Positions 1-42,699 of a DNA stretch of 42,699 bases are shown in pieces. The position numbers were made by a program, and so were the translations under genes. Positions within the stretch are counted from its first letter, which is position 1. Every line of letters begins with the position of its first letter. Source of the stretch: a bacterium (GTDB lineage Bacteria; Patescibacteriota; Patescibacteriia; 2-01-FULL-39-33). The notes under the pieces are model-generated. The model saw only the letters and a list, made by a program, of their open reading frames with translations. It was not told the DNA's origin and did not search any database. The stretch covers positions 1-42,699 of the forward strand of contig JAKQDP010000070.1 of NCBI GenBank assembly GCA_029558735.1, written 5' to 3'.

Positions 1-113
1 TTGCTGACTTAAAGAAGAAGTTAAGAATTTGGAATAATTATTACAATAACTTGGAGCATTGCTCTTTAGGCGGAAAGACGCCCAATGAAATGTTGGCTTT
101 AATTAACAATTAA
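1..113 (+). pseudogene. C-terminal end of an integrase-core transposase (IS481/IS3-like); 5' part outside window
   Basis: Frame 3 reads ADLKKKLRIWNNYYNNLEHCSLGGKTPNEMLALINN*, typical of the C-terminus of rve-type transposases (YN..R.H..L.G.TP.E). It could be an intact gene cut by the window edge. Confidence 0.6.
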
Positions 114-133
114 TATCCGCCAAATGTATGTGC

Positions 134-412
134 TTAAAACAGGGAAAGCTTATCTTTGGATAAAACCTTAAAGAAATATTTCCATCTGGGCCCCGATTCA
201 CACAATTCTTTAGTGTCATTGAGGGTTTTGAGGATTGTTTGCTTGGGATTATCCTTGCAGACTTTAAAAACCGCTGCCCGTTTAAAACTTGGAATATTAA
301 GTTCGCCGATTACCCGTAAGGCCAAATCTTGCCATTCGTAAGCTGGTGGCCGCTTATTGATTTTGGCAATTAAGATATCTTCAATTTTTTGTAGCCCTTG
401 GTTGGTTTTCAT
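134..412 (-). CDS. Hypothetical protein, 92 aa
   Basis: ORF with plausible composition (MKTNQGLQKIEDILIAKINKRPPAYEWQDLALRVI...). Confidence 0.6.
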   Translation of the reverse strand: MKTNQGLQKIEDILIAKINKRPPAYEWQDLALRVIGELNIPSFKRAAVFKVCKDNPKQTILKTLNDTKELCESGPRWKYFFKVLSKDKLSLF

Positions 413-549
413 TTGTGTATTTTGGATAAAAATATTACAATAAGCCTAAGTTTGTTATCAATTATCTTATCATTTTTTTTAGCGGTTAACAAATTCTTTT
501 AATAATCTTGTCCAGCAGCGTAACCAAATTATTAATTCATTATTTTTTA

Positions 550-578
550 TTGACATTTCATCATAATGATGTTATAAT
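550..578 (+). promoter_or_regulatory. Consensus sigma70-type promoter for def (TTGACA-N17-TATAAT)
   Basis: TTGACA at 550-555, 17-nt spacer, TATAAT at 573-578; def ATG at 586. Confidence 0.85.
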
Positions 579-585
579 TTAGTTT

Positions 586-1050
586 ATGTTAAGAATTATC
601 ACCAACCCTAATCTAATTTTAAGAAAAAAGTCACAACCAGTGGCTGACTTAAATTCGCCGGAAATTCAACAACTTATCCCTGCTATGCTGGAAACAATGT
701 TAAAAGCTGACGGAGTGGGTTTGGCCGCCCCGCAAATCGGTCAAAATATCAAACTGGTGACGATTCAGTTTGAGGGTGAAACTTATATTATGATTAATCC
801 CCGAATTATAAGAAAATCATTTTTTAAAGATTGGGGTGAAGAGGGCTGTCTGTCTGTGCCGGGTGTGGCCGGTAAAGTCAATCGACCGCGAGCGATTAAA
901 GTTAATTTTATCAATGAAAAAGGTGAAAACCAAATTCTAGCCGCCTCAAAAATGTTGGCCAGAATCATTCAGCATGAATTGGACCATTTGGATGGGGTTT
1001 TATTTATTGATAAGGCTAAGCAATTAAAATCGACTTTGACCAATGGCTAA
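586..1050 (+). CDS. def: Peptide deformylase
   Basis: GVGLAAPQIG, EEGCLSVPG and QHELDHLDG motifs. Confidence 0.97.
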   Translation: MLRIITNPNLILRKKSQPVADLNSPEIQQLIPAMLETMLKADGVGLAAPQIGQNIKLVTIQFEGETYIMINPRIIRKSFFKDWGEEGCLSVPGVAGKVNRPRAIKVNFINEKGENQILAASKMLARIIQHELDHLDGVLFIDKAKQLKSTLTNG

Positions 1051-1990
1051 TCTGCCAACCAAAATAATTTTTGCCGGCACACCGGAATTTGCGGTGCCGT
1101 TTTTGGCGGAATTAGCTAACGACGCGGATTTTGAAATTGTTGCTATTATCACCCAACCGGACAAACCGGCCGGCCGAAAACAGTTACTCGCTCCCCCGCC
1201 GGTTAAGGTCTGGGCCTCTAGTCGTGGCTTTACAATATTTCAGCCGGAAAAACTAACAGCCAACCACCAAATAATTAATGAGCTAAAAGCTCTGAGCGCC
1301 GATGTATTGGTGGTAGTGGCTTATGGTCTAATTATTCCCCCAGAAATTTTAGCTATTTTTGCCAGAGGCAATATTAATGTCCACCCTTCTCTACTGCCTA
1401 AATACCGAGGTGCTTCACCGGTACAGGCAGCGATTTTGGCCGGCGAAAACCATTCCGGCGTGACCATTATGTTAATGGACGAAAAAATGGACCATGGTCC
1501 GATCCTGGCCCAAGAAGAACTGATTTTATCAGGCAATGAGACCAATGAATCACTCCATCAGCTTATGGCGACGGTGGGCAAAAAGCTTCTAGTGAAAACT
1601 ATAAAAAAATATTTGGTTGGCCAACTGACGCCGCAACCTCAAGATCATCAGCAAGCGACTTTTTGTAAAGAGATCAAAAAGGAAGACGCTAGAATTGATT
1701 GGTCTAAGAGCGCTTTAAGTATTAGCCGACAAATTCGGGCTTATTATCCCTGGCCGATTGCTTGGTCGTTGTTGGATGGCCGGCGAGTGAAGATTTTTCC
1801 GCCGGTTGATATTGGAATATCAGACAAGAAGCCCGGCGAGATTTTTCAATGGCAAGGCCAGTTGGCGATTGGCGCCGGCGATAATCAGGCTTTACTGCCG
1901 ATGTTTATTCAACTGGAAGGTAAAAATAAAAAACCGGCCGAATATTTTATATCGGACAATAATGGGATTGGCGGAAAAATATTTTCATAA
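1043..1990 (+). CDS. fmt: Methionyl-tRNA formyltransferase
   Basis: FAGTPEFAVPFL N-terminus, INVHPSLLPKYRGASPVQAAI; overlaps def by 8 nt. Confidence 0.97.
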   Translation: MANLPTKIIFAGTPEFAVPFLAELANDADFEIVAIITQPDKPAGRKQLLAPPPVKVWASSRGFTIFQPEKLTANHQIINELKALSADVLVVVAYGLIIPPEILAIFARGNINVHPSLLPKYRGASPVQAAILAGENHSGVTIMLMDEKMDHGPILAQEELILSGNETNESLHQLMATVGKKLLVKTIKKYLVGQLTPQPQDHQQATFCKEIKKEDARIDWSKSALSISRQIRAYYPWPIAWSLLDGRRVKIFPPVDIGISDKKPGEIFQWQGQLAIGAGDNQALLPMFIQLEGKNKKPAEYFISDNNGIGGKIFS

Positions 1991-2005
1991 GTCGGCCGAC
2001 AGTTA

Positions 2006-3259
2006 TTAATTAGAACAGCGGTCGAGTATTAAGCCGATGATTAAAATTAATATCAAGTCCAAATAAAATTCTTCTCGTAACAGATAGTTGGTATAAATGC
2101 TCATTATCGTCACAAAACTGATATAAGCAAACATTAAGACCGGCAGTAGTCCGGTTTTTTTTGTCGCCCCAATATATATTAGCGCCAGACCAGCGCCCCA
2201 AAAAATCGCCGCGATGATTATGCCCAGCCAGCCCCAGTCGGCCCAATAATTAAATAAAAAGGTGGCGGTTACCCACCAGGGCAAGAAAATCTCTTTCCAG
2301 GGTATGTTGATTTGATGGAAAATTGGAAAAACCGACAAGCGATATTGGCCCCAATAAAAATTATTCCCGTGATAAAAATCAGCAGTCCGCATCATGGCCT
2401 GGAGATTGAAGGCCGGAATAATATAGAGCGGCGTGATGAAATTCAGTTTGGCCGGTATTCTTAAATCCGATAAGTCGGCCAGATAAGTAAACGGGTCATA
2501 ATCAATATCCGTGTAATAATCACGATAAGTGATATACTGGCGCAAAGCCGGAATAGCGATGGAGATTATAATCATTAGCGACAGCATTATTGCCGTTACT
2601 GCCACGATTTTTTTATAATTTAATTTTGGCCGGTTAATAATCAAATAAGAGAAAAAGCATAATAGCAGGGCGAAAATAATCGTGGCCCGCGAGGCATAGA
2701 GGCTCAAAATAATCAGGCCAATAACAATAAAACTGACAGTTAGTATTTTGGTTAGCCGGTTAGTTTTGCTGGTTAACAAAAAAATAAAAGCTAGTGGAAT
2801 AGAGATTCGGGGCAATAGGGCGGCATATTCCCATAAGCCGAAGACTTGGCGATTGATAATGAAGCGCATTTTGTCCGGCAAGCTGGATAAAATCGGCAGG
2901 GTGCCGAATCTGGCAAAGATGTAGGCATTGGCCGCTAAACTAAGGGTGGCTAACAGCAGCATAATACCAATAAAGATCGTTGGTTTTGCTGGTCGGGGTT
3001 GGTTGGCAGTGATGAGCCGTTGCCATAGCTTTAGGCTGTATTTATAAGCCAGATAAAAAACCGTGAAAAATAAAATTATTAGGAGCCAGAATTTAATTGT
3101 CCAAGGCGCCTCATAAGGGCTGAGTCTTAGTTGGGCGATGCCGATTGCCGCCGACCATAGGCTAAACAATAATTTATCCAGGGAAAAGCGGGGTTGACCA
3201 AACAAATACAGCCAGCCAAAAATAAAACTGAGAATTAAGAAGATGATAAATAAAAACAT
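2006..3259 (-). CDS. O-antigen/oligosaccharide repeat-unit polymerase (Wzy-like), multi-TM
   Basis: Highly hydrophobic multi-TM protein inside a glycosyltransferase/flippase cluster. Confidence 0.75.
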   Translation of the reverse strand: MFLFIIFLILSFIFGWLYLFGQPRFSLDKLLFSLWSAAIGIAQLRLSPYEAPWTIKFWLLIILFFTVFYLAYKYSLKLWQRLITANQPRPAKPTIFIGIMLLLATLSLAANAYIFARFGTLPILSSLPDKMRFIINRQVFGLWEYAALLPRISIPLAFIFLLTSKTNRLTKILTVSFIVIGLIILSLYASRATIIFALLLCFFSYLIINRPKLNYKKIVAVTAIMLSLMIIISIAIPALRQYITYRDYYTDIDYDPFTYLADLSDLRIPAKLNFITPLYIIPAFNLQAMMRTADFYHGNNFYWGQYRLSVFPIFHQINIPWKEIFLPWWVTATFLFNYWADWGWLGIIIAAIFWGAGLALIYIGATKKTGLLPVLMFAYISFVTIMSIYTNYLLREEFYLDLILILIIGLILDRCSN

Positions 3260-3304
3260 ATTATGGTTAATTTGTCCGAAATAGATATGACAGATTCTTT
3301 GTCG

Positions 3305-4093
3305 CTACGACGAAACGCCTTTCTTTCGAAAATAATACCAAGCACTCTTAAAAAACAGCCACTGCTTTTTTATCAGTTTTTGTTGGGTAAAACTGGCGCC
3401 ACCATAATGGATGATTTTTAAATTCGGTGTATACCAGATTTTATAGCCGGCCTGACGAACCCGTCGGCACAAATCCACCTCCTCAAACCAAATAAAAAAT
3501 TTTTCATCAAACAGGCCCACTTTGTCAAAAACCTCTTTTTTAATCAGCATAAACGCTCCCATCACCTGTTCTACTTCTTGCTCGGTGGAGTAGTCAAAAT
3601 CAGTTGCTAAGTAATGATTAACGGCCTTGATATTTTTGAATATTTTTGGCGCTTTAATCAGCAGCAAAAAGATTGGCCACCAGGTCGGCAATCTTCTGAT
3701 TGACGGTTGGACGCTGCCGTCGGAATTTAGTAGTTGGCAGCCCATAATACCGATCGTTTGGCGGTTGGTCATAAATTCTAAAGCTTGGGCCAGAGAATTA
3801 GAAGGCAGCTTTGTATCGGGATTTAGAATTAGGATATATTCTCCTTTTGCTCGCTTTAATGCTTGGTTGTTGGCTTTGGCAAAGCCTAAGTTTTCTTGGT
3901 TGGCAATCAGGTTTACTTCGGAAAAGTTGTTTTTGACCATTTCTGTCGACCCGTCACCCGAAGCGTTATCAACAACAAACACCTCCACTGCCCCACTGGC
4001 GACAAGCGGTTGATTAAAAATTGATTTTAAGCATTCGGTTAACAATTCGCGAACATTCCACGAAACAATAATAATGGTTATTTTTGTTTTCAT
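3305..4093 (-). CDS. Glycosyltransferase family 2
   Basis: IIIVSWNVRELLTECLKSI, VDNASGDGS, NPDTKLP, FFIWFEEVDLCRRV. Confidence 0.93.
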   Translation of the reverse strand: MKTKITIIIVSWNVRELLTECLKSIFNQPLVASGAVEVFVVDNASGDGSTEMVKNNFSEVNLIANQENLGFAKANNQALKRAKGEYILILNPDTKLPSNSLAQALEFMTNRQTIGIMGCQLLNSDGSVQPSIRRLPTWWPIFLLLIKAPKIFKNIKAVNHYLATDFDYSTEQEVEQVMGAFMLIKKEVFDKVGLFDEKFFIWFEEVDLCRRVRQAGYKIWYTPNLKIIHYGGASFTQQKLIKKQWLFFKSAWYYFRKKGVSS

Positions 4094-4764
4094 AGATCAG
4101 TTGGTTTGATATTTTTCCATTCCCCTATTTTTAAGTTTCCGAGTTTAAGCCGGCCGACTCTGATTCTCTGGAGCGCTAATACCTGATAGCCTAGTTGACC
4201 CAATAATCGACGAATTTGTCTATTTACTCCTTCTCGCAAAATCAGCTTAACTGTCCGTCCAGTTATTTTTATTGTTTTAATGGGTTGAAGTTTTTTGCCG
4301 TCCAAAACCATGCCAGCCGCTAACTTTTTTGCGTCTTGTCGATTAAAAATTTTGTTTAGTTGCACTAAATATTCTTTTTCCGAGGCAAATTTAGGGTGCA
4401 TTATTTTGTTCGCGAAGTCCCCGTCGTTGGTTAATATTAATAATCCGGTTGAATCTTTATCCAGTCGGCCGACCGGATAAATCCTTTCTTGAATATCTAC
4501 CAACTCTAAAACAGATTTCCCTTGGCTAGCGGAAGCGCTGCAGACATAGCCCAGGGGCTTATTGATCGCCAAATAAATTTTTTCGCTAGTCGGTTTTACC
4601 GGCTTACCTCGATATTCTACTCGATCTTGATGCTCATCTATTTTATATCCCAGTTCGGATATAATTTGACCATTTACTTTGATTTTGCCAGCGGTGATTA
4701 ATTGTTCGCATTTTCGTCGAGAAGCAATGCCGGCCTCGGCCAAAAATTTTTGCAGGCGTATCAT
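4090..4764 (-). CDS. Pseudouridine synthase, RsuA/RluB/RluF family
   Basis: S4 domain MIRLQKFLAEAGIASRRKCEQLI; catalytic YPVGRLDKDSTGLLILTNDG; EGVNRQIRRLL. Confidence 0.95.
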   Translation of the reverse strand: MIRLQKFLAEAGIASRRKCEQLITAGKIKVNGQIISELGYKIDEHQDRVEYRGKPVKPTSEKIYLAINKPLGYVCSASASQGKSVLELVDIQERIYPVGRLDKDSTGLLILTNDGDFANKIMHPKFASEKEYLVQLNKIFNRQDAKKLAAGMVLDGKKLQPIKTIKITGRTVKLILREGVNRQIRRLLGQLGYQVLALQRIRVGRLKLGNLKIGEWKNIKPTDL

Positions 4765-5435
4765 AATAAATTATGCTTGATTTTAATTATTCGTTCCGCT
4801 TGACGATAAGCTTTGACTTTCTTTAGCCAAGGAAGTTGATAAAATATTTTAGGCAGCCAAGAGCTCATGGTGCCGCCGGATTTAATTGAAAATAAGGATT
4901 GCTCGAGCCATATTCCCTGGCCTCCCCTTTCCAAAATCGTCAGCCACAAGTCCCAGTCTTGAAATTTTTTTAAGTTTTCGTCAAAGCCGGGAAAGAATTC
5001 TCGCCTGATTAGCGAACTGGTATGAATGTAGGGCATTTTTTTCAATTTAGCCGGGTCAAACGGCCACAGTTTAAAAGTCTTAAAACCGAATTTAAATGAA
5101 CTGTAAACATAAGCGGCCGCCGGATTTTCTGTCAATTTTTGTTCCATTAACGCCAGCATATTCGGTTTCATTATTATGTCGGCGTCGCAGAAGATTATGT
5201 ATTCTCCCCGACTTGCTTCAAAGCCGCGATTTCTGGCCGTCGGAGCGCCATAATTTTCTTGGTTTAAAATTCTTATTTTGTCCTGATATTTTTCCAGAAT
5301 CGCTCCGGAATTGTCAGTTGAGCCGTCATTAACAGCGATTATCTCCAACTCGGTCATCGTTTGCCCTAAGAGGCTAGCTAAACAGTTTTCAATTGTTTGG
5401 GCGGCGTTATACACCGGTATAATTACACTAATCAT
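4761..5435 (-). CDS. Glycosyltransferase family 2
   Basis: MISVIIPVYNAAQTIENCLASLLGQT, VNDGSTDNSG, FCDADI. Confidence 0.93.
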   Translation of the reverse strand: MISVIIPVYNAAQTIENCLASLLGQTMTELEIIAVNDGSTDNSGAILEKYQDKIRILNQENYGAPTARNRGFEASRGEYIIFCDADIIMKPNMLALMEQKLTENPAAAYVYSSFKFGFKTFKLWPFDPAKLKKMPYIHTSSLIRREFFPGFDENLKKFQDWDLWLTILERGGQGIWLEQSLFSIKSGGTMSSWLPKIFYQLPWLKKVKAYRQAERIIKIKHNLL

Positions 5436-6237
5436 ATTTTTTATATTTCAAAGCGCCAACAATCCAGCCAGCCCAATGGGCCAGTGAGCCAATTTTGGCC
5501 AGTGGTTTGACAATTATTTTGGTCGCTAAAGATGATTTTTCCAATAATTGGTTGGTTGAGCTGATATTTTTTTGGCGGTGGCCGATAGTTTTTAAATAAG
5601 CCGCTTTTTCTCCGAATTTAAACTGTTTTTTTAAATAATTAATAAAACCAAAGGCATAATTATGATAAATAATCATTTGTGGATAGTACATTATCCGATA
5701 ATTTTTCTTAGCTCGAAAAATAAATTCTTCACCTTCGTGGCCGTAATCCAAATTTGAATCAAAACCGCCAATTTTTTCAAACACCGTCCTTTTTAAAGCA
5801 CAATTCCCCTCCAATAACACGATTGATTCCAGCGGAATCTCTCCTTGATAATAATGAGGGGCGAAATATTTCCAAAGGTTTTCTCTTAAGGGCTTTACTC
5901 GGCCGGTAATAATATCCTCTTGTCGCATTATTTTTTCTATTTCTTCCAACCAATTTTTATCGGCAACAGCATCATCATCAAAAAATACTAAAATATCGCC
6001 GGCGGCTTTTTCGATGCCAAGATTTCTGGCGGCTGAGACTCCCAAGTGGTTTTGGCGAAAGTATTTTACTTCCAACTCCGAATAATTTTTGACTGTTTCA
6101 GCGGTGTTGTCACTACTGCCGTCATCAATCACCAGGACCTCAAAACTATCTTTGGTAATAGTCTGTCGGGCCAAACTGGCTAAAGCCAGGGGGAGATAGC
6201 GGGCTCGATTATAAGTGGGAATAATAACACTGAGCAT
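5428..6237 (-). CDS. Glycosyltransferase family 2
   Basis: MLSVIIPTYNRARYLPLALASL, IDDGSSDNTAE, FFDDDAVAD. Confidence 0.93.
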   Translation of the reverse strand: MLSVIIPTYNRARYLPLALASLARQTITKDSFEVLVIDDGSSDNTAETVKNYSELEVKYFRQNHLGVSAARNLGIEKAAGDILVFFDDDAVADKNWLEEIEKIMRQEDIITGRVKPLRENLWKYFAPHYYQGEIPLESIVLLEGNCALKRTVFEKIGGFDSNLDYGHEGEEFIFRAKKNYRIMYYPQMIIYHNYAFGFINYLKKQFKFGEKAAYLKTIGHRQKNISSTNQLLEKSSLATKIIVKPLAKIGSLAHWAGWIVGALKYKKYD

Positions 6238-7671
6238 TTATTTTTTTAATAATATTTTCAGCTGGCTAATGTCGGCCTTGGTAATCGCTTGAGTTAAAAC
6301 TATCATTATCAAATAAACAAGGGCGCCAATCGGTATGACAAAAATAAAATGCAGCCGTTGTTTTAATAGTCCGACGACCAATGCCATCACTAGGCCGCTT
6401 GTTGACACTTTCAATAAAACCAGCCATAGATATTTTTTATTGTAGTCGATAATCTGACAGGCGACTGATATTCCCAAGAAGAAGAGCAAGCCATAGCTCA
6501 GTAAAGTGGCTAGCGCCGAACCGACATAGCTCCAGAGAGGAATTAGAATTAAATTGGCAATGACGCTAAAAATAGCCACGATAGCCAGATTGATGGTATT
6601 TCTGGTTTGTTTATTGCAGGCGTTGAGCAAGGCCCCAACAGGAAAAGACAAAAAGATAAACACTAGGGCGGCCATCATTAATTGAAGCGCTGGTCCGGCC
6701 GGGGCGTATTCGGCTCCGAAAATCGGACCGATTAATTTATCGGCCATTAGAATAGCGCCGATCGAAATCGGCAGAGACAAAAGCAACAAATAGTGGAGTG
6801 ATTTGACAAAGGTTTTGCTTAATAGTTCTTTAGCGTTGGCGTAATAATGGCAAAAGGCCGGATAAATGCTGGCCGAAAAAGCCACCCCAATAAATTGCAG
6901 GGCAAAAGTGATTTTATAAGCGACGCTGTATAAGCCGACTGCTCGGTCATCGGCCAATTTGGACAAGAGAATTGTGTCGATAGTTGAATAAATCCGAATA
7001 AAAAAAGCGGCAATGCCAAATGGCAAGGCCAGGACCAGCATGGTTTTGAAAAATTGAAAATTAAAATTAATTCTAAAGAGTAGGCGATATTTAAATTTCA
7101 GGGCGGAATAAGAAATTAACAAATTAAGACCGCTACCAATTAAATAGACGCTGATTAGCGCCAACATTCCCCAGTTGAGCCATAAAACAATAAAGCCGCA
7201 AATCATCACCGCTCCCTGATTAAGGATTACCCCCAGACTTTCGAATTTAAGATTTTGATAACCCCTCAAAATAGAGAAAAAACTCAAAGCGAAAGAATCA
7301 ATCAACATGACTATGGCAGCAATATACACTAATTGTTTGGTAAGCGGCGGATAATTCAGCCAGTTGATTATTAAGATAATGGCTCCGTAGATAACCAATG
7401 AAAGAAGCAATTTCCAGCCGAGAGTATTGGCCAGATATTTTTCCGCTGCTTTTTTGTCTCGAGCGCTTTCCCTGATTAACACTTGGCTTAATCCAAAATC
7501 CATTAACATAGCAAAAATGGTGGTGAAGCTCAGGGCAAAAGATAATTTGCCGGTATTTTCCACCCCAATAATCCTGGCAAAAAAGATAAAATAAATAAAA
7601 GACAAGGCCTTTTGGGTGGCCAAGGCAATACTGAATAGGGTGGTATTTTTGGCTAATTTTCCATTATCCAT
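6238..7671 (-). CDS. Polysaccharide flippase (Wzx / MATE-like)
   Basis: Multi-TM; N-terminal NTTLFSIALATQKALSFIYFIFFARIIGVENTGKLSFALSF. Confidence 0.9.
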   Translation of the reverse strand: MDNGKLAKNTTLFSIALATQKALSFIYFIFFARIIGVENTGKLSFALSFTTIFAMLMDFGLSQVLIRESARDKKAAEKYLANTLGWKLLLSLVIYGAIILIINWLNYPPLTKQLVYIAAIVMLIDSFALSFFSILRGYQNLKFESLGVILNQGAVMICGFIVLWLNWGMLALISVYLIGSGLNLLISYSALKFKYRLLFRINFNFQFFKTMLVLALPFGIAAFFIRIYSTIDTILLSKLADDRAVGLYSVAYKITFALQFIGVAFSASIYPAFCHYYANAKELLSKTFVKSLHYLLLLSLPISIGAILMADKLIGPIFGAEYAPAGPALQLMMAALVFIFLSFPVGALLNACNKQTRNTINLAIVAIFSVIANLILIPLWSYVGSALATLLSYGLLFFLGISVACQIIDYNKKYLWLVLLKVSTSGLVMALVVGLLKQRLHFIFVIPIGALVYLIMIVLTQAITKADISQLKILLKK

Positions 7672-7710
7672 TATTAGCTATTATAGCTGGATTTTGCCGA
7701 TAAATCCAGC

Positions 7711-7833
7711 TTAAGCAAATTGATAATAGAAAAATGGCGAGAAATTATGGTTTATTTTTGTCTTCTCTGATTCCATAATAATAATCACTGCGGCCACCAC
7801 CACTACCAATAAGACAATTAAGCCAATTGACAT
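7711..7833 (-). CDS. Possible small single-TM protein, 40 aa
   Basis: MSIGLIVLLVVVVAAVIIIMESEKTKINHNFSPFFYYQFA*; below the ORF-track length cutoff. Confidence 0.3.
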   Translation of the reverse strand: MSIGLIVLLVVVVAAVIIIMESEKTKINHNFSPFFYYQFA

Positions 7834-7840
7834 TATTGGT

Positions 7841-8953
7841 TTAGGTATTTATTTCAAAAATAGTCGGATTGATTTTTATAATTTTATCATCACTCAAATT
7901 AATATTGCCCCGACCGTCGCGATTGCTGGTAGAGACATAAAAAAAGCCGTCTGGACCCAGAGCGATCGCTCTTAGGCGGCCCCCATTGGCCATTAAAATG
8001 CCGGCGAATAACCGTAATTTTCTTTTCATCTAAGACCGCCTCATAAAGAGCTTGGCCCCTTAAGCCGGTGAAAAAAATCGGCCCTGGTAAAAAATCATGC
8101 CAGCCGGCGCCCAAGTCTCATTTGGTCCGGAATGAGCAATTGGTTGTCGTATCCCCTCTTGTTCTTCGTCTCTCTGGATAAGCGGCCAGCCATAATTAGC
8201 GCCCGGTTCGATTAGATTTATTTCATCAAATCCAGATTGTGTTCCGGAACGGCCGTGTTAGGTTGTCCAGAGCCGGTTTTGATCGTCCCAGGCCAAACCT
8301 TGCGGGTTGCGATGGCCATAACTGTAAACCGCATTAGTGAAAGGATTATCTTCTGGTATGGAACCGTTATCTTTAATTCTCAAAATTTTGCCAGCCAAAG
8401 AGTTAATGTCTTGAGCTAAACTGTTATTCTCGGCGTCACCAGTAGTGATATAGAGCATGCCATCCGGACCAAAAGCGATTCGGCCGCCGTTATGATAATT
8501 GGCGCCGGGAAGCTTGCCGATTATTTCTGTTCTAACGGATAAAATTTGACCGTCAAATTTATAACGATCGACTCGATTGACGATTTGGTCGTTTTGACGG
8601 GTGGTCAAATATAAATAAATAAATTTATTATTGTCAAAATTAGGATGAATAGCTATCCCCAATAGTCCTCATTCACCTTTATTGCCCGATTCTCTTAGAT
8701 ATAAATTGCCCGGCCGTTCAATAAGGAGCATTTGGCCGGCGGGTAAAAAAGCCACCTCCCAGGGGATTTCCAAATTATTGACAACAACAGCAAGATTTTC
8801 CGCACTTTGTTCCGGTTGGCTGGCGTTTTTGGGCGGCGAAGTGGTTGTCACCGGTTGGAAAAATCATTCTTTTAAAACAGCCCCGGATAAATAAATGCCA
8901 ACTACGGCAATACAGAAAATAATTATTATAATTAATAAAATTTTTAGTTTCAT
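7841..8953 (-). pseudogene. PQQ-dependent sugar dehydrogenase (glucose/sorbosone dehydrogenase family), disrupted
   Basis: Reconstructed frame: MKLKILLIIIIIFCIAVVGIYLSGAVLKE*FFQPVTTTSPPK...IPWEVAFLPAGQMLLIERPG...NKGE*GLLGIAIHPNF...YHNGGRIAFGPDGMLYITTGDA...YGHRNPQGLAWD...LWTT*HGRSGTQSGFDEINLIEPGANYGWP...then two homopolymer frameshifts...GRLRAIALGPDGFFYVSTSNRDGRGN. Confidence 0.9.
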
Positions 8954-8998
8954 TTTGTCTGGATTTTTTATGATTTAGCTTTATTAAACTAGACGCCA

Positions 8999-9898
8999 TT
9001 AGTCACAGAATTCCGGCTTGAGTAGATCGCTGGAAAAACCCCAGTCATTTTTGATTTTATCACAATCAACGCTGCCATTGCCGTCATAAACCAATTTCCA
9101 GTCGGAATTGTCTTTGATTGCCAAGAACATACCCTGGCCGCCCTCAGCCTTCGGCGCCAAATCAATTGCGCCAACAAGATGATTTTCATCATAGCGGAGA
9201 ATATTGACTTTTATCTCGTTAATGGCTTGGTTGTATTTTATGGCCAGTTCTTCTTTGATTTTTTGTTCGGCCAATAGGATAAAAGTATTGTTGGGGTTGA
9301 AAAATCCACAGCGAAAATAAATTGTCAGTTCGTCGTTGGCGGGTTGGTTATGGGGAGACTCTGGCCGGAAAAAATTAAGTTGACAAGCCATATAACTGGT
9401 GTAATAGCCGCGCAAGCCGGTGGTTAGGCCATCGACGATATTGTTAGGGTCCGGACCAATATTGTCATTAAGATATTTTTCTATTTTTTGGTAATTAGCC
9501 CAATTAATACCCGTGGCCGAATATTCCACGCCGGTTATTTTTGTGTCAGCCTGGGCGGTCGCCTCTTCGACCAGCCAATTAAAGCTAGTTTCGGTCGGGC
9601 CGATCAGTTTTACGCCGCTGGCGCTTTCTATTTCTTCAACGATGATTCTGGCCGCCTCCGGGCAGAATTCTTCAAACGGCCGAAGGCATTTTTGCTTGGC
9701 GGCGCACCAAAGATAGCCGGCCGAAGCAATACAGCCATGTTCGTCCGCGTCGGCGCCGACAATCCCCTCTCCGTTATTGTTCAATGGGCTATTTTGAGTC
9801 GGCTCAGTATAATTAATTTTGGTAAAAACAAATATTCCCAGCGCAATTATTATTAAGCCAATGATTATAATGGTGATAGTTTTTGCTTTTTGCTCCAT
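8999..9898 (-). CDS. Membrane-anchored extracytoplasmic protein with Cys motif
   Basis: N-terminal TM anchor, then DEHGCIASAGYLWCAAKQKCLRPFEEFC and a ~190-aa extracytoplasmic region. Confidence 0.75.
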   Translation of the reverse strand: MEQKAKTITIIIIGLIIIALGIFVFTKINYTEPTQNSPLNNNGEGIVGADADEHGCIASAGYLWCAAKQKCLRPFEEFCPEAARIIVEEIESASGVKLIGPTETSFNWLVEEATAQADTKITGVEYSATGINWANYQKIEKYLNDNIGPDPNNIVDGLTTGLRGYYTSYMACQLNFFRPESPHNQPANDELTIYFRCGFFNPNNTFILLAEQKIKEELAIKYNQAINEIKVNILRYDENHLVGAIDLAPKAEGGQGMFLAIKDNSDWKLVYDGNGSVDCDKIKNDWGFSSDLLKPEFCD

Positions 9899-10002
9899 AA
9901 ATTGGGTAATTTAATTTTAAAAAAGAAAATATCTAAACTGATTCTTTATTTATTATCTCGGTTTTAGCAATAAAAGTAAATAATTTTTGTAAAGAGTAAA
10001 TT

Positions 10003-10031
10003 TTGCCCGGCTGTCAATAATATGTTAAAAT
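10003..10031 (+). promoter_or_regulatory. Promoter for D,D-carboxypeptidase (TTGCCC-N17-TAAAAT)
   Basis: -35 at 10003-10008, 17-nt spacer, -10 at 10026-10031. Confidence 0.65.
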
Positions 10032-10053
10032 GAAGAAAATATTAAAAAATCAA

Positions 10054-11310
10054 ATGAAAAAAATTATTATTCTGGCGGTATTATTGGTTTTTTTTGTTCT
10101 ACCTCTAGCGCCCTTAAACGCGGCTGCCAAAACTTATTCGGCTAATAAATTATTAGGTCGTCTGGCCATTCAGGGCGATAGCGGGCATAAATTGTGGTAT
10201 ATCCACCCCACCAGTCAAGAACGCTGGCTTTTGGCTAGTGATGAAGATTTATCGTTACTTATCAGTCAGCTGGGGCTCACTCCTGAGGCAGGAGAATTTT
10301 CCCAATTAGCCCTTAGCAGAAAGCAAACTACCCCCGCTTCATTATTAAAAAAATACGCCGGTCAAATAATTATTTCTCCTGCCGATTCTGGCCAGGTTTT
10401 TTTTCTCAATAAAGCGGATGGAATTATGTATCAGATTAAGCACTTTGAACAATTTTATAAAATTGGCCGGGTGATCGGCGCTTTAGTTAACACCGCCACC
10501 TTAAAACAATTACCATTGAAAACATTATCACCAGTGGCAAACAAATTAACTTATGACTCAGCCTTTCGGGGCGTTGCTTATGCCCAATACGACGGCGCCA
10601 ATCTTTTGTCAGTCAGTAACGGCGAAGTGGTTTTGCCGTTAGCGTCCTTAACTAAGCTGATGACTGCTCTGGTGTTTTTAGATACCAATCCCGACTGGGA
10701 TAAAAAAATTACCATCACTCCCAATCAAATTAATTACCCTTGCACCCTGCAAACTTGCGGTACGACCAGTGAAATAGATTTAAAAGTCGGCGATCAGATT
10801 AAAATCAGCGACTTATGGTTGGCAATGCTCTCAGCTTCATCCAACCAGGCCTCGGTTATTCTGGTTGATAATAGCGGCCTAAGTCGGGAAGAATTTGTCC
10901 AAAAAATGAATGACCAAGCCAGGGCTCTGGGCCTGATAAAAACTAGATTTGTGGAAATGAGCGGCTTGTCAGCCGATAATGTTTCCACCGCTACAGAATT
11001 TGCCAAAATCGCCGCTACCGCTTTTGCCGACCCAAGAATCAATGATGCCACGATGGCAAATAATTACAGCTTTTATGTCCGGCAGGCCGACGGCACTGGC
11101 CGAAAAGTAATAGTCAATAATCGCAACACCAGTCTGTTGGCGCTGGGCCCGATTGCCGCTAAAACCGGCTATCTGGTAGAAGCCCAGCGCAACGCCGCCA
11201 TCAAGAAAAATGAACAAATAATTATTGCCCTGCACTGCTATTCTTTGACTCAAAGGAATTCCATTATCCAGAATTTGCTTAGCGGTAGCACCTTGGCCAG
11301 CGCCAATTAA
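10054..11310 (+). CDS. Serine-type D-Ala-D-Ala carboxypeptidase (peptidase S11)
   Basis: Signal peptide from M at 10054 (MKKIIILAVLLVFFVLPLAPLNAAAK), SLTKLMTA (SxxK), SASSNQA (SxN), AAKTGYL (KTG). The track start at 10030 lies inside the -10 element. Confidence 0.9.
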   Translation: MKKIIILAVLLVFFVLPLAPLNAAAKTYSANKLLGRLAIQGDSGHKLWYIHPTSQERWLLASDEDLSLLISQLGLTPEAGEFSQLALSRKQTTPASLLKKYAGQIIISPADSGQVFFLNKADGIMYQIKHFEQFYKIGRVIGALVNTATLKQLPLKTLSPVANKLTYDSAFRGVAYAQYDGANLLSVSNGEVVLPLASLTKLMTALVFLDTNPDWDKKITITPNQINYPCTLQTCGTTSEIDLKVGDQIKISDLWLAMLSASSNQASVILVDNSGLSREEFVQKMNDQARALGLIKTRFVEMSGLSADNVSTATEFAKIAATAFADPRINDATMANNYSFYVRQADGTGRKVIVNNRNTSLLALGPIAAKTGYLVEAQRNAAIKKNEQIIIALHCYSLTQRNSIIQNLLSGSTLASAN

Positions 11311-11335
11311 AAAAGCCGAGAAACTATTCTCGGCT
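11308..11335 (-). terminator. Rho-independent terminator of the 84-aa gene
   Basis: Minus strand AGCCGAGaatagtttCTCGGCT followed by TTTTTTAATT. Confidence 0.75.
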
Positions 11336-11353
11336 AAGCTTTCAGTGTTTGAG

Positions 11354-11608
11354 CTAAAGAAAATCGAGAGAAACGGGATTGCCGTTTTCGTCCACAGTTT
11401 GGCCGTCTTGCCAAAACAAGTAATAATCCCCCAGCTGATTGTAAACGGGCATCCCATTGACGGCCCAGTGGAATAAGCCACAGCGAGCGCAGGGATGAAT
11501 TGCCAATAATCCTCGGCAGGGAGTAAGGATGAATTTTTTCTGTGAGTAGTCAATTTGACCGTTGCAGTCGGCAATGTTTTTCCCGCATTGATCGGCGTGA
11601 CAATTCAT
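11354..11608 (-). CDS. Small Cys-rich protein, 84 aa
   Basis: SD-like AAAGGAGAGACATC-ATG; MNCHADQCGKNIADCNGQ...TPCRGLLAIHPCARCGLFHW. Confidence 0.75.
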   Translation of the reverse strand: MNCHADQCGKNIADCNGQIDYSQKKFILTPCRGLLAIHPCARCGLFHWAVNGMPVYNQLGDYYLFWQDGQTVDENGNPVSLDFL

Positions 11609-11690
11609 GATGTCTCTCCTTTGCGGTTGTCTGAGTTGTCTAATTAACTGACTTAATATTAATTAACAACCAAGAATAAGTCAAACGGCT

Positions 11691-12638
11691 TTAGGGATTA
11701 ATGTTTTTTAATTTATTCTTAAAATATTCAATGGTCGCCTTAAGCCCGTCTTCCAGCTTGATTTGCGGCGCCCAATTTAATTTTTTTTGGGCCAAAGCAA
11801 TGTCTGGCCGCCGTTGCCGGGGGTCGTCTTCAGGTAGGGGCTGGTAGACAATCTGACTGGCGCTTTGGGGAATTAATTTAAGAACTAATTCCGCCAATTC
11901 TTTAATGGTAAATTCGGTCGGATTGCCAAGATTGACCGGGCCGATAAAATCTTGGTCGTTATTCATCATTTTGGTCATTCCGGCAATTAGGTCATCAATG
12001 TATTGGAACGATCTGGTTTGATTACCCTGACCAAAAATGGTCAGCGGTTCGTTTTTAAGAGCTTGAATGATAAAATTAGATACTACTCGACCGTCGTTTT
12101 CCGCCATTTGGGGGCCATAGGTATTGAAAATCCTGATAACTCGGATAGCAACTTTAAACTGGCGATGATAATCAAAAAATAAAGTCTCGGCGCAACGCTT
12201 GCCCTCGTCGTAACAGGCCCGTAAGCCAAGGCAGTTGACATTGCCCCAATAAGTCTCGGTTTGGGGGTGGATATGGGGGTCGCCGTAAACTTCTGATGTG
12301 GAAGCCTGCAAAATTTGCGCCTGATTGTTTTTGGCTAATTCCAACATGTTGATAGCTCCCAAAACCGAGGTTTTGACGGTTTTGACCGGCTCCAATTGGT
12401 AGTGAATCGGCGAGGCCGGACAAGCTAAATTGTAAATTTGGTCAACTTTAATTTCTAGAGGAACAGTAACATCATGAAGAACAAAAGTAAACTTCGGGTT
12501 GGTAAGTAGCTTTTGGATATTTTCTTTGCTGGAAGTTTGAAAATTATCTAGGCAAATCACTTCATTCTCCTGCGCCAATAATTTTTGGCAGAGATGGGAG
12601 CCGACGAAACCGGCGCCGCCGGTAACTAAAATTTTCAT
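11691..12638 (-). CDS. UDP-glucuronate decarboxylase / NAD-dependent epimerase
   Basis: [16 protein letters not shown] (start at 12638 preferred over 12734); [61 protein letters not shown]. Confidence 0.93.
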
Positions 12639-12804
12639 AAGTAGTTTTAAAATGAAATTTATTTGTCTGGGCAGTATAATTTGTATTTTTTCATATCCGG
12701 TGAGGAATGTAAAGCGGGTGGAAACAAATGACATTGTGTCTGCGTTAAAATGAGGGGCTTCTTTTACTCCACTATTTATTAGGATTCTCGCCCGATGTTA
12801 AAGA

Positions 12805-12833
12805 TTTACAAAATTGTCATTATCTACTATAGT
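12805..12833 (+). promoter_or_regulatory. Promoter for transglutaminase-like gene (TTTACA-N17-TATAGT)
   Basis: -35 12805-12810, -10 12828-12833. Confidence 0.6.
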
Positions 12834-12879
12834 AAATACAGCCAATACATAGGGATAAATAAAAATATAAAAATGAAGT

Positions 12880-13794
12880 ATGATATTTTCTCCCCGGAAA
12901 TTTAATATCCGATACCAAGCTATTTTTGATACTCCCGAACAAAATATTGTAAGAGTTTGGCTGGCTCAACCATCAAATTCTACCACGCAAAAAATAGAAT
13001 CTTTTTCAATTTTACCTAAACCACGAAATCATTACAAAGATAGCCAAGGAAATAAAATTTTGTATTTTGAGTTTAAAAATCAAAAAAATATTGTTATCCA
13101 AATGGATATTAAAGCAACTTTATGGAAAACTAAAATTAACCTAACCAGAAAAAAAATTTTTTCGCCTCAAGCTAAAATAAAGTTATTTCAGCAATACACT
13201 AAAAGCGAAAAATTTTTAGAGCAAACTTCGGCTATAAAAAACTTAACCAAAAAATTAATCAATAAAAATGAACTCCCTTTAAATAGTATTAAATTTATTT
13301 TTGAATTTATTATAAAAAATTTTAAATATTGTTATCCAATCAAGCAAAGAGGCATAAAGCACTTAAATTTAAAACGACTTAAGGGTGACTGCGCAGAATA
13401 TTCAAGTTTATTTGTGACAATGTGCAGGATTTTAAAAATCCCCGCTAGGAATAATACTGGTTTTGTTATTTTCCCGAAACAAAAAATAATAGTTGAACAT
13501 GCTTGGGCAAGTGTTTATTTAAGACCAACTAGTTGGTTGGATTTTGATACACAGTATGCATCCCTTGAAAAAAATCCCAAAAAATATTTTGCCCAGAGAA
13601 GTGATTACAGAATAGTTTTTATAAATGGTTTTAATATTCCATTAAAACCGACCATTCCAAAAGGTTTTCAAATAAATTATTGGAACAAGCTCGGACTACC
13701 TTTGACTAATAATTTTGTTCAAACACTCCAGCCAATAGTGTTCGCTTCTAAAAAAGATATTAAATTTAGAGACAAAATTGAATTAACATCATAA
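12880..13794 (+). CDS. Transglutaminase-like cysteine protease superfamily protein
   Basis: Catalytic-triad-like LKGDCAEYSSLFVTMCRILKIPARNNTGFVI ... VEHAWASVYL ... WLDFDTQYA; very AT-rich coding. Confidence 0.85.
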   Translation: MIFSPRKFNIRYQAIFDTPEQNIVRVWLAQPSNSTTQKIESFSILPKPRNHYKDSQGNKILYFEFKNQKNIVIQMDIKATLWKTKINLTRKKIFSPQAKIKLFQQYTKSEKFLEQTSAIKNLTKKLINKNELPLNSIKFIFEFIIKNFKYCYPIKQRGIKHLNLKRLKGDCAEYSSLFVTMCRILKIPARNNTGFVIFPKQKIIVEHAWASVYLRPTSWLDFDTQYASLEKNPKKYFAQRSDYRIVFINGFNIPLKPTIPKGFQINYWNKLGLPLTNNFVQTLQPIVFASKKDIKFRDKIELTS

Positions 13795-13797
13795 AAA

Positions 13798-13828
13798 TCC
13801 CCGTAAAAGCCGTTGGGCTTATACGGGG
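13798..13828 (-). terminator. Terminator of the RiPP-like operon
   Basis: Minus strand CCCCGTATAAGCC-caac-GGCTTTTACGGGG followed by ATTTTTAT. Confidence 0.65.
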
Positions 13829-13846
13829 TGGAGATCAACTGGGACA

Positions 13847-13966
13847 TTAGCCCTTTTTTATTCTTGCCGAGGACGAGGGACATCCCTTATGAATGGCTGC
13901 GACAACGAGTGATTTTGTATCACCCTTCATGTTGGCACGCGGTGGAGCGTAACTCCCTTTAGCCAT
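13847..13966 (-). CDS. Putative RiPP precursor peptide, 39 aa (not in ORF track)
   Basis: AAGGAGGTGAAAATT-ATG; MAKGSYAPPRANMKGDTKSLVVAAIHKGCPSSSARIKKG*; start overlaps the maturase stop by 8 nt; followed by a hairpin terminator. Confidence 0.75.
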   Translation of the reverse strand: MAKGSYAPPRANMKGDTKSLVVAAIHKGCPSSSARIKKG

Positions 13967-15317
13967 AATTTTCACCTCCTTTTAATGAATGGTTTATGGC
14001 TGATATACGGCAGTTTTCCGGTGATAATTCTAAAAGATCACCACCCTCTAATAGAGCCAATCCCGGACAACGAGCGCAAGAAGTGAGCAATTGGCACTTT
14101 GAACACTTTGTGAGTTTACTAATTGTTAAATCACGTAGATACTGAATTTGTGGGGAATTGTGCCAAATTTTTGAAAAGCTATTTTTCTTTAAATCCCCAA
14201 TTTCATAAAGAAGCTGGTTACAAGGCAAAACCTTACCCGAAGGTGTAATAGCGCAACTATTAAACCCACTATAACAAGGAGCGGCGTCAGCCAAATCAGA
14301 AAATTTAAAGTAAAATTGATGATCCTGAAAGGGCTTGCGTCCCGCATATAGAGCAGATAACTCTTTATCTTCTAAAAATAACTTAAGTTGTTCATCGTTT
14401 AGCCGAAGCTGAAAAGTGTCCCGCTTTCCATTATTACGGGCGGTGATAACATGACTTGGCGACAGCAAACAACCCAATGATCTGGCGAGATTCTTTACTA
14501 AATGGCGTTCGTGAAAATTTATTCCCATAAGTGGAAAAGCGATTTCCACTTTTATCCCCGCCTTAGTTAAAAAATTTATGCCATTCAATGTGTTTTTAAA
14601 TGAGCCAGTCAAATTAGTAATTAAATCGTGTGTTTCGGGCGTTGCTCCGTAAAGACTTATCTGAACGCGTCTAACGGGATGCAATGCAAGCTTATCTGCT
14701 ATACTCTTTGTAATAAGAGTTCCATTACTAAGAATATCGATCACAAAATGTAATTTGCTGGCATATTCCACAATTTCCATTGCATCATTGCGGGTAAAAA
14801 ATTCCCCGCCTGTAAAAGAAACAAATAAGCAGCCTGCAGCGGCGATTTCATTAAGAATATGCCTGATTTCACTGAGTGAAAGAGATAGTTGATTGTGATC
14901 AATATAACAATGTATGCATTTTTCATTACAAACATAGGTTGTTTCAAATGTCACGGCGAAAGGAATAAGATTTTCAATAGCTTTCATTTCAATCGTCAAT
15001 AAAATATTTTCTCCATCTTTATCATTTTGATTCTCTATTTTTAACTCTTTATTATTATAATCAATAAAACCACAAGAATTAGCCTCCTGAAGAAAAGTGA
15101 TGATATCTCTTTTTGCCCTTTTATTGCTAAGGGAGTATTTATTAGTCAAAAATTCAATTAAGTCATTAAAATCCATTCCTGCAGCTATCTTTTCCCATAA
15201 GAGAGAAGCTGTTTCGTTCCAAATTACAATCTGTTGATTTTCGCAATTAAATGCTACTATTTCGGAATCGATATATCTCCACCCAACTCTTGGATTTATT
15301 AAACATTCTCTAATCAT
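13959..15317 (-). CDS. Radical SAM/SPASM peptide maturase with N-terminal PqqD-like (RRE) domain
   Basis: N-terminal PqqD-like region VAFNCENQQIVIWNETASLLWEKI...FLTNKYSLSNKRAKRDIITFLQEANSCGFI; radical SAM CNEKCIHC with SFTGGEFF; SPASM cysteines CYSGFNSCAITPSGKVLPCNQ...CSKCQLLTSCARCPG...C. Confidence 0.93.
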   Translation of the reverse strand: MIRECLINPRVGWRYIDSEIVAFNCENQQIVIWNETASLLWEKIAAGMDFNDLIEFLTNKYSLSNKRAKRDIITFLQEANSCGFIDYNNKELKIENQNDKDGENILLTIEMKAIENLIPFAVTFETTYVCNEKCIHCYIDHNQLSLSLSEIRHILNEIAAAGCLFVSFTGGEFFTRNDAMEIVEYASKLHFVIDILSNGTLITKSIADKLALHPVRRVQISLYGATPETHDLITNLTGSFKNTLNGINFLTKAGIKVEIAFPLMGINFHERHLVKNLARSLGCLLSPSHVITARNNGKRDTFQLRLNDEQLKLFLEDKELSALYAGRKPFQDHQFYFKFSDLADAAPCYSGFNSCAITPSGKVLPCNQLLYEIGDLKKNSFSKIWHNSPQIQYLRDLTISKLTKCSKCQLLTSCARCPGLALLEGGDLLELSPENCRISAINHSLKGGENYG

Positions 15318-15383
15318 TGCTAAAATCTCCTTAAATTTTCAATGAACACTTTAGTGACTATCGCATTACAATACCTAATAAAT

Positions 15384-15412
15384 ACTTTATTTCTCCATCC
15401 TAATTTTGTCAA
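15384..15412 (-). promoter_or_regulatory. Promoter of the maturase-peptide operon (TTGACA-N17-TAAAGT)
   Basis: Minus strand TTGACA 15412-15407, 17-nt spacer, TAAAGT 15389-15384; AAGGAG upstream of the maturase ATG. Confidence 0.7.
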
Positions 15413-15476
15413 GTATAAACATCATAAAAACATTATATATTTATATTTAGTTTTTCAGAGCGTTTTATTCTGTTCG

Positions 15477-16076
15477 CAGTAGCAAAATAATGCCCACACC
15501 TGTTTGCATTATTTTTCGTTCACTTCGTCCTTCGCGTTCCCGCTCGGTCCCCATTCTCTCCCCACTGGTTTGAATCCCTATTATTCCAAATATTACAAAG
15601 TAAATAAGAGAAGTGGATAAAATCCACTTCTCTTATTTTCTCGGGGACAGGAATTTACGCATCGCCTCGCCGCCAAATAGCGGCTCGCCTCTTTGTCCTC
15701 GGTAGAGCTGAATACTCCTTTAGTCGCATTCAGCTACGCTCGATTTATTCGCAAAATTTTCCAATTTTTCTCATATCTCGCTTCTGCCGGTTCGTATCCT
15801 TTCTTTATCCAAGAAAAATACAAAGAAAGACCGTCAAAACGGCCTCTCTTTGTATTTTCTCGGGGACAGGGATTTACGGCGTAAACCGCCCGCAGAAAAC
15901 GGGGCGGTTTACTCTGTCCTAGGTGGCCGCTAATCCTGCGCCAGCTCGGATTAGCTAAAAGTTTCGCTTTGGCGCTTGCCTTCCGGCTTCGCTTCTCGCT
16001 CAACTTGCCACCCGTTCGAATCCCTATTATTCCAAAGCAAATAAAAGAAGTGGATTTTGTCCACTTCTTTTACTTG
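15477..16076. repeat. Three tandem ~219-bp hairpin-rich units carrying tRNA-Gln 3'-end copies
   Basis: TCGGGGACAGG recurs at 15641, 15860 and 16078 (the last within tRNA-Gln); GAATCCCTATTATTCCA-like at 15572, 15794 (diverged) and 16018; hairpins at equivalent positions. Confidence 0.85.
16042..16072 (-). terminator. Hairpin immediately 3' of tRNA-Gln
   Basis: AAAAGAAGTGGA-caaaa-TCCACTTCTTTT. Confidence 0.65.
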
Positions 16077-16147
16077 CTCGGGGACAGGGATTCGAACCCC
16101 GATAGCCAGGACCAAAACCTGGAGTCCTACCATTAGACGATCCCCGA
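16077..16147 (-). tRNA. tRNA-Gln (anticodon TTG)
   Basis: TCGGGGATCGTCTAATGGTAGGACTCCAGGTTTTGGTCCTGGCTATCGGGGTTCGAATCCCTGTCCCCGAG folds as a cloverleaf; no encoded CCA. Confidence 0.95.
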
Positions 16148-16188
16148 ATACTGGCCGGTGCCATTAAAACAATAAATCCGGCCATTAT

Positions 16189-16311
16189 TTAGTTGGCTTT
16201 TTTACTTCTTTTGTATTTGCCGCTTTGGCGAGCGCTTCTTTTCACTAAAGTTATCTCGCGCCATTTTAATTTGGGCACCTTAGCTCGCGGGTCTCTTTTT
16301 TTCTTAGCCAT
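16189..16311 (-). CDS. Small highly basic protein, 40 aa
   Basis: MAKKKRDPRAKVPKLKWREITLVKRSARQSGKYKRSKKAN*; below track cutoff; ribosomal-protein-like composition. Confidence 0.6.
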   Translation of the reverse strand: MAKKKRDPRAKVPKLKWREITLVKRSARQSGKYKRSKKAN

Positions 16312-16388
16312 AATAATTATTTTTAAAACCCTCCAATAAAGTAAGAGGGCAAAGAAATCATAACAAATATTATAATAAAAATCAAGAT

Positions 16389-17306
16389 TTAAACCCTTAA
16401 ATACTTTCCAATGGCCAAACTGCTGCTAATAATATTCAAAACAATAATGCCGATTAATTGGCTGCCAAAAATAACTAGGGCATTGCTATTAAAATAGCCG
16501 ATAATATTGAATTCGGCGCCGCCAAAATAACTAGATAAGTGCGGCTGGATTAAAGATAAAATAAAATAGACCACTCCGATTGCCAGAACACAGGCAATTA
16601 CTCCGGAAAAAATGTTTTCAATAATAAACGGCGAGCGAACAAACCAATTGGTGGCGCCAACTAATTTCATAATTCCCACTTCATGGCGGTGGGTAAAAAT
16701 AGCAATGCGAACAGTGTTAAAGACTATTAGGGCGGCAATAATTACAAACAGACCGCTGATAATCAAGCCGCCTTTTCTAACATTTTCAGTAATGGCGTTA
16801 ATCCGGTCAATGACGACCTGATGATCATCATAGCTTCTTTCTTCGATTAAATCGGAGTAGGCCGGATTATCAATCGCCTCCAATATTTCCGGATAATCGT
16901 CAAGTTGTTTGGCTTTGACAATTAGGGTGGCCCCCAAAGGATTTTTTTCCAACTCTTTCAAGGCCTCTTGAATCAAGAGTTCGTCCTGGTGTTTGGTTTT
17001 GAAATTGGCCAAATTATCTTCCGACGAGGAATAAGTAATTGATTTTATCTGCGGCAGGGTTTCCAAATGCGATTTTATCTCCGCCACCTTGGTTTCGTTG
17101 ACTTCTTGTTGAAAATAAATGGAAATATCAATTTTTTCCTTAACCGCCTCAATTGCAGAATCGGAAACGGCACTGATTATCACCAAAAAATTAATGGAAA
17201 TAAAGGTTAGAGTAATAATAAAAATGGTGGCCAAGGACAGCCAAATATTGCGCCAAAATGACTGAATAGCGAATAAAATACTCCGTGATAAAGAAAGTAA
17301 AAACAT
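16389..17306 (-). CDS. ftsX: Cell division permease FtsX
   Basis: Four-TM FtsX topology, IFTHRHEVGIMKLVGATNWFVRSPFIIEN; adjacent to ftsE. Confidence 0.94.
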   Translation of the reverse strand: MFLLSLSRSILFAIQSFWRNIWLSLATIFIITLTFISINFLVIISAVSDSAIEAVKEKIDISIYFQQEVNETKVAEIKSHLETLPQIKSITYSSSEDNLANFKTKHQDELLIQEALKELEKNPLGATLIVKAKQLDDYPEILEAIDNPAYSDLIEERSYDDHQVVIDRINAITENVRKGGLIISGLFVIIAALIVFNTVRIAIFTHRHEVGIMKLVGATNWFVRSPFIIENIFSGVIACVLAIGVVYFILSLIQPHLSSYFGGAEFNIIGYFNSNALVIFGSQLIGIIVLNIISSSLAIGKYLRV

Positions 17307-17311
17307 AAAAA

Positions 17312-17992
17312 TTAAATTACATATTTACCTATTTTTTGGTCTTGAACAATGGCGCCGTCTTCCATGGTAATTACCCGCTTCTTGAGCGCGTTAACAATGC
17401 TTTTATCATGAGAAACCAACAGGACAGTTGTTCCGAAGTCATTGATTTTTAAAAGCAGATTAATAATTTCCTTAGAATTAATGGCATCAAGATTGCCGGT
17501 CGGTTCGTCCGCCAAGAGAACCTTGGGTCGATGGACAAGAGCCCGGGCAATGGCGACTCGTTGGCGCTCGCCGCCGGATAATTCCTGCGGATAACGGTCC
17601 AATTTATCCTCCAAATCAACTATTTTCAATACCTGAGGAACAATTTTATTAATCCGTCCTCGCGTGGTGCCGGACACCTGCAAAGCAAAAGCAACATTTT
17701 CAAAAACAGTTTTTTTGGGTAATAATTTAAAATCTTGAAATACCACCCCGATTTGCCGCCGTAACAAGGGAATTTGATAACTCTTGATTTTAGTGATGTC
17801 CCAACCGCCAATGATAATTTGTCCGTGATCCGGCTTAATTTCAGAAATCAGCAAACGGATAATCGTGGTTTTGCCGCAACCGGATTGGCCGACAATAGAA
17901 ACAAACTCCCCCGGTTCAATATGAATAGTGGCATTATTGACAGCAACTGTTTGCCGATTAAATTTTTTTGTGACATTGATTAAATGAATCAT
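17312..17992 (-). CDS. ftsE: Cell division ATP-binding protein FtsE
   Basis: GQSGCGKTTIIRLL, GVVFQDFKLLP, LSGGERQRVAIARALVHRPKVLLADEPTGNLD. Confidence 0.95.
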   Translation of the reverse strand: MIHLINVTKKFNRQTVAVNNATIHIEPGEFVSIVGQSGCGKTTIIRLLISEIKPDHGQIIIGGWDITKIKSYQIPLLRRQIGVVFQDFKLLPKKTVFENVAFALQVSGTTRGRINKIVPQVLKIVDLEDKLDRYPQELSGGERQRVAIARALVHRPKVLLADEPTGNLDAINSKEIINLLLKINDFGTTVLLVSHDKSIVNALKKRVITMEDGAIVQDQKIGKYVI

Positions 17993-18015
17993 AAAATAAA
18001 TTGGGTATGGGCGGC

Positions 18016-18858
18016 TTAATTATTCAATTCAGTAACTAAATTATCCACTGGGGTAATCTTAATTTGAGAAATTATTCCCTGATTGGTGGAAGTAGCCAGT
18101 TTTAAAAAGGCGTTTTTGGACAAATCCAAAACTCTTTCTTGGCAGGGGCCCATTAATTTTTGCTCCAAATCAGTCCAATCGGCGCATCTTTTTGGTCCAT
18201 AATCCTTGATTGTGACTATCACCTCTTTATCATTCTGCAAATTAACCACTCGCACCTTTGAATCAATGGCAAAATCGCGACTGGCGGCCATCAGTTCGTT
18301 GGGATATCGGGGATGAACATACCAAGAGGCCCGACCAGTCAATCCCGGTTCATTGAACAGGGCAAACATAATTGATTTTTTATCCGGCAAGGTAAAGACA
18401 AGCGTCTGATTGAGTGGATCCCGCAAAGAGTCTATTTTTTTGAAAGACAAATCCAACCAACTATAGTAATACACTTCTTTATATTTATCGTCAGCCTGAT
18501 ACTTGATAGTGATGGTCGGCCAACTGGTAAAATTATCGCCGCCAGCCGGATTAAATTTGACAAAATACAAGTCACTGGCCGGCTCCAGTCCCTCCGGATA
18601 AGTGAAAAACCAATTAATCCGGTCTTGACTGACAATATTCATCATCTTCAGAGTCAGGGGTTGCTTGGTGGATTGGGCGCCAATGTCTAATTTGACCACT
18701 TCATCCGGCGATTTTAAGGTATAATTTTCCTTCAGGGGAAAAGCCACTCCCTTGAGATAAAAGAATTTCTCGGCTTTGACCGGTAGAGCGGTAACAAAAG
18801 ACAGCGAGCTCAATACCAGTAAAGGAATAATTAGTCTGGAAAAAAATCTTTTTTTCAT
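18016..18858 (-). CDS. Secreted protein with RlpA-like double-psi beta-barrel domain
   Basis: Signal peptide; GRASWYVHPRYPNELMAASRDFAIDSKVRVVNLQNDKEVIVTIKDYGP. Confidence 0.85.
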   Translation of the reverse strand: MKKRFFSRLIIPLLVLSSLSFVTALPVKAEKFFYLKGVAFPLKENYTLKSPDEVVKLDIGAQSTKQPLTLKMMNIVSQDRINWFFTYPEGLEPASDLYFVKFNPAGGDNFTSWPTITIKYQADDKYKEVYYYSWLDLSFKKIDSLRDPLNQTLVFTLPDKKSIMFALFNEPGLTGRASWYVHPRYPNELMAASRDFAIDSKVRVVNLQNDKEVIVTIKDYGPKRCADWTDLEQKLMGPCQERVLDLSKNAFLKLATSTNQGIISQIKITPVDNLVTELNN

Positions 18859-18880
18859 TTATAATAATTATTGCTGATTG

Positions 18881-18951
18881 GCGGGTATGGTTTAGTGGTA
18901 AAACGCGACCTTCCCAAGGTTGAGTCACGGGTTCGATTCCCGTTACCCGCT
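18881..18951 (+). tRNA. tRNA-Gly (anticodon CCC)
   Basis: GCGGGTATGGTTTAGTGGTAAAACGCGACCTTCCCAAGGTTGAGTCACGGGTTCGATTCCCGTTACCCGCT cloverleaf. Confidence 0.95.
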
Positions 18952-18957
18952 TTATTC

Positions 18958-19030
18958 GCCCATGTAGCTCAATTGGCAGAGCAACGGTATCGTAAACCGT
19001 AGGTTATCGGTTCAACTCCGATCATGGGCT
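18958..19030 (+). tRNA. tRNA-Thr (anticodon CGT)
   Basis: GCCCATGTAGCTCAATTGGCAGAGCAACGGTATCGTAAACCGTAGGTTATCGGTTCAACTCCGATCATGGGCT cloverleaf. Confidence 0.94.
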
Positions 19031-19032
19031 CA

Positions 19033-20259
19033 TTAATTACTCTTTAAATAGTTTTTTATCTTCAGGTTGTCCATCAATTGTTTAATATATTCATTGACAT
19101 CCACTTTGATTAGAATATGGCTGACTTTAACGCTGGTCTGACCGGTATCAGGATCAATCGCTCGGTCCGTCGCTTTAACAATATGATAGCCGAAATGATT
19201 TTTAATTAACTCGGGATAAACTTCGCCCTTATCCAACCCCAACACCGCTGATTCCATTTCCGCTGACAATTCGCCATTGGAAATCCAGCCTAAATCGCCG
19301 CCAGTATTGATGCCGGCTTCATCTTCGGTGTATTGCTCGGCTAAAACGGCAAAATCAACGGTTTTATCCAGCGCTAAATTAAGGGCGACCTGAGCTCTTT
19401 CTTTGGCTTGTTGATTAATAGCCAAATCTTCATTAGCAACAATAATTTCCTGAAGCACATCTTTTGCCATTAACGGCCTAAGCACCTTGCGCCTAAAATC
19501 ATTTAAGGACATTTGATATAATTCTTGGGTAGTATTTTCCGCCGCCTCCAAACCGCCAACTTGATCAATGATTTTAGCCATTTCTTGGTCGAGCTGTTCG
19601 ACGGTGATAGAACGGTTATTTTTTTCCAATTCTTTTTCAATCAAGGCGATCATCGCCAGCCGGTTGAAAATCTTATCCTCAATCTCGCTGACATCCTGCA
19701 AAATTTCCGCGTTAAATCCTTCGCGGTTGGTGACTAGAGCCGATTTGATAATTTGAACATCATCAATATAATCGGCGGCGGAAATGGTTATGTCGCCGGC
19801 TTGGCCGGCCGGTAGACGCAAAAATTGCGCCACTCGATAACTAAAATCATCGGTCCAGCCAAGACGATATAAGCCAAAAATATCTATAACCAACAATAAT
19901 AGCAAGGTCAATAGAATAAAAACCAATAATCTGACAAACAAACCGGCCCAACCTTGCTGGGGTTGTTTATTCGGCGCCTGATCAGCCAGCACCTCTGTCT
20001 GAGTCTGGTTAATTGTTTTAATTCTTGGCGCTGATTTTACCTTTGATTTCGATTGGTCAACTGAAGTGGTTTTTAAAGTTCGAGAATTAACCCGGGACAA
20101 TGCTGGTTTTTTCTCAGTCGGTGGTTTTTTAGAAATTGGAGCCGATCTAGTTTTTTTTCTGGATTTTGAACCGGCAGTCGAATCATTTTTCTCTATTTCT
20201 TCTAAAATATATTTTTTTAATTCTTCTTTGCGTTCGGTGGTTAATTTAGCGGAGGCCAT
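19033..20259 (-). CDS. Membrane-anchored PpiC-type peptidyl-prolyl isomerase (SurA/PrsA-like)
   Basis: Parvulin motifs FAVLAEQYTEDEAGINTGGDLGWIS, LGLDKGEVYPELIKNHFGYHIVKATD, VSHILIK; N-terminal basic tail plus TM. Confidence 0.9.
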   Translation of the reverse strand: MASAKLTTERKEELKKYILEEIEKNDSTAGSKSRKKTRSAPISKKPPTEKKPALSRVNSRTLKTTSVDQSKSKVKSAPRIKTINQTQTEVLADQAPNKQPQQGWAGLFVRLLVFILLTLLLLLVIDIFGLYRLGWTDDFSYRVAQFLRLPAGQAGDITISAADYIDDVQIIKSALVTNREGFNAEILQDVSEIEDKIFNRLAMIALIEKELEKNNRSITVEQLDQEMAKIIDQVGGLEAAENTTQELYQMSLNDFRRKVLRPLMAKDVLQEIIVANEDLAINQQAKERAQVALNLALDKTVDFAVLAEQYTEDEAGINTGGDLGWISNGELSAEMESAVLGLDKGEVYPELIKNHFGYHIVKATDRAIDPDTGQTSVKVSHILIKVDVNEYIKQLMDNLKIKNYLKSN

Positions 20260-20289
20260 ATTTTTAAAATTATTTAATTAGATTGTTAT

Positions 20290-20703
20290 TTAATTAAAAA
20301 AATATTTCCACCAATTCAGAGGATTGAAATTGGTCTTGGTCACTGCCACAATACTATTGCCTTTTTTTCGATAATCCGCTTCAACCGCCTGCCGGCTTGA
20401 AGAAGCCTGCTCTTCTCTAACCACGATTACTACTTTTTCCCCCGGTTTTTGTAAGCCCAGCTTAATCCGCGCTTCTTTTTCCAGCTGATTGCTACTTGAC
20501 CAAGAATCCAACAAAGCACCAATTTCACGATTCTCCTCCGTAAGGCGATCAGCCTCGCGCTCCAAATTTTCAATCTGTTGATCTATTTGGTGTCGATTGA
20601 TTATTTCTTTGGCCAAGCCGAGAGAAAACATCACGCAAAGAGCCAATGAAGCTAAAAAAAATATTCGCCGGTTATTTAATTTTTTCCTCTTTATTATCGA
20701 CAT
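20290..20703 (-). CDS. FtsB/DivIC-family septum formation initiator
   Basis: Short N-terminal tail, one TM, coiled coil (QIDQQIENLEREADRLTEENREI), EKEARIKLGLQKPGEKVVIV. Confidence 0.85.
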   Translation of the reverse strand: MSIIKRKKLNNRRIFFLASLALCVMFSLGLAKEIINRHQIDQQIENLEREADRLTEENREIGALLDSWSSSNQLEKEARIKLGLQKPGEKVVIVVREEQASSSRQAVEADYRKKGNSIVAVTKTNFNPLNWWKYFFN

Positions 20704-20727
20704 TGGTTATTATAACACAAATATTAA

Positions 20728-21315
20728 TTAATCAGCAACAAGCGAATTAAATCGCTCTTCACCTAATTTATTTTTTATTTTTTCTAATAAAATAACCGCC
20801 CGTTGGTTTGTCTGATAAGTTTTTCTCCGGCGATAATTATCTTGTTGAGCTAGTATTTCCGCAGCTAATTTTTGCGGTTGGTTGATACCGACCAACTGAA
20901 TAATCGTTTTTCTCTCACCGATCAGGCTAATCGTCAATTCGCCCGGTGAGAGAAACTTTTTTTTAAAACTGACGTCTTGAATTTTGCTGTATAAAACCGA
21001 AGTAATAAAAAAATTTAAAAAACCGTGCTGGTCCAAGTCAATAATCCTCCGGTCGGTCATTATGAAGGCGGTAAAATAATAACTCCAATAAATCCGAAGG
21101 GCCAATCCCAATCCCGTTATTACCAATAGACAAAAACCGATTACCCCCGGCCAACCCCAATTAAACAGCGGATAAATCAAAAAAAAGGCCAGCAATAATA
21201 GTGCCGCAGCAATTACTGCCTGAAGAAAAAAATAGCGGCCGGACCGCCGGATAATATTTTCTATTCGTTCATCTGCCCGTAGGCTGATTTTTTTGGTTAA
21301 AAGTTTATTAAGCAT
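20728..21315 (-). CDS. PH-domain-like membrane protein
   Basis: TM pair followed by TAFIMTDRRIIDLDQHGFLNFFITSVLYSKIQDVSFKKK. Confidence 0.75.
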   Translation of the reverse strand: MLNKLLTKKISLRADERIENIIRRSGRYFFLQAVIAAALLLLAFFLIYPLFNWGWPGVIGFCLLVITGLGLALRIYWSYYFTAFIMTDRRIIDLDQHGFLNFFITSVLYSKIQDVSFKKKFLSPGELTISLIGERKTIIQLVGINQPQKLAAEILAQQDNYRRRKTYQTNQRAVILLEKIKNKLGEERFNSLVAD

Positions 21316-23983
21316 TTTTTAATTGAATCAGTCTAGTATTTTTGTTTTTAACGATAAAGTAATGTTTGACAATCTCAATCAAGATAACCTTCACTATGGC
21401 CAAGCCAATAATCAAACACCATTCGTCAATTCCCAGTCGCACCGTCTTAAATACGTCGTCGGCAAAGGGTAGATAGATAGCGGAAAGCAATAACAGAAAA
21501 CCCAGCCCCACCGACGCCAGTAAGTACTTATTGGTAAGCGGATTATGGTTAAAAATCGAATGTCTCAATGTTCTGACGCTAAAAACATAAAGCAAAGAAT
21601 CAAAACCAAGGGCGGCAAAGATTATGGTTCGGATATAATTAAGGTCATCAAATTTTGCTAAAAGTAAGATGAACCAAGCCAGTAATATAATATCAACTAT
21701 TATGCCGATTACGAATATTAGGATCTTCATTTCCCTATTAATAATCGACTCGCCTTTGGGGCGGGGTTTATCCCCCATCACTTCCTTTTCGCCTGGTTCT
21801 AATGTCATTGCGATGTTGGGCAAACCATCGGCCACTAAATTAATCCATAAAATTTGACTGGCCAGTATTGGCAAGGGTAAATTCATTAAAATTGCTCCAG
21901 AAATTAAAATAATTTCGGAAAAACTGTCCGTCAAAAGATATAAAATCACCTTTCTAATATTATCAAAAATAATCCGGCCCTGCTCCACGGCTGTCACAAT
22001 CACTTTAAAATTATTATCCAAAAGAATTATATCGGCAGTTTCTTTGGTGACATCGGATCCATCGCCCAGGGCAATGCCCGTGTCCGCTGATTTTAAGGCC
22101 GGCGCATCGTTGATGCCATCACCGGTCATTGCCACCACTTCATTTTTGGATTGCCAGGCGTCGACCACCCGCATTTTGTGCCGTGGTTCGACCCGGGCAT
22201 ATATATCAATGTATTTAATTTTTTTTCTCAATTGTTCATCGCTCCAATCATCCAACTCCCGCCCCTCAACTACATTGCTATTGATTTTAAAGCCCAATTC
22301 CTGAGCTACCGCTTTAGCGGTTAAGGGGTGGTCACCAGTAATAATAATCGGCCTAATTCCCGCCTGTCGACACAAACTAATAGCCTCTTTGGCCTCGGAC
22401 CGCAAAGGGTCCTTAAGGGCAATAAAACCCAAAAATACCAAGTCATTAAGCTCATTCTCTAGTTTACCGAACTGATTTGCGGTTTTGTAAGCCAAGGCCA
22501 ATACTCGTAATCCCCCTTTGGTTAGCGCTTCATATTTTTTGTTAATATGTTTGAGCTGGGCGTCGGTTAATTTCTTTTTTTCATCACCCATTAACACCCG
22601 GGAAGAAAAAGCCAACACTTTTTCCGGCGCACCCTTGACAAATACATGGCTGTGTCGATCGGTCTTATGGTAATGCAGGGTGGCCATATACTTTTTTTCT
22701 GAATCAAACGGAAGCTCATACTGTTTAATGTATTCGGCGTCCAATTGATCTTTATCAAAACCAGACTGAATAGCCGCTAGGAGTAATGCTTTTTCGGTCG
22801 GATCGCCGATAATTCTCAAATTTTTCAAATCCTCGTTGGGATTTTCAATGGCAGCACTGCTACATAAAACAGAAACTTTGGAAATCAAACTTTGAACTTT
22901 TTCCATTTGGGTCATTTCGATTCCGACGGAGACAGAATATTCTTTATCGACCGTAATTATTTTTGCCACCTGCATCTTCCCTTCGGTCAAGGTGCCGGTT
23001 TTATCGGTGCAAATAATAGAAATACTACCTAGAGTTTCGGCGGCAATTAATTTTCTAATCAACGCCTTTTTCTTCAATAACCGTTGCATGCCGATAGTCA
23101 GAATAATTGTCACTGCCACCAGCAGTCCCTCGGGAATAGCTGCCACCGCCAAAGCAACGACGATTAAAAACATTTCCAGCGGATCTTTGCCAAAAGAAAG
23201 ACCCAGACCGAACAAAATAAGACACAATAAAACAATAAAAGCTGTTAACCACTGGCTAAATTTATACAATTGAATCTGTAAGGGAGTTTTTTCCTCCTTG
23301 GCCTCCCGAATCATTTTAGTTATTTTGCCGATCTCGGTCTTGACGCCGGTGGCGCAAACAACCGCCCGACCGATTCCCCTAACAATTAAGGTGCCCATAT
23401 ACACCATATTTTCTCGATCAGCCAATGATGTTCCGGGCTGTAACCTTTTGATATTTTTTCTAGAGGGAGTTGATTCTCCTGTCAGAGTTGCTTCCATTGC
23501 TTGGAGGTCTTCAGTATCAATTAATCGGGCGTCAGCCGGCACTTTATTGCCAGCTCGTAAGAAAATCACATCACCGGGCACCAGTTCAGAAGCGTCAATT
23601 TTTATCTCCCGGCCATTACGCATCACCTTGGCCTCTTGCTTGACAATTTTTTTCAAATAGGTGACGGCTTTACTGGCTTTGTTTTCTTGCCAGAAACCAA
23701 AAAAAGTGTTGACTATCACCACCAAAAAAATCACTAGCGCATCTGTTGCGTGGTTTAAAAAAACAGAAATCAAACCGGCCGCAATTAAAACATAAACCAG
23801 AGGCGATTTTATTTGACTTAGCAAAATCGCCAAAGAAGATAAGGATTTTTCGGTCGGCAGTTGATTTTTACCAAATTTTTTCTGTAAGTTTTTTGCTTTT
23901 TCAGAATCAAGCCCTTTTGCAGAGCTTTTTAAACGCTTAAAACAATCAGCCACTGACAAACTGTGCCAATTTTTTTCTTGCAT
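21308..23983 (-). CDS. Cation-transporting P-type ATPase (Ca2+/PMR1-like, P2A)
   Basis: TGESTPS, VAAIPEGL, CTDKTGTLTEGKM, KGAPEKVL, MTGDGINDAPALKSADTGIALG. Confidence 0.96.
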   Translation of the reverse strand: MQEKNWHSLSVADCFKRLKSSAKGLDSEKAKNLQKKFGKNQLPTEKSLSSLAILLSQIKSPLVYVLIAAGLISVFLNHATDALVIFLVVIVNTFFGFWQENKASKAVTYLKKIVKQEAKVMRNGREIKIDASELVPGDVIFLRAGNKVPADARLIDTEDLQAMEATLTGESTPSRKNIKRLQPGTSLADRENMVYMGTLIVRGIGRAVVCATGVKTEIGKITKMIREAKEEKTPLQIQLYKFSQWLTAFIVLLCLILFGLGLSFGKDPLEMFLIVVALAVAAIPEGLLVAVTIILTIGMQRLLKKKALIRKLIAAETLGSISIICTDKTGTLTEGKMQVAKIITVDKEYSVSVGIEMTQMEKVQSLISKVSVLCSSAAIENPNEDLKNLRIIGDPTEKALLLAAIQSGFDKDQLDAEYIKQYELPFDSEKKYMATLHYHKTDRHSHVFVKGAPEKVLAFSSRVLMGDEKKKLTDAQLKHINKKYEALTKGGLRVLALAYKTANQFGKLENELNDLVFLGFIALKDPLRSEAKEAISLCRQAGIRPIIITGDHPLTAKAVAQELGFKINSNVVEGRELDDWSDEQLRKKIKYIDIYARVEPRHKMRVVDAWQSKNEVVAMTGDGINDAPALKSADTGIALGDGSDVTKETADIILLDNNFKVIVTAVEQGRIIFDNIRKVILYLLTDSFSEIILISGAILMNLPLPILASQILWINLVADGLPNIAMTLEPGEKEVMGDKPRPKGESIINREMKILIFVIGIIVDIILLAWFILLLAKFDDLNYIRTIIFAALGFDSLLYVFSVRTLRHSIFNHNPLTNKYLLASVGLGFLLLLSAIYLPFADDVFKTVRLGIDEWCLIIGLAIVKVILIEIVKHYFIVKNKNTRLIQLKNA

Positions 23984-24043
23984 GGGAATTTTTGATTTGT
24001 TTTACTATATTATAACACAAATCAATCAATAAAGTCGAAAATA

Positions 24044-24071
24044 AAAAAATCGGACTAGTCCGATTTTTTAG
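24044..24071 (-). terminator. Perfect palindromic terminator after tRNA-Lys
   Basis: AAAAAATCGGACTAGTCCGATTTTTT. Confidence 0.7.
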
Positions 24072-24075
24072 TATG

Positions 24076-24148
24076 TACGCCCAGTAGGATTCGAACCTAC
24101 GACCATCAGCTTAAAAGGCTGCTGCTCTACCAACTGAGCTATGGGCGC
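24076..24148 (-). tRNA. tRNA-Lys (anticodon TTT)
   Basis: GCGCCCATAGCTCAGTTGGTAGAGCAGCAGCCTTTTAAGCTGATGGTCGTAGGTTCGAATCCTACTGGGCGTA cloverleaf. Confidence 0.95.
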
Positions 24149-24209
24149 ATAATAATTCAAGATTTTCAAAGTTTATTTTGTAAAGATAGCTTTATTCGGC
24201 CGGCGGCCG

Positions 24210-24356
24210 AAGCTGCTCTTCCGGGGTTAGCGTAAAATTAGCTAAAGCTAATTTTACGACTCTCAGCTGCGCCTCACTTGAGGCTCGGCTGGCTTCGCTT
24301 CTAACCCGTTTCGTCCGCCTGGGGCGGACTCAACCCAACTGAGCTTGGGCGCATAT
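24210..24356. repeat. Partial tRNA-Lys 5'-half duplicate interrupted by a structured insertion
   Basis: GCTGCTCTTCC ... CAACTGAGCTTGGGCGCAT versus GCTGCTCTACCAACTGAGCTATGGGCGCAT of tRNA-Lys; insertion closed by GGGTTAG (24224-24230)/CTAACCC (24301-24307). Confidence 0.75.
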
Positions 24357-24414
24357 TGACAAACTTGCTGTATTTTAATACAATCAACAATCAAGAAATA
24401 AATGGAGGAAAAAA

Positions 24415-24558
24415 ATGAAAGCGAGAGTTACCGTCTATAGAATAGAAGAACGGTGGGGCGTAATCACCCTAATTCCGGAAAATGAAAAAGATGAGGCCAT
24501 TCTACAAGTACTTTATGAAGAAGAAATGCATTGCGGATTAAGTTCCCGAGGGGGGTAA
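24415..24558 (+). CDS. Small acidic protein, 47 aa (22 aa of further reading in another frame)
   Basis: TGGAGGAAAAAA-ATG; MKARVTVYRIEERWGVITLIPENEKDEAILQVLYEEEMHCGLSSRGG*; -1 G in the G6 run would extend to ...GGKIEQMDVRIMERKR*. Confidence 0.6.
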   Translation: MKARVTVYRIEERWGVITLIPENEKDEAILQVLYEEEMHCGLSSRGG

Positions 24559-24620
24559 AATCGAACAGATGGATGTTCGGATAATGGAAAGAAAAAGATA
24601 ACCGTAAATTTTAAACATCT

Positions 24621-24657
24621 GCCTCAAACAACCAAGTTGTTGATTTGAGGCTTTTTT
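24621..24657 (+). terminator. Rho-independent terminator after the 47-aa ORF
   Basis: GCCTCAAAcaaccaagttgttgaTTTGAGGC-TTTTTT. Confidence 0.8.
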
Positions 24658-24736
24658 ATTATTCCAATTCAAATTATAACAAATAAAAATGATTTTGGCA
24701 AGGACCAAACCTGAATAATCTGTTTACAAGTCTGAT

Positions 24737-24765
24737 TTGCCAAAATAAACGCAATTAGTTAAAAT
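24737..24765 (+). promoter_or_regulatory. Promoter for dnaB operon (TTGCCA-N17-TAAAAT)
   Basis: -35 24737-24742, -10 24760-24765. Confidence 0.55.
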
Positions 24766-24788
24766 ATACTAGCAATGACCATGATCAT

Positions 24789-26204
24789 ATGACCGAAACC
24801 AACCAAACTTTTTCCGGGAAAATCCCACCCCAAAATCTAGAAGCTGAACAATCTTTGTTGGGCGCTTTGTTAATTGATAAAGATTCAATAGTCAAAATAG
24901 CCGACATTATTACCGGGGAAGATTTTTATGAAGACCGTCACGGTTTGATCTATGAAACAATTCTGGAATTATTCGAAAAAAAAGAAGCGATTGATTTGTT
25001 GAGTTTAGCCAGCCGCTTAAATGAAAAGGGCTTATTGGAACAAATCGGCGGACGCAGTTATCTGGTTACTTTAACCAATCAAACGCCTTCCGCCGCCCAC
25101 ATCGTGTCTTACGCCCAGATTATTCAAAAAAAAGCTACCCTAAGACGACTGATTACGGCCGCCAACAATATTTTGGAGTTGGGCTATCATGAAGAAAAAG
25201 AGGTCAATGAGGTTTTGGACAAAGCCGAACAATCTGTTTTTTCTGTATCGCAAAAATATCTTAAAGAAAAATTCACCCCCATTAAAGAAATCTTAACCGA
25301 CGCTTTTGACCGGATCGACCAACTGCATCGGGAAAAAGGACAGCTCCGGGGGCTACCCACCGGCTTTAACGACCTGGATAGCTTGTTGGCTGGCTTGCAA
25401 AAATCCGATTTGATTATTTTGGCTGCTCGGCCTTCAGTGGGTAAAACCTCTCTGGCTCTGGATATGGCCAGAAATATTGCTGTCAAATACAAAAAATCCG
25501 TTGGTATTTTTTCCCTAGAAATGTCCAAAGAACAGCTGGTGGACCGCCTGATTTGCGCATCGGCTGGCGTCGGATTGTGGAAAATGCGGACTGGCCGGTT
25601 ATCGGAAAACAGCGATGATTTCCCCCGGATTGGTCAAGCAATGAGTGAGTTGGCGGAAAGCAATATTTATATTGACGATTTTGCCAATACTAATGTAATG
25701 GAACTTCGCACCAAAGCCCGTCGCTTGCAAATGGAGCATAGTCTTGATTTGATCGTTCTGGATTATTTGCAATTAATGGAAGGTACCGGCAGCCGGAGTA
25801 GCGACAATCGTGTCCAGGAAATTGCCGAAATTTCCCGCGCCCTCAAGGGTATTGCCCGCGAATTAAATGTGCCGGTTCTGGCTTTATCTCAATTGTCTCG
25901 AGCAGTGGAAGCGAGCCATCCGGCCATACCCAAATTATCGCACCTAAGAGAATCCGGCTCTATTGAACAAGATGCTGATGTCGTAATGTTTATTTATCGC
26001 AAAGCAGCTGACCGCGGTTATGACATTAATTCCTTATCAGAAGAAGACCGCTATACCGCCGAAATCCATGTGGCCAAACATCGCAATGGTCCGACCGGGG
26101 TAATTAAATTATATTTTGATGAAGATAAAGTCAGTTTTAAAAATTTAACTAACCAACCAATACCGGCTGAAATCCAAGACCGCGAGGTCAAATCAGCCTT
26201 TTAA
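24789..26204 (+). CDS. dnaB: Replicative DNA helicase DnaB
   Basis: PPQNLEAEQSLLGALL, AARPSVGKTSLALDMARN, IVLDYLQLM, REL..ALSQLSRAVE. Confidence 0.97.
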   Translation: MTETNQTFSGKIPPQNLEAEQSLLGALLIDKDSIVKIADIITGEDFYEDRHGLIYETILELFEKKEAIDLLSLASRLNEKGLLEQIGGRSYLVTLTNQTPSAAHIVSYAQIIQKKATLRRLITAANNILELGYHEEKEVNEVLDKAEQSVFSVSQKYLKEKFTPIKEILTDAFDRIDQLHREKGQLRGLPTGFNDLDSLLAGLQKSDLIILAARPSVGKTSLALDMARNIAVKYKKSVGIFSLEMSKEQLVDRLICASAGVGLWKMRTGRLSENSDDFPRIGQAMSELAESNIYIDDFANTNVMELRTKARRLQMEHSLDLIVLDYLQLMEGTGSRSSDNRVQEIAEISRALKGIARELNVPVLALSQLSRAVEASHPAIPKLSHLRESGSIEQDADVVMFIYRKAADRGYDINSLSEEDRYTAEIHVAKHRNGPTGVIKLYFDEDKVSFKNLTNQPIPAEIQDREVKSAF

Positions 26205-26213
26205 CTATCTTTT

Positions 26214-26504
26214 ATGTTTGGACAATTAAAACAACTCCAAGAATTACGTAAGCAAGCTGACCAAATTAAAACCGCTCTAGCGGCAGAAACTATTGAAGGC
26301 CGGGGAGCAAATGGCTTGGTTAAGATTATTATGGATGGCAATCAAGAGGTAAAACAAGTGGAAATTGACGACCAGCTTTTAGCCGACAAAGAAAAACTTG
26401 CTCAGGGCCTGAAAGAAGCAGCTAATGATGGCATTAAAAAAGTTCAACAAGTTATGGCCCAAAAAATGTCTCAATTGAGTGGATTGGGCCTGCCGGGAAT
26501 GTAA
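26214..26504 (+). CDS. YbaB/EbfC-family nucleoid-associated protein
   Basis: KQLQELRKQADQIKTALAAETIEGRGANGLVKIIMDGNQEVKQVEID. Confidence 0.9.
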   Translation: MFGQLKQLQELRKQADQIKTALAAETIEGRGANGLVKIIMDGNQEVKQVEIDDQLLADKEKLAQGLKEAANDGIKKVQQVMAQKMSQLSGLGLPGM

Positions 26505-26509
26505 TTAAT

Positions 26510-27010
26510 ATGGCTTTAATCATTAAATCAGCAACAATAAAAGACAGTCCTCAACTATTAAACCTCCGACAAACAAGCTTGTTGGAGTTTAATAATTTTT
26601 TGGCTGATCCCGATGAATACACCCCCTCCCTGGCTGCCGAACAACAAATAATTAATGATAGTCGCCCAAAAAATAATCTCTATTTAGTCGCTTGGCAAGA
26701 CAAACAAATTATTGGCAGCTTGTTATTTATCGGCGGAGAATACAGAAAAAACCGCCACGGCGGAAAAATAGAAATATTCCTTCGGCCGGAGTTCCGCCGT
26801 CAAGGGGTGGGTCAAAAATTAATGAACCGACTATTTAGTTGGGCCAAGCGTCAAGGCATTAAAAGAATTGAATTAGAGGTCTGGTCAAATAATCGGCCGG
26901 GGCTGGCTTTTTATGAGCGGTTGGGTTTTAAGCCGGAAGGGATTCGAAAAAAAGCTTACCGAGTCAACAATCGTTTTGTTAATGGAATTTTGATGTCTAA
27001 ATGGATTTAA
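26510..27010 (+). CDS. GNAT-family N-acetyltransferase
   Basis: IFLRPEFRRQGVGQKLMNRLFSWAKRQGIKRIELEVWSNNRPGLAFYERLGFKPEG. Confidence 0.92.
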   Translation: MALIIKSATIKDSPQLLNLRQTSLLEFNNFLADPDEYTPSLAAEQQIINDSRPKNNLYLVAWQDKQIIGSLLFIGGEYRKNRHGGKIEIFLRPEFRRQGVGQKLMNRLFSWAKRQGIKRIELEVWSNNRPGLAFYERLGFKPEGIRKKAYRVNNRFVNGILMSKWI

Positions 27011-27012
27011 CT

Positions 27013-27609
27013 ATGTACCCAAAAATAATCCAAAATTTAATTGATCAGTTTGCCAAACTCCCGAGTATTGGCCCTAAAACCGCTGAACGGCTGGTTTTTT
27101 ATTTATTAAATCAACCGCAGTCCCAGCTTTATCAATTCGGCGAAGCCATTGAACACATTAAAGACCAGATAAAAATTTGCCAAACCTGCTTTAATTTTTC
27201 CGATACCAATCCCTGTCAAATTTGTGCCGATAAACGCCGAGATAAGCACAGTCTTTGCATAGTAGCCAAGCCTCAAGATTTGGCCATTATTGAAAAAAGT
27301 AAAACCTTTTCCGGTTTATACCATATTTTAGGCGGTAACATTAATCCACTGGAAGACACGGAAATAAATAAAATCAAAATCGCCGAACTAATCAACCGAT
27401 TAAAAAACCAGCCGATTAAGGAAATAATTTTAGCGCTAAACCCCGACATTCCGGGCGAAACTACTACTCTATACCTCTGTAAACTGCTCAAACAATTCCC
27501 TCAGATAAAAATCAGCCGACTCGCCCGTGGCTTGCCAACCGGCGCTGACCTGGAATATGCCGACGAAGTCACTTTGGAAAACGCTTTTCGGGGTCGACAA
27601 CAACTCTAA
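27013..27609 (+). CDS. recR: Recombination protein RecR
   Basis: MYPKIIQNLIDQFAKLPSIGPKTAERL; zinc finger CQTCFNFSDTNPCQIC; Toprim YHILGGNINPLE. Confidence 0.95.
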   Translation: MYPKIIQNLIDQFAKLPSIGPKTAERLVFYLLNQPQSQLYQFGEAIEHIKDQIKICQTCFNFSDTNPCQICADKRRDKHSLCIVAKPQDLAIIEKSKTFSGLYHILGGNINPLEDTEINKIKIAELINRLKNQPIKEIILALNPDIPGETTTLYLCKLLKQFPQIKISRLARGLPTGADLEYADEVTLENAFRGRQQL

Positions 27610-27636
27610 TCGTTAATCCTAATTGGGACAATAATC

Positions 27637-27668
27637 CCCCCTTTGGTCCGATTGGCTAAAGGGGGTTT
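27637..27668 (+). terminator. Rho-independent terminator after recR
   Basis: CCCCCTTTggtccgattggctAAAGGGGG-TTTAT. Confidence 0.7.
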
Positions 27669-27688
27669 ATGATATTTAATTTCTGACG

Positions 27689-30586
27689 CTACTTGATATA
27701 ATCAACCTCAAAAGCATTCTGAACAATTACCACTTGATTTTCCCAGTTTTCACTCCACCTCGCTTTTGCCTGTTCACGGGACAAGAGAGATAATTTATTA
27801 TCAACTATCACCTCATAAATTCGGGGGCTATTTTCAAATTTGACCAATTTTAGGCCGGGTTTGACTGTCATATGGGCGCCCTGGCCTAATTTGTCAAAAT
27901 CATCTTGACTGAGTAATTTAAGATCTTGTTCGGCCCAAGAACCACTGTACCAAGTCCAATACGTTGCCTCATTGGGAAACAGGCGTCGCCGACCCAGTGA
28001 ATCAATCAAATAGATAGCAGAATCAGCTTCAATTTTGACAAGATCACCGGTTTTTAAATCGGACAAATTATAATAAGTTTTGCCCATCTGTTTGGTTAAA
28101 AAATCTCTGGTTAACTGGCCAAACAAACCACTGGCGGGCTTCAAATCATTGGCCAGTTGGAATTCGACCAAAGCGCGTTTTGTTAAATCGCCAAAATAAC
28201 CAGTAGCGCCAACTTGAGCCAATTTAGCCGCGGCCGGACCAACAGCCGCTTCCATTAAAATAGTTTGTAAAGCTGTCACATCGGCTCCTTGATTACCAAT
28301 GGTCAAATCTCTAGTAAAATTATAAATTTTGATGCCCAAGACCTGCGGAGTCACGCCGCCAATCTGAGGCAATTGAAAAGCGGGAGATTGCTCAACAGTA
28401 ACCAACTCAATCGAATCAGAGACCGTAGCGCTAATGCCATAATTGTTTTTAAACTTCACATAAATGGTTTTCGTGCCCAATTGACTACTTAAAGACCAAT
28501 TTATACTGCCTTGGTAAGGCTGCCAAGGAACACTGCTAAAGCTTTCATTATTACTAATTGCCATTTCTAGCGGACCATAAGCACTCAACATATTATCGGC
28601 GGATAAGTCAAGCATTATTTCAGTTGAGGTCGTTTGAATTATTCCATTGTTAATAATAACCTGGGGGTTAATTGGCGGATAACCAATAAACAATCCGCCA
28701 CCACCTCCGCCACCGGAAACCGGATTACTCTGGGTAGCAACGGAAACAGTAGTTAAGGCTGATTGATTGGTTAAGTCGTCAGTGGTTCTAAGCGCGAAAT
28801 AATAGGTGGTACCGGCGTTTAAATTATTTATTTGGTATTGTTGGCTTCCCAAAATCGGCACTGGCAAATTAGTTAAGGCCGTGGCCGAGGCAAAATTATC
28901 AGAGTCAATCGGCGCAGTACTGTATTTCAACTCATAAAAATCAGCGTTGGTTTCATTGTTGGTCCAGGATAAGACAATGGAGTTTGTTGTTACGGAAAGG
29001 GCCGAAAAATTTTCCGCCGCCAAAGAGGTTTGGTCAACCAACAATGACACATTGATCGCTATTGGTTCGGAAGTAATATTGGTTTCGCTAATAATCGATC
29101 CGGAAAAAACATAATCCCCGGCCGGATAATCGCTGGCTATTTCTAGCGGCTTGGATAAAAAGTAATAATCATATTGAAAGCCGTCAATCAAGGATAAAAC
29201 GCCCGCCTGACTCTGGAGATAGAAAAAAGGACGCTGGCCGCTAATTATTCGATAACGATATTGTTCATAACTACCAACATCAGAACTGGCATTAACCCCC
29301 AAAGCGTCCCAATAAGCCCCAAAAGCATCGGGAGCGTCAGTCAAATAAAAAGGAAACAGGCCGTCTTTAAGCGATCGAGTGGTGCTGGCCAGATTAATAT
29401 CAAAATAATATTTTTGCTCAATCGGATTAAGCATCCAGGCAAAACCGCCCGTTAAATTTCCGGCCAAATCCTGCCAACTATCTTTATCCGTTGATGCTTT
29501 GAGTGTCAGACAATCAATTGCCGGGGCAGTTTTCTTTAAATTTAAAACAAAAGCCAACCAGGGCGACTCCACTCCGTATTGACTTGCCACCTTAACAACA
29601 AAAGCATGGGGACCAAGGGGAACAGTAGAATGCATTGAGGGAAAAAGACCGTCAATTTCCAAAAAATCCAAATCATAACCGTTAACAAAAGACATTGTTT
29701 GATCGGGCGCCACTCTTAAATAAAACGACGGCTCCAGGCTATTATTCATCTTCCAAATCCACTCTTCCCCGCTAGCAGGAGTGGCTGAAGCATTTACGCC
29801 CAGACCATCCCAATATTCCCAAAATCCTTCCGGATAAGAATGATAATAAAAGGGATAATCGCTGGCGGCCAAATCAATCGTGGTGGTGGCGCCCAACACG
29901 TTAAAATAATACCAGCTTTGATTCGGATCAAATTCTAGGGCAAAACCGCCTGTCATTGGGTCGCGCGGTAATTGTTGCCAATTTAGCAAATCAGTGCTGT
30001 AAGCAATAGCAAAACCACTAAAGCTGGGCTCGGTTTTATTTAGCTGAAAAACAATATTAATAGACTCGGACTGCTGACCGTCGCCAGCAGTCAAATAACC
30101 GCTAAAAACATAATCCCCACTCGGAGCCAGAGAAGGCAGGGCCGGATAATCGCCGGTAACCGCCAACTTACCGGCGCTATCGGCGGTAAGAGTAAAAAAG
30201 GGCTGTTGACCGCTGATTTTCAGCCACTGAGACTCCTCTTCACTGCCGGCAGTTGAAGAAGCGCTAACTCCTAACGCCTCCCAATATTCTCGCCACCCGG
30301 CCGGGTGGGTAGTTAAATAAAATCCATAGTCGCCGCCAGCAATCGGCACAGTAGTGGTAGCGGCAACCAACTTAAAATAAGTGGCGGTCTCATTTAAATC
30401 AGCCTCAAAGGCAAAACCGGAAGCCCGCTCGCCAACCATTGTCGACCAATTAACCTGATCAACCGATGATTGCCATTCCAAAGCCAAAAAATCAAGGTTA
30501 TCATTCGCTTGGCCAACACCAGCTAATAACAGACAAAAAAAAGACGATACTAAAATAATTTTGGAAAAAAATTTAACTAAAGTCAT
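27689..30586 (-). CDS. Large secreted protein: three ~190-aa internal repeats, Fn3 domain, peptidoglycan-binding domain, C-terminal YLID-GRRRLF domain
   Basis: Signal peptide; repeated FPFYxTxxPxxFxxYWxxLGVNAS; Fn3 ADFYELKYSTAPIDSDNF..YYFALRTTDDLTNQS; PG-binding LTIGNQGADVTALQTIL..GATGYFGDLTKRALVEFQ. Confidence 0.88.
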   Translation of the reverse strand: MTLVKFFSKIILVSSFFCLLLAGVGQANDNLDFLALEWQSSVDQVNWSTMVGERASGFAFEADLNETATYFKLVAATTTVPIAGGDYGFYLTTHPAGWREYWEALGVSASSTAGSEEESQWLKISGQQPFFTLTADSAGKLAVTGDYPALPSLAPSGDYVFSGYLTAGDGQQSESINIVFQLNKTEPSFSGFAIAYSTDLLNWQQLPRDPMTGGFALEFDPNQSWYYFNVLGATTTIDLAASDYPFYYHSYPEGFWEYWDGLGVNASATPASGEEWIWKMNNSLEPSFYLRVAPDQTMSFVNGYDLDFLEIDGLFPSMHSTVPLGPHAFVVKVASQYGVESPWLAFVLNLKKTAPAIDCLTLKASTDKDSWQDLAGNLTGGFAWMLNPIEQKYYFDINLASTTRSLKDGLFPFYLTDAPDAFGAYWDALGVNASSDVGSYEQYRYRIISGQRPFFYLQSQAGVLSLIDGFQYDYYFLSKPLEIASDYPAGDYVFSGSIISETNITSEPIAINVSLLVDQTSLAAENFSALSVTTNSIVLSWTNNETNADFYELKYSTAPIDSDNFASATALTNLPVPILGSQQYQINNLNAGTTYYFALRTTDDLTNQSALTTVSVATQSNPVSGGGGGGGLFIGYPPINPQVIINNGIIQTTSTEIMLDLSADNMLSAYGPLEMAISNNESFSSVPWQPYQGSINWSLSSQLGTKTIYVKFKNNYGISATVSDSIELVTVEQSPAFQLPQIGGVTPQVLGIKIYNFTRDLTIGNQGADVTALQTILMEAAVGPAAAKLAQVGATGYFGDLTKRALVEFQLANDLKPASGLFGQLTRDFLTKQMGKTYYNLSDLKTGDLVKIEADSAIYLIDSLGRRRLFPNEATYWTWYSGSWAEQDLKLLSQDDFDKLGQGAHMTVKPGLKLVKFENSPRIYEVIVDNKLSLLSREQAKARWSENWENQVVIVQNAFEVDYIK

Positions 30587-30597
30587 AAAATAATAAA

Positions 30598-32376
30598 TTA
30601 AATTAACAATAGCAAGACCAGTAAACTAATTAGGGCCAAGCTGGAAAATATTAATTTTAAATTTTGTTTCTTAATTTGAATCACAATATTAACCGTCAAG
30701 GTAGTCACCAATAAACCAAGGATCAGATGATAATAAGTGCGGCTAAAAGTTAAAATCCATCTTACATAAGACGAACTATTGTGTTTGGCAAAAAAATACT
30801 GATCCAATAATGAAGACTTGACCGGCACTATATTGTCCCAAGGCAAATCAGCCACTAGAAAATTGCCGGCTAAATCTTCGGCGGTCACGGTCGCCAATAC
30901 TACTGGATTAAATAATTCTTCCTGCTGCTCCTGGAAAATAATCATACTGCCGGTCCACAAACCCTCAATTTGCTCAGCCGGATTAAGCTTGATGGTATAA
31001 TTACCAAAAGCAACCGCCGCCTCTGCGGTGTCAGCGCTCAAAAAAACTTTCGCTTGAACAATCTGCTGCTCTTGGCCAATTGGCTTATTGACCAATAACT
31101 GACTCTGTTGATAATCCAAAGTTGGCGCGGTCTGATCAACTGTTACGGTGTAAGTCGTGGAGCTGGCCTGTTGGCTACCGGCCGACGCTTCAATCATTAT
31201 CGAACTGACTCCTTCGACCAACGCTATCTCTTCCTCGCAGTAATCATCCACTACAGTCAAAGGAGCTGATTGCCATTGTCCGACGGTAATTTTTAAAGTC
31301 TCAGCGCCGGGAGCAAAAATCTTAAACTTTATTTTATTTTCTTTGGTAATTAAATCGTCGGCCGGATAAATTAACCGCGGCTTGTCCAAAGCAGTCACTC
31401 GAGTTATTTTTTCTCCAAAAACTTGCGCCGCCGGCTTGTCAATCGCCACTAATTCACTGGTCGAAGCGTTAATTGACGACTCAGTTGTTTTAGTATTAAT
31501 AAGCTCTTTTTCAGTTATCGCCTCCAGCGAGGATAATCCAAAAAATTGCGCCACTAAAGTAGTGTCATAGCCCCGATAAGCACCGGAAACAATTCCCACC
31601 CCAATCTCTTTAAAATTTGGGTCAATCATATTGGCATAATGAGTCTTGCTTTGCGTCCAGGCATTAACCACCTCAGCGGCATCAGCAAAACCCATGGCTA
31701 AGTTTTCCCCGGCGGTTAAATATTGATAACCGCTTTTTTTAAGCCAATCTTTCAAACCATTTTTATCCGGGCCCAAGTGGGAAAAATATTGTTGACTAAG
31801 CATATCCTGAGCTTTAGCCATTGCCGCTTCCGACAATAATTTATTTTCCGTTAGGGGGGGCAAATCGAGATTGTTTCTAATTTGATTAGTCAAATTAATG
31901 ATATTTCGAGCCTGTTTAGTGGCAACATCCGGCGTCACCCAGGCGCTAATCGGCAAAACAGCGATGCTAATAATTGCCACCGCCTTAATCAACAACGCAA
32001 CTGCTCCATACCAAACCAATCTTTTGGGCTGGAGAAAACCCGGTTGATAGCCGTTACCGGAATAAGCAATAAACAAGTCCTTAAGCTGGCCGGTGCCGCG
32101 GGGATTTTTACCGGCTTTCACTTCCTCACCGTCGCTCAGGCCATTATTATTTGTATCCGAATTAAGTGGATCAGTCTGATAAATCTTAATCTCCTCATAA
32201 TCACTCAAACCGTCATGGTCAGTGTCAGCTTCAGTTGGGTTGGTCCCATAAAGTTTTTCCTGATAATCACTCAAGCCGTCCCGATCAGTATCATAGATCA
32301 TTTCCATTATTTTTTCTTTTTCCTTGAGTCGTTTCTGAGCTAAGATTTTTTTAATTTTTTTACTAGTTTTCCCCAT
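30598..32376 (-). CDS. Membrane protein with thrombospondin-type-3-like Ca2+ repeats and CAP/SCP domain
   Basis: DTDRDGLSDYQEKLYGTNPTEADTDHDGLSDYEEIKIYQTDPLNSDTNNNGLSDGEEV; CAP: MLSQQYFSHLGPDKNGLKDWL..AGENLAMGF..VVNAWTQSKTHYANMIDPNFKEIGVGI. Start at 32376 (MGKTSKK) preferred. Confidence 0.88.
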   Translation of the reverse strand: MGKTSKKIKKILAQKRLKEKEKIMEMIYDTDRDGLSDYQEKLYGTNPTEADTDHDGLSDYEEIKIYQTDPLNSDTNNNGLSDGEEVKAGKNPRGTGQLKDLFIAYSGNGYQPGFLQPKRLVWYGAVALLIKAVAIISIAVLPISAWVTPDVATKQARNIINLTNQIRNNLDLPPLTENKLLSEAAMAKAQDMLSQQYFSHLGPDKNGLKDWLKKSGYQYLTAGENLAMGFADAAEVVNAWTQSKTHYANMIDPNFKEIGVGIVSGAYRGYDTTLVAQFFGLSSLEAITEKELINTKTTESSINASTSELVAIDKPAAQVFGEKITRVTALDKPRLIYPADDLITKENKIKFKIFAPGAETLKITVGQWQSAPLTVVDDYCEEEIALVEGVSSIMIEASAGSQQASSTTYTVTVDQTAPTLDYQQSQLLVNKPIGQEQQIVQAKVFLSADTAEAAVAFGNYTIKLNPAEQIEGLWTGSMIIFQEQQEELFNPVVLATVTAEDLAGNFLVADLPWDNIVPVKSSLLDQYFFAKHNSSSYVRWILTFSRTYYHLILGLLVTTLTVNIVIQIKKQNLKLIFSSLALISLLVLLLLI

Positions 32377-32480
32377 ATAATTTATGTTTATTCTACCATA
32401 AAAAATAATAAAAATAAACAATAAAAAATAATGACATCCTCTCCCACCGTGGTTTAGTTGACGATTTTTCAGGGGAAAAA

Positions 32481-32504
32481 AATAGCACACAATCGTGTGC
32501 TATT
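32481..32504 (-). terminator. Terminator of the FG-GAP gene
   Basis: Minus strand AATAGCACACgattGTGTGCTATT followed by TTTTT. Confidence 0.75.
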
Positions 32505-32611
32505 TTGTTAATCTTCATTGTATTTCTCTCACGTCCATTACTTAAAATCGCGCTTGTCCGTCTTTGGCAGGAACTGAGCGATGAGGACAGCGGCGACACA
32601 ACTGTCACATC

Positions 32612-35600
32612 TTAATTTATTGCCGCTCTTGTTATTGGCCCGAAATATCCAATAGCGGGATTTATCTTGTTTGCTTGTTGAAATTTAATCAGAGCCGCTT
32701 TGGTTAATTGGCCAAAAAAATTAGTTTCATTGTTGGGAGAGCCGAGACCATTTTCCGTAACCACAAAACCATGGGTATTGAGATATCGCTGTAATTCCCT
32801 AACTTCTTCACTGGTCATGCCTATCTTTAAATCCTGAGAAAACTGATAATCGGTTTGATTGCTGTTTTTAGCATAAATAACTTTACCAGTTAATATCTTT
32901 GATAGGTCGTCAACCACTTGGATGTCTTTCCAGTTATAACCATTGATAAGAAAAGCCTCGGCATTAAAAAATAGTCGCTTTCTGTTTTCTTGAATCAAAT
33001 AAACCGCCGATTGCCCCCTTTCTTTAAGCAAGGAATTTTCCGGATAAGCGCCTAGCTGGCTGGCTGGAGAATCAAGTTGGATAATTGTCAAATCAACTCT
33101 ATTGACCAATAAATTGTTGTAAACCAAAGAAAAATCATTGAGCCGATCATTATCCAGGTCGACATTTATCATCTCCCCTCGGCCGAGCTTAATTTCGATC
33201 GGGTTGGGTTTGATTAAAAGCTTTATTTCGCCATTAGACATATCAAGGTCTAAAACTGTCAAACTATGTTCTTCTAGCTTTGATGTTTTGCTTAGTAAAA
33301 TATCAAAAACCGCCGTCGAGCCAATATAACCTAAAATATTAGTGCCCTGGGTCTTAATTTGGGCAATATACTTTGTCTGGTGCATTGAGATATACTCAGT
33401 CAAAGCACCGTGGCCAAGGGAGGGCAAAGGAATGTACCCGCCGCCGCCAATAGAGACACAGACGCCGGCCGACAAAACATAACCGGGTTTACAGCTGGTC
33501 GGGTTGCAGGTTGGGTAGGCGTCATAAGTCAAAGCGTGAGCGACCACCGGACAAATTGGCACATCTTCAGTCGTGAAAGTCCAAGTCGTCGCCTCGGTTA
33601 TTCCCGAATAACTATTATTGATAGCGTCAACCAAGGCGCCTGGGTCAATTTGGATATAATATTTTGTTTCGTAACTAAAATCAGTGGTTGGATTGATGGT
33701 GATAACCGCGGTGCCTGAACCACTGACCTGATCCGAGGTGACATCAATGGTTTCAATCACCGAATCATCGCTTGATTTATAAATAACAATATTGCCGGCA
33801 TCAACATTAACCGCCTCGTCAAAAGTTAGTTCTAGGTCAGTTGTAAGGGAGACATCTGTTGTATCATTGGCTGGCGAATAAAGCGAAACTGAAGGTGGAG
33901 TTGTGTCCAAGGTATAGCTTAAGTGTTCGTTGGTCTCACTGTTATCAGCGCTGTTCATAGTGTCTTTACAGGAAATATAGACTGTTTTGGCGCCATCCAG
34001 GCCCAAATCAGGCACCGGACAACTAATATTTTTTGTGCCGTCACCCGAACAATCTGTTTCCATCTCACCGTAAGCTTGGTCAGTTAAAGAACATTTACAA
34101 TCACCATTTTTGTTTAAAGAAAAAGTGATGGTTGGCGTGGTATTATTAATGGTTGTCCCAGAGGCTGGTGAAAAAGCTGATGGTGTGGGAGGCTCGGAAA
34201 AGACAAACACCGCGCCTTCTTTTGACTGACCATTATCGTAATAATAAGCGCCAACAATAACTTCATCATAGCCATCATTATTAACATCGCCAGCTGAGGC
34301 GACGGAATAGCCCAAATAAGCTGTGGCCTGATTGGACTCAGCTTGCCAATCAGCGTTAGCCGGAGTGCCAGACTCGCCCAAACCAGTCGCTGAGCCATAC
34401 CAGACAAACACCACACCCTCGTTTGACTCGACATTACCGTAAATCGAAGCTCCCACAATAATATCATCATAATTATCACCATTAACATCGCCAGCTGAGG
34501 CGACGGAATTGCCAAAATAAGCTGTGGCCTGATTGGACTCAGCTTGCCAATCAGCGTTAGCCGGAGTACCAGACTCGCCCAAACCAGTCGCTGAGCCATA
34601 CCAGACAAACACCCCACCCTCGTTTGACTCGACATTATCGTAATTAGAAGCGCCCACAATGATATCATCATAATTATCATTATTAACATCGCCAGCCGAG
34701 GCGACGGGATTGCCAAGATAAGCTTCAGCCTGATTGGACTCAGCTTGCCAATCAGCGTTAGCCGGAGTGCCAGACTCGCCCAAACCAGTCTCCGAGCCAT
34801 ACCAGACAAACACCGCGCCTTCGTTTGTCTGACCTTTGTCGTAACTCGAAGCGCCAACGATAATATCATCATAATTATCACCATTAACATCACCAGCTGA
34901 GGCGACGGAATGGCCAAACTGGGCCGAGGCCTGATTGGACTCAGCTTGCCAATCAGCGTTAGTCGTGGTGCCATTGTCACCCAAACCAGTCGCTGAACCA
35001 TACCAGACAAACACCGCGCCTTCGTCTGTCTGACCATTATCATATTTATAAGCGCCCACAATAATATCATCATAATTATCACCATTAACATCTCCAGCTG
35101 AGTCGACAACTCGGCCAAACTGGGCCGAAGCCTGGTTTGACTCGGCCTGCCAGCTTGAATCAAGGAGCGGGTCAATAATTATGGGATAAACAGCGTTGGT
35201 GTCGTCAAAGAAAAAATTAAGTTGGTAAGTATTGCTGTCACCTTCTTTTTCTAATTCCAGTCTAACCGGCAACTCCGTCCCTTCGTTATCAATGACTTTT
35301 AATTTTTCATAACTGAGGATTAATTTGCCATTTTGTTGGAAAGTAATTTTATTGTTATCAACCAGGGTGGCTTCTAAGTCAGTGGTTATATTGCCCTTGA
35401 GAATCACTGGCCCATCGCCGGCCGGGCGGTTCTGTAGGTTAAAACCATGTTCAAGACCGGCGGGAGTATTGAGATACCATTCCTCCACTCCTTCACCTCT
35501 GGTGGCAATGATTTTGTTATCTTCAGCCAAGAGGTTGGTGACTTGGTTTAAAGCTTGGGACTGGTTGTCGTTTTCCCGTTGCAGGGTTAGGGGTGAATAT

Positions 35601-35971
35601 TTAAAATTCCAAGGTGCTGGTTCATTCGGGGGAATAACTCTGGGCATCATTTCAAAACCAGATTCATCAAAATAGGCCCGTAAATTATTGGCCCGATTGG
35701 CAAAATGCCACTTGCCAGTGGCAAAATCATCACCTTGATAATCTTTGTCCTGCCAAGTGGCTTGATATTCTCGGTCAGCCAAACTGTTTATTAAATACTC
35801 GGTGGTTTCTTCATTTATGTCTCCAGTGCCTTGGGCTGATTGTTCCTCTGTTGGCGCGGCGGGCAAAGAGGAGAAGGTGGCGGCCCAGGCCGGCTGAAAA
35901 ACAACCAGAGTCATTGATAAAATGAGCACGGAGGAGACAAGGGAGTTTGGTTTTTTTTGAGGGTATCTCAT
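32612..35971 (-). CDS. Giant secreted FG-GAP repeat protein with Ig-like region and C-terminal peptidoglycan-binding domain
   Basis: Signal peptide; five FG-GAP repeats (SAGDVNGDNYDDIIVGA...GAVFVWYGSATGLGESGTPANADWQAESNQA); SbsA/Big-like TTPPSVSLYSPANDTTDVSLTTDLELTFDEAV; PG-binding EVRELQRYLNTHGF..GLGSPNNETNFFGQLTKAALIKFQ. Confidence 0.9.
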   Translation of the reverse strand: MRYPQKKPNSLVSSVLILSMTLVVFQPAWAATFSSLPAAPTEEQSAQGTGDINEETTEYLINSLADREYQATWQDKDYQGDDFATGKWHFANRANNLRAYFDESGFEMMPRVIPPNEPAPWNFKYSPLTLQRENDNQSQALNQVTNLLAEDNKIIATRGEGVEEWYLNTPAGLEHGFNLQNRPAGDGPVILKGNITTDLEATLVDNNKITFQQNGKLILSYEKLKVIDNEGTELPVRLELEKEGDSNTYQLNFFFDDTNAVYPIIIDPLLDSSWQAESNQASAQFGRVVDSAGDVNGDNYDDIIVGAYKYDNGQTDEGAVFVWYGSATGLGDNGTTTNADWQAESNQASAQFGHSVASAGDVNGDNYDDIIVGASSYDKGQTNEGAVFVWYGSETGLGESGTPANADWQAESNQAEAYLGNPVASAGDVNNDNYDDIIVGASNYDNVESNEGGVFVWYGSATGLGESGTPANADWQAESNQATAYFGNSVASAGDVNGDNYDDIIVGASIYGNVESNEGVVFVWYGSATGLGESGTPANADWQAESNQATAYLGYSVASAGDVNNDGYDEVIVGAYYYDNGQSKEGAVFVFSEPPTPSAFSPASGTTINNTTPTITFSLNKNGDCKCSLTDQAYGEMETDCSGDGTKNISCPVPDLGLDGAKTVYISCKDTMNSADNSETNEHLSYTLDTTPPSVSLYSPANDTTDVSLTTDLELTFDEAVNVDAGNIVIYKSSDDSVIETIDVTSDQVSGSGTAVITINPTTDFSYETKYYIQIDPGALVDAINNSYSGITEATTWTFTTEDVPICPVVAHALTYDAYPTCNPTSCKPGYVLSAGVCVSIGGGGYIPLPSLGHGALTEYISMHQTKYIAQIKTQGTNILGYIGSTAVFDILLSKTSKLEEHSLTVLDLDMSNGEIKLLIKPNPIEIKLGRGEMINVDLDNDRLNDFSLVYNNLLVNRVDLTIIQLDSPASQLGAYPENSLLKERGQSAVYLIQENRKRLFFNAEAFLINGYNWKDIQVVDDLSKILTGKVIYAKNSNQTDYQFSQDLKIGMTSEEVRELQRYLNTHGFVVTENGLGSPNNETNFFGQLTKAALIKFQQANKINPAIGYFGPITRAAIN
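34140..35160 (-). repeat. Coding tandem repeat, period 201 bp (67 aa), about 5 units
   Basis: GCTTGCCAAT anchor at 34341, 34542, 34743, 34944 and a diverged one near 35145: exact 201-bp spacing. Confidence 0.9.
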
Positions 35972-36034
35972 ACCTAGGAATTATCTGTGATAAATTATAG
36001 CTAATTTTGATAATTAACACAACAAATAAAAAAT

Positions 36035-36337
36035 TTAAATAGCTGTTACTTCGACCTCACTATAATACTGACGATGGCCAAAAGATTTGGCTTGACGAGT
36101 TTTCGGCTTATATTTAACGCCGGCAACCTTCCGTCCCCTGACTTGTCGTTTTACTATTCCTTCAACGGCTTTTTTAACCACCGGTGAACCAATTTCCACC
36201 TTATCGCCGTCAGCCACCAATAAAGTGTCAAAAGAAACTTTCTTCCCAGGCTCAAGAGCCAATTTCTCGACTTTGATTTTATCCTTTTCCTTAACTAAAT
36301 ATTGCTTGCCACCGGTTTTGATTACCGCAACTTTCAT
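36035..36337 (-). CDS. rplU: 50S ribosomal protein L21 (bL21)
   Basis: MKVAVIKTGGKQYLVKEKDKIKVEKL...YKPKTRQAKSFGHRQ. Confidence 0.95.
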   Translation of the reverse strand: MKVAVIKTGGKQYLVKEKDKIKVEKLALEPGKKVSFDTLLVADGDKVEIGSPVVKKAVEGIVKRQVRGRKVAGVKYKPKTRQAKSFGHRQYYSEVEVTAI

Positions 36338-36459
36338 ATTAGTTGAAATTTTATTATTAATAGACTTGTTTAGTTTAACTAATTAAAGCCAATAAGTCAA
36401 GTGACCGTTAATTCGGATTATTTTGAACCGGCGTAATTATCCTACTCATTTATTATAAT

Positions 36460-37191
36460 TTATATTTTTTGCCTGTTTATTCTAGCCAATAATTTATTTG
36501 CCGCTTCTTTGTCAATCAGACCATTTTCTTCTAGCTCCTCAACATATTCTTCACCTAAACCGTCAAAATACTTATCGCCAAAATCTCCCAAGCCTGGCAC
36601 AATATATCCCCTTTCATCCAATTTTTCATCCACAATTCCAACTATTATTTTTACTTCGGGATGCGCTTCTTTTATTTTATTTATCCCCTCTGGTGCCGCA
36701 ATTATACCATTGATGGTTATATTTTCTGGTTTAACGCCTCTTTCTATCATCCTGTCAATTGAATCAACTATTGTATTACCGGTGGCTAACATTGGATCTG
36801 TGATTATTAAACTGGTTTCTTCATTTAGAGAGGGGTATTTTTCGTAATCGACCATGGTTTCTAATGTTTCCTCATTTCTTTTGGCGCTAATGTGGGCAAA
36901 ATCCGCAACCCCGTTATTTTTATAGGGCATTCCAAAAATCAAACCCGCTCGCCAAGGCATTAATATAGTGGTTCTTTCTTTGCTATTAATTGTTTTCAGG
37001 GTTTCTTTAGCGATTAATTCCGCTATCTTATCGGCATTTTCTCGAAAATCCGCACCATGACATTGTTCTTCGTAAGGCAAATCAGGATAACCCTTTCTTA
37101 AAACCTCCATATGTTCTTGAAACTGCGGATTGTCTTCCAGTGTCTCATACTGGTTTTGTTGTTTGTTCTCTTCGGATTTGTTTTTTTTCAT
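36460..37191 (-). CDS. Uracil phosphoribosyltransferase-like protein with C-terminal extension
   Basis: PRPP motif IITDPMLATGNTI; C-terminal YIVPGLGDFGDKYFDG. Confidence 0.88.
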   Translation of the reverse strand: MKKNKSEENKQQNQYETLEDNPQFQEHMEVLRKGYPDLPYEEQCHGADFRENADKIAELIAKETLKTINSKERTTILMPWRAGLIFGMPYKNNGVADFAHISAKRNEETLETMVDYEKYPSLNEETSLIITDPMLATGNTIVDSIDRMIERGVKPENITINGIIAAPEGINKIKEAHPEVKIIVGIVDEKLDERGYIVPGLGDFGDKYFDGLGEEYVEELEENGLIDKEAANKLLARINRQKI

Positions 37192-37280
37192 TTTTTTTAA
37201 TTAAAATTTATTATTTTTTATTGTTTAATCTACTAACTAAATATTTATCCTCTGAGGCCCCCCCCAGCTCTTCGGTTAAG

Positions 37281-38342
37281 CTAATCTTTCTGCTTAGATT
37301 TTAAATAAATAAGTAAGGCTAAAACAGCCATTAAACCAGACAAAACCGCCAAGGCGATTAATTTACCGAAACTTTCAGCCAAAATAGCGGTCGCCCCGAA
37401 AGTCAGCGATAATAAATATAAAAATAACACGGCGCCTTTGCTGGAAAAACCCAAATCTACCAATCGATAATGCAAGTGCTTGCGGTCAGCATGGCTAAAG
37501 GGAGATTCACCCCGAACTAACCGTTGAATAAATACCCAACCGACATCCATGGCCGGCAAACCGACTACTAATAAGGTGGTAGCAATTTTTGAACCAGAAA
37601 TAATTGACAGCACCCCCAGCATAAAACCAATAAAAATACTGCCTCCTTCGCCCAAAAATATCTTAGCCGGTTGCCAATTAAAAAATAAAAAACCGACCAA
37701 AGCGCCAGCCAAAGCCAACGCCATAATGCCGGTGCCAGACAAAGGCACATCCCAATTTAGACTTAAAATAAAAATTATCAAGGCGGCGATAATACCGATA
37801 CCGGCCGCTAAGCCGTCAAGTCCATCCAAAAACTTAGTGGTGTACATCATTCCCATCAGCCAAGCAAAAGAAATCAGCCAGCCAACTGTTGGTATCAAAT
37901 AAATAATGCTATTACTGGGACCGCCTAAGGGATTAGTAACATAACCAATCTTAATTCCTGCTGAAAGCACAACTAAAGTAGCTAACAGCGGCCAAATAAT
38001 TTGTTGCCAGGGCTTTAGATTGAATTTATCGTCCAAAATCCCGCCAATCATAATTAAAATTGAACCGCTAAAAATGGCTAATAAATAATCACTGGAAATC
38101 CGAGAAAAATTTCCCCAGCCGTTCCAATAAATAAAGCCAATGATCACAAAAAAGGAAATAAATACGGCCAATCCGCCGAGTAACGGTTTGTCAGTCGAGT
38201 GAATCTTTCTCTCCTTAGTACCGGCTCTATCAATAATTCCCAAATGCCAAGCCAGTTTTTTGACTATTGGCACCAATATCAAAGCTAGAGTCAACGACCC
38301 GACAAACGTCCCGCCATAGATCAAATTGAAAAAAATATTCAT
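37281..38342 (-). CDS. Undecaprenyl-phosphate sugar-1-phosphate transferase (MraY/WecA family)
   Basis: GGLAVFISFF, GGILDDKFNLKPWQQ, KFLDGLDGLAAGIG, LGEGGSIFIGF, HADRKHLHYRLVDLG. Confidence 0.92.
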   Translation of the reverse strand: MNIFFNLIYGGTFVGSLTLALILVPIVKKLAWHLGIIDRAGTKERKIHSTDKPLLGGLAVFISFFVIIGFIYWNGWGNFSRISSDYLLAIFSGSILIMIGGILDDKFNLKPWQQIIWPLLATLVVLSAGIKIGYVTNPLGGPSNSIIYLIPTVGWLISFAWLMGMMYTTKFLDGLDGLAAGIGIIAALIIFILSLNWDVPLSGTGIMALALAGALVGFLFFNWQPAKIFLGEGGSIFIGFMLGVLSIISGSKIATTLLVVGLPAMDVGWVFIQRLVRGESPFSHADRKHLHYRLVDLGFSSKGAVLFLYLLSLTFGATAILAESFGKLIALAVLSGLMAVLALLIYLKSKQKD

Positions 38343-38390
38343 AATTCAATTATATCACAAAATATAAAAGCCCCTGCCGCAGCAATGGGC

Positions 38391-38636
38391 TTAAAATTTT
38401 TTGGCAATATCCGCCGCCGCCGCTATTGGCGCAACCACCGAGTCCTGTTCGGCCTGTTTCTTTAAACGAGACAAACGGCAAGCTTCAGCCGAGATTTCCA
38501 TAACCACACCCGGAGCGCTAATCTTCAGGCCCAAAGCTTCGTTTTGGTGAGCCAAAACAAGCGCTTGAGTCATCGGCTGCCAATAAGCATAAAAAGGCTG
38601 CCCGAGGCCAATTTTAGAAACCGAACCAACAAACAT
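38391..38636 (-). CDS. Small orphan protein, 81 aa
   Basis: AAGGAGGTATTTTT-ATG; MFVGSVSKIGLGQPFYAYWQPMTQALVLAHQNEALGLKISAPGVVMEI...; followed by an AGCCC..GGGGCT-TTTAT hairpin. Confidence 0.7.
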   Translation of the reverse strand: MFVGSVSKIGLGQPFYAYWQPMTQALVLAHQNEALGLKISAPGVVMEISAEACRLSRLKKQAEQDSVVAPIAAAADIAKKF

Positions 38637-38706
38637 AAAAATACCTCCTTGATTTTTGACTGACTAACAAAACAAAAAATAGCAAATCCACCGGCCAATG
38701 TCAACC

Positions 38707-38987
38707 TTACACATTTCTATTATTGAAAAACGATTTAACCATACAAACAATCCAATTCCAATGCAATAATAAATGGATAACAACGATAACAGTCAAAACC
38801 AAACCGCTGTAATCGTGCCATAAAACAACCGATTGCCTCAATTCCACCACCTCGTAAGCCACGCCGCGGCCGGCACCGCCACTGGGCAAGAACCACCAAC
38901 GCCAAAAGCCGGTGATGGCTACTATTAAAATGCAACTAAACCAAAACTATCGACGATAAAATTTATTTTGGCTTTATTTATCTTCAT
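38707..38987 (-). pseudogene. DUF4405/cytochrome b561-like small membrane protein, single frameshift
   Basis: MKINKAKINFIVDSFGLVAF then, if T4 at 38927-38930 were T5, LIVAITGFWRWWFLPSGGAGRGVAYEVVELRQSVVLWHDYSGLVLTVIVVIHLLLHWNWIVCMVKSFFNNRNV*. Confidence 0.7.
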
Positions 38988-39282
38988 TATTTTTTTCTTT
39001 TTTATTATTAATATTTTTCAGATAATAATATTTGAGCCAGATTCTTTTGAAAATCGGTATAGTCAGGGTGGACAATAAAAAACCGAATGATGGCACAATC
39101 GAATTGACAAATGGCTTGGGCAATTGAGCCACTGTAAAAAACAGCACCACCACAAAATAAGTCAATAGAAATATCAAGGCCCGCCTAAAAAAGCTGGTTT
39201 TCCAGGCCTTGTCAGCTTCCACTTTTTTATTACGAAATTTTATTTTCTCTATTTCCAATTCCAATTCTTCCAATGTTTTCAT
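38974..39282 (-). CDS. Hypothetical two-TM protein with N-terminal coiled coil
   Basis: MKTLEELELEIEKIKFRNKKVEADKAWKTSFFRRALIFLLTYFVVVLFF...LPKPFVNSIVPSFGFLLSTL. Confidence 0.75.
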   Translation of the reverse strand: MKTLEELELEIEKIKFRNKKVEADKAWKTSFFRRALIFLLTYFVVVLFFTVAQLPKPFVNSIVPSFGFLLSTLTIPIFKRIWLKYYYLKNINNKKEKNNEDK

Positions 39283-40361
39283 AATTTTTTATTTTTTATC
39301 GCCTGACGGATATCAGACATTAAAGTTAAATAAAAATGTAAATTATTAAGGGTAGCCAGACGCAAAGCCAGAGGCTCCTTAGTTTTAAAAAGATGGTGCA
39401 AATAGGCCCGAGAATAATCTTTCAAATTACTGTCGTTTATCGGCTTGGTGTCGTTTTTGAATTTAGCATTAGTAATATTAACCGTCTGATAAAAACCATC
39501 CTCTAATCCTTTATTTTTTCTAATATACAACCGGCCATGCCGCGCTTCTCTGGTAGGAATAACGCAATCAAACATATCCACCCCTCGTTTAACCGCCTCA
39601 ATGATGTTTTCCGGCGTACCCACGCCCATCAAGTAGCGAGGCTTATTGGCGGGCATTTCCGGCGTCAGATAATCCAATACTTGATACATTTCTTGACTGC
39701 TCTCCCCCACTGCCAAACCGCCAATCGCATAACCATCAAAACCAATCTCTATTAGTTCTGCCAAACTCTTTAAACGCAAGTCGCGATAAACGCCGCCCTG
39801 AACAATACCAAACATTAATTGTCCCCTTTTTAGCTTATTATTGGCTCGCTTGGCCTGTCTAGCCCAATTGGTAGTAATTGTCACTGCCTCCGCCACCTTT
39901 TTTTTGTTATCCTTAGCGCTCGGACAAATATCCAGAATCATGACAATATCACTGCCGATTACGCTCTGAATTTCCAAAATCTTCTTAGGTGTTAAAAGAT
40001 GCTTACTGCCGTCTATGTGCGACCGAAACTCCACTCCTTGAGGAACAATCTTCCGAATATTGGACAAAGAAAAAACTTGAAATCCGCCACTGTCAGTTAA
40101 AATCGGCCCCGACCAACCCATTAAACGATGCAACCCGCCGTGTTTTTTTAAAACCGTCAGCCCGGGTTGCAGATAAAGATGGTAAGTATTGGATAGGATA
40201 ATGGAAGCACCCAAACTTTCCAATTCATCGGGAAATAAATTTTTAACCGCCCCCTTAGTGGCAATCGGCATAAAAAACGGCGTCTTAATCCGCCCGTGAA
40301 TAGTAGTTAAAACAGCCAGGCGCGCCCGACTTTTTAAAGAATTTTTTAAAAGTTTAAACAT
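39279..40361 (-). CDS. tgt: tRNA-guanine transglycosylase
   Basis: LSNTYHLYLQPGL, LTDSGGFQVFSLS, GIVQGGVYRDLR, YAIGGLAVGE, PRYLMGVGTPENIIEAVKRGVDMFDCVIPTREARHG. Confidence 0.97.
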   Translation of the reverse strand: MFKLLKNSLKSRARLAVLTTIHGRIKTPFFMPIATKGAVKNLFPDELESLGASIILSNTYHLYLQPGLTVLKKHGGLHRLMGWSGPILTDSGGFQVFSLSNIRKIVPQGVEFRSHIDGSKHLLTPKKILEIQSVIGSDIVMILDICPSAKDNKKKVAEAVTITTNWARQAKRANNKLKRGQLMFGIVQGGVYRDLRLKSLAELIEIGFDGYAIGGLAVGESSQEMYQVLDYLTPEMPANKPRYLMGVGTPENIIEAVKRGVDMFDCVIPTREARHGRLYIRKNKGLEDGFYQTVNITNAKFKNDTKPINDSNLKDYSRAYLHHLFKTKEPLALRLATLNNLHFYLTLMSDIRQAIKNKKL

Positions 40362-40383
40362 GAGTCTATTTCTAACTACTGGT

Positions 40384-42300
40384 CTACTCTACAATCCCGC
40401 TAACTGAACCTAAAATCGGATCAGTAAAAGCGGTAGTAATCGCCTTGAGTCCTTTATTAATTTCCGCCCCAGTCTGTGAATCTTTAGCGGACAATGACAG
40501 ATTAGAAACCAAAATCAAAACTCGACCCAAATCACTGGACTGCGGCTCGATGCTGACATTAAAAGTCGCCTCGGTATTTTGAGCCGATTTAACCAATCGA
40601 GAAATGTACCAGGTAAGCTGGCGCGCTTTACTATCATAAACCAAATCGCCGGTGTTATGGGTTTCTTTATCAGCCCACTCTACATTGGCTGGCAAAGACG
40701 CCACTAATCGAACATCTTTGACATCATTTAAATTATTAATCAACTCCAGTTTAATATTATAAGTGGAAACCTCGCCAACTTTGGGTTCAATGGGACCCAA
40801 ACCCAAAGGAATATTATCCTCGCTATAATATCTTGCCCCCGCATTGACCCCTAAATCAGAACTGACCAAATTAGTAATGGTTTTAGTCCTAATAACCGCC
40901 TGACTGCCGCCAACCTGTTCGATTGCCGCCTCAGCATAACTGCTGACGCTAAATTTGGCGATATCTTGATTAACCACCGCTGCCGCATCTTTAATTTTAA
41001 TCTGCCAATTTATTTGACCTTCTTCGCCCGGTCCTAATCGTAATAACAAAGGAATATTTTTGCCATCCCAAACAATTGAATTGCCCTCCACCGCTCCGCC
41101 GGCTTCATCTTGAATGCTGTTTAAATCAAGAATCTGCGAATCAAAATTGGCTTTAATTTTTATATTTTCCAAATTGCTTTCGCCAGTATTTTTATAACTT
41201 AAAGAGTAAGTCAATAAATCACCAAAAGCCACCGGCTGGTCTTGAGCTGAACCATTGATAATCAACTGCATCGTTAACTGATCCTTAACTACTTCGGTGT
41301 TTAGAACTTGCTCTGACTGCGGATAATAATCAGCATCTTTTTTGATTTGAATCCTGACCTTAAAATCCTTAGTACCAGGCTCGGTAACAGCCGAATAATT
41401 GCCTTTAATCTTTATTTCTCCGCCCTGATCCGATTCAATACTGTCAATCGACCAAGTGTTGCTGAAGCCCTCCATCGGTTCTGGTTCGGCGCTGGCATAA
41501 ATAAATCCTTCCGGGTAATCGGCCACCACCTGCAAATCAGTGAATGTTTCCTGACTTAAGTTTTTATAACTAACAATATATTCCACTTCATTATTGGCCA
41601 GGGCTTTATCGGGTCCATTGATATTCAAACTAATTACCGAGGAAGAAACCTTAATATCAACAATTGCGCTCTGCTTAAACTCGGCGTTCAAATTAGCCGG
41701 CTTGAAGGCCAAATGACCCTTAAAGGTTTGGACCGAATCAACCGGCGCAATAACCTTGCCGACAATTTCAATTTTTTGCGTCTCACCTACTCGCAAAACA
41801 TTAAAGGTCCAAACATTATTATCTTCGTTTTCCGCTTCCGGCATCGCTTCGAGATACTGAAAATTATCAGGATATTCCAATTTCAGCTCCAAATTGTATA
41901 AATTAACTTTTTCCTTATTGGTGATCATAACAGTATAGACTGCTTCCTGACCGGACACGATGGTAATCGGCGGATCAATTTTCAGAGAAATTCGTTCATT
42001 GGTGAAGCTATCGTCCCCCCAATTAGTAAAAAACAAGAAACCGGCCACTGCCGCTGTCAACAAAATCGCTAAAACTGCTATCAACAAATACAATGCCGTT
42101 TTCCATTTGGACCGCTGAGTTTTTTCCAATTTGGTCATATCGGGTATTTGTCCATTACCATCGACATAAACGCCGGCCAATCCCCTATCCACATCAACAC
42201 CGCTCTGCTGTTTGGGCGTCGCTGAAGTCGAGGTGGGTTTGTGAGAATCAACAACCGACACTATTTGCTGTTTGTCGCTACTATCTTTATTGTCAACCAT
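40384..42300 (-). CDS. Single-pass surface protein with tandem DUF11/conserved-repeat-like domains
   Basis: Cytoplasmic N-terminus, TM (WKTALYLLIAVLAILLTAAVAGFLFF), repeated Ig-like YSLSYKNTGESNLENIKIKANF, EYIVSYKNLSQETFTDLQVVADYPEGF. Confidence 0.8.
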   Translation of the reverse strand: MVDNKDSSDKQQIVSVVDSHKPTSTSATPKQQSGVDVDRGLAGVYVDGNGQIPDMTKLEKTQRSKWKTALYLLIAVLAILLTAAVAGFLFFTNWGDDSFTNERISLKIDPPITIVSGQEAVYTVMITNKEKVNLYNLELKLEYPDNFQYLEAMPEAENEDNNVWTFNVLRVGETQKIEIVGKVIAPVDSVQTFKGHLAFKPANLNAEFKQSAIVDIKVSSSVISLNINGPDKALANNEVEYIVSYKNLSQETFTDLQVVADYPEGFIYASAEPEPMEGFSNTWSIDSIESDQGGEIKIKGNYSAVTEPGTKDFKVRIQIKKDADYYPQSEQVLNTEVVKDQLTMQLIINGSAQDQPVAFGDLLTYSLSYKNTGESNLENIKIKANFDSQILDLNSIQDEAGGAVEGNSIVWDGKNIPLLLRLGPGEEGQINWQIKIKDAAAVVNQDIAKFSVSSYAEAAIEQVGGSQAVIRTKTITNLVSSDLGVNAGARYYSEDNIPLGLGPIEPKVGEVSTYNIKLELINNLNDVKDVRLVASLPANVEWADKETHNTGDLVYDSKARQLTWYISRLVKSAQNTEATFNVSIEPQSSDLGRVLILVSNLSLSAKDSQTGAEINKGLKAITTAFTDPILGSVSGIVE

Positions 42301-42319
42301 TGTTATTTAAATTTATTTA

Positions 42320-42699
42320 TTATTGAGAAGAAGCTAAGCCAATAAAATAAAATTTATCTTGATCTAGTTGGTCATAAAAATAAATTTTATTACTTTCGGC
42401 GGGAACCGTCGGATAAACCACTTGTTTGGTGACCGTCTCTGGATAAGTTATGCTGGTACTAAATTCCCCATCGCCACCCGGCTGTTTTTGAACTACTAAA
42501 CTGTAAGAGTCATATTGCCGTTGAGGCATGAAAGCGGCAAGAAAACGTCCCCAGCCTTTATTGGCGGTCTGTTTAGCTGTTTCGGCCGCTAAATTGAGCT
42601 TGAAGGGCAATTTATACACTAATAATAAATCCCCGGATTGTCCCGGCGCTAAAATCTGCCAATTACCAAAGACGGTCTTGTTGCCCTCACGATAGATTC
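42320..42699 (-). CDS. C-terminal part of a DUF4012-like protein, truncated by window edge
   Basis: Frame stays open to the edge: YREGNKTVFGNWQILAPGQSGDLLLVYKLPFKL...YDSYSLVVQKQPGGDG. Confidence 0.65.
   Translation of the reverse strand, partial: IYREGNKTVFGNWQILAPGQSGDLLLVYKLPFKLNLAAETAKQTANKGWGRFLAAFMPQRQYDSYSLVVQKQPGGDGEFSTSITYPETVTKQVVYPTVPAESNKIYFYDQLDQDKFYFIGLASSQ

Follow-up and report, generated by a model that had tools for sequence, protein, structure and literature searches.

Analysis of a 42,699-nucleotide stretch of Patescibacteria DNA (the window, meaning that whole stretch) revealed what is very probably a compact RRE-dependent radical-SAM RiPP cassette of a new RiPP family, as judged by sequence comparison. 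The cassette pairs a 452-aa maturase with a 39-aa peptide that is strongly predicted to be its substrate. A scan of GTDB genomes yielded one close relative of the maturase, 77-78% identical, at locus L030 (Patescibacteria group bacterium UBA6257). A patescibacterial origin of the window agrees with this relative, with the size of its genome (0.99 Mb at 99% completeness) and with the comparable sizes of the genomes grouped with it. The initial annotation had proposed a radical-SAM RiPP maturase with an adjacent precursor in a CPR-type genome, and this proposal is supported by the finding that the small ORF is conserved and that its frame changes mainly at synonymous positions. The features of the locus are as follows.

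15384..15412, minus strand: promoter TTGACA-N17-TAAAGT, read in the sequence (TTGACA 15412-15407, TAAAGT 15389-15384)
15334..15362, minus strand: 5'UTR box GATAGTCA...TGTTCATTGAAAATT, from the window/L030 alignment
13959..15317, minus strand: RRE(PqqD)-radical SAM-SPASM maturase, 452 aa, from Pfam, NCBIfam and the 77% identical ortholog in L030
13974..13983, minus strand: Shine-Dalgarno (SD) sequence AAAGGAGGTG of the precursor, just upstream of the ATG at 13966, read in the sequence and the same in relatives
13847..13966, minus strand: putative 39-aa precursor MAKGSYAPPRANMKGDTKSLVVAAIHKGCPSSSARIKKG, ATG 13966, TAA at 13847, from the ORF, its L030 ortholog and the codon-position test
13793..13828, minus strand: rho-independent terminator between convergent genes, a GC-rich hairpin (13828-13799) followed by ATTTTT
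12880..13794, plus strand: transglutaminase-like protein (PF01841), cysteine-protease fold, triad C171/H207/D221, from Pfam; convergent neighbour in L030
16076..16147, minus strand: tRNA-Gln(TTG), boundary of the integration hotspot, at the same position in sister genomes
15583..16092, no strand assigned: three tandem copies of the tRNA-Gln 3' end, att-like, at 15641, 15860 and 16078

The promoter, maturase, perfect SD sequence, 39-aa ORF and hairpin described in the initial annotation were all found on the minus strand, including the 8-nt overlap between the maturase stop and the 39-aa ORF (13959-13966). This overlap and the strong SD sequence, both seen in the DNA, suggest that translation of the peptide would be coupled to that of the maturase. 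The peptide consists of a leader with YAPP (YxxP), a core with the single Cys29 and a C-terminal KKG, and the terminator hairpin folds at -21.7 kcal/mol (z -3.5). Upstream of the L030 maturase, TTGACA stands at the corresponding place. The 5'UTR box at 15334-15362 is more conserved between the window and L030 than its surroundings and is possibly a regulatory element; an Rfam scan of the window returned tRNAs only.

The domains read by eye in the 452-aa protein, namely a PqqD-like N-terminal domain, a CxxxCxxC motif and SPASM cysteines, were borne out by Pfam and by the cysteine positions. PqqD (PF05402) matched residues 19-85 (2.7e-9; 37.6 bits against a gathering threshold of 23.4), and Radical_SAM (PF04055; residues 125-267, 6e-21, 75.7 bits) and SPASM (PF13186; residues 348-409, 7.5e-11, 42.6 bits) were likewise above gathering. 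The radical SAM motif (C130/C134/C137) is invariant in all four aligned maturases, as are C348, C366, C405, C408, C414 and C417 of the SPASM cysteines (C348-x12-G-x4-C366, C405-x2-C408-x5-C414-x2-C417 and C436); C436 is absent in the more distant relative L031, and the last SPASM pair is CX2C where CX3C is the usual form. A profile search of the PDB placed RiPP maturases among the nearest matches, with SkfB the best (1.4e-28) and PqqE (2.3e-18), SuiB and CteB also among them; YydG/EpeE matched as well. No equivalog cut-off was reached in the NCBIfam search, in which the matches were to other SPASM families, and the models for known sactipeptide maturases all fell short (94.5 bits against a cut-off of 850 for AlbA, 64.2 against 300 for SkfB and 76.3 against 625 for StsB). 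An AlphaFold model built from two rows showed the RRE strand-helix order bbb-aaa but is too weak, with a pLDDT of 43, to assess binding, so that the Foldseek ranking (SkfB and SuiB first) was not counted as evidence.

The maturase is present in one copy in its own genome, and no close maturase was found in nine genomes of the same family or in about 380 genomes sampled from the class. Between the window and L030 the maturases differ with a dN of 0.14 and a dS of 1.07. Directly after the L030 maturase, the SD sequence AAAGGAGGTGA precedes the peptide MKKKKQYVSPKIKAKGNTKHLIVGAIHKSCPSSSARVKKG (6369-6491), which is identical to the window peptide at 23 of 39 positions (dN 0.37, synonymous sites saturated). 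Over the 25-codon core the differences are distributed 5/2/17 across codon positions 1/2/3 (chi-square p = 0.0004), indicating that the frame is under purifying selection as protein. Thus, both a small ORF at the same position beside homologous maturases and conservation of the 39-aa frame, which the initial annotation had put forward as tests of its proposal, were observed, the former in L030 and also after more distant maturases. The core segment guessed there, GDTKSLVVAAIHKGCPSSS, falls inside a conserved block, KGxTKxLxVxAIHKxCPSSSARxKKG, that extends to the peptide C-terminus, and the peptide is indeed one with a single Cys (C29) and without a PqqA or SCIFF pattern, having 39 aa, no Glu-Tyr and not six Cys. 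Cys is no more conserved between the two peptides than His, Lys, Thr and Ser. The core motif was not found in any genome beyond these two, suggesting that the exact product is narrowly distributed; a peptide search in 144 relatives gave weak chance matches only, and NCBIfam precursor models matched none of the peptides at E values up to 10.

The pairing of maturase and peptide extends beyond L030. In the phylum sample, the aligned maturases of L031 and L032 are 40% and 36% identical to that of the window, and are followed by the peptides MKPTKKQFEPPKISTHSKEVRRLNS (leader KKQFEPPKI) and MGKQKDDKPAKKRYQSPAVTSKQGERTPAYNCPSTSVKYCGVPYSPKRG (leader KKRYQSPAV, core NCPSTS), respectively; the PqqD of L031 is a discrete 100-aa protein. 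The L031 peptide frame ends after 25 aa, before any Cys, with a Cys-containing continuation in another frame, possibly reflecting a frameshift or assembly error, or a modification that is not Cys-based. Short Cys-containing ORFs with a strong SD likewise come after still more distant maturases (L011, L012, L015, L018, L019, L033, L034 and L035). By a strict count in the fetched loci (strong SD plus an ORF of 20-70 aa at the stop, with other genes of the same loci as controls), such ORFs followed 13 of 33 radical-SAM genes and 2 of 134 other genes (Fisher p = 6e-9). All 13 contain Cys except that of L031, and these divergent precursors have little else in common. Precursor type follows maturase clade, with three changes, the minimum, on the maturase tree (0 of 200 shuffles were as low), on which support for the window group is moderate (80/88). 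Because most PqqD-domain matches in the phylum (11/380) did not adjoin radical SAM enzymes in the stretch seen, PqqD alone overcounts RiPPs.

The 39-aa ORF is short and lysine-rich, and adjacency by itself is no proof of a substrate, so that it could encode a translational leader, or a small protein with no link to the maturase, whose place beside the maturase is incidental. We consider this very unlikely, since position, SD, frame and core are kept across 23% maturase divergence and like ORFs are rare after genes other than maturases.

Several other arrangements were observed among the loci. CNP-type cassettes (L012/L045 and L015/L048) have Cys-Asn-Pro-rich precursors, in L015 with a second short Cys ORF following, and in this group (L045, L048) a predicted HExxH protein of 242-267 aa lies at the same convergent place as the transglutaminase-like gene. 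In MKxFS-type loci a ~150-aa P-loop ATPase-like protein is encoded downstream of the maturase-precursor pair (L019 2728-3195, plus strand; L035 772-1224, minus strand). Downstream of the L031 cassette are a protein of 147 aa that has a C..H..D pattern and no Pfam family (L036 6499-6942, plus strand), for which profile comparison with the transglutaminase-like protein was negative, and a convergent HExxH-like protein (L036 7134-7718, minus strand). A second candidate RiPP family was found at L013 (1062-1175, minus), L016 (1018-1182, plus), L020 (946-1158, minus), L021 (309-428, minus) and L022 (1032-1130, plus), where coordinates are those of stop-to-stop frames and minus-strand positions are counted along the reverse strand. 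Its peptides end in [V/F][R/K]ILN[K/R]GN....[A/T]LTKESQG[T/V]MYYR[G/A][Q/E] and adjoin a radical-SAM/SPASM protein of ~475 aa and a class I methyltransferase-like gene in all five loci.

The leaders of the window, L030, L031 and L032 all contain the motif K-[K/G]-x-[Y/F]-x-x-P, and the YxxP in the window leader had not figured in the initial annotation. In lasso peptides, YxxP is well known as a sequence that RREs recognise (PMC6784204; PMC13381572), and RREs that bind W/Y/LxxP/L/I are also present in PQQ and StsC sactipeptide systems (PMC12710340). The natural interpretation is hence that the fused PqqD domain would capture the leader. The conserved motif and domain give good grounds to expect that the RRE of the maturase binds the YxxP leader. 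We propose that the maturase would bind the KxxYxxP leader through its N-terminal PqqD domain and would then modify the core GDTKSLVVAAIHKGCPSSSARIKKG with its CxxxCxxC [4Fe-4S]/SAM centre and SPASM auxiliary clusters.

The most probable modification, which we put at about an even chance, is a thioether of the sacti- or ranthi-type in which the Cys29 sulfur would be joined to a backbone or side-chain carbon. The closest solved relative, the thioether maturase SkfB, and AlbA (B. subtilis SKF and subtilosin) also combine a fused PqqD-like RRE with radical SAM and SPASM/Twitch domains and act on a Cys-containing substrate, but the window maturase is far below their cut-offs, its precursor is unrelated and downstream, and no exporter or immunity gene was seen. 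The actinobacterial StsB/StsC sactipeptide system likewise has a radical SAM/SPASM enzyme with an RRE, that of StsC being among the W/Y/LxxP-recognising RREs (PMC12710340), whereas in the window the RRE is fused (although discrete in the relative L031), the precursor is different and the score is 76 against 625 bits. Ranthipeptides (CteB/SCIFF and freyrasin type) share the RRE-rSAM-SPASM organization and Cys donors, and CteB is among the PDB matches, but SCIFF-type precursors have six Cys in ~45 aa in contrast to one Cys in 39 aa, without a SCIFF pattern, in the window. It is possible that the single conserved Cys29 forms a sactipeptide S-to-C-alpha thioether.

The same RiPP architecture could also operate without using Cys, through a C-C crosslink, epimerisation or a side-chain change at His26/Lys that leaves Cys29 free. 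This reading, which we hold to be somewhat improbable, fits the Cys-less in-frame peptide of L031, the equal conservation of His, Lys, Thr and Ser, and the presence of other rSAM/SPASM RiPP enzymes (SuiB and YydG/EpeE) among the PDB matches, but almost every one of the divergent precursors behind these maturases has a Cys, while sharing little else, and the closest solved relative, SkfB, forms a thioether. A further alternative is that the peptide is the scaffold on which a small redox cofactor of the PQQ or mycofactocin type would be built, rather than a finished peptide product, given that PqqD/PqqE and mycofactocin maturases are relatives (NCBIfam and PDB searches) and that no PF00664 exporter was found. 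This is very improbable, because the peptide lacks the PqqA-like Glu-Tyr and the MftA-like C-terminal Val-Tyr, its conserved block spans the whole C-terminal half including CPSSSAR, and neither in the window nor in L030 are PqqB/C/F-like or mycofactocin genes present beside the pair.

A convergent gene that the initial annotation overlooked encodes the transglutaminase-like protein, in which C171/H207/D221 are conserved and no N-terminal signal peptide is evident. In L030 this gene (6516-7457) likewise lies convergent to the maturase-peptide pair at the corresponding place, although the upstream flanks are unlike, with FtsX/tRNA-Gln in the window and a SocA/Panacea HTH protein in L030. The B2 peptidase of lasso systems is a transglutaminase-like leader peptidase, similar in kind to this PF01841 neighbour. 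By this analogy, the transglutaminase-like protein may cut off the precursor leader, a candidate role that we advance tentatively, at a little under even chances. Lasso systems (RRE B1, transglutaminase-like peptidase B2 and cyclase C) resemble the locus in their YxxP leader and in the adjoining transglutaminase-fold protein, but the window has a radical SAM enzyme, its neighbour belongs to PF01841 and not to the B2 family, and no penultimate-Thr leader end has been demonstrated; no asparagine-synthetase-like lasso cyclase was found among the Pfam-scanned window neighbours or at the L030 locus.

Alternatively, and with a probability that we judge evenly balanced, the gene is a passenger of the same mobile segment with no part in maturation. 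It lies on the separate strand, is absent from the stretch seen in L032, L019 and others, and is rare elsewhere (1 of 94 relatives); the one further copy, in G091, is 47% identical and adjoins genes for thymidylate synthase and kinase. No maturase gene flanks this copy, and the search of G091 gave no maturase match. Arguing against a passenger are that two genomes with unlike upstream flanks have both kept it beside the pair, that no signal peptide is evident, and that its transglutaminase/cysteine-protease fold is similar in kind to the lasso B2 peptidase.

The cassette adjoins tRNA-Gln and three tandem copies of the tRNA 3' end with hairpins (15583-16147), a setting not remarked on in the initial annotation. 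FtsE-FtsX and tRNA-Gln are kept in three genomes of the same family (G002, G007 and G009; L074-L076), where other cargo follows, and in two of the three the D-Ala-D-Ala carboxypeptidase of the window comes after that cargo. Retention of FtsE-FtsX/tRNA-Gln with differing cargo indicates an integration hotspot, and from this context the cassette appears to be horizontally acquired, mobile cargo of the tRNA-Gln hotspot. In L030 the cassette sits between 85-nt inverted repeats. No link to viruses or plasmids emerged, as no close relative was present among viral contigs, and the best matches in phages and plasmids were only about 25-30% identical. Between ftsX and tRNA-Gln, a 40-aa very basic protein, MAKKKRDPRAKVPKLKWREITLVKRSARQSGKYKRSKKAN, is encoded at 16192-16311 on the minus strand; 6 of 57 genomes encode it, every one a member of the same family.

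The earlier statement that no dedicated exporter lies nearby holds more strongly than it was made, since no PF00664 ABC exporter was found anywhere in the 99%-complete genome by a search that was positive in 13 of 14 control genomes. Classical peptide-ABC export is therefore unlikely, and the product would be released in another way or act inside the cell; perhaps it has a role in competition, or in contact with host or neighbour cells.

RiPP loci have been reported in the reduced genomes of the CPR, namely graspetides (PMC8939145), LAP/YcaO and lanthipeptide loci (PMC7298704) and YcaO (PMC12153355), but their enzyme classes are unrelated to radical SAM/RRE maturases. We found no PqqD-radical-SAM RiPP from Patescibacteria in the open (non-subscription) papers searched. 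Maturase-peptide pairs recur across the phylum, which suggests that Patescibacteria make peptide natural products of a kind for which we found no report in these organisms. On a broader and more speculative view, which we regard as unlikely to hold in full, Patescibacteria may have a hitherto undescribed RiPP class of their own. Its RRE-radical-SAM cassettes would be mobile and would combine YxxP leaders of the lasso type and varied Cys cores with cytosolic peptidases of the transglutaminase or HExxH type. The products would function without a classical exporter and would serve in contact, competition or superinfection exclusion between these ultra-small epibionts and their hosts.

Being small and defined, the precursor, the maturase and the possible peptidase lend themselves to co-expression in E. 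coli, which makes CPR specialised metabolites directly testable, and the sister cassettes (CNP-type, MKxFS-type and the methyltransferase-linked ILN-GN...LTKESQG-MYYR family) offer further loci for mining. Patescibacteria are regarded as metabolically stripped epibionts, and a recurrent cassette at a tRNA hotspot under purifying selection suggests that making a modified peptide is worth its cost even to a cell with a 1-Mb genome.
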